Shown: piece by piece, positions 1-64,000 of the stretch
How positions within the stretch are numbered: the first letter of the stretch is position 1
How the letters are laid out: every line of letters begins with the position of its first letter
NCBI GenBank assembly: GCA_031291845.1
Contig: JARLIH010000072.1
Span: forward strand, 1 to 64,000
Length of the DNA: 64,000 nt
Source of the DNA: Isosphaeraceae bacterium
GTDB lineage: Bacteria > Planctomycetota > Planctomycetia > Isosphaerales > Isosphaeraceae
Direction: 5' to 3'
Notes under the pieces: generated by a model
The model's input: only the letters and a program-made list of their open reading frames with translations
Told to the model about the DNA's origin: nothing
Databases searched by the model: none
Program-made: the position numbers and the translations under genes

Positions 1-509
1 GGTTCTCCACACAACTCTCTCTGCGCTGTGTGCGAAACTGACAACGATCGACCGAATTGTCAAAGAGCAAGAACAGGCGACGCCAGTGGCCGGCCCGAAA
101 GTCCCCGCATGGGAGACACCCAAGCCGGCCGCCAGATCACCGCGACGTTGCCGCCCCGGGGCCTTTGTGATTGCTCACGCCCCAGCCGGTGCACGCCTAT
201 TTCTATGCCGCCGCTGGCCGAAAAGTCGGCACCCCCCGTTGTTCTCCGAGGGGCCAACGTCCCGAAGACGTCGTTCTCACGAGCGACAAGGGAAATCATA
301 CCGGCTCTTTCCTTGACGTCAACACCCTCCCCCCGAAAAATCCAGTAGCGCCGGCGCTGAATTGAGAAAGTCCGCCAGTCGGTTGGAGTTAACGACCGGC
401 TGGGGACGATAGGAAACCTGGGGAAGTCTCTCGCGGCCCAAGGGCTATCTATTCAGGCTTCGCCGTCGCGACCCGGACTCCAAACAAAGAGTCCCAGAGG
501 GAGATACCT
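1..509. other. no gene recognised
   Basis: Short open frames exist on both strands but none has a recognisable motif, a convincing start or protein-like composition. The last 20 bases hold the AGAGGGAG ribosome-binding site of the next gene. I see no RNA gene or repeat here. Confidence 0.5.
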
Positions 510-821
510 GTGCCCGTCGCCACGCCGCCCCAAACCGACTGGGTGAAGAGCGTCCTCTTCGACCGCGGCTATCTCGCCCGGATTCGGGGGGAGGCGATCA
601 AGGTCTATCTGATGATGATCGAGTCGTGCGGCGGGGAGCCCGACCGGAGCGTCACCATCAGCCTCCGGCAGTTGATGGCGCGGACGGGGCTGTCCTGCCC
701 GACGGTGATCGATAGCCTTACGCAACTTGAAGCCCTGGGATTGGTTGTGTCGACAACCCGGGAGCGGGGAAAGGTCAAGACGTACTACGTGTCCGACCCG
801 CCTCCGGGGGATCCCGCCTGA
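510..821 (+). CDS. small winged-helix DNA-binding protein
   Basis: A 103-residue protein starting at GTG behind AGAGGGAG. Residues about 50-95 read as a helix-turn-helix of the replication-initiator/HTH_36 type: ISLRQLMARTGLSCPTVIDS followed by a short wing. The N-terminal part carries an AIKVYLMMIE segment that recurs in the next gene, so the two look like related modules. The downstream gene begins 70 bases later in another frame, and the two are probably co-transcribed. Sequence-specific DNA binding is inferred from the fold; the target is unknown. It could be the N-terminal part of what is a single protein elsewhere. Confidence 0.7.
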   Translation: MPVATPPQTDWVKSVLFDRGYLARIRGEAIKVYLMMIESCGGEPDRSVTISLRQLMARTGLSCPTVIDSLTQLEALGLVVSTTRERGKVKTYYVSDPPPGDPA

Positions 822-891
822 CGGGCCTCTGCGGTCGTTCTGGGCTTTCGCTGCGACGGTTTACGGTTCCGAGGAAGGCGCCCGACAGGTC

Positions 892-1920
892 ATGGCCCCC
901 TACTTCTTCCGCGTCGAGCACGACCTGCTTCGCTCCGAGTCCTTCAAGACCCTGGGCGGCTCGGCGATCAAGGTCTACCTGGTGATCGGCCTCTATTCCG
1001 ACTTCGGCACCGACTGGGCCTACCCCAGTATCCGGACGATCGCGCGCCAGGCCGGCCTGAGCCGGCAGACTGTCCTCAGCGCCGTCGACGAGCTCTCGCG
1101 AAACGGCCTGCTCGCTACGCGCAAGTCCAAGGGACGGTCCACCGCCTACAAGATCGTCCGCCAAGGGCCCGCGGAACGCCCCCCCGGCAAGAAGACCCGA
1201 CCCACCCAGAAAACAGCCTCCACTGGCCCATTTCCTTTAGCAGACACCCTTTTGACTGGCCCAGATTCTTTAGAGGTAGGCGGGGAGACTGGCCCACATT
1301 CCTTAGAAGCGCTGGCCCAGTTCTTCGGCCCCGGAGGCCGCGAGGTTGGGCCCAAACGAGAACCAGGAACAAGAGACGATACACACAGCATCCCGATTCC
1401 GGGAACGCCCTTCCGCCTCTCCGCCGAGGGGCGCCTTGTTGTTGCTGTGGATTTGCAAGAGTTGCTCACAGACCAGGGAATTCCGGGACACCTGGCCAAG
1501 CAGCTTGCCGCGCAGAAAGACCCCGAGGCGGTTGCAAAGGTCCTGCTCAATGCGCTCTATCTTCAGAGCCAGGGCAAACTTCAGAATGGGCCGGGCTATA
1601 TCCGCGCGGGGATCGAGGACGGCTACGACCTCCTTCCCCAAGTTGCAACGCGTCTGGAAACCCGGCGGCGGGAGCTCGAAACCCGTTTACGCAAGGTCGA
1701 CGAGCGTCGGGAAGAGCGCCAGCGCGACCGCGCGCGCGCCGAGGAGGAAGCGGCGATCAACCTGGTGATCGAGAGCCTTCGCCCCGACGAGCTGCGGGAG
1801 CTGGTCAACCAGGCGGTTGCACTCTTGCCCGAGCCTCTGGTCCGCCGCAACGCGACGCTGTCAAACCCCTTCGTGCGGGGTAAGGTCTACGAGCTCGCTT
1901 GCGGCGAGCCCTTGAACTAA
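892..1920 (+). CDS. helix-turn-helix replication-initiator-like protein
   Basis: A 342-residue protein from ATG 892; the open frame extends back to 727, but that part overlaps the previous gene and is not protein-like. Residues about 20-85 hold SAIKVYLVIGLY and a winged helix (IRTIARQAGLSRQTVLSAVDEL), as in plasmid and phage initiator-like proteins. A middle low-complexity stretch is encoded by a 33-bp tandem repeat (TGP.SLE-type, 11-residue period). The C-terminal half ends in a charged predicted coiled coil (RLETRRRELETRLRKVDE). Its last 60 bases overlap the end of the opposite-strand ParB-methylase gene. A role in replication or regulation of a mobile element is an inference. Confidence 0.7.
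   Translation: MAPYFFRVEHDLLRSESFKTLGGSAIKVYLVIGLYSDFGTDWAYPSIRTIARQAGLSRQTVLSAVDELSRNGLLATRKSKGRSTAYKIVRQGPAERPPGKKTRPTQKTASTGPFPLADTLLTGPDSLEVGGETGPHSLEALAQFFGPGGREVGPKREPGTRDDTHSIPIPGTPFRLSAEGRLVVAVDLQELLTDQGIPGHLAKQLAAQKDPEAVAKVLLNALYLQSQGKLQNGPGYIRAGIEDGYDLLPQVATRLETRRRELETRLRKVDERREERQRDRARAEEEAAINLVIESLRPDELRELVNQAVALLPEPLVRRNATLSNPFVRGKVYELACGEPLN
1222..1320 (+). repeat. 33-bp tandem repeat inside a CDS
   Basis: ACTGGCCCA followed by an ATTCnTTAGA-like stretch starts at 1222, 1255 and 1288 (33-bp spacing, 11 codons), with a shorter degenerate unit near 1312. The repeats stay in frame with the surrounding helix-turn-helix gene. Direct repeats inside an initiator-like gene could act as iterons, but that is speculative. 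Confidence 0.7.
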
Positions 1921-3249
1921 GTCGTTGCCGCCGTTTGGTTTGCGCATGACAAGCAAGTCCCGCACCTGCCCCAGCATACGCCCCTCGGCGCGCGCCCGCC
2001 GGACCTGCTGCGGCAAATAGGCCCCGTCCATCGGGCAACTAATCCGCCGCTCGGGAAGGAAACCAGCCGCGATCAAGGCGCTGTAGCCATAAAAAGCATG
2101 ATCGAGGTAGCCGTAACCGGCCGGCAGATCCTTCTCGGTCTGGTTGGCCAGGAGCAGCGCGACGTGGCCACCGGGGCGGAGCACGGCCAGGGCATCGCGC
2201 GCGAACCGGCGCAGAAACCCAAGCCAGTCGGCCAGGGGGACCGTCGCCAGGCCGTCACTCCCATAGCGCCGGGCGAGCATCGTGTGGTACGGCGGGTCGG
2301 CCACGATCAAAGCGCATCCGTTGGTTTCTTGCGTAAACCCTGAGTTTACGTCGGCATGGTTGATCTCGGGACGTACAGGGTGAATATCATACGCAAGACA
2401 GCGCCGTCCCATCGACGTACAGACGTCGAGCGTCGTGCCGCCCCCGGCCATCGGGTCGACGACGAGGTCGCCGGGGCTCGTGTAGTAGTGGAGCAGGTGG
2501 GCGATGATGGCCGGTGGAATCGCGCCCGGATGGGGGACGCCGAAGGCGCGGTCGTGGCGGAAGGGCCAGACGTCGTATGGCGTCGGCCGGAAGCCCGCGC
2601 TGAAGCGGTCGCGCCGGCGCAGGTCTTTATAAGCCGCATGGATGCTCTTGGTCCCGGCGTCGAGCTGGGCGACGCCGCTCAAGGCCCGCGCGTCCCCCTC
2701 GCGTGCGACGCGCCAGACCGCGCGGGCCTGCCGGTACAGGTCCTTGCCGCCGAGCCCGATCGCACGCGCGACGACCGCGTCGGTCCGTCCGCCGGTCCGA
2801 GCGTCGGAATCCGGACGTTCGGTCGGGGGACCTTGGAACTGCCGGAGGTTCGCAAACCGCCGCCGCTGCCCCTCGAAGACCTGCAGCTCCTCAAGTGCGT
2901 CGGCCTCGCGCATGAGCTGGCTGAACGTCTTGCGGCGCTGTCGGTTATATTCGAGGATCGCGAGCTTCTTGGCCGCCGGTGAGCCGAACTCGCGGACCTC
3001 GCACGGGACCTCGCCCAAGCCGAGCGCCCGCGCGCAGGCGAGCCGGCGGTGGCCCGAGATGACCTCCCACCCTTCCGCGTGCGGCGTGACGACCAAGGGG
3101 ACGAGCACCCCCTGGGCACGGACGCTCTCGATCAGGTCGCTCGCCTCGGACTCGGGGTCGCCGTAGAGCGAGAGGCTGAACGGACTGGGGTAGAGCGCGG
3201 CCGTGGGAAGAGAGCGCGAGGTGTGCAAATCGGGAGGAGTAGAGGGCAT
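1861..3249 (-). CDS. ParB-like nuclease / DNA methyltransferase fusion
   Basis: 462 residues from ATG 3249 (an in-frame ATG at 3291 is also possible). The N-terminal 110 residues are a ParB/Spo0J N-terminal-like domain with SGHRRLACARALG. A linker is followed by a SAM-dependent methyltransferase: VVDPMAGGGTT (SAM-binding motif I, about residues 263-273) and DPPY (catalytic motif IV, about 318-321) in a motif I-before-IV order. Such fusions occur on phages, plasmids and integrative elements and are predicted N6-adenine or N4-cytosine methylases. No restriction enzyme gene adjoins it, so it looks like an orphan methylase. The C-terminal 20 codons overlap the convergent helix-turn-helix gene. 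Confidence 0.88.
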   Translation of the reverse strand: MPSTPPDLHTSRSLPTAALYPSPFSLSLYGDPESEASDLIESVRAQGVLVPLVVTPHAEGWEVISGHRRLACARALGLGEVPCEVREFGSPAAKKLAILEYNRQRRKTFSQLMREADALEELQVFEGQRRRFANLRQFQGPPTERPDSDARTGGRTDAVVARAIGLGGKDLYRQARAVWRVAREGDARALSGVAQLDAGTKSIHAAYKDLRRRDRFSAGFRPTPYDVWPFRHDRAFGVPHPGAIPPAIIAHLLHYYTSPGDLVVDPMAGGGTTLDVCTSMGRRCLAYDIHPVRPEINHADVNSGFTQETNGCALIVADPPYHTMLARRYGSDGLATVPLADWLGFLRRFARDALAVLRPGGHVALLLANQTEKDLPAGYGYLDHAFYGYSALIAAGFLPERRISCPMDGAYLPQQVRRARAEGRMLGQVRDLLVMRKPNGGNDLVQGLAASELVDLTPHEGV

Positions 3250-3477
3250 TGGCTGGGGCGTCCTTGTCCCAGGCGCTTCCCGAATCGTCAAAGGCCGGGG
3301 CCTCGAACTGCCGATTCGAGAGTGTCGGGGTCACCCTAGCAGCGCTCCCCGTGCCTGTCCAGCAGGGTTTCCCGCTCGCGGGATCTTTGGGATGGACGGA
3401 GACGGCGACCTCTGACACAATTCGGGGCCGGTGGGGACCAAGGAGGGGCTCCGTTGAACGGCGAGGAGGCCAGCGGC

Positions 3478-4371
3478 ATGCCAACGGTGCGCCAAGACCC
3501 GTCTCAAAGGCCTGGGCCCAAGGGCTGGCCGAGGGTTGCGACGGCGGGGGAACGCCTCAGCCCGGAAGTCGCCGGCGCACTCTCGGTCGTCGTGCCGGCG
3601 AAGAACGAGGCGGCAAGCCTGCCCCAGTTGGTCGACGAGATCGCGCGGGCGCTCCGCCCCCTCACGAACTTGCGCGACGACGGACCGACGCTGGGCGGGT
3701 TCGAGCTCATCGTGGTGGACGACGGCTCGACCGACGACACCCCAGCCGTCTTGAAACAACTGGCGGCGCGCTACCCCGAGCTACAGCCGATTCGCCTGGC
3801 GCGGAACGTGGGGCAATCGGCGGCGACGGCCGCCGGCTTCCGCGCAGCGCGCGGCGAGTGGATCGCCACGCTCGACGCCGACCTCCAGAACGACCCGGCC
3901 GACCTGGCCCCGTTGTGGGACGCGCTGCCAGGTCACGACGGGGTGCTTGGCTGGCGGATCAAGCGAGAGGACATCTGGTCGAAGCGGGTCATCAGCCGTT
4001 GGGCGAACCGCGTCCGCAACGCGGTGCTGGGGCAGTCGATTCGGGATACCGGCTGCTCCTTGCGCATTTTCTCCCGCGAGCTGGCCCTGCGCTTGCCGAT
4101 GTTCCGCGGGTCGCATCGCTTCCTCGGCCCGCTCCTCCTGCGCGAAGGAGCGCGGCTGGCGCAGTTGCCGGTTGCGCACCGGCCGAGGCCGCACGGGAAG
4201 TCGCACTACAATCTCTGGAACCGATCGCTTCGGGTGGTCGTGGACCTCTTCGGCGTTGCCTGGCTGATGCGCCGGGATGTGCGGTACGAGGTGATCGACG
4301 ACACCCCGGCCACCCCCTTCCCCTCGCCCACCTCAGTGCGGTCGGGCGCCGTCGCCGGCCGGGAGTTCTGA
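3478..4371 (+). CDS. family 2 glycosyltransferase (DPM1/ArnC-like)
   Basis: 297 residues from ATG 3478, with GAGGAGG eight bases upstream; a TTG at 3454 behind AGGAGG is an alternative. The GT-A fold signatures are clear: VVVPAKNE (about 37-44), VDDGSTDD (80-87) and DADLQND (133-139, the metal/nucleotide-binding DxD). This matches polyprenyl-phosphate glycosyltransferases that load a sugar on a lipid carrier. No long membrane segment is visible, so it probably acts at the cytoplasmic face of the membrane. Only three bases separate it from the LAB_N membrane gene, a common partner, which suggests joint work on a lipid-linked sugar or lipid A-like product. Confidence 0.9.
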   Translation: MPTVRQDPSQRPGPKGWPRVATAGERLSPEVAGALSVVVPAKNEAASLPQLVDEIARALRPLTNLRDDGPTLGGFELIVVDDGSTDDTPAVLKQLAARYPELQPIRLARNVGQSAATAAGFRAARGEWIATLDADLQNDPADLAPLWDALPGHDGVLGWRIKREDIWSKRVISRWANRVRNAVLGQSIRDTGCSLRIFSRELALRLPMFRGSHRFLGPLLLREGARLAQLPVAHRPRPHGKSHYNLWNRSLRVVVDLFGVAWLMRRDVRYEVIDDTPATPFPSPTSVRSGAVAGREF

Positions 4372-4374
4372 GCA

Positions 4375-4743
4375 ATGGGACTCGAGACGCTCGACGCACA
4401 AGCCTGGGAAAAGGTCTGGGGCGGGATCGGCCTCCTGGGCCAGGGGGCTTTCACCGCACGTTTCCTGGTGCAGTGGCTGGCCTCGGAGCGGAAGCGCGAG
4501 ACGGTGCTGCCGGTGGCGTTCTGGTGGTTCAGCCTCGCGGGGGGCCTGATCACCCTGACGTACGTCATCCACCTCGGGAGCCTGTCGCTGACGCTCGGCC
4601 AGGGCATGGGCCTGATCGTGTACGTGCGCAACCTAATGCTGGTCGGGAAGGCCAAACGCCGGGAGGCCAAGCGCCGCGAGCGAGCGGAAGCTCAACGGAC
4701 GCGACGGATCGATGCACCCGAGGAGTCGGCGGCACGAGTGTGA
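4375..4743 (+). CDS. LAB_N (lipid A biosynthesis N-terminal domain) membrane protein
   Basis: A 122-residue protein with three predicted membrane helices: around residues 15-35, 44-62 and 70-88. The pattern RFLVQWLASE followed by LPVAFWWFSLAGG is that of the LAB_N domain, first defined at the N-terminus of some lipid-A-disaccharide synthases and also found alone. It has a basic, coiled C-terminal tail. Translation is likely coupled to the glycosyltransferase gene three bases upstream. The precise biochemical role of stand-alone LAB_N proteins is not established; a membrane partner for lipid-linked sugar transfer is the usual guess. Confidence 0.88.
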   Translation: MGLETLDAQAWEKVWGGIGLLGQGAFTARFLVQWLASERKRETVLPVAFWWFSLAGGLITLTYVIHLGSLSLTLGQGMGLIVYVRNLMLVGKAKRREAKRRERAEAQRTRRIDAPEESAARV

Positions 4744-4879
4744 GATGCGTGGTAATCCAGCAGGTCGCGCTGAAGTTGGAACTCCAACACTTCAGACAGT
4801 GCGAACAGAGCAGTCGCGGCCGGCCCTATTGCGACTCGCCCCCCTTGTTCTCGTCCAGGCCCGAATCGGTGGAGACAAC

Positions 4880-5689
4880 TTACGACCTTGCCGCTGTCTC
4901 CGGCGCCAGCCCCAGCAACTGCTCGACCGCCAGCCCGATGTCCTGAGCGCGCATGAGGTGTTCGCCGACGAGGATGGCGGAGACACCGGCCTGCTCGAGC
5001 CGCTCGACGTCGTGGCGGGATCGGATGCCGCTCTCGCTGACGAGGAGGATCTCGGGCGGAATCTGATCGCGCAGGCGCAAGGTCAGATCGAGATCCGTGA
5101 CGAACCGCTTCAGGTCGCGGTTGTTGACGCCGACCAGGTCGGCCCCCGCGGTGAGGACGCGCGGTAGGTTCGCCTCGTCGTGGAACTCGACCAGGGCTGC
5201 CATACCCAGGGCGCGCGCCCGGGCGAGGAGGTGCGCCAGCGCGTCGTCGTCGAGGATCTCGGCGATCAGGAGGATCGCATCAGCCCCGGCGAGGCGGGCC
5301 TCGACGACCTGGTACTCGTCGATGATGAAGTCCTTGCGCAGCAGTGGCAGTGCGATCGCGGCCCTGATGCGTGCGAGGTACGAGAGGTGCCCCTGGAAGT
5401 ACGGCACGTCGGTCAGGACGCTCAAACAGGCAGCGCCGTGGTCCTGGTAAATCCGGGCGATCGCGATCGGGTCGAAGTCGGCCCGGATCACCTTGGCCGA
5501 GGGGCTGGCCTTCTTCACCTCGGCGATGAGCTGGATCGGCCCCGGGCCGGCCAGGGCCGCGCGAAAGTCGCGCACCGGAGGAGCGCCGGCCGCCTGGTCC
5601 TCCAGCTCTTGCAGCGGGATCCGCGCCCGCGCGGCGGCGACCTCGCGCCGCTTCGAAGCCACGATCTCGTCGAGGATCGATTCAGACAT
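4880..5689 (-). CDS. trpC: indole-3-glycerol phosphate synthase
   Basis: 269 residues from ATG 5689 (an upstream in-frame start at 5719 is less likely). This TIM-barrel enzyme of tryptophan biosynthesis converts 1-(2-carboxyphenylamino)-1-deoxyribulose 5-phosphate to indole-3-glycerol phosphate in the cytoplasm. Typical motifs are present: ILDEIVASKRREV at the N-terminus, LIAEVKKASPS, LLRKDFIID (catalytic lysine), NNRDL and LVSESGI near the phosphate site. Length is normal for the family. No other trp gene is next to it, so the pathway is dispersed in this genome. No leader peptide or attenuator was noticed upstream. Confidence 0.95.
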   Translation of the reverse strand: MSESILDEIVASKRREVAAARARIPLQELEDQAAGAPPVRDFRAALAGPGPIQLIAEVKKASPSAKVIRADFDPIAIARIYQDHGAACLSVLTDVPYFQGHLSYLARIRAAIALPLLRKDFIIDEYQVVEARLAGADAILLIAEILDDDALAHLLARARALGMAALVEFHDEANLPRVLTAGADLVGVNNRDLKRFVTDLDLTLRLRDQIPPEILLVSESGIRSRHDVERLEQAGVSAILVGEHLMRAQDIGLAVEQLLGLAPETAARS

Positions 5690-6308
5690 CGCCAATTTCC
5701 CTAAGTTTCTTGCTAGCACGCGACTTGTCGTATTTCATGCTGCTTATGGATTGCATCGTTTCGCACGGTTCTCCAAGGGCGTTGGCGGGCGGGACAGAAT
5801 GCATTGAAGACCATCCACGGAGTCCACCCGACGCCTCTTGGTAAGCGATTCCTTCCTGACTATAGCCGGGATCGTCGGCGCAATTGAAGCGGACTTGCTC
5901 AAGACGGCCACGACAAGAATTCCTCGGCCGTGGAAACAGAGGAAGGCAGCAGGACCACGATCGGCTTGCAAAGGGGTCTCTCGACAAGGGTGACGGATCG
6001 ACCCTTTCTCCCGCGCGGGCGTCCTCTGAGCCACCGCGGCTCCGCTTGGCGCGCCAAAGGGGACGTGCTTAGTGTGAGAAGTGATCACAATATATTAAAT
6101 AAACATGATTTGTTAAATCATGAAGTCACAATAATATGCAAATACATGGACTCGCTCATTACTTAGTAGCAAGCCAATCCTGTAAATCTCTTTCGTATTT
6201 GGAGAAAACTGTTGAATGGCATTGAAGGCCAGCTATTCTCAATGTCACTATCGCGGCTCGGCGCAGTTCCTCGGTCCGGGCAACCGGTTCTTCTCTTAGG
6301 AGCGAGAC
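5690..6308. other. intergenic region with AT-rich island
   Basis: No gene is recognisable. From about 6070 to 6170 the base composition drops sharply in GC. The island holds a perfect hairpin at 6104-6122 (CATGATTT, 3-base loop, AAATCATG). It probably contains the promoter of the exported protein gene that follows. Confidence 0.5.
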
Positions 6309-7277
6309 ATGCTGTCCAACGATGTTCGCCGACAGAGCGTTCCATTGCAGCGTTTCGCCTCGTTCGCAGTTTTTGGACTGATGTTTGTTGGTTTCTCGGT
6401 GGATAGTCGGGCCTGTCAGTGGCGGCGCCGGTGTTCTTGCCATCACGTCTCGGTTGCTTGGGTACCGTGCCGGCCGTACCCCATAAGCCCCTGCTCTGCA
6501 GCGGTTCCACAATGGGTCGCTGCGCCGCCATACGCCGCGCCAAAGGCCCCTGTCGCACCCGTGCTGCCGTCGGCACCAGCACCCTATGTTTTCCTCGCGC
6601 CGAATGGTAAACGCTACGTCGTCAGGGTCACGCACGAACCAGGAACCGAGGAGAAGCTGAGGCTCAAACTCGAAGATCGGCTGAAGACGTTGACAACGCT
6701 GGAGCGATCGATGACAGCGTCGGACTCCGACGGGTTCGTGGGAAATGACCGGAAGGCGGCAAAAACGTCGATCTCGCAAGCTGCTGCGGAACCACCCGCA
6801 ACGCTTTCCGCGTTGCTCGCTTCCCTGCCCGACGATCAGTCAATGCTCCATCATGACCCGAAGATTACGGAGGATGCGGATTCCAACCGCGTTGCGGAAG
6901 AGGAGAGGAATGTCACGGTCACGGCCTTCCTCTTTGCGGTGAAATCCGAGTCGGACCATGACTTCCACCTGATTCTGGGGACCGATACCGACGCTTCGGC
7001 CGCGGATTACATGAACGCCGAGGTCTCCGGTCTACCCGACACCGGTCCCTCACGTGCCGCGCTGCGGTCCGTGCGCGACAAGTTCAAGAGCCAGTTTGCG
7101 GGGGCTCACATCGGCACGAGCTATCATCACTTCGACCCGCCTATTCCCGTGACGATCTCTGGCTCTCTCTTTTATGACATCGACCATGCTCCCGGTGTGG
7201 TCGGTCCGGCAGGCCAGCGACCCAAGACCTCCTGGGAGGTCCATCCGATCACCGACATCGAGATCGCGTCGAACTGA
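6309..7277 (+). CDS. exported protein of unknown function
   Basis: 322 residues from an ATG preceded by TTAGGAGCGAG. Residues about 15-34 form a hydrophobic signal-like segment (FASFAVFGLMFVGFSVDSRAC). It is followed by a cysteine-rich, proline/alanine-rich stretch and a short charged region. The C-terminal 120 residues look like a compact domain (VTAFLFAVKSESDHDFHLILGT ... FYDIDHAPGVVGPAGQR) of a kind seen in uncharacterised bacterial proteins. I cannot name a function. The gene stands alone with AT-rich flanks on both sides, unlike its neighbours, so horizontal gain is possible. Confidence 0.75.
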   Translation: MLSNDVRRQSVPLQRFASFAVFGLMFVGFSVDSRACQWRRRCSCHHVSVAWVPCRPYPISPCSAAVPQWVAAPPYAAPKAPVAPVLPSAPAPYVFLAPNGKRYVVRVTHEPGTEEKLRLKLEDRLKTLTTLERSMTASDSDGFVGNDRKAAKTSISQAAAEPPATLSALLASLPDDQSMLHHDPKITEDADSNRVAEEERNVTVTAFLFAVKSESDHDFHLILGTDTDASAADYMNAEVSGLPDTGPSRAALRSVRDKFKSQFAGAHIGTSYHHFDPPIPVTISGSLFYDIDHAPGVVGPAGQRPKTSWEVHPITDIEIASN

Positions 7278-7514
7278 AGATGCGCGTCGGGAATGCTCGG
7301 TTGATGAACACCAGCGCGGGCCGGTTCTCGACCGGGGGCCAAATGGACCTCGTACCGCTGTCACACGCGGAACGGGCGAAATCCTCGGCTGAATTCAGCC
7401 AACGTCTTTTAGGTATTATCAAGACTAATAAATTATATAGATAATTTAGTGTAATAGGAGCCTAGGATGCTAGAGTTCGATCGCCTTCGGGCCTGAGTTT
7501 TCGGCGGTACCTCG

Positions 7515-8087
7515 GTGAACGAAGAGTCTGGAACGCGGGCGGATGGGGAGGCAAGAAGGACCGCCGATTACTCGACGCAGTACTTGGAGGACCTTGTCAC
7601 CGAGTTTAACGCCCAGAAATTGGAGGTGGACCTGGATGATCCCAGGGTCAAACGGGCGACTGACCTCATCGAAGAGACGCTCAAAAAGAAGCGCCTCTGC
7701 TGGGCGGATGTGTTCATTATCGAGAGGGCGATTCTCAGGCTGCAGTCTCCCGACAGGCTACGGCGACGGGTTTGGAGTTTGCGGGACAAGTTTCGGGTCG
7801 TCATCGGCGAGCAGGCGTACGCTGTTTACGAACGGTCGGGCCCTCCCGACCCAAGCGATTTAAAGACCACGGCCGACGAGCTACGGTCAGACATCGACCA
7901 ACTGCTCTCGGAATTTCACTGGCTCTACCTGACAACTCCCGTGCGAGAACGGGTGAGAAATCATCTGAGCAAGCGGATTGCAATCGGTATGATGGTAGCT
8001 TGCTCTACGACGAGGGGCACGGCGAGGAAGACGGGTATTCGAACTGGGTCAAGAACGAGTCGGACTTCCATCGCCTCTGAACAATGA
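7515..8087 (+). CDS. hypothetical protein, apparently truncated
   Basis: 190 residues from a GTG. The first 155 residues are well-formed and hydrophilic (YSTQYLEDLVTEFN, ADVFIIERAILRLQSPDRL, FHWLYLTTPVRERVRNHL). At KRIAIGMMVA a membrane helix seems to begin, but the frame then turns into a Ser/Thr/Arg-rich tail atypical of real proteins. From about 7990 to 8080 the +2 frame is more protein-like (LLYDEGHGEEDGYSNWVK) and ends at its own stop. A deletion or frameshift near 7985 is the simplest reading. Function unknown. Confidence 0.6.
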   Translation: MNEESGTRADGEARRTADYSTQYLEDLVTEFNAQKLEVDLDDPRVKRATDLIEETLKKKRLCWADVFIIERAILRLQSPDRLRRRVWSLRDKFRVVIGEQAYAVYERSGPPDPSDLKTTADELRSDIDQLLSEFHWLYLTTPVRERVRNHLSKRIAIGMMVACSTTRGTARKTGIRTGSRTSRTSIASEQ

Positions 8088-8231
8088 TTGAACGCTCTCC
8101 CGCCGCACGATTGCGGTGGTCAAAGTGCCCGATGGAGATTTGAGTGGTCAGAAAAACAGAAATGCAATATAAAAGAACGCCAATAGAGTGGCGGGGAGAG
8201 GCGCTTCGTCCGCAACTCGTAGGAATTCTTC

Positions 8232-9041
8232 ATGTTCATCCGGATCGGGTACGAGTTCGTCTTCCAGGTGGAAACTCCGTCTCTGATGCTGATGATGCTC
8301 GCGCTTCATCCCGATCGCGAGTACACCGTGCGCGAGCATGCCGGGATGATTGTGGAGCCATACGCCCCGGTCGAAGAATTTGCCGACAGCTTCGGCAACC
8401 GCTGCCGGCGAATCTTCGCGCAGGCGGGGCGACTGCGGCTCTGGGATGACATGGTCGTCGAGGATTCCGGTCAGGCTGACCCGGTCGTCCCGTGGGTCAT
8501 ACAGCACCCCGCACAGGAGTTGCCCCCGGAGACGCTGGTTTACTTGCTCGGTAGCCGCTATTGCGAGGTGGATCGGCTTTCGGACATCGCCTGGAGTCTG
8601 TTCGCAGGAACACCACTGGGTTGGGGGCGGGTACAGGCCGTCTGTGACTGGGTGCATCACAATGTGCGGTTCGATCACCAGTCCGCCCGCCCGACCAAGA
8701 CGGCCTATGAGGTTTTCGTCGAGCGGACCGGCGTCTGCCGCGACTTCGCGCACCTGGCGCTGACGTTGTGCCGTTGCCTCTGCATCCCGGCCCGGTATGC
8801 GACCGGCTATCTCGGTGATATTGGCGTGCCGCCACAATCATGCCCGATGGACTTCAGCGGCTGGTTTGAGGTCTACCTCGGCGGCCGGTGGCACACGTTC
8901 GACGCCCGGCACAACGTCCCCCGGATCGGCCGCGTCCTGATGGCGCGGGGGCGCGACGCAGTCGACGTGGCCATGACAACCTCGTTCGGGAAAAACACGT
9001 TGGAGAGCTTCCGGGTCTGGACCGATGAGGTGATCCGGTAG
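8232..9041 (+). CDS. transglutaminase-like cysteine protease-family protein
   Basis: 269 residues with an N-terminal beta-sandwich region and a transglutaminase-like core. The nucleophile motif GVCRDFAH puts Cys at residue 169, and the aspartate motif is WHTFDARHN near 220-227. At the place where the core usually has His (HxWxEVY) this protein has MDFSGWFEVY, with Ser at 209, so the triad may be non-canonical. No signal peptide is seen, so it is probably cytoplasmic. It ends just before the convergent TIGR03009 gene. Members of this group are predicted peptidases or amide-bond enzymes of unknown substrate. Confidence 0.88.
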   Translation: MFIRIGYEFVFQVETPSLMLMMLALHPDREYTVREHAGMIVEPYAPVEEFADSFGNRCRRIFAQAGRLRLWDDMVVEDSGQADPVVPWVIQHPAQELPPETLVYLLGSRYCEVDRLSDIAWSLFAGTPLGWGRVQAVCDWVHHNVRFDHQSARPTKTAYEVFVERTGVCRDFAHLALTLCRCLCIPARYATGYLGDIGVPPQSCPMDFSGWFEVYLGGRWHTFDARHNVPRIGRVLMARGRDAVDVAMTTSFGKNTLESFRVWTDEVIR

Positions 9042-9082
9042 AGCGACTGTTACACGGCTTGCGCAGGCCCAGCGCACAACGC

Positions 9083-9901
9083 TTACTTACGTTCTTGGGC
9101 GGGCAGCCGCGCGCCTCTCCGGTTCGCCGGCGGCGCTTGCGGAGCGACCGGGTTTTCCACCACCTTCCAGCCGGGACGCCTCTGCCCCTTAAACGTCCCG
9201 GGATCGAACGGCTTGTTTTCGTTGATCAGCGTGAATGTGTATTCTTTGGTGTCCTGCTCATTGGGGGCGAACAGCACGAGTTTGTCGGGAAGAAAGCTCA
9301 CCTTGTTGAGCCAGATAAAAGCCTTGCTGAACGACTCCTGGTCGGTTTCGAGGCGCGGCATGACCCCGATCAGATAGACATCCTTGTTCTCATCAACGAG
9401 CGACAGGTCGTAGCGCGCCGTCAGCTCTGCGGCTCGCGTGTTGAAGAGGAACGGCAACGGCCCTTCGTCGAGGGCGCGTTTGCGCTGGTCTTTCGCGAGC
9501 GGGAACACGAAAATCTGCTGCGTCTCATACGCGTACTGCAATACATGGCTTCCAGTGCAGATGATCTCCTCGTGAGGAACGAGCGTGGGAGGCTTTTTCT
9601 GCTTGTCGACCTTCTTCAGCTCGAGGTAGGCCAGACTGGGGCTCTGCAGGGAGGCCCTTCCCCGGTACTCGGTATTCCCCCAGACTTTCGAGACGTCCAG
9701 GCGCACGAACCGAGCATCGATGGTCATCCTCCCCATGCTCTGCTTCTCCCAGGCACGGAGGATCGCATCCATCTGCTGGCGTTTCTTCGCCTCGGTGGCC
9801 ACCGGTCGCGAGAGCGGCGATGTGGTCACCTGGCCAGGCACGACTGGCACGGCACCAAGGACGAGGGTCAAGACAATCAGACCATCCCGACAGCATCGCA
9901 T
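9083..9901 (-). CDS. TIGR03009 family exported protein
   Basis: 272 residues from ATG 9901; 13 more codons are open upstream. The N-terminus is a signal peptide (GLIVLTLVLGAVPVVPG). The body carries the planctomycete TIGR03009 pattern: ILRAWEKQSMGRMTIDARF, RGRASLQSPSLAYLELKK, ICTGSHVLQYAYETQQIFVFPL and FLFNTRAAELTARYDLSL. The fold resembles periplasmic lipoprotein-carrier proteins (LolA-like), but no function is established. It converges on the transglutaminase-like gene and is divergent from the next exported protein. Confidence 0.88.
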   Translation of the reverse strand: MRCCRDGLIVLTLVLGAVPVVPGQVTTSPLSRPVATEAKKRQQMDAILRAWEKQSMGRMTIDARFVRLDVSKVWGNTEYRGRASLQSPSLAYLELKKVDKQKKPPTLVPHEEIICTGSHVLQYAYETQQIFVFPLAKDQRKRALDEGPLPFLFNTRAAELTARYDLSLVDENKDVYLIGVMPRLETDQESFSKAFIWLNKVSFLPDKLVLFAPNEQDTKEYTFTLINENKPFDPGTFKGQRRPGWKVVENPVAPQAPPANRRGARLPAQERK

Positions 9902-10244
9902 GGACAACCTCTTCCTTGTGTTGGCCAGCCGACGGTCCACCTTGGGCGGGCACTATTCTCCAATAGATGCGAATGTGACGCGCGCGGAGCGTATCATAAG
10001 CAGTACATGACGACCAGAGCGACTTTCGCCGGCAGTGGCCGGTCGTGCATCAACGGCCGGCCATTTCTGTGGAAGCGCGGTGGGACGTGCCTACCCTACA
10101 TTCTGCCGAACAGCCTTTTCCGTGTACCCCCGCAGTCACCCGTCACCGCGCAAGCGAGGCGCGTATCTGGACCGCCCGCGGAAAGCCGGGTAGAGTCAAC
10201 ACCCGTCCTGAGTACCGATCGCGCCGCCGGCAAGGAGATAACTC
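9902..10244. other. divergent intergenic region
   Basis: This lies between the TIGR03009 gene and the exported protein at 10245 and should hold both promoters, though no clear -35/-10 pair stands out. The last 15 bases contain a strong AAGGAGATAACTC ribosome-binding site for the plus-strand gene. Confidence 0.45.
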
Positions 10245-11360
10245 ATGCCAATGCTCCGACTCGGGCTCACGATGCACTTCCCAACCGTGATCGTGGCTTC
10301 GATCAGCATCACATGGCCTTTGTTCGTAACCGGGTCCGCTCTGGGCCAAGACCGTGATACGAACCGCACTCTAGCACCGGCCGTTCCGGGAGTCGACGGA
10401 GCGCGTGAAGCCATGCGGCGTGAGGTTGAAGCCAGGGCCAGAGAGACCAGCGCCACGTTCGCGCGGCTCAAGGCCATTCCCGTTCCCGCGCCAGTACCTC
10501 AGCCTCAGCTCCAAGTCTTCGCGAGACCCCAGCCAGCCTTTCCGGCGGCTCGACCCGTGGTGATCGAAGAGGTTGAGTGGGCCACAGACGCAGACGACGA
10601 CGAACCCGCGCAGCCCGTTGTTGTTTACACCGACCAGGCCTTCGACCTGTATGCCTTTGGCAGGGCCGACGGCGCTCTGGCCTGGCAGCTCCGCCTGGCC
10701 ACGCAGCTCGAACAAGAAGTTGAACGAGTCGCCGTGGAACGACAACTCACGCCCGCACAAAAGGAAAAACTTCGACTGGCAGGCAAGGGCGACATCAAAC
10801 GGCACGTCGACTGGATCGACGCCAAACGCAAGCAGTTTGAGACAGTTCGGAGGGACAGGCTCAAGGGCAGGGAGCTGCTGATCGAGCTACGAACGGTCGC
10901 CGGCAGCCGGTTTCAACCATGGATGGAAAGCTCGTTCTACGACAAGGTGCTCAAGAAAATCGAGCAGGACTGCAAGGCTGCCGACGACGATCCTGAGGCC
11001 TACAAACCCTTGCCCGGGAGCAAGCTCGACCTGCGCAAGGCTATGGAGCAGGCCAATGTCATCGTGCTCGCAAGCGATTTGAAGCTCCAGAGCCAGAGCG
11101 GCATCCCGAGCTTTTCCATTTGGTGCGCAACCGCCACCGTGACGCGCAGTCTCAGGGGAACCGTGGCGAACGGGCCCCTCTCGCTGAGCTCGATTCCGGT
11201 CTCACCCCCCGAGTCACTTCCCCCTCGAGGCGGAAGCACGGAATACCTTTTGTTCATCGATCGAAGCGAGGGCAACGGGATCAGCCTCCATCGGGTGATC
11301 AAAATGCTGCGGTCCACCGACGAGAACAGACGCTTCGTCGGGGAGCTCCTGAACCGGTAG
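10245..11360 (+). CDS. exported protein of unknown function
   Basis: 371 residues behind AAGGAGATAACTC. Residues about 10-34 form a signal peptide (VIVASISITWPLFVTGSALGQ). A proline-rich linker leads to an alpha-helical middle (DLYAFGRADGALAWQLRLA ... KDIKRHVDWIDAKRKQFE is the general pattern). A C-terminal domain begins near residue 270 (RKAMEQANVIVLASDLKL) and ends with a GGSTEYLLFIDRSEG stretch. The C-terminal pattern resembles a family of secreted planctomycete proteins, but I cannot assign a function. Length and composition look intact. Confidence 0.75.
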   Translation: MPMLRLGLTMHFPTVIVASISITWPLFVTGSALGQDRDTNRTLAPAVPGVDGAREAMRREVEARARETSATFARLKAIPVPAPVPQPQLQVFARPQPAFPAARPVVIEEVEWATDADDDEPAQPVVVYTDQAFDLYAFGRADGALAWQLRLATQLEQEVERVAVERQLTPAQKEKLRLAGKGDIKRHVDWIDAKRKQFETVRRDRLKGRELLIELRTVAGSRFQPWMESSFYDKVLKKIEQDCKAADDDPEAYKPLPGSKLDLRKAMEQANVIVLASDLKLQSQSGIPSFSIWCATATVTRSLRGTVANGPLSLSSIPVSPPESLPPRGGSTEYLLFIDRSEGNGISLHRVIKMLRSTDENRRFVGELLNR

Positions 11361-11470
11361 CGTTGCCCACCCGAGGAACCGAATCAGGATGATGGTTGTC
11401 GATCTTCACGGGTCGTGGCGAAGCGCTTTGTCAAAAGCGACCGACGCCGTGCAACCACGACTCGAATGCC

Positions 11471-11932
11471 TCAAATCCCCTCCGGCCAGCGGCGGGTCTC
11501 CACGAGTGATTCGCCCGTTTCGAGCAGACTCTTGAGGCTCGCGAGGATGTGCGGCCAGCCGTTCGATACTCCTTCGATGAGCTTGGAGCCGGGTTTCTCG
11601 ATCTCGTGGATGATGGTGAGCTTGACCGACTCGCCCAGTTTTTCCAGCTCGCAGGTCATGCGCGAATCGCCTTCCTCGCGCAACTCGGGCTTGAATTCCT
11701 TGCGCCACGACAGGACGAACCGGCGGCCTGGCTCGATCTCGAGAACCTCGCCGCTGTCGCCGACGCGCCCGTCCGGAATCATCAGTTTCCAGGACGCGCC
11801 GGGCGTCCATTCGCAGTCCTGCCATACTTCGTACCAATACTGGCGCGTGAACTCCGGGTCGATCAGCGCTTGCCACAGCTTCTCCGGCGTCGTGCGGATG
11901 TAAGTGACGTAGACGAATCGCGAATCAGCCAT
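11471..11932 (-). CDS. SRPBCC / AHSA1-like protein
   Basis: 153 residues from ATG 11932, with AAGGAG six bases upstream. It is a START/Bet v1-like helix-grip domain of the AHSA1 (activator of Hsp90 ATPase homologue) group: YVTYIRTTPEKLWQALIDPEF, WYEVWQDCEWTPGASW, and GWPHILASLKSLLETG at the C-terminus. These small cytoplasmic proteins bind hydrophobic ligands, but their physiological role is mostly unknown. Its start overlaps the 3' end of the ArsR gene by eight bases, so the two are translationally coupled. This ArsR-SRPBCC pairing is widespread in bacteria. Expression should be controlled by the promoter in front of arsR. Confidence 0.92.
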   Translation of the reverse strand: MADSRFVYVTYIRTTPEKLWQALIDPEFTRQYWYEVWQDCEWTPGASWKLMIPDGRVGDSGEVLEIEPGRRFVLSWRKEFKPELREEGDSRMTCELEKLGESVKLTIIHEIEKPGSKLIEGVSNGWPHILASLKSLLETGESLVETRRWPEGI

Positions 11933-12254
11933 CGGATTCTCCTTCCAGCTTCTTCTTGAGTTCGGCGAGCGCACGCAAACGCCCCCGCTCGAATTTGCCG
12001 ATCCAGCGCTCGGCGATCTCGTGGATCGGCACCGGGTTGAGATAGTGCAACTTCTCGCGACCGTGCCGGATCGTAACGACGAGCGATGCTTCTTCCAGCA
12101 CCTTGAGATGCTTCGTCACGGCCTGGCGACTCATGTCCAGGTGTTCGCAAAGCTGACCTAGAGTTTGCCCGTTCTCGGCGTGCAAACGGTCAAGTAGCAA
12201 TCGGCGGCCAGGGTCGGCCAGTGCTTTGAACACCTTGTCGACGTCGGCATCCAT
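11925..12254 (-). CDS. ArsR-family winged-helix repressor
   Basis: 109 residues if translation begins at ATG 12254; an in-frame ATG at 12269 lies inside the promoter and is unlikely. Sequence: DVDKVFKALADPGRRLLLDR, then the recognition helix region LCEHLDMSRQAVTKHLKVLE and wing GREKLHYLNPVP. No metal-binding cysteine motif is visible, so it belongs to the non-metal ArsR group that accompanies SRPBCC proteins. The -10 element ends about six bases before the ATG, so the mRNA is predicted to be leaderless. It probably represses its own operon through the palindrome between -35 and -10. Confidence 0.93.
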   Translation of the reverse strand: MDADVDKVFKALADPGRRLLLDRLHAENGQTLGQLCEHLDMSRQAVTKHLKVLEEASLVVTIRHGREKLHYLNPVPIHEIAERWIGKFERGRLRALAELKKKLEGESDG

Positions 12255-12258
12255 CGCT

Positions 12259-12288
12259 CTATTATGCAACCGTTCGGTTGCATGTCAA
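12259..12288 (-). promoter_or_regulatory. arsR promoter with operator in the spacer
   Basis: On the minus strand a perfect TTGACA (12283-12288) is followed by CATAAT (12261-12266; spacer 16) or TAATAG (12259-12264; spacer 18). The spacer is filled by an inverted repeat at 12264-12283, ATGCAACCG / CGGTTGCAT with a two-base centre. A bound dimer would block polymerase directly. The predicted transcript start falls at or within a base or two of ATG 12254, hence a leaderless mRNA. Confidence 0.85.
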
Positions 12289-12536
12289 GCATGGCTGGCG
12301 GTCTGGAGGCGCGAAACCCCTCGTGCGTTGGCAAAACGGGCGGTGTCACAGCACAATCACAGCAAGTCGGGCACGAACGGATCCGTAACGGCTCGACGTC
12401 TGACCAGCGTGTTGGACGATCTCATAGCCAAGGCGATGATGGCCGGTTATTCTCGATCTGGTGTATGGAGGGCCGCGGGAGCGCCATTGCGTATGCCGGG
12501 GCGACTGGAAACGTTTCTTGCAGACGGAGGGCTGAG

Positions 12537-12959
12537 ATGACCATCTCTTCGAGGACACCCGACGGCCAGCCCAACCACTGTTCAGTGTGTGGCTTTGACC
12601 TTGAGATCGATCCGTCGTTGCCGTCTAACGATGCCCCGTGTCCCCGTTGCGGCCATCTGCTCTGGTTCACCTGGGAAGACATCGGCGATGCCCAGGTCAT
12701 CAAACTCTCGGGTAATTTGCTCGATGCCGCATTGGTGGGCCCGCTTTTTGCTTCCCTGGAACGGCGGCCGGGCGGGTGCTTTGTGTTTGATTTCGCTGAC
12801 GCGCAATACGTCGCCAGTCAGATTCTCGGCAAGCTGATCGACCTGAAAAGAAAAGTACAACTGACCCACGGGAAGCTGCAACTTCAGAACCTGCACCCGG
12901 ATTTGCGAGAGATTTTTCGAATGACCCGCCTAGACCAGGTGTTTGACATCGAGCACTGA
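12537..12959 (+). CDS. zinc-ribbon STAS-domain protein (anti-sigma antagonist-like)
   Basis: 140 residues behind GGAGGGCTGAG. Residues about 14-41 hold two Cys pairs (CSVC and CPRC) that form a zinc ribbon, then WFTWEDIGDAQVIKLSG leads into a STAS domain: GGCFVFDFADAQYVASQILGKL, LQNLHPDLREIFRMTRLDQVF. STAS proteins act as anti-anti-sigma factors that are switched by Ser/Thr phosphorylation. Here a serine lies at SQILGKL, near the usual switch position. The ribbon-STAS fusion is compact and could sense metal or redox state. No anti-sigma kinase is adjacent, so its partner must be elsewhere. Confidence 0.85.
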   Translation: MTISSRTPDGQPNHCSVCGFDLEIDPSLPSNDAPCPRCGHLLWFTWEDIGDAQVIKLSGNLLDAALVGPLFASLERRPGGCFVFDFADAQYVASQILGKLIDLKRKVQLTHGKLQLQNLHPDLREIFRMTRLDQVFDIEH

Positions 12960-12989
12960 GATACCGATTCCTTCAGGTGGACAACCGTT

Positions 12990-14051
12990 TCACTCACGCA
13001 GTTCGCACGGCACCAGCTTCGCGGGGTCCAGGACCACGTGCTTGATCCGCCGGCGTTTCCACGTATAGACCACGTGGACCCGGTCATCGGCGCCCTGGAT
13101 CACGGCAGGGTAGGAAAATTCCCCGGGCTCGGTCTCGAGCACCGGTCCGGCTTTCCACGCCTTGCCATCCTCCGAGAGCGCAACGTTTAGCGGGCTCCGG
13201 CCCCGGCGCGTGTGGTTGTAGACTAAAAGCGCCCGGCCGTCCTTCAGGGTGACCGCGTCGGTCCCGCTGTTGGGGTTGGGCAGGCCCGTCGCCGTCAGCG
13301 GCCCCCAGGTCGCACCGCCGTCCTCGGACCACGACTCGACGATGCGTCCCTGCTGGCTGCGGCAGAGGATCTGGAGGCGGTTCCCGGGGTGGAAGAGGAC
13401 GGATGGCTGGATGACGCCGAACGTGGTCCCGTCAGCCGCAGGCGCGGTTTTCGTCCACGTTGCGCCGGCGTCGGTCGTGCGCTCGAGGTGGACGCGCCAG
13501 CCGTCGTCCTCGGTGCTGGAGGGGCAAAGGAGCGCGCCGTCCGGAAGTCGGACAGGCTTGTTCTTGATCGGACCGAGGATGCCATCGGGCAGCCGCTTCG
13601 GCGGCGACCACGAGCGTCCGCTGTCCGCCGAGTTCATCAGCAATCCCCACCAGGCCTTGGGCGACGGTCCGACCTTGTAGAAGAGCTGCAGGGGACCATT
13701 CTCGGTCTGGAACAGGACCGGGTTCCAGCAAGGAAAGCGCTGGCCGCCTTCTTGCCGGCCTTCGGCCACTTCAACCGGTCGCGACCAGCCCTGAGCATCG
13801 CGGCGAGCAACCCAGATGCCGACGTCAGGTTTACCTTCGTCGGTCCCCCCGAACCAGGCGGCGACGAGCCCACCAGGCGTCTCGGCGATCGTCGAGGCAT
13901 GACACGAGGCGAACGGGGCCTCCGTAAAGACGAACTCGGCCTTGATTAGGGCGCTTGTACCTTCACTCTCAGCAGGGGCCGCCCCCATGATCGCGCCGGC
14001 GACCACAAGGGCCAGCGCTCGGAGCGTTCGCGTCGTGTGTAACGTCGCCAT
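12990..14051 (-). CDS. exported sialidase-like (BNR repeat) protein
   Basis: 353 residues behind AGGAGAGG, with a signal peptide (ALALVVAGAIMGAAPA). The body is a six-bladed beta-propeller of the exo-alpha-sialidase type, with Asp-box motifs (S.DGGATW, T.DAGATW, SADSGRSW) and the FPCWNPVLFQ and RLPDGALL strands. Known relatives cleave terminal sialic acid or related sugars outside the cytoplasm; planctomycete members are mostly uncharacterised and many may be sugar hydrolases or lyases of other specificity. The gene stands convergent to the STAS gene and downstream of the small zinc-finger gene on the same strand. Confidence 0.88.
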   Translation of the reverse strand: MATLHTTRTLRALALVVAGAIMGAAPAESEGTSALIKAEFVFTEAPFASCHASTIAETPGGLVAAWFGGTDEGKPDVGIWVARRDAQGWSRPVEVAEGRQEGGQRFPCWNPVLFQTENGPLQLFYKVGPSPKAWWGLLMNSADSGRSWSPPKRLPDGILGPIKNKPVRLPDGALLCPSSTEDDGWRVHLERTTDAGATWTKTAPAADGTTFGVIQPSVLFHPGNRLQILCRSQQGRIVESWSEDGGATWGPLTATGLPNPNSGTDAVTLKDGRALLVYNHTRRGRSPLNVALSEDGKAWKAGPVLETEPGEFSYPAVIQGADDRVHVVYTWKRRRIKHVVLDPAKLVPCELRE

Positions 14052-14186
14052 CCGGAGCCTCTCCTCGCGCCTGAATTGCCGGGCTTGTGGCGTAACGACT
14101 GAGCACAGCGGGTTTGCAGGGCCGGCAAACGGGATACCCTCGTCGCGTCCGGCGGTCGACCCGGCTCCCGCGTCGTCGGCCGCGCC

Positions 14187-14471
14187 TCAGGGTTTGCCCT
14201 GGTTTGTATTCTGCTCTTCGTCGTATTCCGCCCGCAGCTTGTTGATTGCCTGTGTGTTCCGCTGTTTCTGGATGTCCACGCCCCCGTAATTGCGTTTCAT
14301 GCTCCCTGGTTTGGACGTCCGTTCGGGGCTCGCGGTCAGGAGAAATTCTCCACCGTGCTTCTGGATCTGTCGCGCGTGCGTCGTGCAGAGCCTGGTCTCG
14401 GGCACGGCCTCGACCCGCTCGGGATCGATCAACTCATCGCAAATCTCACACGGCCTGGTCTTTCCGGACAT
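14187..14471 (-). CDS. small TraR/DksA-type zinc-finger protein
   Basis: 94 residues from ATG 14471 with a strong GAGGAGG nine bases upstream; the longer open frame to 14591 has no support. The N-terminus has CEICDELIDPERVEAVPETRLC, a C4-type arrangement like the zinc finger of DksA/TraR, with the second Cys pair partly replaced (CTTHARQ). It lacks the long N-terminal coiled coil of DksA proper. The C-terminal part is basic and charged (NYGGVDIQKQRNTQAINKL). It may bind RNA polymerase or nucleic acid, but no specific function can be given. Confidence 0.75.
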   Translation of the reverse strand: MSGKTRPCEICDELIDPERVEAVPETRLCTTHARQIQKHGGEFLLTASPERTSKPGSMKRNYGGVDIQKQRNTQAINKLRAEYDEEQNTNQGKP

Positions 14472-14690
14472 GGATGTCGACCTCCTCAAGATTGCGAACC
14501 GCCGACTTCCGAGGCGCGCAAGACAAAGCCCCGGCCGTGCAAGGGTCAGCACAGCGGGGCTACCAAAGTGGAGAGACGGCTTCGGTCTCAATCCGCAGTT
14601 ATTCTGTGGGAACTCTATAAGGAACAGGCCCCGAAGTCAAGCGCTCTGATCCGAGCAGCCCGAGTCCGCCAACGCTCGGGGTTCTCCGGC

Positions 14691-15491
14691 TCACTTATCG
14701 AGCGAAAGGATCTCCACCTTCCGGAACTCCACCGGGTGGCTCTCGGCCTGGAGCGCGATGTACCCTTCGCCGATCATCACGTCCCCGTTGCGGATCAGCT
14801 TGCGGGCGTCGGCGTCCTTCTCGTCGAACTGGGGCTTCTCGTATTCGAGCACGGTCTCGCCGTTAATGATGTGCTTGATCTTACCGTTGCCGTGGACCTC
14901 GACCTCGGCCGTGACCCACTGGTCGCCGTGGTAGGTCTGGGACCGCGAATCGGTGCAATGTTGCGTGATGAGCTTGCCCCCCATCACGATGTGCGTGCCG
15001 GGCGTGCACACGTTGCCCGTGGGTCGCGTCTTCTTGCCATCGCCGCCGAGGAACTGAACCTCGACCGAGACCGGGAACTCCTGGTCCTTGCGCAGGGTCT
15101 CGGGGGCCTGGCAGTGGATCATCACGCCGCTGTTGCGGTACGCCCACCCCGGGCCGCCGGGGCACTGGTCGCCGACGAAGCGGTACTCGATGCGCAGCCG
15201 GTAGTTCGCGTACTTCTGCTGCGAGAACAGGTGCCCGAACTTACCGTCGAACTTGGGGTATCGGTCGTAGCCGACCTTCAGGATCCCGTCTTCCACGCGA
15301 AACGTGTTCGCGTAGTTCTCCCCCGCCGCGTAGCCCGTGATCTTGGGCGTCCAGCCCTCGAGGTTCTTGCCGTTGAACAGGCTGACCCATTTGCCATTGT
15401 CCTGCGCCGAGGCGTCGCGACCGCCCGGGAGCGTTGGAGCAACATTGATGAAAATCGACAACAACAGAACATACAGACACTTAATCTTCAT
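14691..15491 (-). CDS. DUF1080 (3-keto-disaccharide hydrolase) exported protein
   Basis: 266 residues from ATG 15491 behind GGGAGC. It has a signal peptide (CLYVLLLSIFINVAPTLPGG) and the DUF1080 concanavalin-like fold: WVSLFNGKNLEGWTPKITG, YRLRIEYRFVGDQ, NSGVMIHCQAPETLRKD, and GYIALQAESHPVEFRKVEIL at the end. Some members hydrolyse 3-keto-disaccharides and 3-keto-glycosides in the periplasm. It lies downstream of the DUF1552/DUF1592 pair on the same strand but 235 bases away, so it may be separately transcribed. The nearby LacI regulator fits a role in carbohydrate use. Confidence 0.93.
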   Translation of the reverse strand: MKIKCLYVLLLSIFINVAPTLPGGRDASAQDNGKWVSLFNGKNLEGWTPKITGYAAGENYANTFRVEDGILKVGYDRYPKFDGKFGHLFSQQKYANYRLRIEYRFVGDQCPGGPGWAYRNSGVMIHCQAPETLRKDQEFPVSVEVQFLGGDGKKTRPTGNVCTPGTHIVMGGKLITQHCTDSRSQTYHGDQWVTAEVEVHGNGKIKHIINGETVLEYEKPQFDEKDADARKLIRNGDVMIGEGYIALQAESHPVEFRKVEILSLDK

Positions 15492-15725
15492 GGTCGTCCG
15501 CTCCCAAGAGATGTCGACGCGGGGCTCCAGGGCGATCTCCAGCGGGCCGCCCGGTCGTGATCGTGGCTCTTGAGGATAATGATACGCCGGCTCAATGGCC
15601 AGCAAGTAACCCTCGTCGTGGCCCGGCCAGCTCGTTTTCAGAGCGTGAACCGCGCTCGACACCGCAACGGCGAGCCCCGGTAAGACACCGTCGTCGCTCG
15701 GATGCTGCGGGACCTGAGGAAGCGC

Positions 15726-17048
15726 TCAGCCGGTCAGGCCCGACAGCACTCCCTCGCCGCAATAGTCAGGGTTGCCGAACTGTTTGATCGGGTGGCCAAC
15801 CGCATGCGCGAGGGACATCCAGAGTCGGTTGTGAGGCAAGGCGGCGTATTTGAGCGACCGTCCCATGCGGAAGTCGAAACCTTTGCCGACCAGCACGAAC
15901 GGGATGTTGTCCAGCGTGTGCGAGTTCCCCTTGCCCAGCTCGTTAGTCCAGATGACCAGCGTGTTGTCGAGCAGGCTGCCGCTGCCCCCCGGCTCCGGGG
16001 TCTCGGCCAGGCGCTTGGCGAGGTAGGCGACCTGCTCGCAGTACCATTGGTTGATGCGTGTGAGCTTCTTCTGGGCGTCCACGTCCGTGTCGGGCTTGTG
16101 CGAGACGTCGTGGTGCCTGGCCTCCACGCCGAGCCAGCGCAGCGTCTCGTCACCCGCCGAGTGGGAGTATTGCAGCGTCGCCACCCGGGCGAAGTCCGCG
16201 GCGAAGCTGTTGACCAGCAGGTCGATCTGCATCTTGCTGAGCTTCGGCATGTTGTCGTCGACCGACTTCACCCCCGGCTCGAATGCGGGTGCCGGCTGGT
16301 CGGTCGTTTCGCCCTTGGCCTCCCGGAGATCTTTCTCGAACTCGCGGACGAACGTGGCGTGCTCTTCCAGCAGACGCCGGTCCTCAGCGCCAACGACCGC
16401 GCTCACGGTGCGCAGGTCTTCCTGGAGGGGGTCGAGGATGCTTTTCACATTCTCCTGGTGTTTCATGCGGCTGTAGAGCCGGGCTAACATCTGGTAGGGA
16501 TCAGTGACCGGCGCTAGCGGCTTGTTCGGCCCCGCGTAGACCATCCGCGTCCAGGTGTCAGCGCGTTCGGGCACGTTCACGCCAAACTCGAGCGAGCCGA
16601 AACGGGTGCGCGTCTCGGCGGACGCCTGGAGGAAATTCTTGATTTCTTGATCGATCGAGGGCCCGCGCGCCCACCCGGCGAAGTATTCGTCTCCCGACAT
16701 CACGTTGCCGCGAAACAGCTCGATCCCCGTGAGTAGGCAGCCGATGCCGCGCATGTGGTTGTCCCCCTCGCCGCGGACCTTGTCGCTAATGCCATTGAGG
16801 ATCAGGGTGCGGTCGCGAAACGGCTCCAGCGGCTGGAGGCTCTCCTTCAGTGTGAACTGCGATCCCTCCTGATCGGGCCAAAACGTGGTGGGGACGACGC
16901 CGTTCGGGCTGAACAGGATGACCAGGCGCTGCTTGCGGCGGGCTTGGTTGGCAAAGCCGACGCCCGGCAAGTTGAGCACAAACGGCAAAGCCGCCGCGCC
17001 CAGGCCCAGATCGCGAAGGAACCCGCGTCGGCTCTTGCTTCGGTCCAC
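15726..17048 (-). CDS. DUF1552 Tat-exported protein
   Basis: 440 residues from GTG 17048 behind GGGAGC. It begins with a twin-arginine leader ([22 protein letters not shown]). The body follows the DUF1552 pattern: [45 protein letters not shown] and [20 protein letters not shown], which has the look of the alkaline phosphatase/sulfatase superfamily. DUF1552 genes sit beside DUF1592-group cytochrome c genes all over the Planctomycetota, as here (30 bases apart), which implies they work as a pair in the periplasm. The biochemical activity has not been shown. Confidence 0.93.
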
Positions 17049-17078
17049 GGCAATGCTCCCGGAGGAAGAAAGGAAAAC

Positions 17079-19361
17079 CTACGGTGTCATGGTGGTCAGC
17101 GCCCGCTGCCGATCTTTCAGCGCGGACGTCGTCGCGATTTCAATCAAGAGCTTGCGAATGTGGAAATTATTGCGCGCGAAGGACTGCCGCAGGGTCGGGA
17201 GGGCGTGGGGGCCGAACGCCTGCACCGGCGCCTTCACGGTGTGCCGGAACAGCTTCTCGACGAACGCCGCGTGCGTCTCCTCGCTGCTGGCCAGGAACGT
17301 TGCCAGGGCCCGCGCGCCGTCGAATGCTACCGGGTCCCCGGCGCGGGCCAGGTACGAGCCCTTGGCGTCGATCGTGCGCCCGTTCTCCTGGTCGCGGTAG
17401 CGGCCGATCGCGTCGAAGTGCTCCAGGGCATACCCCAGGGGGTTGATCAGCTCGTGACACGACTGACATGCCTGCGGCTTGGTCTGGAGCTCCACGCGCT
17501 GGCGGGTCGTGAGGTCGGGGTGGAGCGAGACCGGCAGCGGCACGAACGCGTCGGGCGGCGGCCGTAACGAGCGCCCGAGAACGTTGCGGACGAGAAACAC
17601 ACCGCGGTGAACCGGCGAGCTCGTTTCGGCGTTGGCGAACGCCGCCATCAGGTACGGGTGGGAGACCAACCCCGCGCGCCGACAGGCGTCCACCACGACC
17701 TTCTGAAAGGGGGCGTCAGCCGGGAGACCGGCACCGTAAACCTGAGCCAGCCGGCCGTTCAGGTAGAGCTCGTCGCCGAGCAGGAGACGGCGGAAATCTG
17801 ACGCATCGCCGTCGATCACCTCGTCCAGGAAGAGCTCGAGCGAGGTGCGTAAGTCAGAGGCGACGTCCTCGTTAAACCCGGGAAACTGTGCCTTGGACTT
17901 GGCCAGGTCGGGGGGTCGGTCCACCTTCAGCCATTGCAGGAAGAACTCGCGGAGCTTCTGCCTCGCCCGGGGGTCGGCCGCCATGCGACGGGCCTGGAGG
18001 GCGACTTGCTCCGTGTTGGCCAGCCGCCCATCGGCCGCCGCCTGGAGGAGTTCCGCGTCGGGCAGCGAATCCCAGAGCGCGAACGCGAGCCGGGACGCGA
18101 CGGCATACGCATCATTGCCGCCAATCTCCTGGTAGAGAAACCGGGGCGACTTCAGGACGAGGAGCACGGCCCGCTGAACCGCGGCGCCGGGGTCGGGAGT
18201 GCCTTCAAACGACCGGTCGAGGTACAGTCGCTTCTGCTCGTCGGTCAAGGGACGCCGGAACGCGCGTTCGGCGAACTGCCGGCAGAACTCCTTAAGGCGC
18301 GGGGCGTGCTCGGGCGCTGGGTCGCCGATCCCGGTCAGGTCCCCCAGGTGCGTCGCGACATAGCCGGCCGCCTCGATCGCCGCATCGGTCGTGGCCTGTT
18401 CCCACGCCTTCGAGATCGACGTGCCGCGCTCGAACCCCGCGCTGCGGTCGTCGGGCGGGAAGGGGGTCTCCGGGACGAACGTTTCGGGCGCGGGAAGCGG
18501 CGAGAGGTACCGAGTCGGGATCGTTTCCACCACGTGGTGCGGGCGCTTCCACGCGAGCGTGATGGTCGCCGTCGCGTTCGAGTCTTTGCCTTCCTTCTTT
18601 TTCGCGGTCGACGGCTCCAGGCTCGTCTTCCGGAACAGCAGCCGCAGCGCGTAGGGCCGGCCCGCCAGCAACCGGATCGACCTGCGATACTCGGTCTCGC
18701 TGCCCGACTTGACCCAGGCGTCGATGAGGGGACGCTTGGCGTCGTTGAGCAGAAAGCTCACGGCATGCTCGCTGCGGACGATGAGCTCGTACTCGCCGCT
18801 CTCGGGGGGGAGCAGCGAGCCGTCCCACTTGATCATGAACGTCCTGGGCTCGATCGTCTTCGGCTCGGGGCTCGACCAGCCGAAATCGAACCGAACCTCG
18901 GGATCCAGCCGCTGGATGACGAGCTTGTTTTCGCCGTCCGACTTGGTCGTGTAATAATCTGCGAGCAGCCCGCGCTTGTCGTCGTAGACACGGGGCCTGA
19001 CGAAGCTCGCGATCAGGTCCGACACCGTGCTCCGGTACTGGCCCACGGTCAGGCGCGTCACGCCGAGCCGCGGCGTGTTGAGCCGCGCCGGCGCGGCTTT
19101 GGAGTAGAACGCTTCGCGGATGTAGGCGGCGACCTTGTCGACCTCGTCCCCCTGCCAATCTCCCGGCGCGTCGGCCGGCATCGACCGGGCGATGAACCGC
19201 GCGAGCTGCGCCACCGATCGGTTCCCTGCGAGCGGCTGCGGGTACTCTTGCGGCGTCCCCTCGCCTTGTGCCCCGTGGCACGACGCGCAACGCTTCGCGT
19301 AAATCTGCTCTCCCGTCTCTCCCGCCCAGAGACAGGCGGGAAGCAAGACGACCGCACACAA
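17079..19361 (-). CDS. DUF1592-group planctomycete cytochrome c-like protein
   Basis: At least 760 residues. A c-type heme site CASCH is near residue 26. After a DUF1587-like region come a PA14-like beta domain (about 120-270), DUF1595 and DUF1592 (FAERAFRRPLTDEQ, FLYQEIGG), DUF1588 (SSPVHRGVFLVRNVLGRSL) and DUF1585 with a second CXXCH (CQSCH). This set forms a large secreted protein that pairs with DUF1552. The first in-frame TTG (19361) leaves a short leader without a positive charge; the frame stays open upstream, so the true start may be a little earlier. Predicted to be periplasmic or outer-surface; substrate unknown, with binding of a carbohydrate or polymer suggested by PA14. Confidence 0.92.
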   Translation of the reverse strand: MCAVVLLPACLWAGETGEQIYAKRCASCHGAQGEGTPQEYPQPLAGNRSVAQLARFIARSMPADAPGDWQGDEVDKVAAYIREAFYSKAAPARLNTPRLGVTRLTVGQYRSTVSDLIASFVRPRVYDDKRGLLADYYTTKSDGENKLVIQRLDPEVRFDFGWSSPEPKTIEPRTFMIKWDGSLLPPESGEYELIVRSEHAVSFLLNDAKRPLIDAWVKSGSETEYRRSIRLLAGRPYALRLLFRKTSLEPSTAKKKEGKDSNATATITLAWKRPHHVVETIPTRYLSPLPAPETFVPETPFPPDDRSAGFERGTSISKAWEQATTDAAIEAAGYVATHLGDLTGIGDPAPEHAPRLKEFCRQFAERAFRRPLTDEQKRLYLDRSFEGTPDPGAAVQRAVLLVLKSPRFLYQEIGGNDAYAVASRLAFALWDSLPDAELLQAAADGRLANTEQVALQARRMAADPRARQKLREFFLQWLKVDRPPDLAKSKAQFPGFNEDVASDLRTSLELFLDEVIDGDASDFRRLLLGDELYLNGRLAQVYGAGLPADAPFQKVVVDACRRAGLVSHPYLMAAFANAETSSPVHRGVFLVRNVLGRSLRPPPDAFVPLPVSLHPDLTTRQRVELQTKPQACQSCHELINPLGYALEHFDAIGRYRDQENGRTIDAKGSYLARAGDPVAFDGARALATFLASSEETHAAFVEKLFRHTVKAPVQAFGPHALPTLRQSFARNNFHIRKLLIEIATTSALKDRQRALTTMTP

Positions 19362-19549
19362 TACGGTCCCTACGCGCCCCAGAACGATTGCAGAGTTGCC
19401 CGCGCGCGGCCTTCCGCTTGCTGGGTGGCACGCCCGGATTGGTCAACTGGCGACGCTGCCGCTGTCGCGACGTGAGAGACCAAAAACAGCGTCCGGTGGT
19501 TGTGTCGCTGCGCACAGCAATCATCCCGAAGGGCCGGCCTCGAATGATC

Positions 19550-19559
19550 GGTGAATATT
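19550..19559. promoter_or_regulatory. putative LacI operator, distal copy
   Basis: The perfect palindrome TGAATATTCA lies in the 413-base region between the DUF1592 gene and lacI. The same ten bases recur at 19683-19692, 133 bases away. AT-rich palindromes are unusual in this GC-rich setting, and two copies could support looping by a tetrameric LacI-type protein. Confidence 0.6.
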
Positions 19560-19681
19560 CATTGACTGCCCGACAGGCCTATCCAGGCTGCCCTTACCTG
19601 TGGCAAGTGGCACGCTCTGTTGCTGGGCCTAGCGTAGTCGTTGCCCAACCGAGACTGCAAGACAAAAGCTGCAAGGGCTCA

Positions 19682-19725
19682 TTGAATATTCAACGTTTAC
19701 TCGGCCGGCGCGCGCACGCTATACT
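19682..19725 (+). promoter_or_regulatory. lacI promoter with proximal operator
   Basis: TTGAATATTCAA (19682-19693) sits immediately upstream of a -35-like TTTACT (19696-19701), and a good -10, TATACT, follows at 19720-19725 with an 18-base spacer. The start codon is 50 bases further on. The position fits autoregulation by the LacI-family protein. Confidence 0.65.
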
Positions 19726-19774
19726 TGCCGAAGGGTGTGGGAACGAGCGCGGAGAAGTAAGGACAATCACAGCC

Positions 19775-20833
19775 ATGTCGGCGGCCACGATCCTCGAAGT
19801 CGCACGCAAGGCCGGTGTCTCGGCCGGCACGGTGAGCCGTGTGCTCAACGGCCACCCGGCGGTTTCCGCCGAGAACCAGGAGCGCGTGCGCCGCGCGATC
19901 ACCGCGCTCGACTACGCGCCGCGCCAGCGCAAGGCGTCGATGACCGACGTCAACCCGCTCGAACACAAAACCCTTCTGCTCCTGATGCTGGGTATGCAAC
20001 GTTCGTTGGCGACGCTCCCGGTCATTGCCGCGGCGATGGATGGCGTGGAGCAAGCCGCCGGCCTGGCGAGGGCAAACCTCCTGGTTGCGAACGTCCCCGC
20101 CGCCGACCACGTTCCCGACGTCCTCTTGCGCCAGCGCATCGACGGCGTGATCCTGAAAGGCGCGCTCCAGGGGAACCTGGCCGCCCATGCCCATCCGGGC
20201 CTGATCAAACGCCTCAAGGACCTGCCGACGGTCTGGGTCCTTGGCCGCCCCGAGGGCTGCTGGGGTGACGTCGTGCGGGTGAACGACGTGCTCGTCGGCC
20301 AGCTCGCCGCCGAATACCTGACCGGTCGGGGGCACAAGCAGCTTGCCTTCGTGAGTGCCAAACCGTCCCACTCGTCGCTCATGAGAAGGCAGGCGGGGTT
20401 CACCTTCTTTGCCGAGCGGCTGGGTGCCTCGGTAAGGGCCTACCTGGGCCAGGATGAGGTATGGCGGTTTCCTTCACCGGCGGTCGACGACGTCGCGCTC
20501 GTGCAGGACCTGGTCGATCGCGTCTTGCGTGAGAAGCTCCGGCCTACCGCCGTCTTCGCCCCCGACGACAGCGTCGGTGCGATGGCGGCCCGGGCCCTGG
20601 CTGCGCGGGGCTTGCAGGCCGGCCGCGACATCAGCCTGATGGCCTGCAACAACGAGCGCCCCTTGCTGATGGGCGTCTACCCCGCCTTGACGACGCTCGA
20701 CGTTCATGCACACGAGATCGGCGCTCTCGCCGTCGACCAGCTCGCGTGGCGGATCGCGCACCCCGACCGGCCCTGTGTGGAGCTTGCCGTCGAGCCCACG
20801 CTCGTCGAGGGGGAATCGGTCGCGCGCCTTTGA
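19775..20833 (+). CDS. LacI-family transcriptional regulator
   Basis: 352 residues from ATG 19775; the longer open frame to 19268 has no coding character. The N-terminal helix-turn-helix is typical: TILEVARKAGVSAGTVSRVL, then NQERVRRAITALDYAPRQR (hinge). The remainder is a periplasmic-binding-protein-like effector domain (DGVILKGAL, TVWVLGRPEG, VNDVLVGQLAAEYLTGRGH, LRPTAVFAPDDSVGAMAARAL). It should bind a sugar-like ligand. Palindromes in the upstream region suggest control of itself and perhaps of the divergent DUF1592-DUF1552-DUF1080 genes. The ligand cannot be told from sequence. Confidence 0.94.
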   Translation: MSAATILEVARKAGVSAGTVSRVLNGHPAVSAENQERVRRAITALDYAPRQRKASMTDVNPLEHKTLLLLMLGMQRSLATLPVIAAAMDGVEQAAGLARANLLVANVPAADHVPDVLLRQRIDGVILKGALQGNLAAHAHPGLIKRLKDLPTVWVLGRPEGCWGDVVRVNDVLVGQLAAEYLTGRGHKQLAFVSAKPSHSSLMRRQAGFTFFAERLGASVRAYLGQDEVWRFPSPAVDDVALVQDLVDRVLREKLRPTAVFAPDDSVGAMAARALAARGLQAGRDISLMACNNERPLLMGVYPALTTLDVHAHEIGALAVDQLAWRIAHPDRPCVELAVEPTLVEGESVARL

Positions 20834-20848
20834 CCGACGATCATTGAG

Positions 20849-21373
20849 TCAAGCGGAGCCGGAGCTGCCCTCCAAGAGGTCGACGTACGCCCCCTCCACC
20901 AGTTGATCGTTCACGATTCCGAGCTGCTCCATGAGCCTCGCGGCGATGGCGACCCCGTCGCGTTCCGGTTGGTCGGGTCGGAGTACGACCTCCAGCTCCA
21001 GGAACGCGCCCAAGCCCTTGACCTGGTCGAGGTGTACACGCGTTTGACCGACCCGGTACACCCAGCGCCGTTTTTGTACGACGCCGATCGGCTCAAGCAC
21101 CGCCGTAAGGATCGCCCGGAGCGCGGCCGGATCGGACGTGGGGGCGATCAGGTAGTTCGAAGGCTTGGGACCGGTGCTATCCGCCCGGTGGTAGAGGATC
21201 AGTTCGGCGTGCTCCGCTCCCAGAATGCGGAGCTTCAGCCGCCCATTGGCCGTGGCGAAGAAGAGGTCCTCCTGGTCCAGGACCTCGACCGGGCCGTCGC
21301 CGAGCGACTCGACGACGGCCCGGAGTCGGCCGAGGTCGGGCACGCGCGCTTTGATCTCGATGTTCGTCGGCAT
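20849..21373 (-). CDS. CYTH-domain protein (class IV adenylate cyclase-like)
   Basis: 174 residues starting MPTNIEIKARV, the EXEXK-like signature (E-I-K-A-R) of CYTH triphosphate tunnel enzymes. Further motifs match: QEDLFFATANGRLKLRIL, LILYHRADSTGPKPSNY, WVYRVGQTRVHLDQVKGLG and AFLELEVVL, which supply the acidic and basic residues lining the tunnel. Such proteins hydrolyse inorganic triphosphate or thiamine triphosphate, or cyclise ATP to cAMP; sequence alone does not decide. It is convergent with lacI and divergent from the ThuA gene. Confidence 0.9.
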   Translation of the reverse strand: MPTNIEIKARVPDLGRLRAVVESLGDGPVEVLDQEDLFFATANGRLKLRILGAEHAELILYHRADSTGPKPSNYLIAPTSDPAALRAILTAVLEPIGVVQKRRWVYRVGQTRVHLDQVKGLGAFLELEVVLRPDQPERDGVAIAARLMEQLGIVNDQLVEGAYVDLLEGSSGSA

Positions 21374-21547
21374 GACCTGCGCACAAATCCATGTCGGTTG
21401 GGCAAGAGGGCGCCCCGGAGTGAAACACCCACCGGCAGATTATCCGCCAAGGCCAGGGAGAACGACCCGGCTGTTGAGATTTGTGCCTCACTCGTCGAGA
21501 ATGCGGGTCCCCTGCGTACTTGCTCCGGCCCACGAGGAGTCACGGGA

Positions 21548-22480
21548 ATGAGTGGTCGAATCTCGCTGGTCGCGGTCGTTCTGGCCTCGGTGTTCGTGCC
21601 CGGTCTCGCCGCTGATCTGCCACCCCGGAAACTCTCGGCGCTCATCGTGGACGGAATGAACAACCACGACTGGGAGCGATCGACCCGCATCCTCGCGTCC
21701 ATCCTGCGGGAGAGCGGCCGGTTCACGGTGGATGTCGCCACCAGCCCGCCGGCCGGCGCACCCGCGGAGCGCTGGCAAGAATGGAAGCCGCCATTTGCCC
21801 GGTACGACGTGGTGATCATGAACTTCAACGGCGGGCACACCGACAACGGTCAACATTGGCCGCGGGCCCTGGAGCAGGACCTCGAAGACTACGTGCGCGG
21901 CGGAGGGGGGCTCGTCAGCTACCACGCGGCCAACAACTCCTTTCCCCGATGGCCGGCGTACAACCAGATGATCGGCCTCGGCTGGAGAGACAAAAGCTTC
22001 GGCCCTTCGCTCGTCGTGAGCGAGGACGGCAAGGTCGTCACGATCCCCCCGGGAACCGGACGTAACCCCGGGCACGGCCCCGAGCACGACTTCGCGATCA
22101 CGGTGCGCGACCGCGAGCACCCGATCACCCGAGGGCTCCCCAGGAATTGGCTGCACCCGCACGAGCAACTGACCCACGGCCAGCACGGCCCTGCGCGGGA
22201 TCTCAGCGTGCTTACCTACGCCTTCTCGAAGGACACGAAGGAGAACGAGGTGATGGACTGGGTCATCCCCTACGGCAAGGGGCGCGTCTACACGACGATG
22301 CTCGGGCACCTGTGGAAGGACGGCCCCGACACGGCCCTGCGGTGTGCGGGTTTCCAGACCTTGTTCGCGCGCGGGGCGGAGTGGGCCGCCACGGGTCGGG
22401 TGACTCAGCCTGTACCCGCAGACTTCCCCAGCGCATCGCACGCACGCCTCAGGCCGCCCGCCGAGACAGCCGCGCCGTAA
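21548..22480 (+). CDS. ThuA-domain exported protein
   Basis: 310 residues from ATG 21548, with GAGGAG about ten bases upstream, and a signal peptide (ISLVAVVLASVFVPGLAA). The ThuA fold (class I glutamine-amidotransferase-like) is evident: KLSALIVDGMNNHDWERST, YDVVIMNFNGGHTDN, LEDYVRGGGGLVSYHAANNSF, and MDWVIPYGKGRVYTTMLGHLW. ThuA proteins act in uptake or breakdown of trehalose-like and other disaccharides (3-keto sugar pathway). This fits the DUF1080 protein and LacI regulator nearby, although these are not in one operon. Confidence 0.92.
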   Translation: MSGRISLVAVVLASVFVPGLAADLPPRKLSALIVDGMNNHDWERSTRILASILRESGRFTVDVATSPPAGAPAERWQEWKPPFARYDVVIMNFNGGHTDNGQHWPRALEQDLEDYVRGGGGLVSYHAANNSFPRWPAYNQMIGLGWRDKSFGPSLVVSEDGKVVTIPPGTGRNPGHGPEHDFAITVRDREHPITRGLPRNWLHPHEQLTHGQHGPARDLSVLTYAFSKDTKENEVMDWVIPYGKGRVYTTMLGHLWKDGPDTALRCAGFQTLFARGAEWAATGRVTQPVPADFPSASHARLRPPAETAAP

Positions 22481-22521
22481 TCTGTGCTTCCCAACGGTTC
22501 CCCACGAGACCAAGATTCGCC

Positions 22522-23595
22522 ATGGCCCACGACCTCACGCCGCCTGACCCAGCGGGGATTCTCGACCTGATCGAAGCGTTCCGCCGTTCCAAGACGATGT
22601 TCGCCGCCGTTTCTCTCGGCGTGTTCGACGCGCTGGCAGCGGGCCCGCAGTCTCTGTCCAACCTCGCCCCACAACTTGGAGCCAACCCCGACGCCCTGGA
22701 ACGGCTGCTCGACGCCTGCGTTGGCCTCCAACTGCTCGCCAAGGGGGCGCACCACTACGAGAATACTCCCGCAGCCACCGCCTATCTGACGGCAACGAGT
22801 CCCCAACGCCTGACCGGGTACGTCAACTACTCCAACACGGTGCTCTGGAAGCTCTGGGCTCACCTCGAGGACGCCGTGCGCGAGGGAAGCCACCGCTGGC
22901 AGCAGGTCTACGGCTGGGACGGCCCGATCTTCGCCCATTTCTTCAACACCGAGGAGTCGAAGCGTGAGTTCCTGATGGGCATGCATGGCCTGGGCATGAT
23001 GAGCTCGCCGCACGTCGCCGGCGCCTTCGACCTGAGCCGTTTCCGCCGTGTGGTCGATCTCGGCGGCGCGACCGGTCACCTGGCCCTCGCGGCCTGCCAG
23101 CGCTGGCCCGAGCTGAAAGGGGTCGTGTTCGACCTCGCGGCCGCCGTGCCCCTGGCCCGCGAGATCGTTGGCGCGTCGGACGTGGCCGACCGGGTTGAGG
23201 TCGTCGCCGGCGACTTCTTCACCGACCCCCTTCCCGAAGCCGACCTGTACGCGCTCGGGCGGATCCTCCACGACTGGTCCGACGACAAGATCGTCACGCT
23301 CTTGAGCAAGGTCTACGAAGCGCTTCCCCCCGGTGGCGCCTTGCTGATCGCGGAAAAGCTGCTCCTCGACGACAAGACCGGTCCGCGCTCGGCGCAGATG
23401 CAGTCGCTCAACATGCTCTGCTGCACCGAGGGGAAGGAGCGCACGCTCGCCGAGTACGAGACGTTGCTCCTGACGGCTGGTTTTGCGCACGTGATCGGCC
23501 GTCGTACGAACGCGCCCCTTGATGCCGTGCTGGCCGTGAAGGGGACGGAATCACAAGCGCGCCCCGTAACCCCGAATGGGGCGGTGAGTCATTAG
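22522..23595 (+). CDS. SAM-dependent O-methyltransferase (acetylserotonin MT-like)
   Basis: 357 residues from ATG 22522. The N-terminus is a dimerisation winged helix (LIEAFRRSKTMFAAVSLGVFDAL, ALERLLDACVGLQLL). The Rossmann domain has the glycine motif VVDLGGATGHLALAAC, then RVEVVAGDFF, and the general-base region LGRILHDWSDDKI with the catalytic His of plant-type O-methyltransferases. It probably methylates a small hydroxylated molecule in the cytoplasm. It follows the ThuA gene by 41 bases but is functionally unrelated as far as can be seen. Confidence 0.9.
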   Translation: MAHDLTPPDPAGILDLIEAFRRSKTMFAAVSLGVFDALAAGPQSLSNLAPQLGANPDALERLLDACVGLQLLAKGAHHYENTPAATAYLTATSPQRLTGYVNYSNTVLWKLWAHLEDAVREGSHRWQQVYGWDGPIFAHFFNTEESKREFLMGMHGLGMMSSPHVAGAFDLSRFRRVVDLGGATGHLALAACQRWPELKGVVFDLAAAVPLAREIVGASDVADRVEVVAGDFFTDPLPEADLYALGRILHDWSDDKIVTLLSKVYEALPPGGALLIAEKLLLDDKTGPRSAQMQSLNMLCCTEGKERTLAEYETLLLTAGFAHVIGRRTNAPLDAVLAVKGTESQARPVTPNGAVSH

Positions 23596-23605
23596 AGAAG
23601 AAACG

Positions 23606-23983
23606 CTATCGCCGGGTGTGCAGCAGGGCCCAGAAGATAAGCACTCCCTGCATCGGCAGCCGCAACGCGTGGACGAGCGGCAGAAGGGGAAACAGCGCCT
23701 GGTGCTGGTAGACGTAAATATTCGCTGGGAACACCGCGATGAGCAGGGCGACCAGCCCCCATGCCGCCAGCCGGGAGAACTGCGGGACCAACAACAAAAC
23801 GCCCAGCGCGATTTCGATCACACCGCTCAAGAGCACAAGCGAGCGATGAAACGGCAGGTAAGGCGGTATGATCTTCATATAGAAGTCAGTCGCCACGAAG
23901 TGACCGACCCCCCCAACGACAAACAGCGCAGCGAACAGCCACTTCCCGAGGGTCTTCCGGACCGTGCTCCGATTCGTCGACAT
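23606..23983 (-). CDS. DoxX-like small membrane protein
   Basis: 125 residues from ATG 23983 behind AGGGAGTGATTGG. Four hydrophobic helices are visible: about 14-32 (WLFAALFVVGGVGHFVA), 49-66, 73-90 and 105-122. The GGVGHFVATDFYMKIIPPYLP and ANIYVYQHQ motifs are those of the DoxX/DUF4267-like family of four-helix inner-membrane proteins. It is convergent with the methyltransferase gene. Function not established; some DoxX relatives act with sulfur or redox enzymes. Confidence 0.88.
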   Translation of the reverse strand: MSTNRSTVRKTLGKWLFAALFVVGGVGHFVATDFYMKIIPPYLPFHRSLVLLSGVIEIALGVLLLVPQFSRLAAWGLVALLIAVFPANIYVYQHQALFPLLPLVHALRLPMQGVLIFWALLHTRR

Positions 23984-24111
23984 CCAATCACTCCCTGGGT
24001 TTGCTCGATTCGTCTCGCGCCGCCAGGAAACCATTGTCGCGTTTGGTGCCACCGCGCAAAGGCGAAGCCCGAACCTCCATGGATTCCCACGTGTCGGAAG
24101 TTGGGGTTTGG

Positions 24112-24275
24112 ACGTGAAAAGCCATGAGGGGTGCAGGAAGCAGGTCTGGCTCGACGCGAGGGGCCTCGTGGTACCGGAAGAGATAGTCCCGGCCACGGTC
24201 AAACGGGCGGAAGGCGGGAGTGCATCTTTCATCAAGGACTTTATGCGTCGGTCCAGAGGATTGCAAAGTCGCTGG
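24112..24275 (+). pseudogene. remnant of an AAA+ ATPase C-terminal lid
   Basis: Within the 529-base gap between DoxX and ybaK, the frame read from about 24112 gives ARGLVVPEEIVPATVKRAEG then SASFIKDFMRRSRG. This matches my recollection of the helical lid at the end of AAA+ ATPases, where an LPEE...VVARTEG...AAFIKELMRRA pattern is usual. No Walker motifs precede it and the frame decays after 24275. A short degraded fragment is the best reading. Confidence 0.5.
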
Positions 24276-24512
24276 CCGTCGCGGATTTTTTTGGGCTGTC
24301 GGTCGTGGCCATTCTGGGCCCGGAATGGGGCGGCCAGTCGTTAGCCAGGGGTGTCAACCCTTGAACGAACTCCGGCCGGGATGTCGTGCCTGATTGTGGG
24401 GGAGAACGGCAATCTTGCACGAGAGCCCAGTCGGAAGGATGCTGGTGGCATTGTGCCCGCTTGCCTTCCGCGCCGCGCCGTTGCAGAGAACCGCGGCGAA
24501 TGACGTTGGTTT

Positions 24513-25013
24513 GTGGAGAGCGTGCTCGTGCCCGTCTTGAAGACCAACGCCGTCCGGCTGCTCGACCGTCTGGGGATCCGCTACGAGCTGCGCGAGTACG
24601 AGGTTGACCCTGACGACCTGGCCGCCGAAACGGTCGCCCACAAGGTCGGTCTCTCCCCCGAGCAGGTGTTCAAGACCCTGGTCGCGCGGGGGGACAAGCA
24701 TGGCACCTGCCTGGCGGTCGTCCCCGGCAATAGTGCGCTCGACCTCAAGGCCCTGGCGCGGGCGACCGGCGACAAGAAGACCGACACCGTCCCGTTGAAG
24801 GAAGTCGAGCCGCTTACCGGCTACATCCGGGGCGGGGTGACCGCCCTCGCATGCAAGAAAGACTATCCGGTCTACCTGGATGAGACGGCCCAGTTGTTCG
24901 ACTTTATCTCGATCTCGGCCGGAATGCGGGGTCTCCAGGTCCTGCTCTCCCCCGACGACTACGTGCGAGCTACACACGCCCGGTACGTGCCGATCGCCAA
25001 GGATAAGGAGTAG
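24513..25013 (+). CDS. ybaK: Cys-tRNA(Pro) deacylase YbaK/EbsC
   Basis: 166 residues; in-frame GTG codons at 24513, 24522 and 24528 are all possible starts. The protein is a single YbaK/ProX-like editing domain: NAVRLLDRLGIRYELREYEVDP, LSPEQVFKTLVARGDKHG (catalytic lysine in FKTLV), AVVPGNSALDLKALAR, GYIRGGVTALACKK and YVRATHARYVPIA. It hydrolyses Cys mischarged on tRNA(Pro) in trans, protecting translation in the cytoplasm. Length is normal. It is unlinked to other translation genes. Confidence 0.94.
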   Translation: MESVLVPVLKTNAVRLLDRLGIRYELREYEVDPDDLAAETVAHKVGLSPEQVFKTLVARGDKHGTCLAVVPGNSALDLKALARATGDKKTDTVPLKEVEPLTGYIRGGVTALACKKDYPVYLDETAQLFDFISISAGMRGLQVLLSPDDYVRATHARYVPIAKDKE

Positions 25014-25087
25014 TCGCGGCCAGCCGCCGTCCCTGCCGGCACACCGCGACTCGACCTCATGAGCCACTTACCTGAGTTGGGATGAGA

Positions 25088-26707
25088 TCAACGCAGGGGT
25101 CCGGGCTTTTCCCCCCCTCGATCCGTCAGGCGCACGGCGTGATCGCGGGGCCGTTCCTGTGGCCGATCGCGCCGTGGTGCCGTGGTTGAAGGCGCGACGA
25201 GCGACTTTAGGAACGCCTCAAGCGCCAGCCGCTCGGGCTCCGGCAGTCCGAAGTAACGCTGTTTGGGCAACTCAGCCTGACCCCCGTGCAGGGCGATTGC
25301 TTGCTCGAGGGTCTCGGCGCGGCCATCGTGCAGATAGGGTCCCGAGTCGCGCAGGCCCCAGAGCGGCGGAGTTCGCCACTCGCGGCGGGAGGGACCGCGG
25401 AAGGCAGGCTTGGCCCCCTGGAAGGCCAAGGGACCGTTGGGCATGATGCCGGTTGACATGTCTTCATCCGTATTCGAACCAGGCGTGAGCGATCCATAGG
25501 CGCCGTTGTCGCTGAGCTGCTCCCCCATGTCGTGCAAGAGCAGATCGCTATAGATCCCTTCGACACCCCCGAGCTCGGGCGCGTGGCACGTTGCGCAGCC
25601 GACGGCCTCGAACGTTGTGCGGCCCGACATCACGCGGAGCGCGTCTTCGGTGTGCTCGGGCCGGTGCAAGGTCGGCGCGGGGATGCTGCGCACGAAGGCG
25701 GTCAGTGCATCGCACTCGGCGCGCGTCAAGTCCAGACCCGGTGCGCGGTACGACGCGTCGCGCGGGTTGAGCGCCTGGGCGTGGCCGGGGACCTCGAGGC
25801 CGAGCTCCACGGCGCAGGCCGTCAGCACGAAGTCGTCGAGGGTCGCCGCCTGCGCCTTCCAGCCAAACCGGCCGATCCGTCCGTCGTCCAGCTGGCTGAG
25901 CCGCCCCTGGATGGCAGGATACCCAGGGTGACGCGTCGCGGCGGCAATCGCCAGCGCAATGTCGGGAATCGCGTCGATCAGTCCCGCGCCGAAGAGCGGC
26001 GATGGGTTACGCTGGGTGTGGATCAAGGTGAAGTCGCCGTGTTCAAACGGGAGCGGCGCAAGCGATCGGTTCACTCCGACACTGGCGGTCTGCTCTCGGG
26101 CAAACCGGGGGGAGAGCATGGGGCGATCGAACAGGAAGGCCATAGAGGGGTTGAGGAGTGGAATTCGCCACTGTTCGTGATCGCGGTTGGTTCCAAAGCG
26201 GGGGACGACAACGCTCGGCGCGGTGCGGAACCCCGCGTGCAGCGTAGAGAGCGGGGCACGATCTGGCGGCGCCCCCTTGGGACTGCGCTCGGGAAGCTGC
26301 TCGCCGCGCCTCTTGGCCATCTCAGCCGTTCGTTGTCTCTGCCTGAGGCGGCTGCTGAGGAAGGAGTTTCGGCCGCCCTCGTTATCGCCCGGGGTCACGA
26401 CGGCGGAAAGAAGGTCGACATTCTTGCTGACCGGTCCGGCGCCACCCGTACCGCCGAGGTTGTGACAGGCGACGCAGGAGGTGTCGTTGTAGACCGGCCC
26501 GAGCCCGTCGCCGCCGTGCCGGCTCGGTGCGCGGGGGCTCCACTCCTTGAGGAAGAGTGTCTCCCCTCGCGCGACCAGGGCGTGCCGGGCGTCGCGCCCC
26601 AGCTCGTCCGCCGCCGCAATCCTGCCGGGGCTCCCCGCGGGAATAAAAGGCGACCCCAACCCGGCCACGATGCACACCGCACCGAACGCCTTGCTCCACA
26701 TCCTCAT
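25088..26707 (-). CDS. di-heme oxidoreductase (DHOR family), exported
   Basis: 539 residues from ATG 26707 behind AAGGAGG; upstream codons are open but unlikely to be translated. It has a signal peptide (AFGAVCIVAGLGSPFIPAG) and two c-type heme sites: CVACH near residue 79 and CATCH near residue 380. Motifs such as GLIDAIPD, GRFGWKAQAATLDDFV, RTPPLWGLRDSGPYLHDGRA and ALHGGQA mark the di-heme thiol oxidoreductase/DHOR group (DUF1111), related to MauG and cytochrome c peroxidases. It acts in the periplasm; the substrate is unknown. It is a single-gene unit. Confidence 0.92.
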   Translation of the reverse strand: MRMWSKAFGAVCIVAGLGSPFIPAGSPGRIAAADELGRDARHALVARGETLFLKEWSPRAPSRHGGDGLGPVYNDTSCVACHNLGGTGGAGPVSKNVDLLSAVVTPGDNEGGRNSFLSSRLRQRQRTAEMAKRRGEQLPERSPKGAPPDRAPLSTLHAGFRTAPSVVVPRFGTNRDHEQWRIPLLNPSMAFLFDRPMLSPRFAREQTASVGVNRSLAPLPFEHGDFTLIHTQRNPSPLFGAGLIDAIPDIALAIAAATRHPGYPAIQGRLSQLDDGRIGRFGWKAQAATLDDFVLTACAVELGLEVPGHAQALNPRDASYRAPGLDLTRAECDALTAFVRSIPAPTLHRPEHTEDALRVMSGRTTFEAVGCATCHAPELGGVEGIYSDLLLHDMGEQLSDNGAYGSLTPGSNTDEDMSTGIMPNGPLAFQGAKPAFRGPSRREWRTPPLWGLRDSGPYLHDGRAETLEQAIALHGGQAELPKQRYFGLPEPERLALEAFLKSLVAPSTTAPRRDRPQERPRDHAVRLTDRGGEKPGPLR

Positions 26708-27019
26708 CGCTGGCTCCTCCTTCGGAGAGACCGTGGAGATCGATCGCGGAACGTCGTTGAAATGCGCGTTCAGCCTATCAGGACGGAGTTGAAGATACAA
26801 AAGGGAATTTGCCCGAGACAACAAGAATGAAACGCACCGGGCCAACGCGCTGGTAGGGTCGGGTTCAACCACGAGCCGTTGACGGTTCTCCGTTCACGGG
26901 GAGAGGCTGATCCGCATCCCTGGAGGGTGCATTTCATGCACCCTACGAATTGATGATCTTACTTTTTCGACAATAATACAGTAATCGATCTAATAGTATA
27001 TTAGTGGTTATGGTCTGAG
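26708..27019. other. intergenic region with palindromes
   Basis: This holds the DHOR promoter region, a REP-like palindrome (26924-26944) and, from about 26950 to 27010, an AT-rich tract with a weak hairpin at 26990-27004 (CTAATA, loop GTA, TATTAG) just past the cupin gene end. No gene is visible. Confidence 0.5.
26924..26944. repeat. GTGCAT-core REP-like palindrome, copy 1
   Basis: AGGGTGCAT, loop TTC, ATGCACCCT: a perfect 9-bp stem. The same core and loop occur at 39355-39385 and, rearranged, at 43594-43629. Confidence 0.75.
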
Positions 27020-27496
27020 CTACTTTCCATCGGTTACCGGGACCATGATCCGCTTGGGCGTGTCGTACACGATCAAGGCGCGGAACGATTCGTCCTTGGT
27101 GCGCGCCTGGTGGGGCACGCCCTTGGGAATTCGCAGGGTGTCGCCCGCCTTGAGCGTGACCCAGCGGTCGCCCATCAGGTGCTCGGAGGAACCCGAGATG
27201 ACGTGGAGGTACTCGGCCGAGTTGGGGTGGATGTGCAGCACGTTCGTCTGGTGCGGGTTGAAGTGAACCAGGCCCATGGTCATCTCGGCGTGGGGGTCGA
27301 TCTGGCCGTTCATCAGCCAGCGGATCCAGCCCCAGGGGTAGTTCTCGGGCTCGACCTTGTCGTAGGGCTGGAGGCGCACCTCATCGCCGGCGGCGGCCGA
27401 TAGCTCGGCCGTTGCGAGTACGGTGGCCATGCTGACAAAACTGGTGTTGAGGATCGCTCGGCGCGTCGGTCGTCGATTGGTGCGGCGCTGGGTCAT
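27020..27496 (-). CDS. cupin-domain Tat/Sec-exported protein
   Basis: 158 residues from ATG 27496. The N-terminus, RRPTRRAILNTSFVSMATVLA, looks like a Tat-type leader. The cupin barrel follows: HFNPHQTNVLHIHPNSAEYLHVISG gives the HxH...E metal ligands of cupin motif 1, and LRIPKGVPHQARTKDE is motif 2 with its His. It probably binds a divalent metal. The dioxygenase, isomerase or binding role cannot be told. It is divergent from the aldo/keto reductase gene. Confidence 0.9.
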   Translation of the reverse strand: MTQRRTNRRPTRRAILNTSFVSMATVLATAELSAAAGDEVRLQPYDKVEPENYPWGWIRWLMNGQIDPHAEMTMGLVHFNPHQTNVLHIHPNSAEYLHVISGSSEHLMGDRWVTLKAGDTLRIPKGVPHQARTKDESFRALIVYDTPKRIMVPVTDGK

Positions 27497-27713
27497 GACG
27501 GCTTCTCTCGCGACAATCGGAATGCCGGTTCCGGGTACGCTCTGAGTCATACCCGAGCGTCCGCAGCCGGGCAAGGCGGCGGCGTGCTCGGGTATGATCG
27601 ACTCGAAGTGCAGCCCGCGTTACGATGCGGACACCGGTACGCTCACGAACCCATCGCCCGGCACCGCCGTGCTGTTTCGAGGCGACACGCCCATCGCTCT
27701 TGAGGATGCCCAC

Positions 27714-28709
27714 ATGGACACCACAACCCTTGGCCGCACGGGCTTTGTCGTCTCCCGCGTTGGACTCGGTCTTGCCGCGCTGGGACGTCCCGGCTACATC
27801 AACCTGGGCCACTCGGCCGACCTGCGCGGCGAGCACGCCGTCCCGGTCATGGAAGCGCGGGCTCACGCCGTGCTGGACGCCGCGTGGGGGGCAGGCGTGC
27901 GCTACTTTGACGCCGCGCGGTCGTACGGCCGGGCCGAGGAGTTCCTGGCGCACTGGCTCGACGCGCGAGGGATCGACCCTGCCTCGGTCACGGTTGGGTC
28001 GAAGTGGGGTTATACCTACACCGCCGATTGGCGGGCCGACGCGGCCACGCACGAGGTCAAGGAGCACTCGCTGGCGAACCTGCGCAGGCAAACGCACGAG
28101 AGCAGAACGCTCCTGGGGACGCACCTCGACCTCTACCAGATCCACTCGGCCACGCTGGAGAGCGGCGTGCTCGCAGACCGTGAGGTCCTCGAAGAGCTGG
28201 CCCGCCTGCGCGCGGCAGGGTTGCGGATCGGCCTGTCGGTCAGCGGCCCGCGCCAGGGTGAGGCCATCCGGCGGGCGTTGGACGTCATTGTTGAGGGTGA
28301 GCGGGTGTTCGACTGCGTGCAGGCGACCTGGAACCTCCTTGAGCCATCGGCGGGTCCCGCCCTGGAGCAGGCCCACACGTTGGGCGTGGGGGTGATTGTC
28401 AAGGAAGCGCTCGCGAACGGACGTCTGACCGGGCGCAACGACGACCCGGCGTTTGCCGCCCGGCGGCGGCTGTTGGAGGAGCTTGCCGCACGGTCCGGCA
28501 CGACGACCGACGCGCTGGCGCTGGCGGGTGTGCTCGCCCGTCCGTGGGTCGACGTTGTCCTCAGTGGCGCGGCGACCATCGATCAACTGCACTCGAACCT
28601 GGCGGCTCCGGCGGTGCGGTGGGACGAGCGGATTGAGGAGGCGGTTGGCTCCCTTGCGGAAACGCCGGAGGACTATTGGAGCATCCGGGCGAGATTGCCG
28701 TGGAATTGA
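27714..28709 (+). CDS. aldo/keto reductase
   Basis: 331 residues from ATG 27714. It is a TIM-barrel NADP-dependent oxidoreductase with the usual start (TLGRTGFVVSRVGLGLAALG) and catalytic set: Asp and Tyr in YFDAARSYGRAEEFL, Lys in GSKWGYT, and His in LYQIHSATLE. It resembles the D-threo-aldose/pyridoxal dehydrogenase branch. It reduces a carbonyl or oxidises a sugar in the cytoplasm. The start codons of this gene and the cupin gene lie about 220 bases apart, so promoters are shared in that space. A GC-rich hairpin follows the stop codon. Confidence 0.92.
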   Translation: MDTTTLGRTGFVVSRVGLGLAALGRPGYINLGHSADLRGEHAVPVMEARAHAVLDAAWGAGVRYFDAARSYGRAEEFLAHWLDARGIDPASVTVGSKWGYTYTADWRADAATHEVKEHSLANLRRQTHESRTLLGTHLDLYQIHSATLESGVLADREVLEELARLRAAGLRIGLSVSGPRQGEAIRRALDVIVEGERVFDCVQATWNLLEPSAGPALEQAHTLGVGVIVKEALANGRLTGRNDDPAFAARRRLLEELAARSGTTTDALALAGVLARPWVDVVLSGAATIDQLHSNLAAPAVRWDERIEEAVGSLAETPEDYWSIRARLPWN

Positions 28710-28717
28710 TCCCTGTA

Positions 28718-28737
28718 GGGCCGGCCATTGCCGGCCC
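28718..28737. terminator. bidirectional terminator-like hairpin
   Basis: GGGCCGGC, four-base loop, GCCGGCCC, lying nine bases after the aldo/keto reductase stop and nine bases before the stop of the convergent J-domain gene. No long T-run follows, so intrinsic termination strength is uncertain. Confidence 0.5.
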
Positions 28738-28745
28738 CACTTGAA

Positions 28746-29645
28746 TCAGAGTTCCCTTGCGGCGCAATATCGCTGCGCTTCCTCATAAGCGGACTGCAGG
28801 CGCACGAACTCGGCCTGACTACCGCCAATGTCGGGATGGACCGACTTCGACCGCGACCGATAGGCAGCTCGGACCTGCTCGCTGCTGAACGGCGGTGCGA
28901 CCCCCAGAATGAACGCCCAACCGGGCAGCGCTGAGTGCGCGGTCGTCGGCTCCGGTTCCACCAGCTCGGTGTATATTTGCCCGACCGCGCTGCGAAACCC
29001 ACCACCGCCGGGGAGCTCATCCGGATAAACCAACCAGCGAGCGAGTCGTAGCTCGTCGTCTCCGTCATCATCCAGCACCATGCGGGTCAGGTCACCGCGG
29101 CGAAAAGTTCGGTCGAGCCGCAGGGCCAGCAGCCGCTCCAGTGCGGCTTGAGGCGAGGGGTGGCCAGACTCCTGGCTCCAGAACAGCACATGGGCGGCTT
29201 CGACCAGCCGCCGAGCCGCGAGGTCGAGCTCTCGCGCTAGCTGAGCCGCGCCGACGTCGATCTGGCCCCGCCAGAAGGGAACGACCGTGATCTCCAGGAG
29301 TGTCATCAACTGCTCGGTACTCGGAGGGCGGTGTTCGAACGACGTGCGAGCCTCGTCCATACCCAGTCGCCGGCGCACGCGGGCGGCGATCCACCGGACC
29401 TCGTGTGTGTCGGGCTGGTCCGACGCGGGAATCTCGTTCTTCGGCCTGCGGTCGCCGTACAACAGCTCGGCGCCGACGTTGTAGGCGAAGGCCGCCAACC
29501 AGCGGTCCGCGTAGAGGCCGAGGTTGACCTGGCGCCCCTTGCCGCCACCGATCGTGGCCCGGAACCTGGCCTCGCCGTGCAGCTTGGGCAGCTCGGTGAC
29601 CCCGCGAAGACGCTCTCGCTTCTTTCCGGAGCCGGAACGACTCAC
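28746..29645 (-). CDS. J-domain protein with AP2-like N-terminal domain
   Basis: 299 residues from GTG 29645. Residues about 21-64 read like an AP2/ERF-type DNA-binding fold (RFRATIGGGKGRQVNLGLYA, then AAFAYNVGAELLYG). The C-terminal 60 residues are a J domain (FILGVAPPFSSEQVRAAYR) with the HPD triad at 270-272, which stimulates DnaK ATPase. The middle is helical with no recognised motif. It begins 28 bases after the stop of the kinase gene on the same strand and is surely co-transcribed. A chaperone-recruiting regulator controlled by that kinase is an inference. Confidence 0.82.
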   Translation of the reverse strand: MSRSGSGKKRERLRGVTELPKLHGEARFRATIGGGKGRQVNLGLYADRWLAAFAYNVGAELLYGDRRPKNEIPASDQPDTHEVRWIAARVRRRLGMDEARTSFEHRPPSTEQLMTLLEITVVPFWRGQIDVGAAQLARELDLAARRLVEAAHVLFWSQESGHPSPQAALERLLALRLDRTFRRGDLTRMVLDDDGDDELRLARWLVYPDELPGGGGFRSAVGQIYTELVEPEPTTAHSALPGWAFILGVAPPFSSEQVRAAYRSRSKSVHPDIGGSQAEFVRLQSAYEEAQRYCAAREL

Positions 29646-29673
29646 GGCCGTGAAACCCCGTCCGGGCGGGGCA

Positions 29674-30783
29674 TCACTCCAGCTCCTCGAGCCAGACCCG
29701 GATCTCGTTGTCGTACTCGCTCGCGAGGTTCCCTTTGATGAGCTGGCGGTGGAAGCTCGCCGCCCCTTGATCGACCAGGTCGGCCGCCTCGGCGCTGGGG
29801 AATCGACGCGAGGGGTCGGGGGCGATCAAACCGCCGATCAGGCTCATGAGCAGGTCGTTGCAGACGACCTCCTCGGGGAGCACCTCCGGCAAGCGTCGCG
29901 GCAGGGTTTTCTTGGCCTCGAGGAGCTCCCAGCGGTCTTGCATGCCGGCAAACGGCGGAGCGCCGGCGAGCAGCTCGACGAGCACGTAGCCCAGGCTGGC
30001 CAGGTCGGAGCGCGGCGTGCCGGCATCGCCGTCGAGGATCTCGGGGGCGGCGTAGGTCGGGGTGAACGTCTGGGCGCGGGCGCCGTCCCCCCACGCGAAG
30101 GCCGAGCCGATGTCGACCAGCTTCGCGTTGCCCGTGCGCTTGAGCATGACGTTCGAAGGCTTGATGTCACCGTGGACGATCCCCTCGCGGTGGAGGGCCG
30201 AGAGCGCGGTAAGACAGTCGCGCAGCACCGCGATGGCCACGCCCGGCTTGAGCCGTGGCTGCGTCGAGCCGGTGGTGACGATGACATCATTAAGATAGGC
30301 CCAGCGCTCGTCGTTGACCCGCTCGCGGGCGCGCTGGAGCATCTCGGTCGTGAGCAGGCGCAGAAGGTCGTAACCGTCGACCCACTCCATTTCCATGAGC
30401 CGGATGCCGTCGAGCGCCACGAAGTTGTGGACGTCGATCAGGTTGTCCTGCTGGATCTGGGCCACGCGCAGGGCGACCTCGGCCATCTGCGCCATGGCTT
30501 CGTCGTACTCCGGAGCATTGCCGTAACGCTCGGGGGAGAACACTTTCAGGGCCACGGGGAGACGGAACCGGTCGGCCCCGATGCGCTCGGACAGAAAAAC
30601 GATCCCCTGCCCTCCCGAGCCGAGCCGGCGCAGTACATGGTGGCTTTCGAGCCAATCGAAGCGGGGCTCGTCCAGCAGCCTCTCGTAGCGGCCGAGTACC
30701 TCCTGAGGCAGACAGGCGAGGCCAGTCCGCGTGAGGATCATCGACTCCCTTCCGTCGTAGGAGCTGATGGTCGTGTCTGACAT
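29674..30783 (-). CDS. Ser/Thr protein kinase (soluble, short form)
   Basis: 369 residues consisting of one kinase domain with no membrane segment. The glycine loop LGSGGQGIVF is at about 54-63, the ATP-anchoring Lys in VALK at 80, the catalytic loop HGDIKPSN at 204-211 (Gly in place of Arg), DIG in place of DFG at 224-226, and APE at 246-248. All three catalytic residues (Lys, Asp, Asp) are kept, so it should be active. The N-terminal 45 residues are extra to the domain. It is the first gene of a two-gene unit with the J-domain protein, and a 22-bp palindrome lies just upstream. Confidence 0.9.
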   Translation of the reverse strand: MSDTTISSYDGRESMILTRTGLACLPQEVLGRYERLLDEPRFDWLESHHVLRRLGSGGQGIVFLSERIGADRFRLPVALKVFSPERYGNAPEYDEAMAQMAEVALRVAQIQQDNLIDVHNFVALDGIRLMEMEWVDGYDLLRLLTTEMLQRARERVNDERWAYLNDVIVTTGSTQPRLKPGVAIAVLRDCLTALSALHREGIVHGDIKPSNVMLKRTGNAKLVDIGSAFAWGDGARAQTFTPTYAAPEILDGDAGTPRSDLASLGYVLVELLAGAPPFAGMQDRWELLEAKKTLPRRLPEVLPEEVVCNDLLMSLIGGLIAPDPSRRFPSAEAADLVDQGAASFHRQLIKGNLASEYDNEIRVWLEELE

Positions 30784-30813
30784 GTTCTCGCTCGCCAGAG
30801 AGAGACGCCCCCC

Positions 30814-30835
30814 TCGCCTCCGAATTCGGAGGCGA
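30814..30835. promoter_or_regulatory. palindrome upstream of the kinase gene
   Basis: TCGCCTCCGAA joined directly to TTCGGAGGCGA, a perfect 22-bp palindrome ending 31 bases before the kinase start codon. It may be an operator or a 5'-leader hairpin. The TTCGGAGGCG half resembles a ribosome-binding site, but it lies too far from the start codon to serve as one. Confidence 0.5.
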
Positions 30836-31014
30836 TCCGTGGTCCCCGCTCGTCCGCAAGGTGCAGGGGGAGGGCGTGCAAAGACGGACCTGTTTGCCCG
30901 GGACCGCCCGCGTCCTCTGAGGTCGACCCGAAGCAGGCAAGTCCGCTGAGGCGTTTTATTTTACCAGAAAACAGGTGAGCGGCCTATGCGAGTCTTGCCG
31001 TGGCAATCAGCCTC

Positions 31015-34000
31015 TTAACCGTGGGTCGCCGGTGTGCCGTTAACCCCCACCTCACGTCCCGGAAGCTGATGGATGAACAGGACTTCGGAATCGAGTCGCG
31101 TACGGGCCAGCTCGCAGAGATGCTGGTGATGGGTGAACACGATCACCTGGGTTTTACGCGATAGTGCGCCCAGCACGTCGAGCGTTGCCCCGGAGCGCGC
31201 GTCGTCGAACTGGATCAGAATGTCGTCGACGATGAGGGGCGCAGGGTCGGTTGGGTCGACGGCCGACTCGATGCTGGCCAGCCGCAGGGCGAGATAGAGC
31301 TGGTCGGCCGTGCCGAGGCTCATTCCCTCGATCCCCACGGGCGTCCCCGCGTCGGGGCGGGTGCCGAGGAGGACGGGCTCATCGCGGTCGTCGTAGTCGA
31401 CGGTCAGCCCGGCGAAGGAGCCGAGCGTCAATGCCGAGAACAGGCGCCCCGCACGGGCGAGCACAGGCCCCTGGCTCTTTTGGCGATAGCGCTCGATGCC
31501 CTCGCGCAAGAGGGTCGCGGCGAGCCGTAGCCGGGCGTACTGCTCGACGTCCTCCTTGATGCGCGCCTTCAGGCCCTCGGCTTCCTCCTCTTTCTCGGCA
31601 GCCAGAGCGCTGCCGTCCATCCGGGCGAGGATCGTCGACTCGCGACCGATGGCCTGGTCGCAATCCTCCTTCTCGCGCTCGAGGGTCTGGGCGGACTCGT
31701 CGAGCCGCGCGATCTCGACGTCGAGCTGGTCGGGATCGGCCGCCTCGGCTTCGGCGAGGAAAGCATCAAGCGGCTCGGGCCCAGCGAGCAGGCGCAGTTG
31801 CTGGTCGAGCGCGGCGAGCTGCTGCTCGGCCAGCCGCCGGCGCTCGGAGCGTTGTTCAAGCTCGGGGAGGTCGTCCTCGGACGCGCAACGGGCCTCGCGG
31901 CAAAGCGCGGCGAGGCAGCCTTTCATCTCCTGGATCGTCTTCTCGGCGTTGCGCAGAGTCTGCTCTTCCTGGTCGAGGAGCTCGGTCCGGTGTGCATGGC
32001 GCTGGGCAGCGCTGCGTGCGTTCTTGAGGCGCTCGCCCAGCTCGGCGGCGATTATCTCGGTTCCGGCCGCGGCAAGATCGGGGGCGACGCGCTCGGCGAG
32101 CGCCCGGGCGTCGGCGCCGAACTCGGTGGCCTCGCGCGCGATCGCTTCAATCCGCCGCCGGTTGTCCTGGGTCTTCGCGCGCTTGTCGGCCAGCTCGGCG
32201 AGGCGCACCAGCACAGCGTTCGCCTGTGCGGGGCTGGCGTCGGCCGCAAGGCCGAGCCGCTCCATCGCGCGCGCCCAGCGCTCTTGCCAGCGCTGGAGTG
32301 CAGCCTCGGCGACCTCGGCGCGCTCCTCCAGGGCAGGTTGCTCGGCCTCGCGCTCGGCCATGTCCTTCTGAAGCCGCTTCCGCGCGGAGGCGGCTTCCAG
32401 GATCGCTTCCAGAGCCGCCTCGGCATGTTCCAGGAGGTCGCTCAACGATTCCGCCGGCTTGGCCTCCGCACGTCCCAGGGCGTCGAGCGCGGCCCCGACG
32501 CTTCGGCGGTGTAGCGCGACGCGCTCCTCCTGGTGGGCGATCGCCTGGCGCTGTTCGTCGAGCGAATGGACCAAGGCCGCCAGCGTGGCCTGCTTGCGGG
32601 TCCAGGCCAGCATCTCGCGGGGCGAGAGGGGCGTGACCGACAGCGGAGCCCAGAGCGCTGACCAGCGCGTGTCGAGTGTGCGCAGCCGCTCCTCGGCCAG
32701 TATCAGCCGTGCACGGTAGTCGTCCAGGGCCTGTGCATTTCGCTCGCGGTCGGCGAACAGTTTGGCCTTCTCGGCGACGCGCTGGGCCTCCCGGCGCAGG
32801 CGGTCCGCCAGCTTGTCGGCGTTGGCGACGGCCGGCTCAAAGGCATCAGCGGCCGGCTCAGACCAAGCAGCCCGCAGTTGTCGCCAGAGGGTCTCGCGCT
32901 GGTCACGGGCGGCGGTGAGATCGTCCTCGGTGGGCACTTCCCCTTCGAGCCGCAGGCGCGCGATGGCAGCCTCAACGTCACGGCCGTGTGCGTCGAGCTC
33001 ATCTCTCCGTGCGGCGAGCGCATCACGATCGCGGCGGGCCTCCTCCTGTTCCGCGCGACAGCGCTCGATCGTCTCATCCGAGGGGACGGGCAGGCGCGGC
33101 AGGTCGTCGAGCGCTCCAGTCCAGAGACCCAGAGCCTCGAGTGCAGCCGCCGCCTGGCGCTCCCCCTTCTTGAGGGCCAGGCGCGCGGCGTCGAGTGCCT
33201 CGTCGAGGTTCGCCTTCTGGGCCTGTCCGACGGCCTTCTTGAGCGGTGCTGGGTCGCGCTCGTCGCCGAGCGCGGCCAGCTTTCGGGCGACCTCGCCTCG
33301 CTTGGCAGCGTGTTTCTCAAGCGCCTTTCTCGCCTCGTCGCGGGACTGGCGGACGGCCTGGCTGTCGGTCGCGAGATCCTGCACCTCAGCGCGGTCGGCC
33401 GCCGTCGGGGCCGCCCGGCCCTCCGTGGGGGTAGCGAGGTCGCGGAGGATCGCTTCGGCGTCAGCCTCGTGCTGCGCGGCCTCGACCCGCAGGCGCTCCT
33501 GCTCCCGGAGTGCCTGCTGGTGGACCCCGAGCCGGTCGCGCAGCGTCTCGATTTCGCTCGCGTGCGCCAGCACGGCCTCGGGGACCTTGATCGTTTCAAG
33601 CTCCCGGGCAAGCGCTCCACGTTTCTGGCGGGCCTCGCGCGCGGCGTTCTCGGTCGGCTTCAGCAGGGAGAGCGCTTCGCGGCGCTTCGTGGTGAAGTCG
33701 GCCGGCAGCAGGACGGCGTCGGCGACGGGATCGAGGTGCGCGAGGGCTTCCTTGCGCCGGGCAATCGGCTCAAGGGCATCGCGCACCCGCTTCCGCCGCC
33801 TCGCATCGCGCCGGGCTTCGGCGAGGGCGGTCTCGACGGCCTGCTTCCGGTCCTTCGCCTGCCGCAGAGCCTCGTCGTGGGCGACCCATTCGGAGCTGGG
33901 AAGCGAGGCTTCCTTGCGCTCGCGCGTGGCGGCGTCGAGGCGCGCGATATTAGCATTGATGAGCGGGTTCGAGCCGCCCCGTTTGAACAGGACCTCGCAG

Positions 34001-34503
34001 TCCTGCTCGAGCCGCTTTTGGATCGCCCCTAACCCCGCGAGCCCCGCCCCGGCGCTGAAGAGACTGGCCCCGAGGTCGCCCCGCCCCGCGACCAGCTCTT
34101 TCCCCCCCTGGATTAGTTCTCCATGATCGATCGCGTACCTCGTGGCGAACTCCTCGGGGACGATCCGGCCGAGGAACCGGGCCAGCGCGTCGTCTTCGAG
34201 CGGCGACCGATCCGGTTGTAGCAGCGTGTTCTTCGCCCCCTTGCGGCGGACGAAGGCGAACTCCTCGCCCCGCGCGTTGCGCAGGGTCATCCCGATGGCC
34301 ATGTCCTTGTGCTTGTGCAGGAAGTTATCCGTTGAACGTACGTCGATTCCGCAAAGTGCCTGACGGATCGCCCGTAGTGCCGTCGACTTTCCCGCCTCGT
34401 TCGGGCCGAACACGACGTGCAAACCCTCGCGCCCGCCCGAGAGGTCGAGCGTGAGGTCGGTGAAGGAGCCGAAAGCGAGGAGGTCGATGCGGGCGATTTT
34501 CAT
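31015..34503 (-). CDS. YhaN-like SMC/Rad50-type AAA ATPase
   Basis: 1162 residues. Walker A GPNEAGKST is at 33-41 after MKIARIDLLAFGSF, typical of the YhaN/RecF-SbcC class. Long charged coiled coils fill about 180-960. The C-terminal half of the ATPase has the signature MSLGTADQLYLALRLA and Walker B (LIVDDILIQFDD) followed by the H-loop VIVFTHHQHL. No Rad50 zinc hook (CXXC) was found in the coiled coil, as is usual for YhaN. With the adjacent YhaO/SbcD-like nuclease (91 bases upstream, same strand) it should form a nuclease complex for processing DNA ends or foreign DNA. Confidence 0.93.
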   Translation of the reverse strand: MKIARIDLLAFGSFTDLTLDLSGGREGLHVVFGPNEAGKSTALRAIRQALCGIDVRSTDNFLHKHKDMAIGMTLRNARGEEFAFVRRKGAKNTLLQPDRSPLEDDALARFLGRIVPEEFATRYAIDHGELIQGGKELVAGRGDLGASLFSAGAGLAGLGAIQKRLEQDCEVLFKRGGSNPLINANIARLDAATRERKEASLPSSEWVAHDEALRQAKDRKQAVETALAEARRDARRRKRVRDALEPIARRKEALAHLDPVADAVLLPADFTTKRREALSLLKPTENAAREARQKRGALARELETIKVPEAVLAHASEIETLRDRLGVHQQALREQERLRVEAAQHEADAEAILRDLATPTEGRAAPTAADRAEVQDLATDSQAVRQSRDEARKALEKHAAKRGEVARKLAALGDERDPAPLKKAVGQAQKANLDEALDAARLALKKGERQAAAALEALGLWTGALDDLPRLPVPSDETIERCRAEQEEARRDRDALAARRDELDAHGRDVEAAIARLRLEGEVPTEDDLTAARDQRETLWRQLRAAWSEPAADAFEPAVANADKLADRLRREAQRVAEKAKLFADRERNAQALDDYRARLILAEERLRTLDTRWSALWAPLSVTPLSPREMLAWTRKQATLAALVHSLDEQRQAIAHQEERVALHRRSVGAALDALGRAEAKPAESLSDLLEHAEAALEAILEAASARKRLQKDMAEREAEQPALEERAEVAEAALQRWQERWARAMERLGLAADASPAQANAVLVRLAELADKRAKTQDNRRRIEAIAREATEFGADARALAERVAPDLAAAGTEIIAAELGERLKNARSAAQRHAHRTELLDQEEQTLRNAEKTIQEMKGCLAALCREARCASEDDLPELEQRSERRRLAEQQLAALDQQLRLLAGPEPLDAFLAEAEAADPDQLDVEIARLDESAQTLEREKEDCDQAIGRESTILARMDGSALAAEKEEEAEGLKARIKEDVEQYARLRLAATLLREGIERYRQKSQGPVLARAGRLFSALTLGSFAGLTVDYDDRDEPVLLGTRPDAGTPVGIEGMSLGTADQLYLALRLASIESAVDPTDPAPLIVDDILIQFDDARSGATLDVLGALSRKTQVIVFTHHQHLCELARTRLDSEVLFIHQLPGREVGVNGTPATHG

Positions 34504-34594
34504 GATGGATATTCAACCGTGGCGGCGATCGTTGACTTGGTCAGCGCAGTAACGATAGAACATACCTCACGCCGTCGAGCGTATCGTTTCACCC

Positions 34595-35839
34595 CTAATA
34601 TCCCGCGTTCAACCGATTGAGCAACAGCGGCCCGACCTGGTCGAGTAGCTCCTTGAGGCGGTCGGGACCGTCGAGGCCTTCCATGAGCTCGGTGGGGAGC
34701 TTCTTCTTGAGGTCATCGAGTGCCTTCTCGCCCAGTTGCTTGAGGCGGTTCTCGTCCTGACGCAGCTCGTCGATCAGGCCGCGCAGCTCGGCCAGGGGGC
34801 CGTCGCTGGCAGCGTCCAGGTCGGCCAGGCCGGGGGGACGGGTGCGGGGTTGGACCTTTTCGACCCAGGCGCGGCCGTTGCTCGCCTCGATCGCGGCGCG
34901 ACGGACCTCGCCCGTCCAGCGCGGCCAATCGGCGAGCAACCGGCCGTGCGCGGCACAGGCGCCGACCACCTCCACCCGGAGCGCCAGCAGGCGGTCGTCG
35001 CCCGCGGCGAGCAGGCCCTTCAATTGCCCGTCAAAGCGTTCGAGCACGACATCGCCGTCGGGGGCGTCCGAGGCGTCCACGCGGCAGACTTCCCAGCGCA
35101 GCACGTCCAACGCCTGGTGCTCTACCGTCGCCTGGCCGGAGTCGTCCACCGTGACGAGCGAGGCCCCCTTCGCCCCGGTCTCTCTCGCATGCCGTCCCTG
35201 AAGGTTGCCGGGGAAGACGATCCACGGTTCGCGCAGGAGCTCCTCGCGCTTGTGAATGTGGCCGAGCGCCCAGTAGTCGTACCCTTTCGCCCGCATTTCC
35301 CCTAACGAACAAGGGGCGTAGCGGGCGTGGTCTTCATATCCGCCCGCGCAGGTGTGCAAGAGGCCGATGTTGAACAGGCCCGGTATCGCGCCCGGGTAGC
35401 GGTCAACCAGGTTCGCGGTCACCGCGGCCGTCGCGTACCCTTGGCCGTGGAGCGCAACCGACCACTCGTCGAGCGTGAGCGTCTGCGGCCCCTGGGTCGA
35501 AAGCAGGACGACGTTCTCGGGCCACGAGAGGGACCGGGTCATCTTGTTCTCGGCGTCGTGGTTCCCCTGGATCACGTAGACCTTGATCCCCGCCTCGCGC
35601 AGGCGGGCCATCTGGCGGGTGAGGTACAGGCCCGTGTTGTAGTCGGTCCACTTGCCGTCGTAGAGGTCGCCGGCGATCAGAACGAACGCCACGCGCTCCT
35701 CGATCGCCAGCCGCACCAGGTTCTCGAGCGCTTGCCGCGTCGCGCGCCGGCACTCTTCGACGGGTGCGCCTTCATAGCGGTCCAAGCCCTTTTGCGGACT
35801 GTCGAGATGGATGTCGGCGGCGTGCAGGAACTTGAACAT
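34595..35839 (-). CDS. YhaO/SbcD-like DNA repair exonuclease
   Basis: 414 residues from ATG 35839. The calcineurin-like metallophosphoesterase set is complete: FLHAADIHLDSP (DxH), VLIAGDLYDGKW (GDxxD), YVIQGNHDAENKM (GNHD), IGLLHTC and WALGHIHKRE (GHIH), binding two metal ions as in Mre11/SbcD. The C-terminal 150 residues are an accessory region. It is a DNA end nuclease working with the YhaN-like ATPase encoded next. An operon is likely from strand and spacing. Confidence 0.94.
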   Translation of the reverse strand: MFKFLHAADIHLDSPQKGLDRYEGAPVEECRRATRQALENLVRLAIEERVAFVLIAGDLYDGKWTDYNTGLYLTRQMARLREAGIKVYVIQGNHDAENKMTRSLSWPENVVLLSTQGPQTLTLDEWSVALHGQGYATAAVTANLVDRYPGAIPGLFNIGLLHTCAGGYEDHARYAPCSLGEMRAKGYDYWALGHIHKREELLREPWIVFPGNLQGRHARETGAKGASLVTVDDSGQATVEHQALDVLRWEVCRVDASDAPDGDVVLERFDGQLKGLLAAGDDRLLALRVEVVGACAAHGRLLADWPRWTGEVRRAAIEASNGRAWVEKVQPRTRPPGLADLDAASDGPLAELRGLIDELRQDENRLKQLGEKALDDLKKKLPTELMEGLDGPDRLKELLDQVGPLLLNRLNAGY

Positions 35840-35914
35840 CGAAGACCCCCGGCCCGTCACGGCGGCACTAAACCTATGAATAGCATGACGGATTCGCGGC
35901 CAGGGTCAAGACGA

Positions 35915-36080
35915 AGAGTTTCACCACAGAGCACACAGAGATCACGGAGAGGAAGCCCGAGGGAGCGAGAAGCGAGCCGGAAAGATCAACCAGCAAGGCA
36001 CGAAGACACAAAGGGAAGGCAATTAAGAAGAGATGTGGGTTATTGAGAACCTTTTTTGCCTTTTCTTGGTGTCTTTGTAG
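35915..36080. repeat. CACAGAG-type intergenic repeat
   Basis: The stretch holds the words TTCACCACAGAGCACACAGAG, GATCACGGAGAG, GGCACGAAGACACAAAG and, at the far end, CTTGGTGTCTTTGTAGT, which is a partial inverted copy. Similar low-complexity repeats lie between genes in many Planctomycetota and other bacteria. No gene is present here. Confidence 0.6.
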
Positions 36081-37451
36081 TTACTTGCGTCTCGCTTCCT
36101 CAGCCTTTCCCTCTGCGATCTGCGCGGTGAAATCCTTCTGTTCCCGGAGGCATTGCACCAGCGCGAGGGCGGCTTCGTCATGCCCGTCGAGGTCGAGGTG
36201 GGGGTCGTGCTTGATGTAGAGGTGTGCGTTGTCAGCGTCGCCGCGGCGTCGGAAGGCCGGGAAGAGGTCGATCATCGGACAGCCGAGTTGACGGCAGAAG
36301 TCGGCGAGGGCCACGGTCAGCGGGCTGGGATGCTCGCCGCCCGGCGGGGCGAAGCGGTCGCGCTCGTCGGGCGTGCGGGGGAGTACGTAATGCGACAGCA
36401 CGCGCGTATGAGAGGGGACGAACAGCACCACGAACCGGATGCCCTGCTCGCGGCAGAGCGCGTGGGCCTCGCCGATCGCCCGTTTGGTTTCTTCCCAGCC
36501 TCGGGGGCTCTTGGCCAGCTCGTCGGCGTCGGGCCAGAGGTAGCGGCTATCGACGAGGCCGTCGCTCCGCCGGAAGAGCACGAGCTTGTCGTCGTACTTC
36601 GTCCCCCTGCGATGGAAGATGCGTGCCAGGCCCGCCACGATCGGGGAATAGGTCTCGTAAAGCTCCGTCCACGGTTTGAGCTGGGGCTTGTCGGGGTGCT
36701 CGCGTTTGGCGTAGCGCTCGGCGTCCTCGCAGTCGTTCCATTCGGTCACTTGCCAGACGACCGTGCGGGGATGGTACGCGAGCCCGAAGCGCTTCAAGAC
36801 CACGAGCTCCTGCTGCGGGCCGTAGCCGAAGAGGCCGAGGTTGACCGCATTCGTGCCAAGCGCCTGGGCCGTCTTCCGTACGAACGTTGCTTCCTCGGGG
36901 ACCTCGGCGGCCATCGTGACGGAGTCGCCCACGAAGACAACGTCGGCCTGGGTAATCCCGCGCGGGTTGCGGAAGCCGTGCTCGTCGGTGTCGAAGCGAA
37001 CATTATGGCTGAACGGGTTCGCGCGCCCTTGGTAGGCGAAGCCCGGGCGAAACTTCCAGATCAGCTCCGGGTCGTGCTCGTGGGCCTCGTGTGGGAACTC
37101 CTGGCCGTAGTACCAGAAATGACGGCCCTGGACGGTCCAGGCGACATAGCCGACGTCGCAAACGGCGGCGGTCAGCACCAGGGCGCCGAGCGCGACACCG
37201 AGCCGCATGGCCAGGGCGCGGCGCATCCTGGGAGGAGCGGCGGCGACGGCCGCACTGACCAGCGCGACGAGCGCGGCGAGGATGCCGACCTCGAGGTCGA
37301 ACACACGATAACAGCCGGCGTACGAACCGCGGGGATGGGTCAAGGGGATGACCCACCAGGCCAGCACGATCAGACTGAAAAGCGTGACGCGCCTGTCGCC
37401 GAGCCAGCGAGCGCAAGACCTGACGATTGGGCGAGGTCCGTTGTGCGGCAT
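36081..37451 (-). CDS. SGNH-hydrolase-like membrane protein
   Basis: 456 residues from ATG 37451, which has a strong GGAGG seven bases upstream (an upstream ATG at 37544 lacks one). Three membrane helices lie in the first 130 residues (VTLFSLIVLAWWVIPL, GILAALVALVSAAVAAAP, LGVALGALVLTAAVCDVGYVAW). The rest faces outward and carries VVFVGDSVT (block I Ser), NLGLFGYGPQQE and a C-terminal HDPHLDLDGHDEAALA with the Asp-x-x-His pair. It is likely an esterase or O-acetyl-transfer protein acting on a surface polymer, similar in layout to AlgJ/AlgX-like proteins. Stand-alone gene. Confidence 0.82.
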   Translation of the reverse strand: MPHNGPRPIVRSCARWLGDRRVTLFSLIVLAWWVIPLTHPRGSYAGCYRVFDLEVGILAALVALVSAAVAAAPPRMRRALAMRLGVALGALVLTAAVCDVGYVAWTVQGRHFWYYGQEFPHEAHEHDPELIWKFRPGFAYQGRANPFSHNVRFDTDEHGFRNPRGITQADVVFVGDSVTMAAEVPEEATFVRKTAQALGTNAVNLGLFGYGPQQELVVLKRFGLAYHPRTVVWQVTEWNDCEDAERYAKREHPDKPQLKPWTELYETYSPIVAGLARIFHRRGTKYDDKLVLFRRSDGLVDSRYLWPDADELAKSPRGWEETKRAIGEAHALCREQGIRFVVLFVPSHTRVLSHYVLPRTPDERDRFAPPGGEHPSPLTVALADFCRQLGCPMIDLFPAFRRRGDADNAHLYIKHDPHLDLDGHDEAALALVQCLREQKDFTAQIAEGKAEEARRK

Positions 37452-37673
37452 CGGTCCGCCTCCGTGCGGGAGCCCTGCCCCGGCGAGGCGCACCCTCTTC
37501 GGCAGCGCCACCGGGGCGGTCGGTGGGCCGTTGTTGTATTCCATTCCGTGCGGGCTGTCTACCCAGGAAGCCGGCTGGCAAGGCGATCGCGACGTTAGTG
37601 AACGACGACTGCCGGAGTAAGTTGGCTGGCACGCCCGGAGTCTTCGACGAGCGTGCCAACCGGGTCAGCCGTA

Positions 37674-39224
37674 TTACACCCCGAGGATCCGCCGCGCGTC
37701 GGCGACGCCCGGCGCCGGGAAGCCGTGTTCGCTCGCAGTCACGCGGGCCAATGCGGCCAGGTGCCGCCAGCGGTAGGCCGAGCGGGTGCTGGCGAACTCC
37801 TCGGAGACGGTCCGGTAATACTTCTCGGCGTGGAGGGCGCCGTCTTCACTGATCGCGTAGCGGAGCAACAGGTCAAATGCCGGCCGGGCCGGGCGTTCGA
37901 GCTCGCCGTAGCGGGCCATGAGCGCACACGCGCGGGCCTGATCGTTGGCCTTGATGGCCGACTCGACCTCGGGCAGCAGAGCGTCGGGCGCGACGCCTCG
38001 CACGCTTTCGCGCTGCTCGGCGAAGGGGTACGGTTGGGCATTCAGGCCGCCCGTCTGACCGGCCGTATGATAGGCGCCGACGATCAGGCTGGCCAGGGTG
38101 TTGCGCCGATCACTGACGCGCGCGATATTGCGCCAGGCGTTGGCCGAGTCGGACGCGTGGACGCCCACCGAGGCGCCGTGGACGCTCCCTTTGGGTTTTG
38201 CGGCCGAGTCCGCTTGCCGGCGGCCGGGGTCGTGCAGCACGAGCTGGTTGGCGGCCAGCGAGATCGCCTCGCCGACGGTCTCGAGCGCGACCCCGTCGGC
38301 CAGGGCGGCCGCGACGGCGTCGGCGGCCTTTTCGCGATCCGAGGCGTAGACCGTCAGAGCCAGCTTCTCGACCCAGGCGTCGTCCGGCTGCTTTTCGCCC
38401 GGGGTGCGGCTCAGGAGCTTGTAGCGGTCGAGCAGCTTCGGGAGCGTTTCGCGGAGTGCGAGCTCGCGCTGGTCGCGCCGAATGCGCCCCTCTTCCTCGA
38501 CGCAGAACCGGACAGACTGGCGGAGCAAGGTGTGAGCGTGCTCCTTGCCCGTGAGGTCGAGCAGGGCCCACGCGCGCCAGGCGAGGACGACCCGGTGGAC
38601 GTCGATGTAATCCTGGACGACGTGCAGGAGATCGTTGTACGCCTCGCTGAGCGGACCTTGCTGCGCGAGCGCGGCAAAGGTGCTTTCAGCGGCATTGACG
38701 TCCTTCTTGCGGGTCGCCTCGACCAGGGCGTCGGCCCCGGACCGGCCCTCGGGCAGGTGGGCGGCGACGACCGGGTGGAGCGTTTCGTGCTTCATGCCCC
38801 CCATCTGCTGGATATGGTTCGTATTGCGGTACAGCACCTTCATGACGGGCAACGCCCGCGCCGGCTCGGGCAGCTCGCTCGCCATCTGGTAGGCGGGAGC
38901 CAGGGCCATGAACGCGTGGTATCCCTCGTAGTCCTGTCCGCCGAATGCGCGAGCGTTGGCCAGGGCGGCGGCCGCGACGAGCTGGCGCAGGTCGGTGCCT
39001 GCTTTCAACCGCTCGGCGACCGCTGGCAGCAGCCGGTCGGCCGACGTCTCCTGCATCAAGGTGACCAGTGGCTCGATCGCCCCGAACGTCAAACGCTCAG
39101 CGCTTTCGTCGGCCAAGGCGGCCGGCGCCAGGCCCATGTCCAGCGCCAGGGCCGGCCCCACGCTGGCGACCAGCATGCCCCGGCCCACGTCCGCGAGGAA
39201 TGCACGACGGCGGTACTGACTCAT
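37674..39224 (-). CDS. Tat-exported protein of unknown function
   Basis: 516 residues behind GGGAGAAGGGTCG. It begins with a twin-arginine leader (YRRRAFLADVGRGMLVASVG). The mature part is largely alpha-helical with recurring motifs such as HAFMALAPAYQMASELP, HIQQMGGMKHETLHPVVAAH and WRNIARVSDRRNTLASLIVG. I recognise it as a conserved planctomycete protein but no activity is known to me. No Cys pair suggests a cofactor. Transcribed away from the kinase gene end. Confidence 0.78.
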   Translation of the reverse strand: MSQYRRRAFLADVGRGMLVASVGPALALDMGLAPAALADESAERLTFGAIEPLVTLMQETSADRLLPAVAERLKAGTDLRQLVAAAALANARAFGGQDYEGYHAFMALAPAYQMASELPEPARALPVMKVLYRNTNHIQQMGGMKHETLHPVVAAHLPEGRSGADALVEATRKKDVNAAESTFAALAQQGPLSEAYNDLLHVVQDYIDVHRVVLAWRAWALLDLTGKEHAHTLLRQSVRFCVEEEGRIRRDQRELALRETLPKLLDRYKLLSRTPGEKQPDDAWVEKLALTVYASDREKAADAVAAALADGVALETVGEAISLAANQLVLHDPGRRQADSAAKPKGSVHGASVGVHASDSANAWRNIARVSDRRNTLASLIVGAYHTAGQTGGLNAQPYPFAEQRESVRGVAPDALLPEVESAIKANDQARACALMARYGELERPARPAFDLLLRYAISEDGALHAEKYYRTVSEEFASTRSAYRWRHLAALARVTASEHGFPAPGVADARRILGV

Positions 39225-39354
39225 CGACCCTTCTCCCTGGACGCGTGACGTCCGTTGAGACCAACGAGTGACCGAGACCCCATGCCCATCTTAACGCGGG
39301 CGTGTTACACGTGCTTGTTCCTGACGCCGGGGGGCTCGATCCTCTGCCCGAGTT

Positions 39355-39385
39355 TTCGTAGCGTGCATTTCATGCACGCTACGAA
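39355..39385. repeat. GTGCAT-core REP-like palindrome, copy 2
   Basis: TTCGTAGCGTGCAT, loop TTC, ATGCACGCTACGAA: a perfect 14-bp stem. The stop codon of the kinase gene on the minus strand lies inside it (39379-39381). It may serve as that gene's terminator, although no T-run follows in that direction. Confidence 0.8.
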
Positions 39386-41232
39386 CTCAGCTTCCGCGAC
39401 CGCACCACCAGCACCAAACCCGACAGCAGCAGCATCCCCCCCGACACGGCCGCCATCAGCAGGAACGTCCCGCGGAGGCCTTCACGCGTGCGGGCGAGGT
39501 CGCGATCCAGGGGACGGATCACCTCCAGGACGCCGCCGACCTCGCCCACCTTCCAGTCGCGCTTGCTGCTGTTTGGGTCGTTGTTGTGACAGCCGATGCA
39601 GTCGGCCGTCAAGCGCCGCGCGGTGGCGTAGCGCAGCGAGGGGCGGTCGCGGAACGGCTCGAAGCGATAGACCGGCGCATCGGGATTCTGCCTCAGCTTC
39701 GTGAGCGCGAACCACTCGAAGTCGTCGTGGGGTCCGCCGTCCTTACGGGACTTGAACGGGGTATCGCTGTAGAGGCGGAACAGCATCCCTGTCTGGCTCC
39801 GCTCGCCGATCCGCTGGCCCAGCTCGATCGTGAACGTCGCGGGCAGGGGGATCGCCCCCTTCGTGGCCGCGTAGTCGTGTGAGATCATCACGATCTTATG
39901 GGCCTGCACCCGGTCAACGACCTGCGAGCTGTAGAACGAGTTGACCACGTCGAGCATCTCCGACTCCTGCGCAGCACTCTCAAGGGCGGCGGAGCGGACG
40001 AGATATCCCGACAACAGGCTGAGGTGCCAGAGCCCGAAGGCTGAGCCGAGGGTAACGGCGGCCAGCAGGCTCGCGGCGACGGGGTTCCGCCGGCACCAGT
40101 GCCAGAGCCGCTCGACCCGGCCCACGGGGCGCGCTCGGATCGGCTCGCCCGCGAGGTAGCGGCGGAGGTCTTCAGCCAGTTCGCCGGCCGTGCCGTAGCG
40201 CCGCGCGGGGGACTTGGCCATCGCCTTCAGGCAAACGGTCTCCAGGTCGCGGGGGACCTTATCGTCCAGTCGCCGCGGCGGTCTCGGCTCGTCCTCGAGC
40301 ACCTGGAGGAGCAGCAGGCGCCGGTTCCCCTGGAACGGGCGCTCACCGGTCAGCAGCTCGTAGAACACGACGCCCAAGCTGTAGACGTCGCTCCGCGCGT
40401 CGGCCCCGCGCGACTCGCCGCGTGCCTGTTCGGGGCTCATATAAGCGGGCGTGCCCAACACCTGGCCGTCTTCGGTCAAGGGGGTGTCGTCGGTGTCGCG
40501 CTTGGCGAGTCCAAAGTCCATCAGGTGCGGACGCCCGTCGTCGTCGATCAGGATGTTCGAGGGCTTGATGTCCCGGTGGATCACCCCGTGACGGTGCGCG
40601 TACTCAAGGGCCTCGGCGACGGCCGCGATCAGCTCGGCCGCAGCTCGTGGGGCGACCCGCCCCTCGCGCACATGGCGCTCCAGCGTCATCCCCGGCACGA
40701 ACTCCTCGACGAGGAAATAGGTGCCGTCTTCCGCGTGTCCGACCTCGTGGAGCGTCACGATCCCTGGATGTGAAAGCAAGGCCGCGCTGCGGGCCTCACG
40801 GAGGAACCGCTCGACATCCTCCTGCGTTGCCAACACCCCTGCGCGCGGGACCTTAACGGCCACCGTGCGGCCGAGCTCCGCATCGGTCGCCCGGAACACG
40901 TGGCCGAACGAGCCGGCTCCCAGCTCTTCCTGAAGGTCAAACCTCCCCAGCCGGCACGTCCCCCCCGCTTCCAGACGGCTCCGGATCGACCGGATAGGCA
41001 ACGACCGCACCGCCTGGAGCAATGGGCCCGGGATGTCCTCGCCGGGGAGGGACGTCGTCCCTCGGAGCCGTGAGATCAGGACATCGGGCTGATCGTCGAA
41101 CGGCTCGAGCGCATGGCCACACGAGACACACTGCTCAACATGCTCGGCGACCCGCTCGAAGGCTGCCCCACCGAGCAACCCGGTCACGAATGCTTTCAAC
41201 TCTCCCGGCGCAGGGCAACCCGACAGGCTCAT
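39379..41232 (-). CDS. Ser/Thr kinase with c-type heme sensor domain
   Basis: 617 residues from ATG 41232 behind GAGGAGG. An N-terminal zinc-finger-like HVEQCVSCG is followed by a full kinase domain (LGAGSFGHVF, Lys 127, HRDIKPSN near 219-226, DFGLAK near 239, GTPAYMSPEQ). A membrane helix (about 390-411) leads to an extracytoplasmic DUF3365/Tll0287-like domain with CIGCH at 545-549, a heme c-binding motif. A second membrane helix ends the protein. It is divergent from an ECF-like sigma factor gene, the usual planctomycete pairing, so it may control that sigma factor in response to redox or gas signals. Confidence 0.92.
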   Translation of the reverse strand: MSLSGCPAPGELKAFVTGLLGGAAFERVAEHVEQCVSCGHALEPFDDQPDVLISRLRGTTSLPGEDIPGPLLQAVRSLPIRSIRSRLEAGGTCRLGRFDLQEELGAGSFGHVFRATDAELGRTVAVKVPRAGVLATQEDVERFLREARSAALLSHPGIVTLHEVGHAEDGTYFLVEEFVPGMTLERHVREGRVAPRAAAELIAAVAEALEYAHRHGVIHRDIKPSNILIDDDGRPHLMDFGLAKRDTDDTPLTEDGQVLGTPAYMSPEQARGESRGADARSDVYSLGVVFYELLTGERPFQGNRRLLLLQVLEDEPRPPRRLDDKVPRDLETVCLKAMAKSPARRYGTAGELAEDLRRYLAGEPIRARPVGRVERLWHWCRRNPVAASLLAAVTLGSAFGLWHLSLLSGYLVRSAALESAAQESEMLDVVNSFYSSQVVDRVQAHKIVMISHDYAATKGAIPLPATFTIELGQRIGERSQTGMLFRLYSDTPFKSRKDGGPHDDFEWFALTKLRQNPDAPVYRFEPFRDRPSLRYATARRLTADCIGCHNNDPNSSKRDWKVGEVGGVLEVIRPLDRDLARTREGLRGTFLLMAAVSGGMLLLSGLVLVVRSRKLSS

Positions 41233-41388
41233 GGCAGCCCCTCCTCTTTCCGATCGCAAACCCCAACTCCCAGAACGAAGGAGCGTTACACGTCATTTCC
41301 CGGTTGGCGCGCGCCCCTGGGGAGCGCATGATGCGCGCTGGGTCAATCCGCGGACACGAGCACGCCGGCGTCGAGCATCTTCGCGCCC

Positions 41389-42039
41389 ATGAGCCATCGT
41401 AACGAGGAGTCGAACGGGAGCGAGAGGCCCTCACCCCTCTCCACGTCCAGAAGCCTGCTCGGCCTGGCCCGCGAGGGAGACGCGACGGCCTGGGACCGGC
41501 TGAGCACGCTCTACGCGCCTTTGGTCTTCCACTGGTGCCGCCTGCGCGGCCTGCGCGAGGCCGACGCGGCCGACGTCGTCCAGGACGTCTTTCAGGCCGT
41601 CGCGACCCACCTGGGCCCCTTCCGCAAACACGACGCGGGAGACACCTTCCGCGGCTGGCTCCGTACGATCACCGAGAACAAGATCCGCGACCACTTCCGC
41701 CGCTCGGCCCACGAAGCGGAAGCCGTCGGCGGCACCGAGCTTCAGCACCGCCTCGCCCAGGTCCCGGCCCCCTCGGGTTCGGGAAGCGCGCCCTCCGACG
41801 AGGATTGGGACGGTGAATTCTTGCGCCGGGCGCTCGACGTGGTCCGCCCCGACTTTGAGGAGCGTACCTGGCAGGCCTTCTGGCGCACGGTCGTCGATGG
41901 CCAGCCGCCGGTCGAGGTCGCGGTCGAACTGGCGATGAGCGCGGGGGCCATGCGGGTCGCGAAGTGCCGGGTCTTGAAGCGCCTACGCCAAGTGATCGGG
42001 GAAGATCTATCCGCAGATGACGCAGATGTTCGCAGATAG
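41389..42039 (+). CDS. ECF-like RNA polymerase sigma factor
   Basis: 216 residues. Region 2 is seen in LSTLYAPLVFHWCRLRG and ADAADVVQDVFQAVATHL, followed by FRGWLRTITENKIRDHFRR. Region 4 is near 165-200 (WQAFWRTVVDGQPPVEVAVE, AGAMRVAKCRVLKRLRQ). It belongs to the planctomycete-enriched ECF groups that are genetically coupled to Ser/Thr kinases, here the divergent heme-kinase gene. The last dozen residues (LSADDADVRR) and the stop codon are encoded by an intergenic repeat (TCTGCG type), so the natural end may have been earlier. Confidence 0.9.
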   Translation: MSHRNEESNGSERPSPLSTSRSLLGLAREGDATAWDRLSTLYAPLVFHWCRLRGLREADAADVVQDVFQAVATHLGPFRKHDAGDTFRGWLRTITENKIRDHFRRSAHEAEAVGGTELQHRLAQVPAPSGSGSAPSDEDWDGEFLRRALDVVRPDFEERTWQAFWRTVVDGQPPVEVAVELAMSAGAMRVAKCRVLKRLRQVIGEDLSADDADVRR

Positions 42040-42084
42040 AAGAAAGAATCGCAGCTTGTTATCTGCGAACATCTGCGGATCATT
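42004..42084. repeat. TCTGCG-type inverted repeat
   Basis: ATCCGCAGATG and ATGTTCGCAGATA (42009-42038) pair with TATCTGCGAACATCTGCGGAT to 42080, apart from a six-base insertion in the left arm. It overlaps the 3' end of the sigma factor gene. Related words recur at 43681-43825. Confidence 0.65.
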
Positions 42085-42109
42085 TCTTTGAGCGCACGGA
42101 GTCAGCGAC

Positions 42110-43441
42110 CTACACCATGACCTCTTCGATCGGCCGCGCCGAGCCCGGCAAGATCATGAACGGCCGCCCCGACTTGTCCTGGACGAACGCGTGCGGGTCG
42201 ATGCCGAGGTTCCGGTAGACCGTCGCCAGCACGTCGAGGTAGTGGATGGGATGGCTCGCGGCCGAGCCCCCCAGCGGATCAGTCGAGCCGATGACCTGGC
42301 CGACCTTCATGCCGCCGCCGGCCAGGAGCGTGCTATTCACGCGCGCCCAGTGGTCGCGGCCGGCGTCCTTGTTGATCTTCGGGGTGCGGCCGAACTCGCC
42401 CCAGACGACGACGGTCACGTCCTGGTCGAGCCCGCGGGCGTAAATGTCTTCGACCAAGGCGGAAATCCCCCGGTCGAAGGTGGGTAGGTGCTGCTTGAGG
42501 TGGCGGAAGTTCTGACCGTGCGTGTCCCAGAACCCATAGGCGACGGTGACACAGCGTGCTCCAGCTTCGACCAGCCGGCGGGCGATCAGGAGCTGGTCGT
42601 TCCACATCGGGGCGCCGTCCCCCAGGTGCTGAGACGAGCCGATCCCGTAGCGGGCGCGAAGGCGCGGGTCTTCCTTCTCGACGTCGAGGGCACGAGCCAC
42701 CTTGCTCGTGGTCAAGACGTCGAACGCCCGGCGGTAGAACGTGTCCATGCCCCCCATCTCAGCGCTATCGATCGAGCGCCGGAGTTGGTCGAACTGACCG
42801 AGCAGGCGCTTGCGATCGTCGAACCGCGCCGGGGCAACCGCCTGCTGCTTGAGCAGCGCGAGGTCGTCACCATCCATCCGCGCGGGCCGGTGGGCCAGGC
42901 CCAGCAGGCCGGGGCCGGGCGAGTTGTACGGCTTGTGCTGCATGGTGGGAAACAGATCGACGAACGGCGGCACGACGGGGTCCGTGGGCCCCTGCACCTT
43001 CGAGATCACCGAGCCGAAGTGCGGCTTCCCCTCGCGCTGGGTCTGGTCCATCGGGAAGCCGGTGATGTTCTGAAAGCTCGAGTGCTCGTCGCGCAGGCCG
43101 ACGATCGACCGCAGCACCGCCAGCTTGTCGGCCGACGCGGCCAGGTTCGGGAGCAGCTCGCCGAACCGGACACCGGGCACCTTCGTATCGATCGGCTTGA
43201 ACTCGCCCCGGATTCCTTCAGGGGCATCGGGCTTGAGGTCGAACGTGTCCTGGTGGGCCAACCCGCCCGACAGGTAGACCATGATGACTGCCTTGTGCGA
43301 CCGCCCCGTCCCAGCGCTCGCCTCGGCCTGGAGCAACTGGGGTAGCCCCACGCCCCCCATCGCCAGCCCGCCGATCTTGAGGAACGAGCGGCGCGAGACC
43401 CCGTCACAGTAACGTCGGTCCGGTCCCCAGAGCGTCAGCAT
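42110..43441 (-). CDS. DUF1501 Tat-exported protein
   Basis: 443 residues. A twin-arginine leader (GVSRRSFLKIGGLAMGGVGL) opens the protein. The DUF1501 body carries KAVIMVYLSGGLAHQDTFDL, PGVRFGELLPNLAASADKL, GARCVTVAYGFWDTHGQN and VTVVVWGEFGRTPKIN, a sulfatase/alkaline-phosphatase-like layout. In Planctomycetota DUF1501 genes usually follow a DUF1549/DUF1553 cytochrome c gene; none is next to this one. It is a periplasmic protein of unknown activity. Confidence 0.93.
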   Translation of the reverse strand: MLTLWGPDRRYCDGVSRRSFLKIGGLAMGGVGLPQLLQAEASAGTGRSHKAVIMVYLSGGLAHQDTFDLKPDAPEGIRGEFKPIDTKVPGVRFGELLPNLAASADKLAVLRSIVGLRDEHSSFQNITGFPMDQTQREGKPHFGSVISKVQGPTDPVVPPFVDLFPTMQHKPYNSPGPGLLGLAHRPARMDGDDLALLKQQAVAPARFDDRKRLLGQFDQLRRSIDSAEMGGMDTFYRRAFDVLTTSKVARALDVEKEDPRLRARYGIGSSQHLGDGAPMWNDQLLIARRLVEAGARCVTVAYGFWDTHGQNFRHLKQHLPTFDRGISALVEDIYARGLDQDVTVVVWGEFGRTPKINKDAGRDHWARVNSTLLAGGGMKVGQVIGSTDPLGGSAASHPIHYLDVLATVYRNLGIDPHAFVQDKSGRPFMILPGSARPIEEVMV

Positions 43442-43593
43442 GCCGTACCTGCCTCGTGCCTTTTGCAGCGCGCGGATTTACCCCGCCAAGCCTGTATCTT
43501 CAACAAGAATATAACAGGTCGGAGCGCGCGTGCAAGGTAAGGGAACGCCGGCACATGTTGCGGAGGTGGGAGCCCCGTCGTGACGGCATCGTC

Positions 43594-43629
43594 GGGTGCA
43601 TGAAATGCACCACTGAATTTCATGCGCCC
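43594..43629. repeat. GTGCAT-core palindrome, composite copy 3
   Basis: GGGTGCATGAAAT followed after ten bases by ATTTCATGCGCCC gives an outer imperfect stem, and GTGCAT-GAA-ATGCAC (43596-43610) is an inner one. The core is that of the other two copies, in the opposite orientation. Confidence 0.7.
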
Positions 43630-43680
43630 CACGATCATTCAGAACCCCACCGGAGCCGACGGCGAGAATACGAGCGAAAA

Positions 43681-43825
43681 ACGATCTATCCGCAGATGGC
43701 GCAGCTGAACGCAGATAGAGAGAATCGCTATGCCTGCCTGAATTCTTCATCTGCGTTCATCTGCCTCATCTGCGGCCAAACTCTTTTCTTCTCGGTCTTC
43801 CTCTCCGCGTTCTCTGCGGTAAAAT
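43681..43825. repeat. TCTGCG / CTCTGCGGTAAA-type repeat
   Basis: ATCTATCCGCAGATGGCGCAG on the left is met on the right by CATCTGCGTTCATCTG and CATCTGCGGCC, partial inverted copies, then TCTCCGCGTTCTCTGCGGTA. It shares ATCTATCCGCAGATG with the repeat that ends the sigma factor gene. Confidence 0.6.
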
Positions 43826-44029
43826 CCTCCCCGTCTTTTCCCGGATTTTCTCGTCTTTTCCCGCAAGTCGTATCTACCCATTCCCAAGGTACTTAAGGAT
43901 TTTCTCGCGTTTCTTGGATAATTTGCAGCGACCATCCCTCCCCTCTCCCCTGGCCGCCTTCTCCAGCGTCCCCTCCTCCGCCATCAAGGCATATCGCGCG
44001 GCGATCCTCCCCTCCCCTTATATGCTGCA

Positions 44030-44055
44030 CCAAGTGGGTACTTTACCCCCCTTGG
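44030..44055. promoter_or_regulatory. imperfect dyad upstream of marR
   Basis: CCAAG-T-GGGTA, loop CTT, TACCC-CC-CTTGG: an imperfect inverted repeat 254 bases before the marR start codon. It could be a MarR-type operator, but its distance makes that uncertain. Confidence 0.35.
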
Positions 44056-44308
44056 ACACGTCCGATCTTGTTATCCGGAGCAGAGATGTAAAAAATGCGA
44101 GGTGGGTCGTTTTTCGTCGCCGCCCCCCTTGCGGTGCCAACGACATTCATGGGCGGCGATGGTGGCGGGTGCTGCGCACGAGCGGTGGAACCGCAAGAAT
44201 CCTCTGAGAGGGTCATAACGGGAATGCTATCCTCTCTCCGACCGAGGCCAGGTGCGCGCTATACTTCCATTATTGAACTATTTGACTTCGGAACCTGGCG
44301 GGTCTACC

Positions 44309-44770
44309 ATGTCACCGAGCGGCAAGAAGGGCGAGCCGGACGCCTGCGGCATCCTGGCGAACCTCTGGCAATTGGTCCAGTCGGTCATGGATGACTCGGA
44401 GGGCGACCTGGAGACCTTGGGCTTATCCCCGAAGGCATTCTTCCTGCTGGACACCGTCAAGGAGCATCCGTTCCCGGCCGAGCTCGCCCGCAGGATGCAC
44501 CTGCCGCCGCCGACGGTGACGTACCTGGTCAAGCAACTGGAGGCCAAGGGCTTGCTGGAGCGGCGGGCCGAGCCTGGCGACCTGCGGAAGTTCCGGCTCG
44601 TCCCGACCGCAGCCGGGAAGGACGCCCTGCGTCAGGGGCAGGCCGCGTTCAGTGGCGTCCTGTCCGAGCGGCTCCGGCGGCTCGACCCGGAGGATGTCGC
44701 CGCCTTCGACCGGATCGTCGAACAGCTCGCCCGACGCAACGGCGGGGCGAGCGGCAGCAAGTCGCCGTAA
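44309..44770 (+). CDS. MarR-family transcriptional regulator
   Basis: 153 residues from ATG 44309; the frame is open upstream to 44252. It is a winged-helix regulator with ILANLWQLVQSVMDD, then AELARRMHLPPPTVTYLVKQ (recognition helix), LEAKGLLERRAEPGDLRKFR (wing) and VLSERLRRLDPEDVAAFDRI (dimerisation helix). The SDR gene begins 85 bases downstream on the same strand, followed by an aldo/keto reductase and another SDR, so it likely controls this oxidoreductase group in response to a small reactive compound. No cysteine sensor stands out. Confidence 0.9.
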   Translation: MSPSGKKGEPDACGILANLWQLVQSVMDDSEGDLETLGLSPKAFFLLDTVKEHPFPAELARRMHLPPPTVTYLVKQLEAKGLLERRAEPGDLRKFRLVPTAAGKDALRQGQAAFSGVLSERLRRLDPEDVAAFDRIVEQLARRNGGASGSKSP

Positions 44771-44854
44771 CACGCATCGTTTTCCCCTTCAACGTACCGC
44801 CCGGCCGCGCGTCGTGGCCGGGGCAGGGAAACTCCGCGCATCAAAGGAGCGGTC

Positions 44855-45640
44855 ATGAGCCTCAAGGGAAAAGTCGCCGTCGTGACGGGTGCGTCCCGCG
44901 GAATCGGCCGGGCCATCGCCCTGCGGCTGGCACGGGACGGAGCGCTCGTCTGCGTCAACTACCACAGCAACGCCGCCGCGGCTCAGGCCGTCGTCAGCGC
45001 GATCGAGGCCGCCGGAGGCGAGGCGTTCGCCCTGCAAGCCGACGTCGGCTCGGTCGAACAACTGGGCCGGTTCTTCGAGATCCTCGACGCCGAGCTGACC
45101 CAGCGGAGGGGCGACCGCCGCTTCGACATCCTGGTGAATAACGCCGGTGTCGGCTTGGCCGGGACGACCGCCGCGTCCACGGAGGCCGACTTCGACCGCG
45201 TGTTCGCCACCAACGTCAAGGGGCCGTTCTTCACCGTCCAGCACACCATTCCCCGGCTCCGAGACGGCGGGAGGGTCATCAACATCTCGTCAGGTGCATC
45301 CCGCCGCCCGATGCCGCAATACGCGGCGTACAGCATGACCAAGGCAGCGCTCGACGCGTTCACCATTGCCCTGGCGGCCGAGCTCGGCAAGCGCGGCATT
45401 ACCGTGAACACGCTGGCCCCCGGACTGACCGCCACCGACATGAGCGCAGGGTTCGTGGAAGACCCGAACGCCAGTCGACTCTTCTCGTCGATGACCGCCC
45501 TGGGACGGGTCGGCAAGGTCGAAGACATCGCCAATGCCGTCGCCCTGCTGGCCGCGCCCGATGCCGGATGGGTCACGGGGCAGTACGTCGAGGCCAGCGG
45601 CGGCCTCGGGCTGCTCATGCCGGGATTCGAGGTGAATTGA
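44855..45640 (+). CDS. short-chain dehydrogenase/reductase
   Basis: 261 residues behind AAGGAGCGGTC. NAD(P)-binding motif VTGASRGIGRA (about 10-20), NNAGV, catalytic Ser in ISSGASRR and Tyr-x-x-x-Lys in YSMTK are all present, with the classical SDR tail (GWVTGQYVEASGGLGL). It resembles 3-oxoacyl-ACP reductase/glucose dehydrogenase-type enzymes. Substrate unknown. First gene after marR, and 46% of the length later an insertion relative to its paralogue at 46764 (QRRGDRRFD) is visible. Cytoplasmic. Confidence 0.92.
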   Translation: MSLKGKVAVVTGASRGIGRAIALRLARDGALVCVNYHSNAAAAQAVVSAIEAAGGEAFALQADVGSVEQLGRFFEILDAELTQRRGDRRFDILVNNAGVGLAGTTAASTEADFDRVFATNVKGPFFTVQHTIPRLRDGGRVINISSGASRRPMPQYAAYSMTKAALDAFTIALAAELGKRGITVNTLAPGLTATDMSAGFVEDPNASRLFSSMTALGRVGKVEDIANAVALLAAPDAGWVTGQYVEASGGLGLLMPGFEVN

Positions 45641-45683
45641 ACGGGCGGTCTTTTGACATTCAACCGAAACGGAGGATCACGCG

Positions 45684-46718
45684 ATGCGCTACAAGCTGCT
45701 CGGCAAGTCCGGCCTGCGGGTCTCGGAGCTCTGCCTCGGGACCATGACCTTCGGCGAGGACTGGGGCTGGGGCTCGTCAAAGGGGGAGAGCCGCCAGGTC
45801 CTCGACGCCTTCCTCGAGGCCGGCGGCAACTTCATCGACACGGCCAACATCTATACCAACGGGACCAGCGAGACACTACTCGGCGAGTTCCTCATAGGGA
45901 ACCGGGACCGGGCCGTACTGGCAACCAAATACACCAACGCCATGCCCGGTATTGACCCCAACGCCGCCGGCAACCAGCGCAAGAACATGATGCGGTCGGT
46001 CGAGGCCAGCCTCAAACGTCTCCAGACCGACTACATCGACCTCTACTGGCTGCACATCTGGGACAGGATCACGCCGATCGACGAGGTGATGCGGGCGTTC
46101 GACGACCTCGTGAAACAAGGCAAGATCCTCCACGCCGGGGTGTCGGACATGGCCGCCTGGGCGGTTGCTCGGGCGAACACGCTGGCCGAATTCCGAGGCT
46201 GGTCGCCGTTCGTCGGCCTGCAGATCGAGTACAGCCTGATCGAGCGGACCGTCGAGCGGGAGCTCGTGCCGATGGCCGAATCGCTGGGCCTGGGCATCAC
46301 GGCCTGGTCGCCGCTGGCGGGAGGCATCCTCACGGGCAAGTACGCCGGCGGCAAGCCTCCGGCCGACGCCCGCATGAACAGTGAAATGATGAAAGGCCGA
46401 CTACGGGCCGACGAGCGGATCAACGCGGTCATCGCCGAGGTTCAGAAGGTCGCCCAGGAGGTTGGTCGGTCCCCGGCCCAGGTCGCCCTCGCGTGGCTCC
46501 GTCACCGCCCGACCCCGGTCATCCCGATCATCGGTGCCCGGCGGCTGGACCAGTTCCAGGACAACCTGGCCTGCCTGGACCTGAAGCTCGACGCGTCGCA
46601 GGTCAAGCGTCTCGACGTCGCGAGCCAGGTCGAGTTGGGCTTCCCACACGACTTTTACGAGCAGGATCTGGTCAAGGGGATCGTGTACGGCGGGTTCCGG
46701 GACAAGCTCGACGTGTAA
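45684..46718 (+). CDS. aldo/keto reductase
   Basis: 344 residues behind CGGAGGATCACGCG. It begins LLGKSGLRVSELCLGTMTFG; the catalytic Asp and Tyr lie in FIDTANIYTNGTSE, Lys in LATKYT and His in LYWLHIWD. The C-terminal cofactor loop is HRPTPVIPIIGARRLDQF. It belongs to the YajO/YakC-like NADPH-dependent reductases. It lies 43 bases after the SDR gene and is probably in the same transcript. A perfect hairpin follows the stop codon. Confidence 0.93.
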   Translation: MRYKLLGKSGLRVSELCLGTMTFGEDWGWGSSKGESRQVLDAFLEAGGNFIDTANIYTNGTSETLLGEFLIGNRDRAVLATKYTNAMPGIDPNAAGNQRKNMMRSVEASLKRLQTDYIDLYWLHIWDRITPIDEVMRAFDDLVKQGKILHAGVSDMAAWAVARANTLAEFRGWSPFVGLQIEYSLIERTVERELVPMAESLGLGITAWSPLAGGILTGKYAGGKPPADARMNSEMMKGRLRADERINAVIAEVQKVAQEVGRSPAQVALAWLRHRPTPVIPIIGARRLDQFQDNLACLDLKLDASQVKRLDVASQVELGFPHDFYEQDLVKGIVYGGFRDKLDV

Positions 46719-46729
46719 GATGATAATTG

Positions 46730-46752
46730 CCACGGCGGGATGCCCGCCGTGG
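46730..46752. terminator. hairpin between aldo/keto reductase and SDR genes
   Basis: CCACGGCGGG, loop ATG, CCCGCCGTGG: a perfect 10-bp stem starting 12 bases after the reductase stop. No T-run follows, so it may slow, process or partly end transcription. An in-frame ATG (46740) lies in the loop and is therefore a poor start. Confidence 0.6.
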
Positions 46753-46763
46753 CGGTGGAGGGC

Positions 46764-47516
46764 ATGCCCGTGGATTCGACGAGACTCAGCGGGAAGGTGG
46801 CACTGATCACGGGTGCGTCCCGCGGGATCGGCCGAGCCATCGCTCTGCGGCTTGCCCGTGAGGGTGCCGCCGTGGTCGTCAACTACGCCGGGAACACCGA
46901 GGCGGCCAGCACACTGGTCGCCGAGGTTCAGGCTGGAGGCGGCCGGGCCGTCGCCGTCCAGGCTGACGTAGGTCGGCTCGCTGACGTGGCGCGGCTGTTC
47001 GATGAGGCGACCCGCCGTCTCGGCAAGATCGACATCCTCGTGAACAACGCCGGGGTGTTCTTCACGAAACCGCTGGCCGAGGTGACGGAGGAGGAGTTCG
47101 ATCGGCTCTTCGCCGTCAACGTCAAGGGGGCCTACTTCTGTTGCCAGCGGGCCGCCCTCCAGATGGCCGACGGGGGCCGGATCGTCAACCTTTCCTCGTC
47201 CACCACGGCGCTGATGTTGCCTCGCTATTCGGCGTACGTGGCCACCAAGGGGGCCGTCGAGCAGTTCTCGCACGTCCTGGCCAAGGAGCTCGGCCCCAGG
47301 GGGATCACCGTCAACGTGGTCTCGCCGGGGCCGACGGACACAGAGCTCTTCTCGTCGGACAAGACCGAGGAGGACAAACAGCGCTTCGCCCAGATGGCGG
47401 CACTCGGCCGTCTGGGGCAGCCGGACGACATCGCCGATGTCGTGGCCTTCCTCGTCAGCGATGATGCCCGGTGGGTGACGGGTCAGAACCTCCGGGCCAA
47501 CGGCGGGCTGATCTGA
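46764..47516 (+). CDS. short-chain dehydrogenase/reductase
   Basis: 250 residues from ATG 46764, chosen because the other in-frame ATG (46740) is the loop of a hairpin. ITGASRGIGRA, NNAGV, LSSSTTALM and YVATK supply cofactor and catalytic residues. Tail VTGQNLRANGGLI. It is a paralogue of the SDR at 44855 and likely acts on a related substrate. It may be expressed at a different level because of the hairpin upstream. Confidence 0.92.
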   Translation: MPVDSTRLSGKVALITGASRGIGRAIALRLAREGAAVVVNYAGNTEAASTLVAEVQAGGGRAVAVQADVGRLADVARLFDEATRRLGKIDILVNNAGVFFTKPLAEVTEEEFDRLFAVNVKGAYFCCQRAALQMADGGRIVNLSSSTTALMLPRYSAYVATKGAVEQFSHVLAKELGPRGITVNVVSPGPTDTELFSSDKTEEDKQRFAQMAALGRLGQPDDIADVVAFLVSDDARWVTGQNLRANGGLI

Positions 47517-47620
47517 GGCCCAACGCCCTGACCGGCGAAGACAATCGGATAAGGACCGGCGGAACCGGGCGTTGGAGCCGCAACGCACGGTTCGCTGAGC
47601 CGGTAGCCTGGTGCTGCACG

Positions 47621-48271
47621 ATGCCGAGACAGAACCGTGTCACGCCCTCCGGCACGATCATCGCCGTCCCCGAGCGGGGCACCCTGATGGGCAACCGGGG
47701 CATCCTCCACAACGCCGACGGCCAGATCCGCCGACCCTGGAAAGAGAAGCGCTGGCTCATCTGCATGCTCGAGTTCAACGGCCGTCAGCGGCAAGTCATG
47801 GCCCCGAACCGCTACACCGAGCTCTTCTTCCTCGATGAGGCAACCGCACTGGCCGCCGGCCATCGCCCCTGCTTCGAGTGCCGCCGCGCCCGATTCCTGG
47901 CGTTCCGCGACGCCTGGGCCACGGGGAATCATCCCGCCGTACCGCCCGAGACGATCAAGGCGGGGATGATTGACGAGCGGTTGCACGCCGAGCGCCTCGG
48001 CCCCGGCCGATCGAAGCGCACCTTCCCGGCGAACGTCGACGACCTGCCCGACGGCGTGCTCATCACGCGACCGGACGAGAGCGGGGGTGCCTACCTCGTG
48101 TGGGGCGAGCACCTCCTCGCCTGGTCGCCGGGCGGCTACGCCGAGCGACGGCAACGCCCCACGGCGGCGACGTTCTCCGTCCTGACCCCGCGATCGACCG
48201 TGGCCGCGATTCGGGCCGGCTACCAGCTCGACGTCCATTCTTCAGTCTCCAAGGCGGGCAGGACCATGTGA
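47621..48271 (+). CDS. conserved hypothetical protein with CXXC
   Basis: 216 residues from ATG 47621. Motifs that look conserved are PERGTLMGNRGILH, RRPWKEKRWLICMLEF, TELFFLDEATALAAGHRPC and ECRRARFLAFRDAW, with the two Cys in CFEC. A metal- or nucleic-acid-binding role is possible but not shown. I recall similar proteins in other bacteria without a known function. Its last eight codons and stop lie inside a 113-bp dispersed repeat (48249-48362), so the C-terminus is repeat-derived. It follows the SDR by about 100 bases. Confidence 0.8.
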   Translation: MPRQNRVTPSGTIIAVPERGTLMGNRGILHNADGQIRRPWKEKRWLICMLEFNGRQRQVMAPNRYTELFFLDEATALAAGHRPCFECRRARFLAFRDAWATGNHPAVPPETIKAGMIDERLHAERLGPGRSKRTFPANVDDLPDGVLITRPDESGGAYLVWGEHLLAWSPGGYAERRQRPTAATFSVLTPRSTVAAIRAGYQLDVHSSVSKAGRTM

Positions 48272-48362
48272 GCTTATTGTCTGTATGGAGTGCCTGCCCC
48301 GGCCTTTGGACGATCCTGCTGGGAGCAGAGACCCTGCGGGGAATTCCCGTGGGTGAAGCCGT
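48249..48362. repeat. 113-bp dispersed element, copy 1
   Basis: It runs from AGGCGGGCAGGA-CATGTGAG to GGTGAAGC-GT and matches 54703-54815 over its length, apart from a variable part in the middle. Each copy ends with CCCnGCGGGGA and TTCCCGTGGGTG, which form a hairpin, and has CAGGAnC near the left and GATCCTG in the middle as a further inverted pair. Confidence 0.75.
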
Positions 48363-48372
48363 AAAGTCGAGC

Positions 48373-48412
48373 GTCAGAAAAATTGTCAAACCGCTAATTA
48401 ACGGTTCCTGAC
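48373..48412. repeat. GGTTCCTG-type palindrome, diverged copy
   Basis: AACCGCTAATTAACGGTTCCTGACA with an outer GTCAG/CTGAC stem. It resembles the centre of the 46-bp palindrome family (AACCGTTGATCAACGGTTCCTGGCA). Confidence 0.5.
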
Positions 48413-48858
48413 ACGAATGGCACTCAACCCTCGGAACGGTTTCCCCTCTCTGGCCATGCCGCTTACCGAGAGTCGCGGCAATGAATTCAACGTAGTAACG
48501 CGGTGGTACGCGCTTCGAGGCAACGGTTCGGTTGCTTCGCGGCTGGTCCAGTCACATGCGGTGTTCATGACCTGAGACCCCCGCATTGGGATGCTCAACA
48601 CCCCGTTCGGGCTTTCGATCCGTCGAGGCGGGAGCCCTTTGTGATAGGGATGCGCCGGGCGTGGTCGCTCAGGCGACCGAGCGGACAGCGCGCCCAGAGA
48701 AGCGAGATCGGCTTGCCGAATCGCCCGGATTCCCTGTCAGTCAGTCGTGTGACTTCAAGCACCCGCTGAACTCTCAACTCAGATTGCCAGACCCGGGGCG
48801 TTCGACGATCATGGGTTGGGGCGAGACTGAATTCGGAGACACGCTACCCGGAAGGCTC
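48413..48858. other. intergenic region without recognised gene
   Basis: Open frames here (for example from 48503) lack any motif. The upstream part of the methyltransferase frame, 48586-48858, has no coding character before ATG 48811/48859. Confidence 0.45.
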
Positions 48859-49557
48859 ATGGAACGAGAGGAACTGCAGAAGGTCTTCGATCAGAAGTGC
48901 GCTTCGGGCTACGACCAGCAGTGGTCGAAGCTGGCTCCGCTACGGGATGCCCTGCATTTGCTCATCGGGGCCGTCCTATCGGGGCTGAGGGCCGATGCGC
49001 GGATTCTCTGCATCGGCGCGGGGACGGGCGCAGAGGTGATCTACCTAGCCGAGAAGTTCCCGGGCTGGCGGTTCGTCGCAGTCGAGCCATCTGCTCCGAT
49101 GCTCGATGTCTGCCGCCGCAAGGCCGAGGAGAACGGAATCGCGGCCCGGTGCGAGTTCCACGAGGGTTACCTCGAATCGCTCCCGCCGGTTGAGGCGTTC
49201 GATGCTGCGACCTCACTCCTCGTTTCGCAATTCATCCTGGATCGGGAGGCGCGAACCGGCTTCTTTCGCGGAATCGCCGAACGGCTTCGCCCCAGCGGAT
49301 ATCTGGTCAACGCGGATCTGTCATCCGACTCGGGTCCAGCGGTATACCATAGCTTGCGCGATGTCTGGTTCCGGGTGATGCGGGCCGGTGATCTCACCCC
49401 CGAGGCCATCGAGAAGATGCGTGCGGCATACGACCGCGATGTAGCGCTGCTACCCCCGGATGAGGTCGGCGGGATCATTTCGGCGGCCGGTTTCGATGCG
49501 CCGATCCAGTTCCTTCAGACCGGTCTCGTCCGCGCCTGGTACGCGCAGCGGACATGA
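48859..49557 (+). CDS. class I SAM-dependent methyltransferase
   Basis: 232 residues from ATG 48859 behind GGAAGG; ATG 48811 is an alternative. Motif I is ILCIGAGTGAEVIYLAEKFP; then FVAVEPSAPMLDVCRRKA (motif II with the acidic residue for the SAM ribose), and FDAATSLLVSQFILD (motif IV region). It resembles the small-molecule methyltransferases near UbiE/COQ5 and tRNA U34-type enzymes such as CmoA. No substrate can be named. Stand-alone gene. Confidence 0.9.
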   Translation: MEREELQKVFDQKCASGYDQQWSKLAPLRDALHLLIGAVLSGLRADARILCIGAGTGAEVIYLAEKFPGWRFVAVEPSAPMLDVCRRKAEENGIAARCEFHEGYLESLPPVEAFDAATSLLVSQFILDREARTGFFRGIAERLRPSGYLVNADLSSDSGPAVYHSLRDVWFRVMRAGDLTPEAIEKMRAAYDRDVALLPPDEVGGIISAAGFDAPIQFLQTGLVRAWYAQRT

Positions 49558-49710
49558 TTGGCCAGTACCAACCGCTTTTTGGCCTCAATCGGCGAGGCCG
49601 GATGGCCCTCTGTGCACTTGGGGCGGCGCCAATCACCCTGGCCGCGATCAGTGATCCGACGGAGGGGCAATATCGAGAAAGGCAAAGGGGACATCGCTAT
49701 TGCTCACTGT

Positions 49711-49785
49711 GATGCGAAAAAGGGCCCAGGACCGGTTGAGCACCGGTACGGGCCACCTTTTTCGCATTGGCACCTTTTTCGCATC
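49711..49785. repeat. GGTGCC-type palindrome, diverged copy
   Basis: GATGCGAAAAAGGG at the left and GGCACCTTTTTCGCATC at the right flank an inner ACCGGTTGAGCACCGGT. A further CACCTTTTTCGCAT is present. It is a diverged member of the family best seen at 54653-54698. Confidence 0.65.
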
Positions 49786-49851
49786 CACGACATGGATTGC
49801 GTCGTGGACCAGCAGGCGGTTCGGCGCGGCGGGGGTCCGCCGTGGTGGTGA

Positions 49852-50040
49852 AATGGGACTGATGATGCCGCCGAGCCGCTGGTCACGTTACGTGTCCTCC
49901 ACCGCGGTTCGCATCGCGTCGGCAACCGGCCTGATCGCATGGAACCGCGAGCTGTGAAACGCCGTCCCAAGTCGCACCCTCTGCCGACTGCCCCTCGCGA
50001 ACAGGCCCACGCCGCGCTGATCGCCAGCAACTCGGCGTAA
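49852..50040 (+). pseudogene. C-terminal remnant of an IS4-type transposase
   Basis: The frame that ends at TAA 50038-50040 reads HRVGNRPDRMEPRAVKRRPK followed by SHPLPTAPREQAHAAL. This is the basic tail typical of IS4-group transposases in planctomycetes (pattern NRP.R.EPRAVKRRPKP...L). A stop at 49849 precedes it and no DDE catalytic motif is present. It is therefore a remnant of the last 60 or so residues. It lies 140 bases before the ATPase gene pair. Confidence 0.7.
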
Positions 50041-50178
50041 CCTCAAACATCGCAAGCGGCAGCGCCACTCAGGCCAGGAACCATTCGCTGACTCAAAGAC
50101 GGCGGCGAGAAAATACCGTCCTGTATTTCTACGATCCCGTATATTGACGACCACCCGGATATGCCGTAAACTTTGGGC

Positions 50179-51361
50179 ATGAGAAACATTACTTGGCAAT
50201 CCGGTCGAAGGTGATGACTTCTTCGACCGTCCGAAAATCTTGGCTCGGCTTCATCGGGAGTTGGAAAACCAGGCCAACATCCTGTTGGTCGCGCCGCGTC
50301 GCGTCGGGAAATCCTCACTTGTCATTCGGCTCTGTAAGCAGTGGCAGTCGAGTCCAAAGCGGAAGGCGATATTTTTGAACGTGGAGGGGCGCGGCGATGA
50401 AATTGCCTTCGCAGAGAAGCTGCTCGAGGAACTGGAGACGGTCGGGCTCACGGCCGAGACCGTGACGCGGGCGATTGCCGCCGTGCGCAAGTTTCGCCAG
50501 GGACTGGGGGGAGCCGGGCTGAACGTGGCCGGCCTGGAAATAAGCCTCGGTGAGGCAGCGGACCCGAACCACTCGACCTTGCGCAAAGTGCTCGAGTCCG
50601 TGTTCCGCAAGATCAAAGACGGCGACACCCAGGTCCTCATCGCCATCGATGAGTTGCCAGAATTCCTGCTGACTCTTCGGAACGCAGAGCAAGGTCCCGA
50701 CCGGGTCGCCGCGATCTTGCACTGGCTCCGCGAGTTGAGGCAAACCTTCCGCAAGAAAGTGCGATGGGTGTTCCTCGGCTCGATTGGCCTGGATAACTTC
50801 GTCGAGGACCAGAAACTTCAAAAGCTGATCAACGACCTTCAGGTGGCGACGCTGGACGCGTTTTCCACGGAAGAGGCCGACGCGTTCTTGAAGGCACTCG
50901 GCGAATCGAATGAGCTGCCTCTCGAGACCGCCGAACGCGACGAGATCGTTCGGCGCGTGGGTTGGCCCTTGGCCTATCACCTGCATCTGGTGTTCCATGA
51001 GCTCCGCGATTTGGAGACGCGCTCGATCGTCCAGGCGTTCAATTCGCTGCTCCAGCCCCAGAAGCTCTCTTACTTCGACACGTGGCGCGAACGTATCGAC
51101 GTGCAGTTTTCCCTGCCGGACGCTGCCGCGTGCAAGGCAATCCTGCGCCACCTGTCGACGCACGCCGAGGGGCGCGAGCGTGAACACCTTCTTTCTGTCC
51201 TCATGGCCAAACCGTCATCGGACGTAGAGCAGGTTGAAGAGCAACTCTCCCGCCTGCTCATCGTCCTCCAGCGCGACGGCTACTTGCACGAGAGCGGCGG
51301 CCGCTACGCGTTCCGTTCCTTCCTGCTGCGCGAATACTGGCGCCGAAGGCATGGCCGATGA
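50179..51361 (+). CDS. P-loop ATPase of a two-gene unit (frameshifted start)
   Basis: The intact frame runs 50183-51361; its first standard start is TTG 50240. But ATG 50179 begins MRNIT, and removal of one T at 50193/50194 joins it to GNPVEGDDFFDRPKIL in the intact frame, which is the usual opening of this ATPase family. The P-loop is LLVAPRRVGKSSL and Walker B is VLIAIDELPEFLL. The rest is helical with a winged-helix-like end (GRYAFRSFLLREYW). It belongs to the archaeal-type/STAND-like ATPases. The next gene starts inside its stop codon (ATGA). Confidence 0.85.
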
Positions 51362-54300
51362 ATGGCACCGCGATCAGCGTCAGCCAGCTCACACTCTACA
51401 ATCCCGCCAGGCTCAAGGACGCGGAGGTGATCGCCGCGTTCGTCGCGCGGTTGGCGCTCTATGAACGTATCCTGGCCGATGTCGCCGCCGAGAAACCGAA
51501 CAAGCGGCCGCAGCACCATCTGATCGTCGGCCAACGCGGCATGGGCAAGAGCCTGTTGCTGGCACGCCTGGCGGCCGAACTCAGGACGAGCGCGAAATTT
51601 TCCCAGGGCTTCGTGCCTTTGGTTTTCGCCGAGGAGCAGTATGCCGTCGATCGGTTGTCGAAGTTCTGGCTGAACTGCCTCGATTCGCTCGCCGACGCAG
51701 CGGAACGTGGGGGAGACACGGCCGCCAGCGACCACATCGACGTCGTTGTCCGCGGATTGAAGCCTCGATCCCTCGGCACGGGGGAAAAAGACGAACTCGC
51801 GGCCCGCGCTGCGCTCGACGCCTTCCTGAACGCGGCGACGACAGGTGGTAGACGGCCCGTTTTACTGGTCGACAATCTCCAGTTGGTGTTCGAACGCATC
51901 ACCAAGGTCGAGCAGCACGCCCTACGCGAGTTGCTGATGCGTCCCGGCAGCCCGATCCTGGTCGGTGCCACTCCGAGCCCGCCGCCCGAGAGTCGGGAAT
52001 ATGATGCTGCCTTCTACGACCATTTCAAGGTCCACTACTTGCGACCCCTATCCTCCGTAGAGATGCGCGAGCTGATCCTGAAGCTCGCGGACATCACTCG
52101 CAGGCCGGACGTGCGCGACAAAGTGCTAGCCCACCCGGAACGTTTGAAAGCCCTCCGCGACCTGACCGGCGGCAACCCACGGACCGTGGTCACACTCTTT
52201 TTCCTCTACGCCGAAGACTTTTCCCCAAGCGTCTTCGCCGACCTGGAAAACCTCCTTGACCGCGTGACCCCCCTCTACAAAGCGCGCATTGAGGAACTGG
52301 CCGAGCAGCAGCAAGTGGTCGTCAGCGCCGTTGCCGATGCCTGGAGGCCGATCACCGCCCGCGGCCTCTCCGAAGCAACTGGCCTGCCGATGGCGAACAT
52401 CTCCGGTCAGCTCGACCGGCTGGAAAAGACGGGCTTCGTGGAGAAGGTCGAAATCTTCGGTGACACCGCGACCGGCTACCAGATCGCGGAACGCTTCTTC
52501 AACGTCTGGTTCCTGATGCGCAGCGCCTCCCGTCGCCAGCGGCGCGAGGTCGAGTTCCTCGTCCGCTTCCTCGAAGGTTTCTACGAAGTCGCGGATCGTC
52601 GTCGTCTGGCCGCGCACTTGATGAAAGAACGTCGCTTCAGCGCGGACCGCTACCAGTTCGCCAGGGCCCTGTCGTACACCCTGGACCGCGAGGACGGCGA
52701 GGAGCTGACCCGCCATGCCGAGCTCGCCGCTCTGCGCGAGAAGGCGCTCGAAGCCAGGCGCGAGCTCGAGGAGGTCATCGACTTCTCGAGTCTACCACCG
52801 GCGACCTTGGCCTTTCACGAACTGCGCGAAAAGCTCGCGGCTCTTGTGCCCGACGGCCTTGGTGTGACACCGGAGCGATTCACGGAAGAGGTGCTCGGCA
52901 GCCGGGAGATGTTCATCCGCGGCGAACGGGAGCGGCTAGCGGCTACCCGTCGAAAACTGAACCGAAAGACAATCCGCGCGGTCCTCGAGTCGATCGACAC
53001 TGCGAGAAAACAAGACGAGTCGAGGTACGGAAAAAACTCGGTCGCATGGTTCGATCAGCAGCTTGCCACCGGACAGTTGCGAGCCATGGGAGACCTGGAC
53101 GATTGGAATCGCCTCTTCGTGAAGGCGTCCGGGAGGGATTCGGTGCAATTGATGGTCGATACGATCGATCGTGTGATCGCTTCGACCCTGAGGGACGACG
53201 TTCGTTTGCAGATTCTGAATTGGCTAGCCCCTCCGTCCGGTTCCACGCCTCGAAAGTGGTGTCAGTGGGGTTTCGAATTAGCTTCCAAACTCGGTTGGCA
53301 CGCCGAGGCTGAGCGGGCCTTCCGTAAGGCGATCGAGATCGATTCGTCCGACGCGGCTGGATGGGACAACCTTGGCAACCTGCTTCGGATTTATCTTGGT
53401 CGCTACGAGGAAGCGGAGGCCGCCTACCGCAAAGCCATCGAGATCGATCCAGATAACGCCTGGCCTTGGGGCAACCTTGGTGACCTGCTTCGGATTCATC
53501 TCGGTCGCTACGAGGAGGCGGAGGCCGCTTACCGCAAAGCCATCGAGATCGATCCAGATGACGCCTGGCCCTGGAATGGTCTTGGCGATCTGCTTCGGAG
53601 ACATCTCGGTCGCTACGAGGAAGCGGAGGCCGCCTACCGCAGGGCCATCGAGCTCGACCCAGAAGAGGCCTCGCATTGGAACGACCTTGGCAACCTGCTT
53701 CGGGACCATCTCGGTCGCTACGAGGAATCGGAGGTCGCCTACCGCAAGGCCATCGAGCTTGATCCAAGAAACGCCTGGCCTTGGAACGGCCTTGGCGGCC
53801 TGCTTCGGCGTCATCTCGGTCGCTACGAGGAATCGGAGGCCGCCTACCGCAAGGCCATCGAGCTTGATCCAAGAAACGCCTGGCCTTGGAACAACCTTGG
53901 GGACCTGCTTCGGGATGATCTCGGTCGTTATGAAGAATCGGAGGCCGCCTACCGCAAGGCCATCGAGATCGATCCACGAACTGCCACTTACTGGAACGGT
54001 CTCGGCGATCTCTATTGCGGCCCTTATCGAAGATATTCGGATGCGGCTTCGGCCTACGAGAGCGCACTTGCCATCGACGACTCAAATTTGCGGGCTCGGA
54101 ACAACCTTGTTTTCCTGCATCGGGACCTGCTGGGAGATCAGCAGTCGGCGAACCGTATCTTTAGTTCCGAACCGCCAGCATCTTTTTTTGCGGAGGATAC
54201 GTTCTATCTCCACGAAGCCCTTTTCGCCGCCTACGATGCGAATTGGGGTACTTGCAAGCAAGCCTTGGCCAAGGCGATCGATGTGATCGATCACGGTTTT

Positions 54301-54600
54301 CCTGCCAACTCGATCGACGACTGGTTCCGCGCCAGCGCCGTGCTGCTGCACCTGAACTACGGAGAGGAGCTGATAGCCTTCCTGCGCGAGCGTGGCGACG
54401 ACGTTCGGTTACGTCCCTGGTTCGAGGCGCTTTCCGCGCTGCACCAGGGAGACCGCCGGTACCTCGAGAACATCCCCGTCGAGGTACGGGCGACGGCGGA
54501 GCACTACTTCGACCATATCGATAAGCGGCTGAGTGCTTTGCCGGAGAAGACCCGCAGGCGTCCAATGCGGAAACTGGCCAAAAAGCGTCGGAAACCGTGA
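51358..54600 (+). CDS. AAA/STAND-like ATPase with TPR repeats
   Basis: 1080 residues. The P-loop GQRGMGKS is at 58-65 and Walker B VLLVDN near 168-173, followed by helical and winged-helix regions (PITARGLSEATGLPMANIS, then GYQIAERFFNVWFLMRS) to about 450. From about 645 to 925 there are eight TPR-like units with an unusual 35-residue period (LGRYEEAEAAYRKAIEIDPD.A core). A helical tail of 150 residues ends it. The layout, ATPase plus TPR sensor, resembles STAND-type signalling and anti-phage proteins. The start overlaps the stop of the upstream ATPase gene, so the two are translated together. Confidence 0.88.
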   Translation: MNGTAISVSQLTLYNPARLKDAEVIAAFVARLALYERILADVAAEKPNKRPQHHLIVGQRGMGKSLLLARLAAELRTSAKFSQGFVPLVFAEEQYAVDRLSKFWLNCLDSLADAAERGGDTAASDHIDVVVRGLKPRSLGTGEKDELAARAALDAFLNAATTGGRRPVLLVDNLQLVFERITKVEQHALRELLMRPGSPILVGATPSPPPESREYDAAFYDHFKVHYLRPLSSVEMRELILKLADITRRPDVRDKVLAHPERLKALRDLTGGNPRTVVTLFFLYAEDFSPSVFADLENLLDRVTPLYKARIEELAEQQQVVVSAVADAWRPITARGLSEATGLPMANISGQLDRLEKTGFVEKVEIFGDTATGYQIAERFFNVWFLMRSASRRQRREVEFLVRFLEGFYEVADRRRLAAHLMKERRFSADRYQFARALSYTLDREDGEELTRHAELAALREKALEARRELEEVIDFSSLPPATLAFHELREKLAALVPDGLGVTPERFTEEVLGSREMFIRGERERLAATRRKLNRKTIRAVLESIDTARKQDESRYGKNSVAWFDQQLATGQLRAMGDLDDWNRLFVKASGRDSVQLMVDTIDRVIASTLRDDVRLQILNWLAPPSGSTPRKWCQWGFELASKLGWHAEAERAFRKAIEIDSSDAAGWDNLGNLLRIYLGRYEEAEAAYRKAIEIDPDNAWPWGNLGDLLRIHLGRYEEAEAAYRKAIEIDPDDAWPWNGLGDLLRRHLGRYEEAEAAYRRAIELDPEEASHWNDLGNLLRDHLGRYEESEVAYRKAIELDPRNAWPWNGLGGLLRRHLGRYEESEAAYRKAIELDPRNAWPWNNLGDLLRDDLGRYEESEAAYRKAIEIDPRTATYWNGLGDLYCGPYRRYSDAASAYESALAIDDSNLRARNNLVFLHRDLLGDQQSANRIFSSEPPASFFAEDTFYLHEALFAAYDANWGTCKQALAKAIDVIDHGFPANSIDDWFRASAVLLHLNYGEELIAFLRERGDDVRLRPWFEALSALHQGDRRYLENIPVEVRATAEHYFDHIDKRLSALPEKTRRRPMRKLAKKRRKP
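53290..54010 (+). repeat. 105-bp tandem repeats encoding TPR units
   Basis: Units begin with CTTGGTCGCTACGAGGA-like bases about every 105 bases (53395, 53500, 53605, and so on to 53920). They are nearly identical in DNA, including silent positions, over the six central units. The flanking units (near 53290 and 54030) are more diverged. Confidence 0.85.
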
Positions 54601-54630
54601 ATTCGCAGTGCCTTCGTTGAGGCACGAAAA

Positions 54631-54704
54631 TGCGGAAAAGGTGCCAAATGCGGAAAAGGTGCCAGGAACCGTTGATCAACGGTTCCTGGCACCTTTTCTG
54701 CTCC
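54631..54704. repeat. 46-bp perfect palindrome, best copy
   Basis: From 54653 to 54698 the sequence is a perfect 46-bp palindrome. One half is GAAAAGGTGCCAGGAACCG followed by TTGA, and the other is its exact complement. It is preceded by an extra ATGCGGAAAAGGTGCCAA and followed by TGCTCC. Related copies are at 60518-60572, 58152-58233, 49711-49785 and 48373-48412. Confidence 0.85.
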
Positions 54705-54815
54705 GAGGCGGGCAGGATCATGTGAGGTCATCATCTCATGGAGGACCGACCTCGGCTTACTGACGATCCTGTGTGGGGTAAAGACCCCGCGGGGAGTTCC
54801 CGTGGGTGAAGCTGT
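54703..54815. repeat. 113-bp dispersed element, copy 2
   Basis: Second copy of the element at 48249-48362, same orientation, from CCGAGGCGGGCAGGATCATG to GGGTGAAGCTGT. Starts immediately after the 46-bp palindrome. Confidence 0.75.
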
Positions 54816-55277
54816 CAACTCGTAGGCCGCTAGCTGATGAAAGAGAACCGGGGACGGACGCGGGGCTTTATTGTCGAAAGGCGATCGTGGGGAATTGGCG
54901 TCGGTTCGATTCACCAGCGGTAAACTGAAATGAGACGAATTCTGCGTAGAATGGTGCTACATAGGGCCGCCCTCCGTTCGATATCACTCGGTTGACGTCG
55001 CGCGTCTCCCGGCCGCACATTTGATCAGTCACAGGTCGGTCGGGGGCGACTGCGCCGGGCCGACCGTTTTCGTTTTGGAGCCGATGCGACCGGTCTCAAG
55101 GTCCAAGTTCGACACGAGTAGCCGGCCGGGCGCTCACCGCCGTATCCCATGGTGGCCGGGGTGGAAGGTCCAGGGTACGAGAGCGGTCGCGCGGAGGCCA
55201 GAGCGTGGACCGGTGGGGTGGGGCCGGGTAGAGTCGAGGAACGGTCCTGACAGACGTGCGAAGCAGAGGGGTTGCAC
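54816..55277. other. intergenic region with a gene-tail remnant
   Basis: Around 54866-54933 one frame reads ALLSKGDRGELASVRF then TSGKLK and stop, matching the end of the short ORF at 56145. The rest holds no gene that I recognise. Confidence 0.45.
54866..54933 (+). pseudogene. C-terminal remnant related to the 56145 ORF
   Basis: The frame ending at the TGA near 54931 reads SVRFTSGKLK, compared with SVQFASGKLN at the end of the 56145 ORF. The bases after both stops are also partly alike (GAATTCT, GCTACAT). Only the tail is left here. Confidence 0.4.
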
Positions 55278-55613
55278 TTGGACCATTCGCTGTTTGATCA
55301 ACGGCTCGATGAGCGGCCAGTTGGGAAACTCAGTTTCTCGCGAGCCGCACTCTGCATGTGGGTTGCGTTCGCCATCATTTTGGTAGGTAATGCGATTGAG
55401 CTATTCGACCCGCGACAACGGACCGATCCATCACCTTGGATGATCGCGTTCCAGGTCGCCAAGTTACTCCTGATGTTTGTTGGCGTAGTCGGCGCCTGGG
55501 TTGGCCTCTGGAATCATCTGAAAGCGCTCGAAGCGCAGACCAACGCGAGATTCCGAGGGTGGAGTAAGCGGTCGCACGTCCCTTGTCCGCCGGACTCGCG
55601 AGCGACGGAGTAA
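55278..55613 (+). CDS. small membrane protein
   Basis: 111 residues if started at TTG 55278, six bases after AGAGGGG; TTG 55272 is too close to that site. Two membrane helices are visible, about 25-43 (ALCMWVAFAIILVGNAIEL) and 55-76 (IAFQVAKLLLMFVGVVGAWVGL). The C-terminus is basic and cytoplasmic by the positive-inside rule or extends after the second helix. No family recognised. It is followed six bases later by the next small gene, suggesting a joint transcript. Confidence 0.6.
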   Translation: MDHSLFDQRLDERPVGKLSFSRAALCMWVAFAIILVGNAIELFDPRQRTDPSPWMIAFQVAKLLLMFVGVVGAWVGLWNHLKALEAQTNARFRGWSKRSHVPCPPDSRATE

Positions 55614-55619
55614 GTCCTC

Positions 55620-56090
55620 ATGTCCCTTCCCCGCTTTCGCATCCGGACACTGATGATCGCCGTGGCGGTGACGGGCGTTTCGGCCCGATGCTTTCAAGTC
55701 GTTACTCGTCCGAGACTTCCAATAGCAACGGTCGATGGTTCAATGTTTCACGATTTTGGACCCATCCGCCCGTCGCAGGGGAAGTGGTTCGAATGGGTCA
55801 TCACGAACGAAGGGGAGGCCCCGCTCCGTCTCGGGTTGGGCCATTGGCCGGTCTGCCTTCCTGGATTCTCTGTCAACCTTGACCATTGTGATTCACTCGT
55901 TCATGACGATCCGATATCGCCCGGGGCACATGCAAAACTCCGCGTTGCTTGGAGTCCGCATCGGCATCTGAGTTTGCCTCCCCGTCAAACAATCGAGGTT
56001 CTGACGAACGACCCTCAAAGGCCGGTAATCAAAATCACTGTCACTTGCACGCCGGTTCCGCCTGAAGCAACATCAACTTCCGAAGAGTAA
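55620..56090 (+). CDS. membrane-anchored DUF1573-like protein
   Basis: 156 residues behind GGAGTAAGTCCTC. The N-terminus RFRIRTLMIAVAVTGVSAR is the basic-plus-hydrophobic anchor common in small planctomycete proteins. The body resembles a DUF1573/immunoglobulin-like beta domain (FEWVITNEGEAPLRL, ISPGAHAKLRVAW, IEVLTNDPQRPVIKITV). Such domains lie outside the cytoplasm, and their function is unknown. Likely co-transcribed with the preceding small membrane protein. Confidence 0.75.
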   Translation: MSLPRFRIRTLMIAVAVTGVSARCFQVVTRPRLPIATVDGSMFHDFGPIRPSQGKWFEWVITNEGEAPLRLGLGHWPVCLPGFSVNLDHCDSLVHDDPISPGAHAKLRVAWSPHRHLSLPPRQTIEVLTNDPQRPVIKITVTCTPVPPEATSTSEE

Positions 56091-56144
56091 ACGCGTGCCA
56101 AACCTAACTGGTGACGACTAGCAGCCACATCCGGATGAGTTCGC

Positions 56145-56297
56145 ATGCCCCTCCCTCGGATGACGACGCGGCGCTGGATAATCGCGGTGGCGGGGGCACT
56201 ACTGGCACTCGGGGTCGACGGGTACCTTGCCGCCTTGGCTCTTGGGGACGAACGGAAATTGGTATCAGTTCAATTTGCCAGCGGTAAGTTGAACTGA
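56145..56297 (+). CDS. 50-residue membrane peptide, possibly truncated
   Basis: The ORF starts MPLPRMTTRRWIIAVAGALL, the same basic-hydrophobic leader style as the gene before it, then runs to SVQFASGKLN and stop. It has one membrane helix and a very short outer part. A remnant of a related tail lies at 54866-54933. It may be a decayed or miniature member of the anchored-protein family; whether it is expressed is unclear. Confidence 0.45.
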   Translation: MPLPRMTTRRWIIAVAGALLALGVDGYLAALALGDERKLVSVQFASGKLN

Positions 56298-56318
56298 CCA
56301 ATTCTTCCCGCAACAACG

Positions 56319-57626
56319 CTACATTCGAATGACCACCGTGAAGACGGGGCTGGTGAAACCGCCGTCCCAAACGTCTTCCGCCCCGTCGGGGTGTCCGCCC
56401 GAGTCGTACACGATCTGAACGCGGTATTCGCCCGGCTTCGAGAATGCAAAGAAACGGCTCAGCTCGACCTCCCGCGCGTAGGGTGAAGAGGGGCTCAGGT
56501 TGGCGACTTCGTACTTCACGGCCGCCGGCTGACTCCGCGTCGAGACGGTCTTGCCGTCGGGCGTCGTGGTCACGCTGATGGTAATCGTCCGGCGCCCTGA
56601 GGGAGACTTCTCGACCTGCTCATCATCGGATGACTCGACCCGGAGGCCCCAGAAGTCGGTCCCGCCGGGCTGGTCGGCAAACTTGATGGTGGGAGGGTCC
56701 GGCTTCGGGTTGGGTCGCCCTTTCTCGTCCCGCTCGCGCCAGAAGGGGAGTTCGGCATTGGGATCGTAGTGAAGGACGACCCGGACCGGAACCACGATCC
56801 GATCGCCGGGCGCGAACTCGAAACGCGTCTTGAGAGGAACGATCTCAAGCGCTTGTACGCTCGTTTGGTTCGCGAAGTCATACTGGAAGTAGTTTGAAAG
56901 GGTCGCACGGTACTCGTAGAAATTGTTGGTGGTGAACGAGTCGCGCGAGAAGAACTTGTGACTGGGCCGTCGGCCGTCGGCGGGGCGAGGTCCGTGCACG
57001 ACTCTCCACTGATAGTTCTCGTCGTCGGCGACGAGCAGGTAGCTGCGGAGCGCCCACGCCTGGATACGTACGAGGCCGGGATGGTCGGGATCGGGTTCGA
57101 GGCCCATGAATTGCCCGCTCGCCTTGCCGGTGATGTCGCGCCAGGTCTTACCCAGGTCGGGGGAACGGAGGAGATGCTCGCCGTGGTTGACTTCGTCGTC
57201 GCCCGTCACGGCGAAGAGTGTCCCTGTGGGGTGGAGCAGCGTCGCGCCGAAATCGTTGCGCGCGGCGACAAGCTCCCACGTCGCGCCGTCGTCGCGCGAG
57301 AGGTACAGCCCGTGGTGAGTGCCGGCGCGCGGCGGCTTGTCGCGCTGCGACCGCAGGGCGACGTAGAGGACCAGCCGCGACGACTCCGGCTCCGCGGCGA
57401 ACGTCCCGTTCAGGGGCATCTCCGGCGGCGTTTTCAACCGCTCCCAGAGCTTCGTTTCGAGCGACGCCCGAAAGAGGCCGTCGGGTGTCGACGCGAAGAC
57501 GTACGATGGTCGCTTGGAAACCGCCGTCAACAGCCGATTGGACTCCTCCCGCGTCGGCGCCGAGGCGCCCGACAGGCCCAATACCACAGTCAGGGCGATC
57601 ATCAAGGCGCGCGGGGTTCGTCTCAT
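56319..57626 (-). CDS. exported beta-propeller (BNR-like) protein
   Basis: 435 residues from an ATG 57626. Signal peptide ALMIALTVVLGLSGASA. The N-terminal half has propeller motifs (STPDGLFRASLETKLWERL, LYLSRDDGATWELVAARND, LLRSPDLGKTWRDITG), as in sialidase/sortilin-type folds. The second half is a beta-sandwich region with RFEFAPGDRIVVPVRVVLH and a final FSKPGEYRVQIVYDSGG. No catalytic residues are recognised. Secreted; likely a binding protein. It is convergent with the small-gene group. Confidence 0.8.
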   Translation of the reverse strand: MRRTPRALMIALTVVLGLSGASAPTREESNRLLTAVSKRPSYVFASTPDGLFRASLETKLWERLKTPPEMPLNGTFAAEPESSRLVLYVALRSQRDKPPRAGTHHGLYLSRDDGATWELVAARNDFGATLLHPTGTLFAVTGDDEVNHGEHLLRSPDLGKTWRDITGKASGQFMGLEPDPDHPGLVRIQAWALRSYLLVADDENYQWRVVHGPRPADGRRPSHKFFSRDSFTTNNFYEYRATLSNYFQYDFANQTSVQALEIVPLKTRFEFAPGDRIVVPVRVVLHYDPNAELPFWRERDEKGRPNPKPDPPTIKFADQPGGTDFWGLRVESSDDEQVEKSPSGRRTITISVTTTPDGKTVSTRSQPAAVKYEVANLSPSSPYAREVELSRFFAFSKPGEYRVQIVYDSGGHPDGAEDVWDGGFTSPVFTVVIRM

Positions 57627-58371
57627 GAGGGCGATCCTCTCTGGGGGCGGAACGGAGCGGCGTCTATGGGACCCATGCGTACGTCAAAACGTACCCAGGA
57701 CGGGCGCCAAAGACAATCCAGCTCACTCCGACCACCCGTGCGAGCCGGTCGATCCAGTCCGCCTCGGAGCGCAATCAGCCGCACCCCCACGCTGCCAGCC
57801 AGGCGACTGCCCCGCTGAAGGACATCACGAAGGGCCCAGCGTCAGACCTAGTTTGCCGAATTGGTGTACATGGGCTTGGCCACCCTGACCCAGACTCGGC
57901 CCGACCTTGTAACCAAGCTTTTCGATGGGGGCCGTGCTCTTGGCCATCGTTTCAAAGCCTTGCGGAATAAGGGAACAAAGCTACAGTCCAATAGACGCAT
58001 CGGCGCCCGCGCAGGTTCGGCTTCAGCAAAAACCGAACCACCAAATCTGGTGAGCTACATGGGTCGTGACCAGCACAGTCGGTCGCGGCCGGCCGGCGAC
58101 TCCGAGCCGACCGTAGTAGAGGAATCCCAGCCCGACGACTCCGAGGAACAGGATGCGGAAAAGGTGCCAGGATGCGGAAAAGGTGCCAGGAACCGTTTGG
58201 TACCTTTTCTGCTCCTGATACCTTTTCTGCTCAGGGCGACTCGACCCGATTTCATTTCTCTGAACCGCATGGCGGTAGAGAGCGGTGCAATAGCGGCCGC
58301 CTCCTGACATCAACAATACAGATCCGGCTTCGGGCTGGACAAGCATGGACTGCGATCGATGCGGGGCAGCG
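57627..58371. other. intergenic region with palindromic repeats
   Basis: No intact gene. On the minus strand 58018-58150 reads as a hydrophobic stretch (FLGVVGLGFLYYGRLGV), perhaps a chance frame or a membrane-gene remnant. A GGTGCC-type repeat lies at 58152-58233. Confidence 0.45.
58152..58233. repeat. GGTGCC-type palindrome, copy with tandem arm
   Basis: ATGCGGAAAAGGTGCCAGG occurs twice in a row, then AACCGTTTGGTACCTTTTCTG and a further ACCTTTTCTGCTC close the hairpin. Same family as 54653-54698. Confidence 0.75.
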
Positions 58372-58989
58372 TTACGGCGCGGTCGCACCGTAGCGTAGCC
58401 CATCAATGAGCAGGTCGACCATGCGCCGGGCATGATCCGGCCCTGCGTCGCAGGCGTGCGTGCAGAGGCAGGCGACCGCTCGCAACAGCTCAATCGGCTC
58501 GACGCCGCCCCGCACCTTGCCCGCTGCGGCCGCCGCTTCGAGCAAGCCCTGGAACGCGGGGAGGAGTCGCTCCTGAAAGTAGGCCGGCAAGGCGTTATAT
58601 GCGGGGTCGCCCGAGTGTAGGGCTGCCGCAAGTCCACGTTTGGTCGCAATAAAATCGACGTATTTGTGCATCCAGCGCGTCAACGCCTCACCGGGCTCAT
58701 ACCTGCTCGCGAGGACGGAGGCTGCATTGGCGCAGGTATCCACCCCGTTCTGAAAAACGGCCACGATGAGATCCGAGCGCTGCGGGAAATGGCGGTAAAC
58801 CGTGCCAAGGCCGACGCCCGCTTTATCCGCAATCTCACGCACGGGGGCGTCTACGCCTGAGGCGACGAACACCGCGTTGGCCGCTTCCAGCAACGCATCA
58901 ATGTTGCGTTGGGCGTCGGCGCGCACCCGGCGGGGCTTACCGTCTTCGGGTTCCTGGTCATCCGTTCTTGTGGAAGCTCTTTTTTTCAT
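58372..58989 (-). CDS. TetR-family transcriptional repressor
   Basis: 205 residues. Residues about 25-75 form the DNA-binding domain: NIDALLEAANAVFVASGVDA, VREIADKAGVGLGTVYRHF, then PQRSDLIVAVFQNG. The C-terminal ligand-binding part has ALTRWMHKYVDFIATKRGLA and the common tail LLRAVACLCTHACDAGPD. Four copies of a palindrome with GGAAC...GTTCC lie in front of this gene and in front of the divergent SDR, so it probably represses both until a small molecule binds. The SDR is probably the response enzyme. Confidence 0.93.
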   Translation of the reverse strand: MKKRASTRTDDQEPEDGKPRRVRADAQRNIDALLEAANAVFVASGVDAPVREIADKAGVGLGTVYRHFPQRSDLIVAVFQNGVDTCANAASVLASRYEPGEALTRWMHKYVDFIATKRGLAAALHSGDPAYNALPAYFQERLLPAFQGLLEAAAAAGKVRGGVEPIELLRAVACLCTHACDAGPDHARRMVDLLIDGLRYGATAP

Positions 58990-59014
58990 ATTTCAAGCGA
59001 AAGGTGCGTGTAAG

Positions 59015-59053
59015 CGGAACGCAATTCCGTCAATTATCTGGAACATGGTTCCG
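59015..59053. promoter_or_regulatory. two operator-like palindromes at the tetR start
   Basis: CGGAACGCAATTCCG (59015-59029) and TGGAACATGGTTCCG (59039-59053), centres 24 bases apart, 26-64 bases before the tetR start codon. A minus-strand TTGACG -35 (59028-59033) overlaps the first site. They share the GGAA...TTCC arms with the pair in front of the SDR gene. Confidence 0.75.
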
Positions 59054-59199
59054 AATGCCTCTCGAAGCATAGAGCTTATCAGGACGGCGTACGGACCGTG
59101 AAGAGATTCGGCAAAACCCCCGGAATTCCGAGGGAAGCGCCCTCCGCATAGGGTCTTCTTCCGACCCTCTCAGGTCGCGTTTCAACAGGTTATGAGATA

Positions 59200-59510
59200 T
59201 TGGTATACTATTGTGTTGTGGGCATCACCGGTAAGGTAGGCGGCGCGACGGCTCGGCATCTGCCGGCGCAGGGCGGACGGATGCCAGCGCTGGTCCCCAA
59301 TTGCGAGAAGGTGGCGAAGTGGGCGGACCAGGCTGTGGAACTGGTCGACGGCGACTGAAGTGATGCGGCGGCCATCGCGCATGCGCTTTGAGGGCGTTGA
59401 AGGCGCGTACGTCTCATACTGCCGTCCGCCTGGACGCCGTCGCGTGATTTCAGCCCCGATGCCGGGGCACGCACGCGTCGATCGGTGCGGCCGCGAGAGG
59501 CCAAATCATC
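59200..59510 (+). pseudogene. decayed NmrA-like NAD(P)-binding gene
   Basis: Between tetR and the SDR the frame VVGITGKVGGATARHLPAQG, then EKVAKWADQAVELVDGD, reads like the start of an NmrA/NAD(P)H-azoreductase-type protein. TGA stands where W is expected, then SDAAAIAHAL follows. After one extra base comes EGVEGAYV, and after a further shift LPSAWTPSRDF. At least one stop and two frameshifts make it a pseudogene. It lies between the operator pairs. Confidence 0.8.
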
Positions 59511-59546
59511 GCCTTGGCCTTCTCTCTTGCCGCTCCCCACGGCCTC

Positions 59547-59592
59547 TTGACAAACGGAACAATGTTCCGAATAAATACGGAACACGGTTCCG
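59547..59592 (+). promoter_or_regulatory. SDR promoter with two TetR operators
   Basis: TTGACA (59547-59552), a 17-base spacer and AATAAA (59570-59575) form the promoter. The spacer holds the perfect palindrome CGGAACAATGTTCCG (59555-59569). A second site, CGGAACACGGTTCCG (59578-59592), lies just after the -10. Centres are 23 bases apart. Confidence 0.85.
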
Positions 59593-59659
59593 CCTAGGCT
59601 GTCTTTTGAGCACGGCCAGGCGGCGTTGGCCACAAGGCGAAGCTCGAATGGAGATGACC

Positions 59660-60412
59660 ATGCAGGATAAGCCCGTCGCCCTGATCACCGGGGCCAACAA
59701 GGGGATCGGACTTCAGATCGCGAAGGACTTGGCGGCGCACGGTCTCACCGTGCTCGTCGGCTCTCGCAACCTCGAGAACGGGGAGGCGGCTGCGAAGAGC
59801 ATCGGATCGGATGCCCACGCCCTTCAGCTCGACGTCACGGATCAGGCCTCGATCGCTGCCGCGGCGGAGCGCATCCGGAGCGAGTTTGGCCGCCTCGACG
59901 TGCTCGTGAACAATGCGGGCATCGCCTATGCAGGAAAGCCGGGCACTCCGTTCGAGGAACGCATGAAGACGAACGTCCCGAGCATGGGGTCGCTCGATAA
60001 CATGCGCGCCGTCTTCGAGACCAATGTGTTCGGCGTCGCGGCCGTCACGCAGGCGATGCTGCCGCTCCTTCGCGAGGCGCCGGCGGGACGGGTCGTCAAC
60101 GTGGGGAGTTCCGCCGGCTCGCTGACGAAGGGCTCAGACCCGAATTGGGAGCATCGCCCGTTGTTCGGCCTGGCGTATAGCCCGTCCAAGACGGCTTTGA
60201 ACGCCATCACGCTGGCGTTCGCGAACGAGCTCGAGAAGACAAACATCAAGGTTAACGTCGCGTGCCCGGGCTACACCGCGACCGATCTCAACGACCACCG
60301 TGGCACGCGCACAGTCGAGCAGGGCGCAAGAGAAGCCGTGCGGCTCGCACTCATCGGCCCGGACGGTCCGACGGGGAGGTTCTCGGACGAGGACGGTCCC
60401 GTGCCCTGGTGA
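59660..60412 (+). CDS. short-chain dehydrogenase (TetR-controlled)
   Basis: 250 residues from ATG 59660, with GGAG seven bases upstream; in-frame ATGs at 59648 and 59654 are possible. ALITGANKGIGLQIAKDLAA is the cofactor-binding motif, NNAGIAYAG follows, Ser is in VGSSAGSL and Tyr-x-x-x-Lys in YSPSK. It resembles the carbonyl-reductase-like SDRs (CBR1-like, FSDEDGPVPW tail) that act on quinones and aldehydes. The TetR-type operators in its promoter suggest induction by such a toxic compound. Confidence 0.93.
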   Translation: MQDKPVALITGANKGIGLQIAKDLAAHGLTVLVGSRNLENGEAAAKSIGSDAHALQLDVTDQASIAAAAERIRSEFGRLDVLVNNAGIAYAGKPGTPFEERMKTNVPSMGSLDNMRAVFETNVFGVAAVTQAMLPLLREAPAGRVVNVGSSAGSLTKGSDPNWEHRPLFGLAYSPSKTALNAITLAFANELEKTNIKVNVACPGYTATDLNDHRGTRTVEQGAREAVRLALIGPDGPTGRFSDEDGPVPW

Positions 60413-60517
60413 CATAGCCCTTACCGACACGGCGTCCACTCCGTTCAGCATGATTTTGAGACTTCTCAATGATCGCCACCACGACTTCCGGTTTCGGCCC
60501 AAACGGCTGAGCAGGAA

Positions 60518-60572
60518 TGCGGAAAAGGTGCCAGGAACCGTTGATCAACGGTTGCCGGCACCTTTTCTGCTC
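60518..60572. repeat. 46-bp palindrome, near-perfect copy
   Basis: From 60522 to 60567, ATGCGGAAAAGGTGCCAGG leads to GTTGATCAAC and a right arm with two differences (GTTGCCGGCACC). It lies between the SDR and DUF418 genes, which are convergent, and may act as a terminator for both. Confidence 0.8.
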
Positions 60573-60596
60573 CAAGCCTATCCCATTCGTTGCCCA

Positions 60597-61940
60597 TCAC
60601 CGCCCGGATTGGATGGGAAGGCAGAGCGGCTGGAGTTTCCCATACGTCAGCGACCGCCAGACCCACTCCGCCGGTCCATAGCGGAAGGACGCGAGCCAGA
60701 CCGGGCTGAGCCAGAGCTGAAACGCCCAGACCAGCAGTACGAAAACGTAAAGCATCGGTCGATGAATCGAGCCGTAAAGGTCGAGGCCGTAGCCGTTGAA
60801 GACGGTCGTAAATAAGATCGAATGGAACAGGTAGTTGCTCAGTGCCATCTGCCCCACCGCGGCAAGCCGGCGCGTTAGCCAGGGGAGCGCCTGCGACTGG
60901 CAGACGAGCATCACCGCCCCGATGTGCCCGAACACGACCGGCAGACTGCCCAGGAGCGTCAGGAAGAACCCGCCGTGGAGAACCCTGTCGATCCAGTGGT
61001 CGGCGAAAAAGCCGTGGGTCATTTCGTTATAGACGTCAAGGCCCATCAACGGCAGGCCGAGTCCGTAACCGACAAGCATCATCGTCAGATACGTTCGCCT
61101 CGAGCAGGCGGTCGAGAAAACGCCGAGCTTCATTAGACCCATGCCGATCAGCATTCGCCCGCCGCTCAGCTCGATCATGACAAAGGGGATCCCCAGCAGG
61201 TGCATCCAGATCACCTCGCTGGCCCGGTGCTTGACCACCTGGAAGTAACTCGATCGGTGCCACGCCATCTCCTTGAGGAATCCTTCACGCGAGTCCCTGG
61301 TTGTAATCTCCTTCCAGCTATCGCGAACGCTCTTTTCCCACTCCTTGACCGGCTGACCTGCCCTCTCCTTGGCCTCGGCGCGCGCGGCCGTCTCGCGCAG
61401 GAACGGCACGAGGTACGCGCGAAAACCCAGGAACATCGGCACAAAGACCAGGTTCAGGCAAAGGCCGATGACGATCAACGTGCGCGGCCGTAGCTTGCGG
61501 AGCGGATAGAGCAGGAAGCCGCAGGCCGCGTACTCGACGAGGATATCGCCGCCCCAGATCAGGTACGCGTGGATCAATCCGATGACGAGCAGCCAGAAGA
61601 TGCGCCGGTAGTAGACCCAGACGAGCCGTGTGCCCCGCGCCCTGGCCCGATCGGCCATCAGGACGAGTCCCGCGCCGAAGAGCATGGAGAACAACGACAT
61701 CATTTTGGTGTCGAAGACGACATGGTTCAACGCCCAGAGCCCAACATCGAGCGATCCCGCGCCGGGGTCGAGCAACGGATTGGAGTCGACACCGTCGGGC
61801 CAGGCGAAGGCCACGATATTCATCGCCAGGATGCCCAGCAGCGCGACGCCCCGGAGCACATCCACGGACCTCACCCGGTCCTTCGCCTCGACCGGCTCCG
61901 CGGGTCGTTTGCGCTCGACCTGTTCCTCGACGCTTGCCAT
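60597..61940 (-). CDS. DUF418 family multipass membrane protein
   Basis: 447 residues from ATG 61940, behind AGAGGAG. About eight to ten membrane helices are visible, starting with VDVLRGVALLGILAMNIVAF, the usual DUF418/DUF1624-type opening (SxDxxRGxALLGIL). The C-terminal DUF418 core includes LAAVGQMALSNYLFHSILFT and VFVLLVWAFQLWLSPVWL, with FRYGPAEWVWRSLTYGK at the end. The family is thought to be acyltransferase-like transporters, but its activity is unknown. Probably in the inner membrane. It lies downstream of the transglutaminase gene on the same strand. Confidence 0.92.
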   Translation of the reverse strand: MASVEEQVERKRPAEPVEAKDRVRSVDVLRGVALLGILAMNIVAFAWPDGVDSNPLLDPGAGSLDVGLWALNHVVFDTKMMSLFSMLFGAGLVLMADRARARGTRLVWVYYRRIFWLLVIGLIHAYLIWGGDILVEYAACGFLLYPLRKLRPRTLIVIGLCLNLVFVPMFLGFRAYLVPFLRETAARAEAKERAGQPVKEWEKSVRDSWKEITTRDSREGFLKEMAWHRSSYFQVVKHRASEVIWMHLLGIPFVMIELSGGRMLIGMGLMKLGVFSTACSRRTYLTMMLVGYGLGLPLMGLDVYNEMTHGFFADHWIDRVLHGGFFLTLLGSLPVVFGHIGAVMLVCQSQALPWLTRRLAAVGQMALSNYLFHSILFTTVFNGYGLDLYGSIHRPMLYVFVLLVWAFQLWLSPVWLASFRYGPAEWVWRSLTYGKLQPLCLPIQSGR

Positions 61941-62068
61941 CGCCGGTCTCCTCTGGAGCGGAATCGCCACGCATTGACGGGATCAGTCATACGAAGCTTG
62001 CTCGAAACTCACGACGGAGGGCACGGAGAGCGGACAGAGACGCACATCAGGCCAACACCTGCCCGGCC

Positions 62069-64000
62069 TCATTGGCGATCGAGGTCCTCGAAGCTCTTGA
62101 GGAGGGTCGAGGCGCTTTCCTTGGCCTCGTCGAAGTGTGGCTCGTCCGCGTCCAGGGTGAGCAGGTAAACCGATTCCGGCTTTCGCCACATCACCTCAAA
62201 CCCTCGGCGGGTCTGGCCCTTGGCGGTCGTGTACCGGAACGTGGCCCGGACGCCGGGCAGACCGCTCACGGGGAACATCTGCTCGTCAAGGATCTCGAAG
62301 TCTTTGCGGGACGACCTGAAGCTCGCAAGGCGGCGCTCGAGCAGGATCTTGGGCTCGGTCGCGACCTGCGAGGCGAACGCGGCGAAGTGCAGAAAGACGC
62401 CGTCCTCGCCGGGGAGCCTGAAGCGGATGACCGCCTCGCCCGGCTGCTCCTTGTCTTCCAGCGACCAGCCCGGGCCGGGCGCGGTCAGGCGGCAGCCGAA
62501 GTCGGCGTTGGTGTAGACACCGCCGGTGATCTCCGTTTTGAACTTGCCGGCCAGGGCCGGCGGCCGCAAGACGTGATCCAAGACCTTGATCTCGAGGCTC
62601 GCCGGCAAGGCGAGCCGCAGCGGCTGTGTCCCCTCGACCGTCTCGTGGTCGATGAACTTCAACAGGGCCGTCGACGTCCCGACCTCGTTGGCGCCCGCGT
62701 CGACCGCGATCCAACGGCCCACGTAGACCTCGTTCCACATATGGCCGGCCCATTGACCCGGGACCACCCGCTCGCCCAGCGCGATCCTCGACGGGATGCC
62801 CACCGCCCGCGCCAGGGACGCGAGGAGGGTGGCGTACTCGGTGCACTTGCCCTTGCGGCAGGCCAGGACCTCCGGGCCCGAGAGCGTCGCCGCCACGCCC
62901 GCCGGCTCGATGTTTCGCGACACCCAGTCGCTCAACGCCCGGACGGCCTCCAGGGCGTCGGTCCTGTCCCCGACGACCGCGCGGGCGACCGCGGCGATCT
63001 GCGGGTCGCGCGGCTTGATGTATCGGGACTCGCCCAGGTAGCGGGCGAACTCCGGCCCGACGACGGGCAGGCGCGCTGGGTTGGTCACCGGCGTCGGGAC
63101 CACGATCCGAACGACCGCCCGCTGCCGCCCGTCCTGCCCGTGCCGCTCGACGACGCTCTGGCCGTCGGCCTCGAGCCGGAACCGGTCGAAGTCAATGTCC
63201 TTCCACCGGAGCTCGACGGTCAACGAGACCAGCCGCCTGATGTCGTCGATCCGCGTGTCGAGGGGGAACGTCAGCGCCTCGCGGCCATCGGTCTTGACGT
63301 AGGAGAGGTCGCGAGCCTCTTCGGCAGAGCCGCGGCGCAAGACGACCATGCCCGCCTCGGACGAGGACTCGCGAAGCAGACCGTCGGCATCCAGGGCGAT
63401 CTGGAGCTCGCCGCGGTCTGCGCCGCAGTCCACCGACCAGGATGTGCCCGCGTCGTCCAGGCCGCGCCGTTTTACCCGCGCGGGCTGAAGCTCCCACGAA
63501 TCGTCGTCGACAAGCATTACCACACCCTGCTCAAAGTCGCGCGGCCGATCGGCCAGCCAGTCGTCGAGGCAAGGCATGGGAACGACCTCGTCGACCCGGT
63601 CGAACACCCGCTCCCGCGTGACGCCGGCCACGGCCGCCGAGAGCTCGAGCCGCCCCCCCTGGAGACGGCCCGTGACCCGCGTCGCCCCCGACCCCTGCCT
63701 CCCCTCGATATCGATCGAGACCGGGTGGCAGGCCGGCGTCACGACGTAGGTGGCGCGCTCCTCGATCGTCTCCTTGCCCACCGGGTCGATATCGACGAGC
63801 ATTCGCGACCAGCGGGTCATGCGATAGTTCCCGTCCGGGAGCCGGACCACCCGCGTGTGGACGGACCCGTACCGCGTGCCGTCGGCGGTGACGTAGACGT
63901 GCCAGGCGTCGCGCTCCCGGAGGGTGCCCATGGCGTTGCTCCCGGTCAGCAGAGAGAGGCCGAGGCCGAGGCCGAGGACAAGGAATCGACGCTGTCGAGG
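62069..64000 (-). CDS. transglutaminase-like secreted protein (cut by window end)
   Basis: The frame is still open at base 64000: codons before ATG 63931 read RQRRFLVLGLGLGLSLLTGS, the core of a signal peptide, so the true start is just outside. The known part is 643 codons. An N-terminal region of about 290 residues of beta type precedes the transglutaminase core: GKCTEYATLLASLARAVGIP (catalytic Cys), GHMWNEVYVGRWIAVDAGAN (His and Asp). A C-terminal domain of 170 residues follows (LEDKEQPGEAVIRFRLPGE). All three catalytic residues are present. It is likely an extracytoplasmic protease or cross-linking enzyme of unknown substrate. Confidence 0.9.
   Translation of the reverse strand, partial: PRQRRFLVLGLGLGLSLLTGSNAMGTLRERDAWHVYVTADGTRYGSVHTRVVRLPDGNYRMTRWSRMLVDIDPVGKETIEERATYVVTPACHPVSIDIEGRQGSGATRVTGRLQGGRLELSAAVAGVTRERVFDRVDEVVPMPCLDDWLADRPRDFEQGVVMLVDDDSWELQPARVKRRGLDDAGTSWSVDCGADRGELQIALDADGLLRESSSEAGMVVLRRGSAEEARDLSYVKTDGREALTFPLDTRIDDIRRLVSLTVELRWKDIDFDRFRLEADGQSVVERHGQDGRQRAVVRIVVPTPVTNPARLPVVGPEFARYLGESRYIKPRDPQIAAVARAVVGDRTDALEAVRALSDWVSRNIEPAGVAATLSGPEVLACRKGKCTEYATLLASLARAVGIPSRIALGERVVPGQWAGHMWNEVYVGRWIAVDAGANEVGTSTALLKFIDHETVEGTQPLRLALPASLEIKVLDHVLRPPALAGKFKTEITGGVYTNADFGCRLTAPGPGWSLEDKEQPGEAVIRFRLPGEDGVFLHFAAFASQVATEPKILLERRLASFRSSRKDFEILDEQMFPVSGLPGVRATFRYTTAKGQTRRGFEVMWRKPESVYLLTLDADEPHFDEAKESASTLLKSFEDLDRQ

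Follow-up and report, generated by a model that had tools for sequence, protein, structure and literature searches.

An Adjacent Pair of STAND-Type ATPase Genes Resembling a Portable Alarm or Defense Switch

Two adjacent genes for STAND-type ATPases were found to constitute a self-contained, sparsely distributed cassette, which forms one unit and looks like a portable, unstudied alarm or defense switch. The cassette was analyzed in a 64,000-nucleotide stretch of an Isosphaeraceae bacterium genome (contig JARLIH010000072.1, hereafter the window) and in its relatives. The best explanation, to which a probability of roughly 0.58 was assigned, is one portable operon for a two-protein, self-regulated STAND switch with a conflict-response output. 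This explanation is based on the adjacency of the genes, the DE versus D/E-N asymmetry of their products, the candidate operator, the defense neighbors on plasmids, and the lack of a shared regulator gene. STAND proteins are the basis of plant and animal immune receptors and of several bacterial defenses.

Pairing and Distribution of the Cassette

With either gene as the bait, gene 1 and gene 2 occurred in tandem in 44 of the 44 loci carrying gene 1, and this pairing was far above chance. The loci spanned Planctomycetota, Verrucomicrobiota, Acidobacteriota, and two plasmids (Moraxella and Segatella). The pair was present in at least approximately 2–4% of the sampled genomes, which is a lower bound because the phylum searches scored the best three to five candidates per genome. 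The neighbors varied from locus to locus. An all-against-all comparison of these neighbors gave no conserved third gene, no regulator gene common to the loci, and no transposase, integrase, or replication gene conserved with the pair. The cassette in genome G079 was 75% identical, and its gene context differed. The same-genus genome G001 had neither the pair nor a clear match to the window flanks; hence, no empty insertion junction was demonstrable. Regarding a viral origin, no relative was found in IMG/VR or phage records. The initial annotation had proposed that the two genes act together and that their co-occurrence be counted. Constant adjacency and one regulatory element in common supported joint action, and the count showed homologues that were neither rarely neighbors nor fixed in housekeeping operons.

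Organization of the Window Locus

The features of the locus are listed in Table 1. The two P-loop ATPase frames described initially were recovered together with their ATGA overlap at 51358–51361, and the transposase remnant reported beside them (49852–50040) was the tail of an IS4-like transposase. The downstream repeats were also present, as hairpin repeats at 54629–54701, but their family was not confined to this site; it recurred in the window at 58177 and 60522–60567, and a relative lay upstream at 49711–49785. The start assigned to gene 1 did not hold, and the frameshift behind it had been overlooked. The ATG at this position was out of frame with the coding sequence, and the coding frame was open but had no ATG, GTG, or TTG before 50240. 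In the relatives, the N-terminus of gene 1 read MRNITGSPVE..., and the window copy contained one extra base approximately 13–15 nt past the ATG compared with the closest relative. Because of the out-of-frame ATG and the extra base, window gene 1 is read as either frameshifted or affected by an assembly error, and it is probably inactive or mis-assembled.

A further reading, restricted to the window copy, is a pseudo-operon in decay and without function; the odds for it were judged to be even, and it is compatible with the readings at the family level. Decay is suggested by the one-base frameshift right behind the gene 1 start and by degraded copies of the pair at four further loci (L049, L053, L089, and L105). 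However, the rest of both frames was wholly open across more than 4.4 kb, with approximately 75% identity to L005, and an error in the draft assembly would look identical.

Table 1. Features of the cassette locus, in window coordinates.
Feature	Position	Strand	Description
Candidate operator	50113..50142	+	Two 14-bp palindromic sites (ATACCGTCCTGTAT, TT, CTACGATCCCGTAT); 16-bp start-to-start; consensus ATACA-N4-TGTAT
Predicted sigma-70 promoter	50144..50172	+	TTGACG (50144–50149), 17-nt spacer, TAAACT (50167–50172); ATG next at 50179; read from sequence
Gene 1, MNS/ATPase_2-type STAND ATPase	50179..51361	+	Walker A APRRVGKSS, Walker B IDE; one-base shift between ATG (50179) and open frame (50183–51361)
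Gene 2, STAND ATPase	51358..54600	+	1080 aa; Walker A GQRGMGKS, Walker B VDN; MarR-like winged helix (~aa 316–376), helical region, TPR array, conserved C-terminal region
TPR array in gene 2	53357..54085	+	Seven near-identical units of 35 aa (105 nt) each
Conserved C-terminal region of gene 2	54130..54540	+	LHEALFAAYDxNWG...RLRPWxEALxALxxGDRRxLQNI; retained in homologues without TPRs

Catalytic Asymmetry of the Two ATPases

Both proteins are STAND-type ATPases of the MNS/ATPase_2 (SSO1545) type; for gene 2, this assignment was made from sequence motifs and the model only (Walker A, LTGGNPR, and a winged helix after the ATPase). The structure model of gene 1 matched the SSO1545/PABY2304 ATPases first and Orc1/Cdc6 and CED-4 next. 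Its fold was nearest to 2qen and 2fna, and 2qen was the sole solved relative by sequence, as a weak match. The best profile matches of the pair were ATPase_2/AAA_16. The winged helix of gene 2 matched MarR-family structures, and all fold-search hits for gene 2 were TPR proteins. In neither protein did the analysis detect an effector domain of the nuclease, NADase, protease, or membrane type. The earlier description of STAND-type proteins with a TPR sensor was supported by the ATPase motifs of both proteins and the TPR array of gene 2.

The Walker B motif of gene 1 was Asp-Glu (DE) in all copies where it was aligned, and Asn replaced the catalytic Glu in gene 2 (D/E-N) wherever the motif was readable. 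Walker A (GK[ST]) of gene 2 was intact in nearly all copies. Gene 1 would serve as the ATP-hydrolysing subunit, whereas gene 2 probably binds ATP and hydrolyses it poorly, as suggested by its Walker B. This asymmetry fits the initial suggestion that the first ATPase perhaps aids the second.

Turnover of the TPR Array

The long TPR array and helical tail noted previously in the second gene were found as the repeat units of Table 1 and a C-terminal part formed by a helical repeat. The mean best match of the TPR units was 84% at the nucleotide level within the gene versus 70% to the closest orthologue (L005), and the array turns over. TPRs usually followed the winged helix in the gene 2 family, and NACHT and FGE-lectin domains occupied their place in a distant homologue.

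Tandem Palindromes and Probable Regulation of the Cassette

Tandem 14-bp palindromes were located upstream of gene 1, with a spacing of 15–16 bp across the pair loci. They occurred in 24 of 41 pair promoters versus 5 of 339 control promoters (Fisher p ~2e-22, an optimistic value because the loci share ancestry); the other 17 pair upstream regions had no recognised double site under the strict rule. The window-type architecture preceded the pair in 13 close loci, window included. A TTGAC (−35) box abutted the palindromes in most close relatives, and the sites were fixed in place in the clade of the window. The full element occurred at the pair only in 10 of the 11 genomes of this clade (reversed-pattern control, 0), and in the window genome the full pattern was restricted to the pair even when up to 3 mismatches were allowed. 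Moreover, the operator class tracked phylogeny closely. The enrichment at pair promoters and the near-exclusivity in the clade of the window suggest that the cassette probably regulates itself through these palindromes as a putative operator.

The same promoters bear on three other readings of the family. One is a host regulator similar to MalT/IniR, with TPRs sensing a metabolite or stress and the pair controlling transcription of host genes. The MarR-like winged helix of gene 2 would suit such a role, and IniR itself is a transcription regulator in which an SSO1545-like ATPase is coupled to a repeat domain of the MalT kind (PMC5760070). However, the double-site element, in the form searched, was present only at the promoter of the pair in the clade of the window; thus, no regulon was visible. 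No conserved target gene lay nearby and the distribution was sparse, and this reading is considered unlikely.

Still less probable is an addiction module of the toxin–antitoxin kind, a selfish, palindrome-autoregulated, overlapping short operon that is retained since its loss harms the host. The layout of the operon, the dedicated palindromic putative operator, the varied insertion points, and the decayed copies all accord with it, but the two products are large ATPases equipped with a sensor array, and no toxin domain was found. Furthermore, in the window and at L049, gene 1 is broken and gene 2 has stayed open, so gene 2 alone is not lethal in those hosts.

The palindromes could alternatively be an initiator or partition site used by a pair of Orc/Cdc6- or TniB-like ATPases that serve DNA maintenance or a mobile element, given the tandem, iteron-like sites, the resemblance of the gene 1 model to Orc1/Cdc6 (after SSO1545), and the hairpin repeats and transposase tail flanking the window copy. 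The fixed position of the sites against the −35 box in the clade of the window, together with the lack of any conserved mobility or replication gene and of a match in viral records noted above, makes this reading very improbable.

Proposed Switch Mechanism

For the preferred reading of a self-regulated two-protein switch, the following mechanism is proposed. Gene 2 has the winged helix, which would bind DNA, and a rapidly changing TPR array, which would sense a partner protein or cue. In the resting state, the palindromes beside the −35 box may be occupied by gene 2 (the most likely candidate), by gene 1, or by both, and expression of the pair would thereby be held down. Once the TPR region encounters its trigger, the two proteins would assemble in an ATP-dependent manner and DNA binding would change, whereby expression would rise and the output would be switched on. 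Here, the identity of the operator-binding protein, repression rather than activation, heteromeric assembly, and the trigger are inferred from these features, and the output may be a conflict response (anti-phage or anti-element).

A bolder version, which is tentative and held to be possible rather than probable, is an unrecognised immune-switch family. In it, one complex would unite a catalytic STAND protein with a STAND partner that is deficient in hydrolysis, binds DNA, and bears TPRs. This complex would act as sensor-effector and would alone regulate its operon via clade-specific tandem palindromes, such that invader sensing would amount to derepression.

Defense Context

PADLOC reported no known system. 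The pair on the Moraxella plasmid adjoined Qat, and WYL and DUF262 genes were near the pair on the Segatella plasmid. Hence, defense-type neighbors were present at 2 of 2 annotated plasmid loci. Among approximately 40 chromosomal neighborhoods, a single one (L093) had an obvious defense neighbor, a type I methyltransferase; the rest held mostly housekeeping or unrelated genes, and no enrichment in defense islands was seen on chromosomes. A defense role is plausible.

Comparison With Known Systems

The closest published analogue is nSTAND2, a two-gene STAND operon (Kaur et al., 2021, eLife, PMC8195603, Fig. 6C). As portrayed in the nSTAND2 portion of that article, it is likewise a mobile operon of two STAND NTPases, one catalytically impaired, with a variable C-terminal module, and it is predicted to form a hetero-multimer. 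According to the same portion, nSTAND2 stands near CR-ATPase/DAP3/RNA12, whereas the present pair appears SSO1545/ATPase_2- or AAA_16-like, with a single weak DAP3 match in one homologue. The inactive nSTAND2 partner has eroded NTP-binding motifs, whereas Walker A is kept in both proteins here; its modules are GT4 or HEPN, whereas they are usually TPR and once NACHT-FGE here; and that portion mentions no operator, whereas the present pair has a candidate one (PMC8195603). The eroded motifs and the modules of nSTAND2 were not recovered here: Walker A of gene 2 was intact in nearly all copies, and the gene 2 proteins scanned gave no GT4 or HEPN match.

The excerpted text of Kaur et al. (2021) also names an MNS-clade Npun2340/2341 STAND family, citing Leipe et al. 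(2004). By its fold, gene 1 agrees with the description of the MNS type, and the family name points to two consecutive Nostoc genes, which may be a pair of this type. The literature found on paired STAND proteins was limited to nSTAND2. The layout had been called undescribed; no named experimental system matched it, but the Npun2340/2341 family and the different two-gene operon nSTAND2 are mentioned in the cited portions of that article.

MalT and IniR also combine an SSO1545-like ATPase, a helical-repeat sensor, and a DNA-binding domain (PMC5760070). However, they are single proteins with a C-terminal HTH (PMC5760070), whereas a pair without a visible regulon is present here, and its winged helix directly follows the ATPase. 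Membership was rejected, as this helix lies between the ATPase and the repeats and the C-terminus is a helical repeat, not an HTH. Avs and bacterial NACHT proteins similarly have a STAND ATPase and a C-terminal sensor, sometimes TPR, but in the known members an effector precedes the ATPase within one protein (PMC10907252), and no such effector was found here. This assignment was also rejected, with the ATPase at the N terminus and no Avs or bNACHT profile match. For comparison with type II toxin–antitoxin systems, in which a palindromic operator autoregulates a short overlapping operon, the gene overlap and a palindromic candidate operator were observed.

A STAND pair with a fixed catalytic/non-catalytic division of roles, an exchangeable sensor, and a dedicated candidate operator is a compact system for studying how STAND subunits cooperate, and it is also suited to asking how dangerous STAND switches stay silent. 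The candidate tandem-palindrome operator had been overlooked in the initial annotation. It provides a sequence signature for finding more copies: when searched alone and without a protein search, the CAACA-type element of distant clades revealed a second pair, in a decayed state, in genome G868.

Pairing and Catalytic Asymmetry

The upstream ATPase (gene 1) and the downstream STAND ATPase (gene 2) are well supported as one unit. When GTDB genomes were scanned with gene 2, 11 relatives emerged, each preceded directly by gene 1. Searches with gene 1 only or gene 2 only in Planctomycetota, Verrucomicrobiota and Acidobacteriota gave more loci, at each of which the partner was the immediate, co-oriented neighbour, even below 36% identity. 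This co-occurrence across genomes bore out the joint unit proposed in the initial annotation. In most loci, the gene 1 stop and the gene 2 start were no more than approximately 10 nt apart. The pair occurred in at least 2 of the 79 relatives sampled and, among the sampled genomes, in at least 9 of 392 Planctomycetota, at least 12 of 388 Verrucomicrobiota and at least 6 of 347 Acidobacteriota. A further pair, 36% identical, lay on a different contig of the window's host genome, a 9.7-Mb draft of Planctomycetota type.

The gene 1 product resembled Pfam ATPase_2. Its AlphaFold model (mean pLDDT 78) was closest to PABY2304 and SSO1545, followed by Orc1/Cdc6, NB-ARC proteins and CED-4. Gene 2 comprised an AAA_16-like ATPase, a winged helix that matched MarR-family structures significantly, a helical stretch, the TPRs and a conserved C-terminal part. 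Walker B of gene 1 was DE in all copies where aligned. In gene 2, Walker A was GK[ST] and Walker B was D-N or E-N wherever readable; hence, the catalytic acid is absent. The catalytic asymmetry is well supported, and its fixation across great divergence is the strongest indication, at the protein level, that the ATPases act as unlike subunits.

A Putative Operator Upstream of the Pair

An operator upstream of the pair is also well supported. At 13 close loci, the window among them, gene 1 was preceded by two 14-bp palindromes (ATACA-N4-TGTAT) with a 2-bp A/T linker, and in most TTGAC followed directly. The ATAC and GTAT positions were near-invariant, and the N4 spacers were free to vary. Distant pairs had the same geometry with different half-sites, mostly CAACA-N4-TGTTG at 15-bp spacing, and three AACTAT...ATAGTT repeats lay upstream of the Moraxella pair. 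Under one rule, tandem palindromes were found in 24 of 41 pair promoters; for other genes at the same loci, the count was 5 of 339 promoters. The full ATAC-type element (up to three mismatches) was searched in 11 genomes; it occurred only at the pair in 10, and the eleventh carried a form one base shorter. The reversed-pattern control gave no matches in these 11 genomes.

In nine genomes, the CAACA-type element matched pair promoters and three other sites. The G868 site belonged to a previously unknown, decayed second pair (L105), which was thus located via operator sequence alone. The G1012 site, not at a pair, is perhaps a remnant operator, and the G895 match, with two mismatches, looks like chance.

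No regulator gene travels with the cassette, so one of the cassette's own products would bind the element; the likeliest candidate is gene 2, by way of its winged helix. By sequence, window-clade promoters looked like ordinary sigma-70 promoters (TTGAC, approximately 17 nt, a -10-like hexamer); therefore, autorepression seems likelier than activation. Self-regulation of the cassette is likely.

State of the Window Copy

Compared by the ATPase pair, the nearest relative of the window was a Gemmataceae MAG. The ATG at 50179 first assigned to gene 1 proved to be out of frame, reaching a stop after 11 codons. In relatives, the N terminus was MRNITGSPVE.... Aligned with L005, the closest relative, the window had one additional base approximately 13-15 nt past the ATG, after which the frames agreed. 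The fault may reflect either genuine decay or an assembly error, and the copy as assembled is probably non-functional. Gene 1 was damaged or internally deleted in the window, L049, L053, L089 and L105, and gene 2 in L015. The transposase tail claimed upstream was backed by IS4-family matches. The repeat elements noted downstream were hairpins of a family that recurred several times in the window.

Coordinates of features in the window and at compared loci
Feature	Sequence	Position	Strand	Remark
Gene 1 open frame	Window	50183-51361	+	ATGA overlap with gene 2
Gene 2	Window	51358-54600	+	1080 aa, intact
Transposase tail	Window	49852-50040		
REP-like palindromic hairpins (AAAAGGTGCCAGGAACCGTTGATCAACGGTTCCTGGCACCTTTT and relatives)	Window	49711-49785, 54629-54701, 58177-58196, 60522-60567		Bracket the pair
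Second host-genome pair	L063 (G000:C500)	17266 to contig end		Own CAACA-type palindromes upstream
Decayed pair	L105	5459-7755		Gene 1 internally deleted
Perfect double CAACA-N4-YGTTG	L104 (G1012)	5464-5492		No ATPase pair nearby
Pair with NACHT and FGE-lectin gene 2	L057	1604-14948		NACHT-FGE proteins on both flanks

Genomic Context and Known Systems

Chromosomal neighbours of the pair were unrelated between loci and mostly housekeeping genes; one locus (L093) adjoined type I methyltransferase fragments. A 75%-identical cassette in a Planctomycetota relative (G079) had a gene context unlike that of the window. On plasmids, the pair adjoined Qat, a protein kinase and transposases (Moraxella osloensis) or a WYL regulator and DUF262 genes (Segatella copri). 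The pair is a mobile or often-lost cassette and not a fixed part of defence islands, and a defence role is plausible but unproven. Two alphaproteobacterial plasmids, of Agrobacterium and Sphingobium, each held a gene 2-like ATPase-TPR protein unaccompanied by gene 1 (L066 and L067), adjoining adenylate/guanylate cyclase genes; the Sphingobium protein also adjoined a Pycsar-type effector and AbiEii.

The two-gene nSTAND2 operon (Kaur et al., 2021; PMC8195603) was closest in layout, but two of its defining features, a partner with eroded NTP-binding motifs and GT4 or HEPN modules, were not found in the present pair. The same paper names an MNS-clade Npun2340/2341 family, and this name hints that an adjacent pair was already noticed in 2004. 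The literature search found no published report of an operator or catalytic asymmetry for the present family.

Turnover of the TPR Region

The seven TPR units of the window had a mean best match of 84% (nucleotide) among themselves versus 70% to the units of L005, whose gene 2 had only two units under the same motif count. This pattern was also present in L015, and not clearly in other relatives. Array length varied among relatives, and gene 2 of L012 and L013 kept its C-terminal region but lacked the helical stretch and all TPRs. The window array is a recent expansion within the gene, which is known for the repeat sensors of other STAND proteins. In distant pairs, the gene 2 module was a different TPR type (TPR_12) or NACHT with an FGE-lectin domain, C-terminal in L057. 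The NACHT-FGE proteins flanking that pair had nucleotidyl-cyclase-like N termini, a resemblance seen by eye and not by profile.
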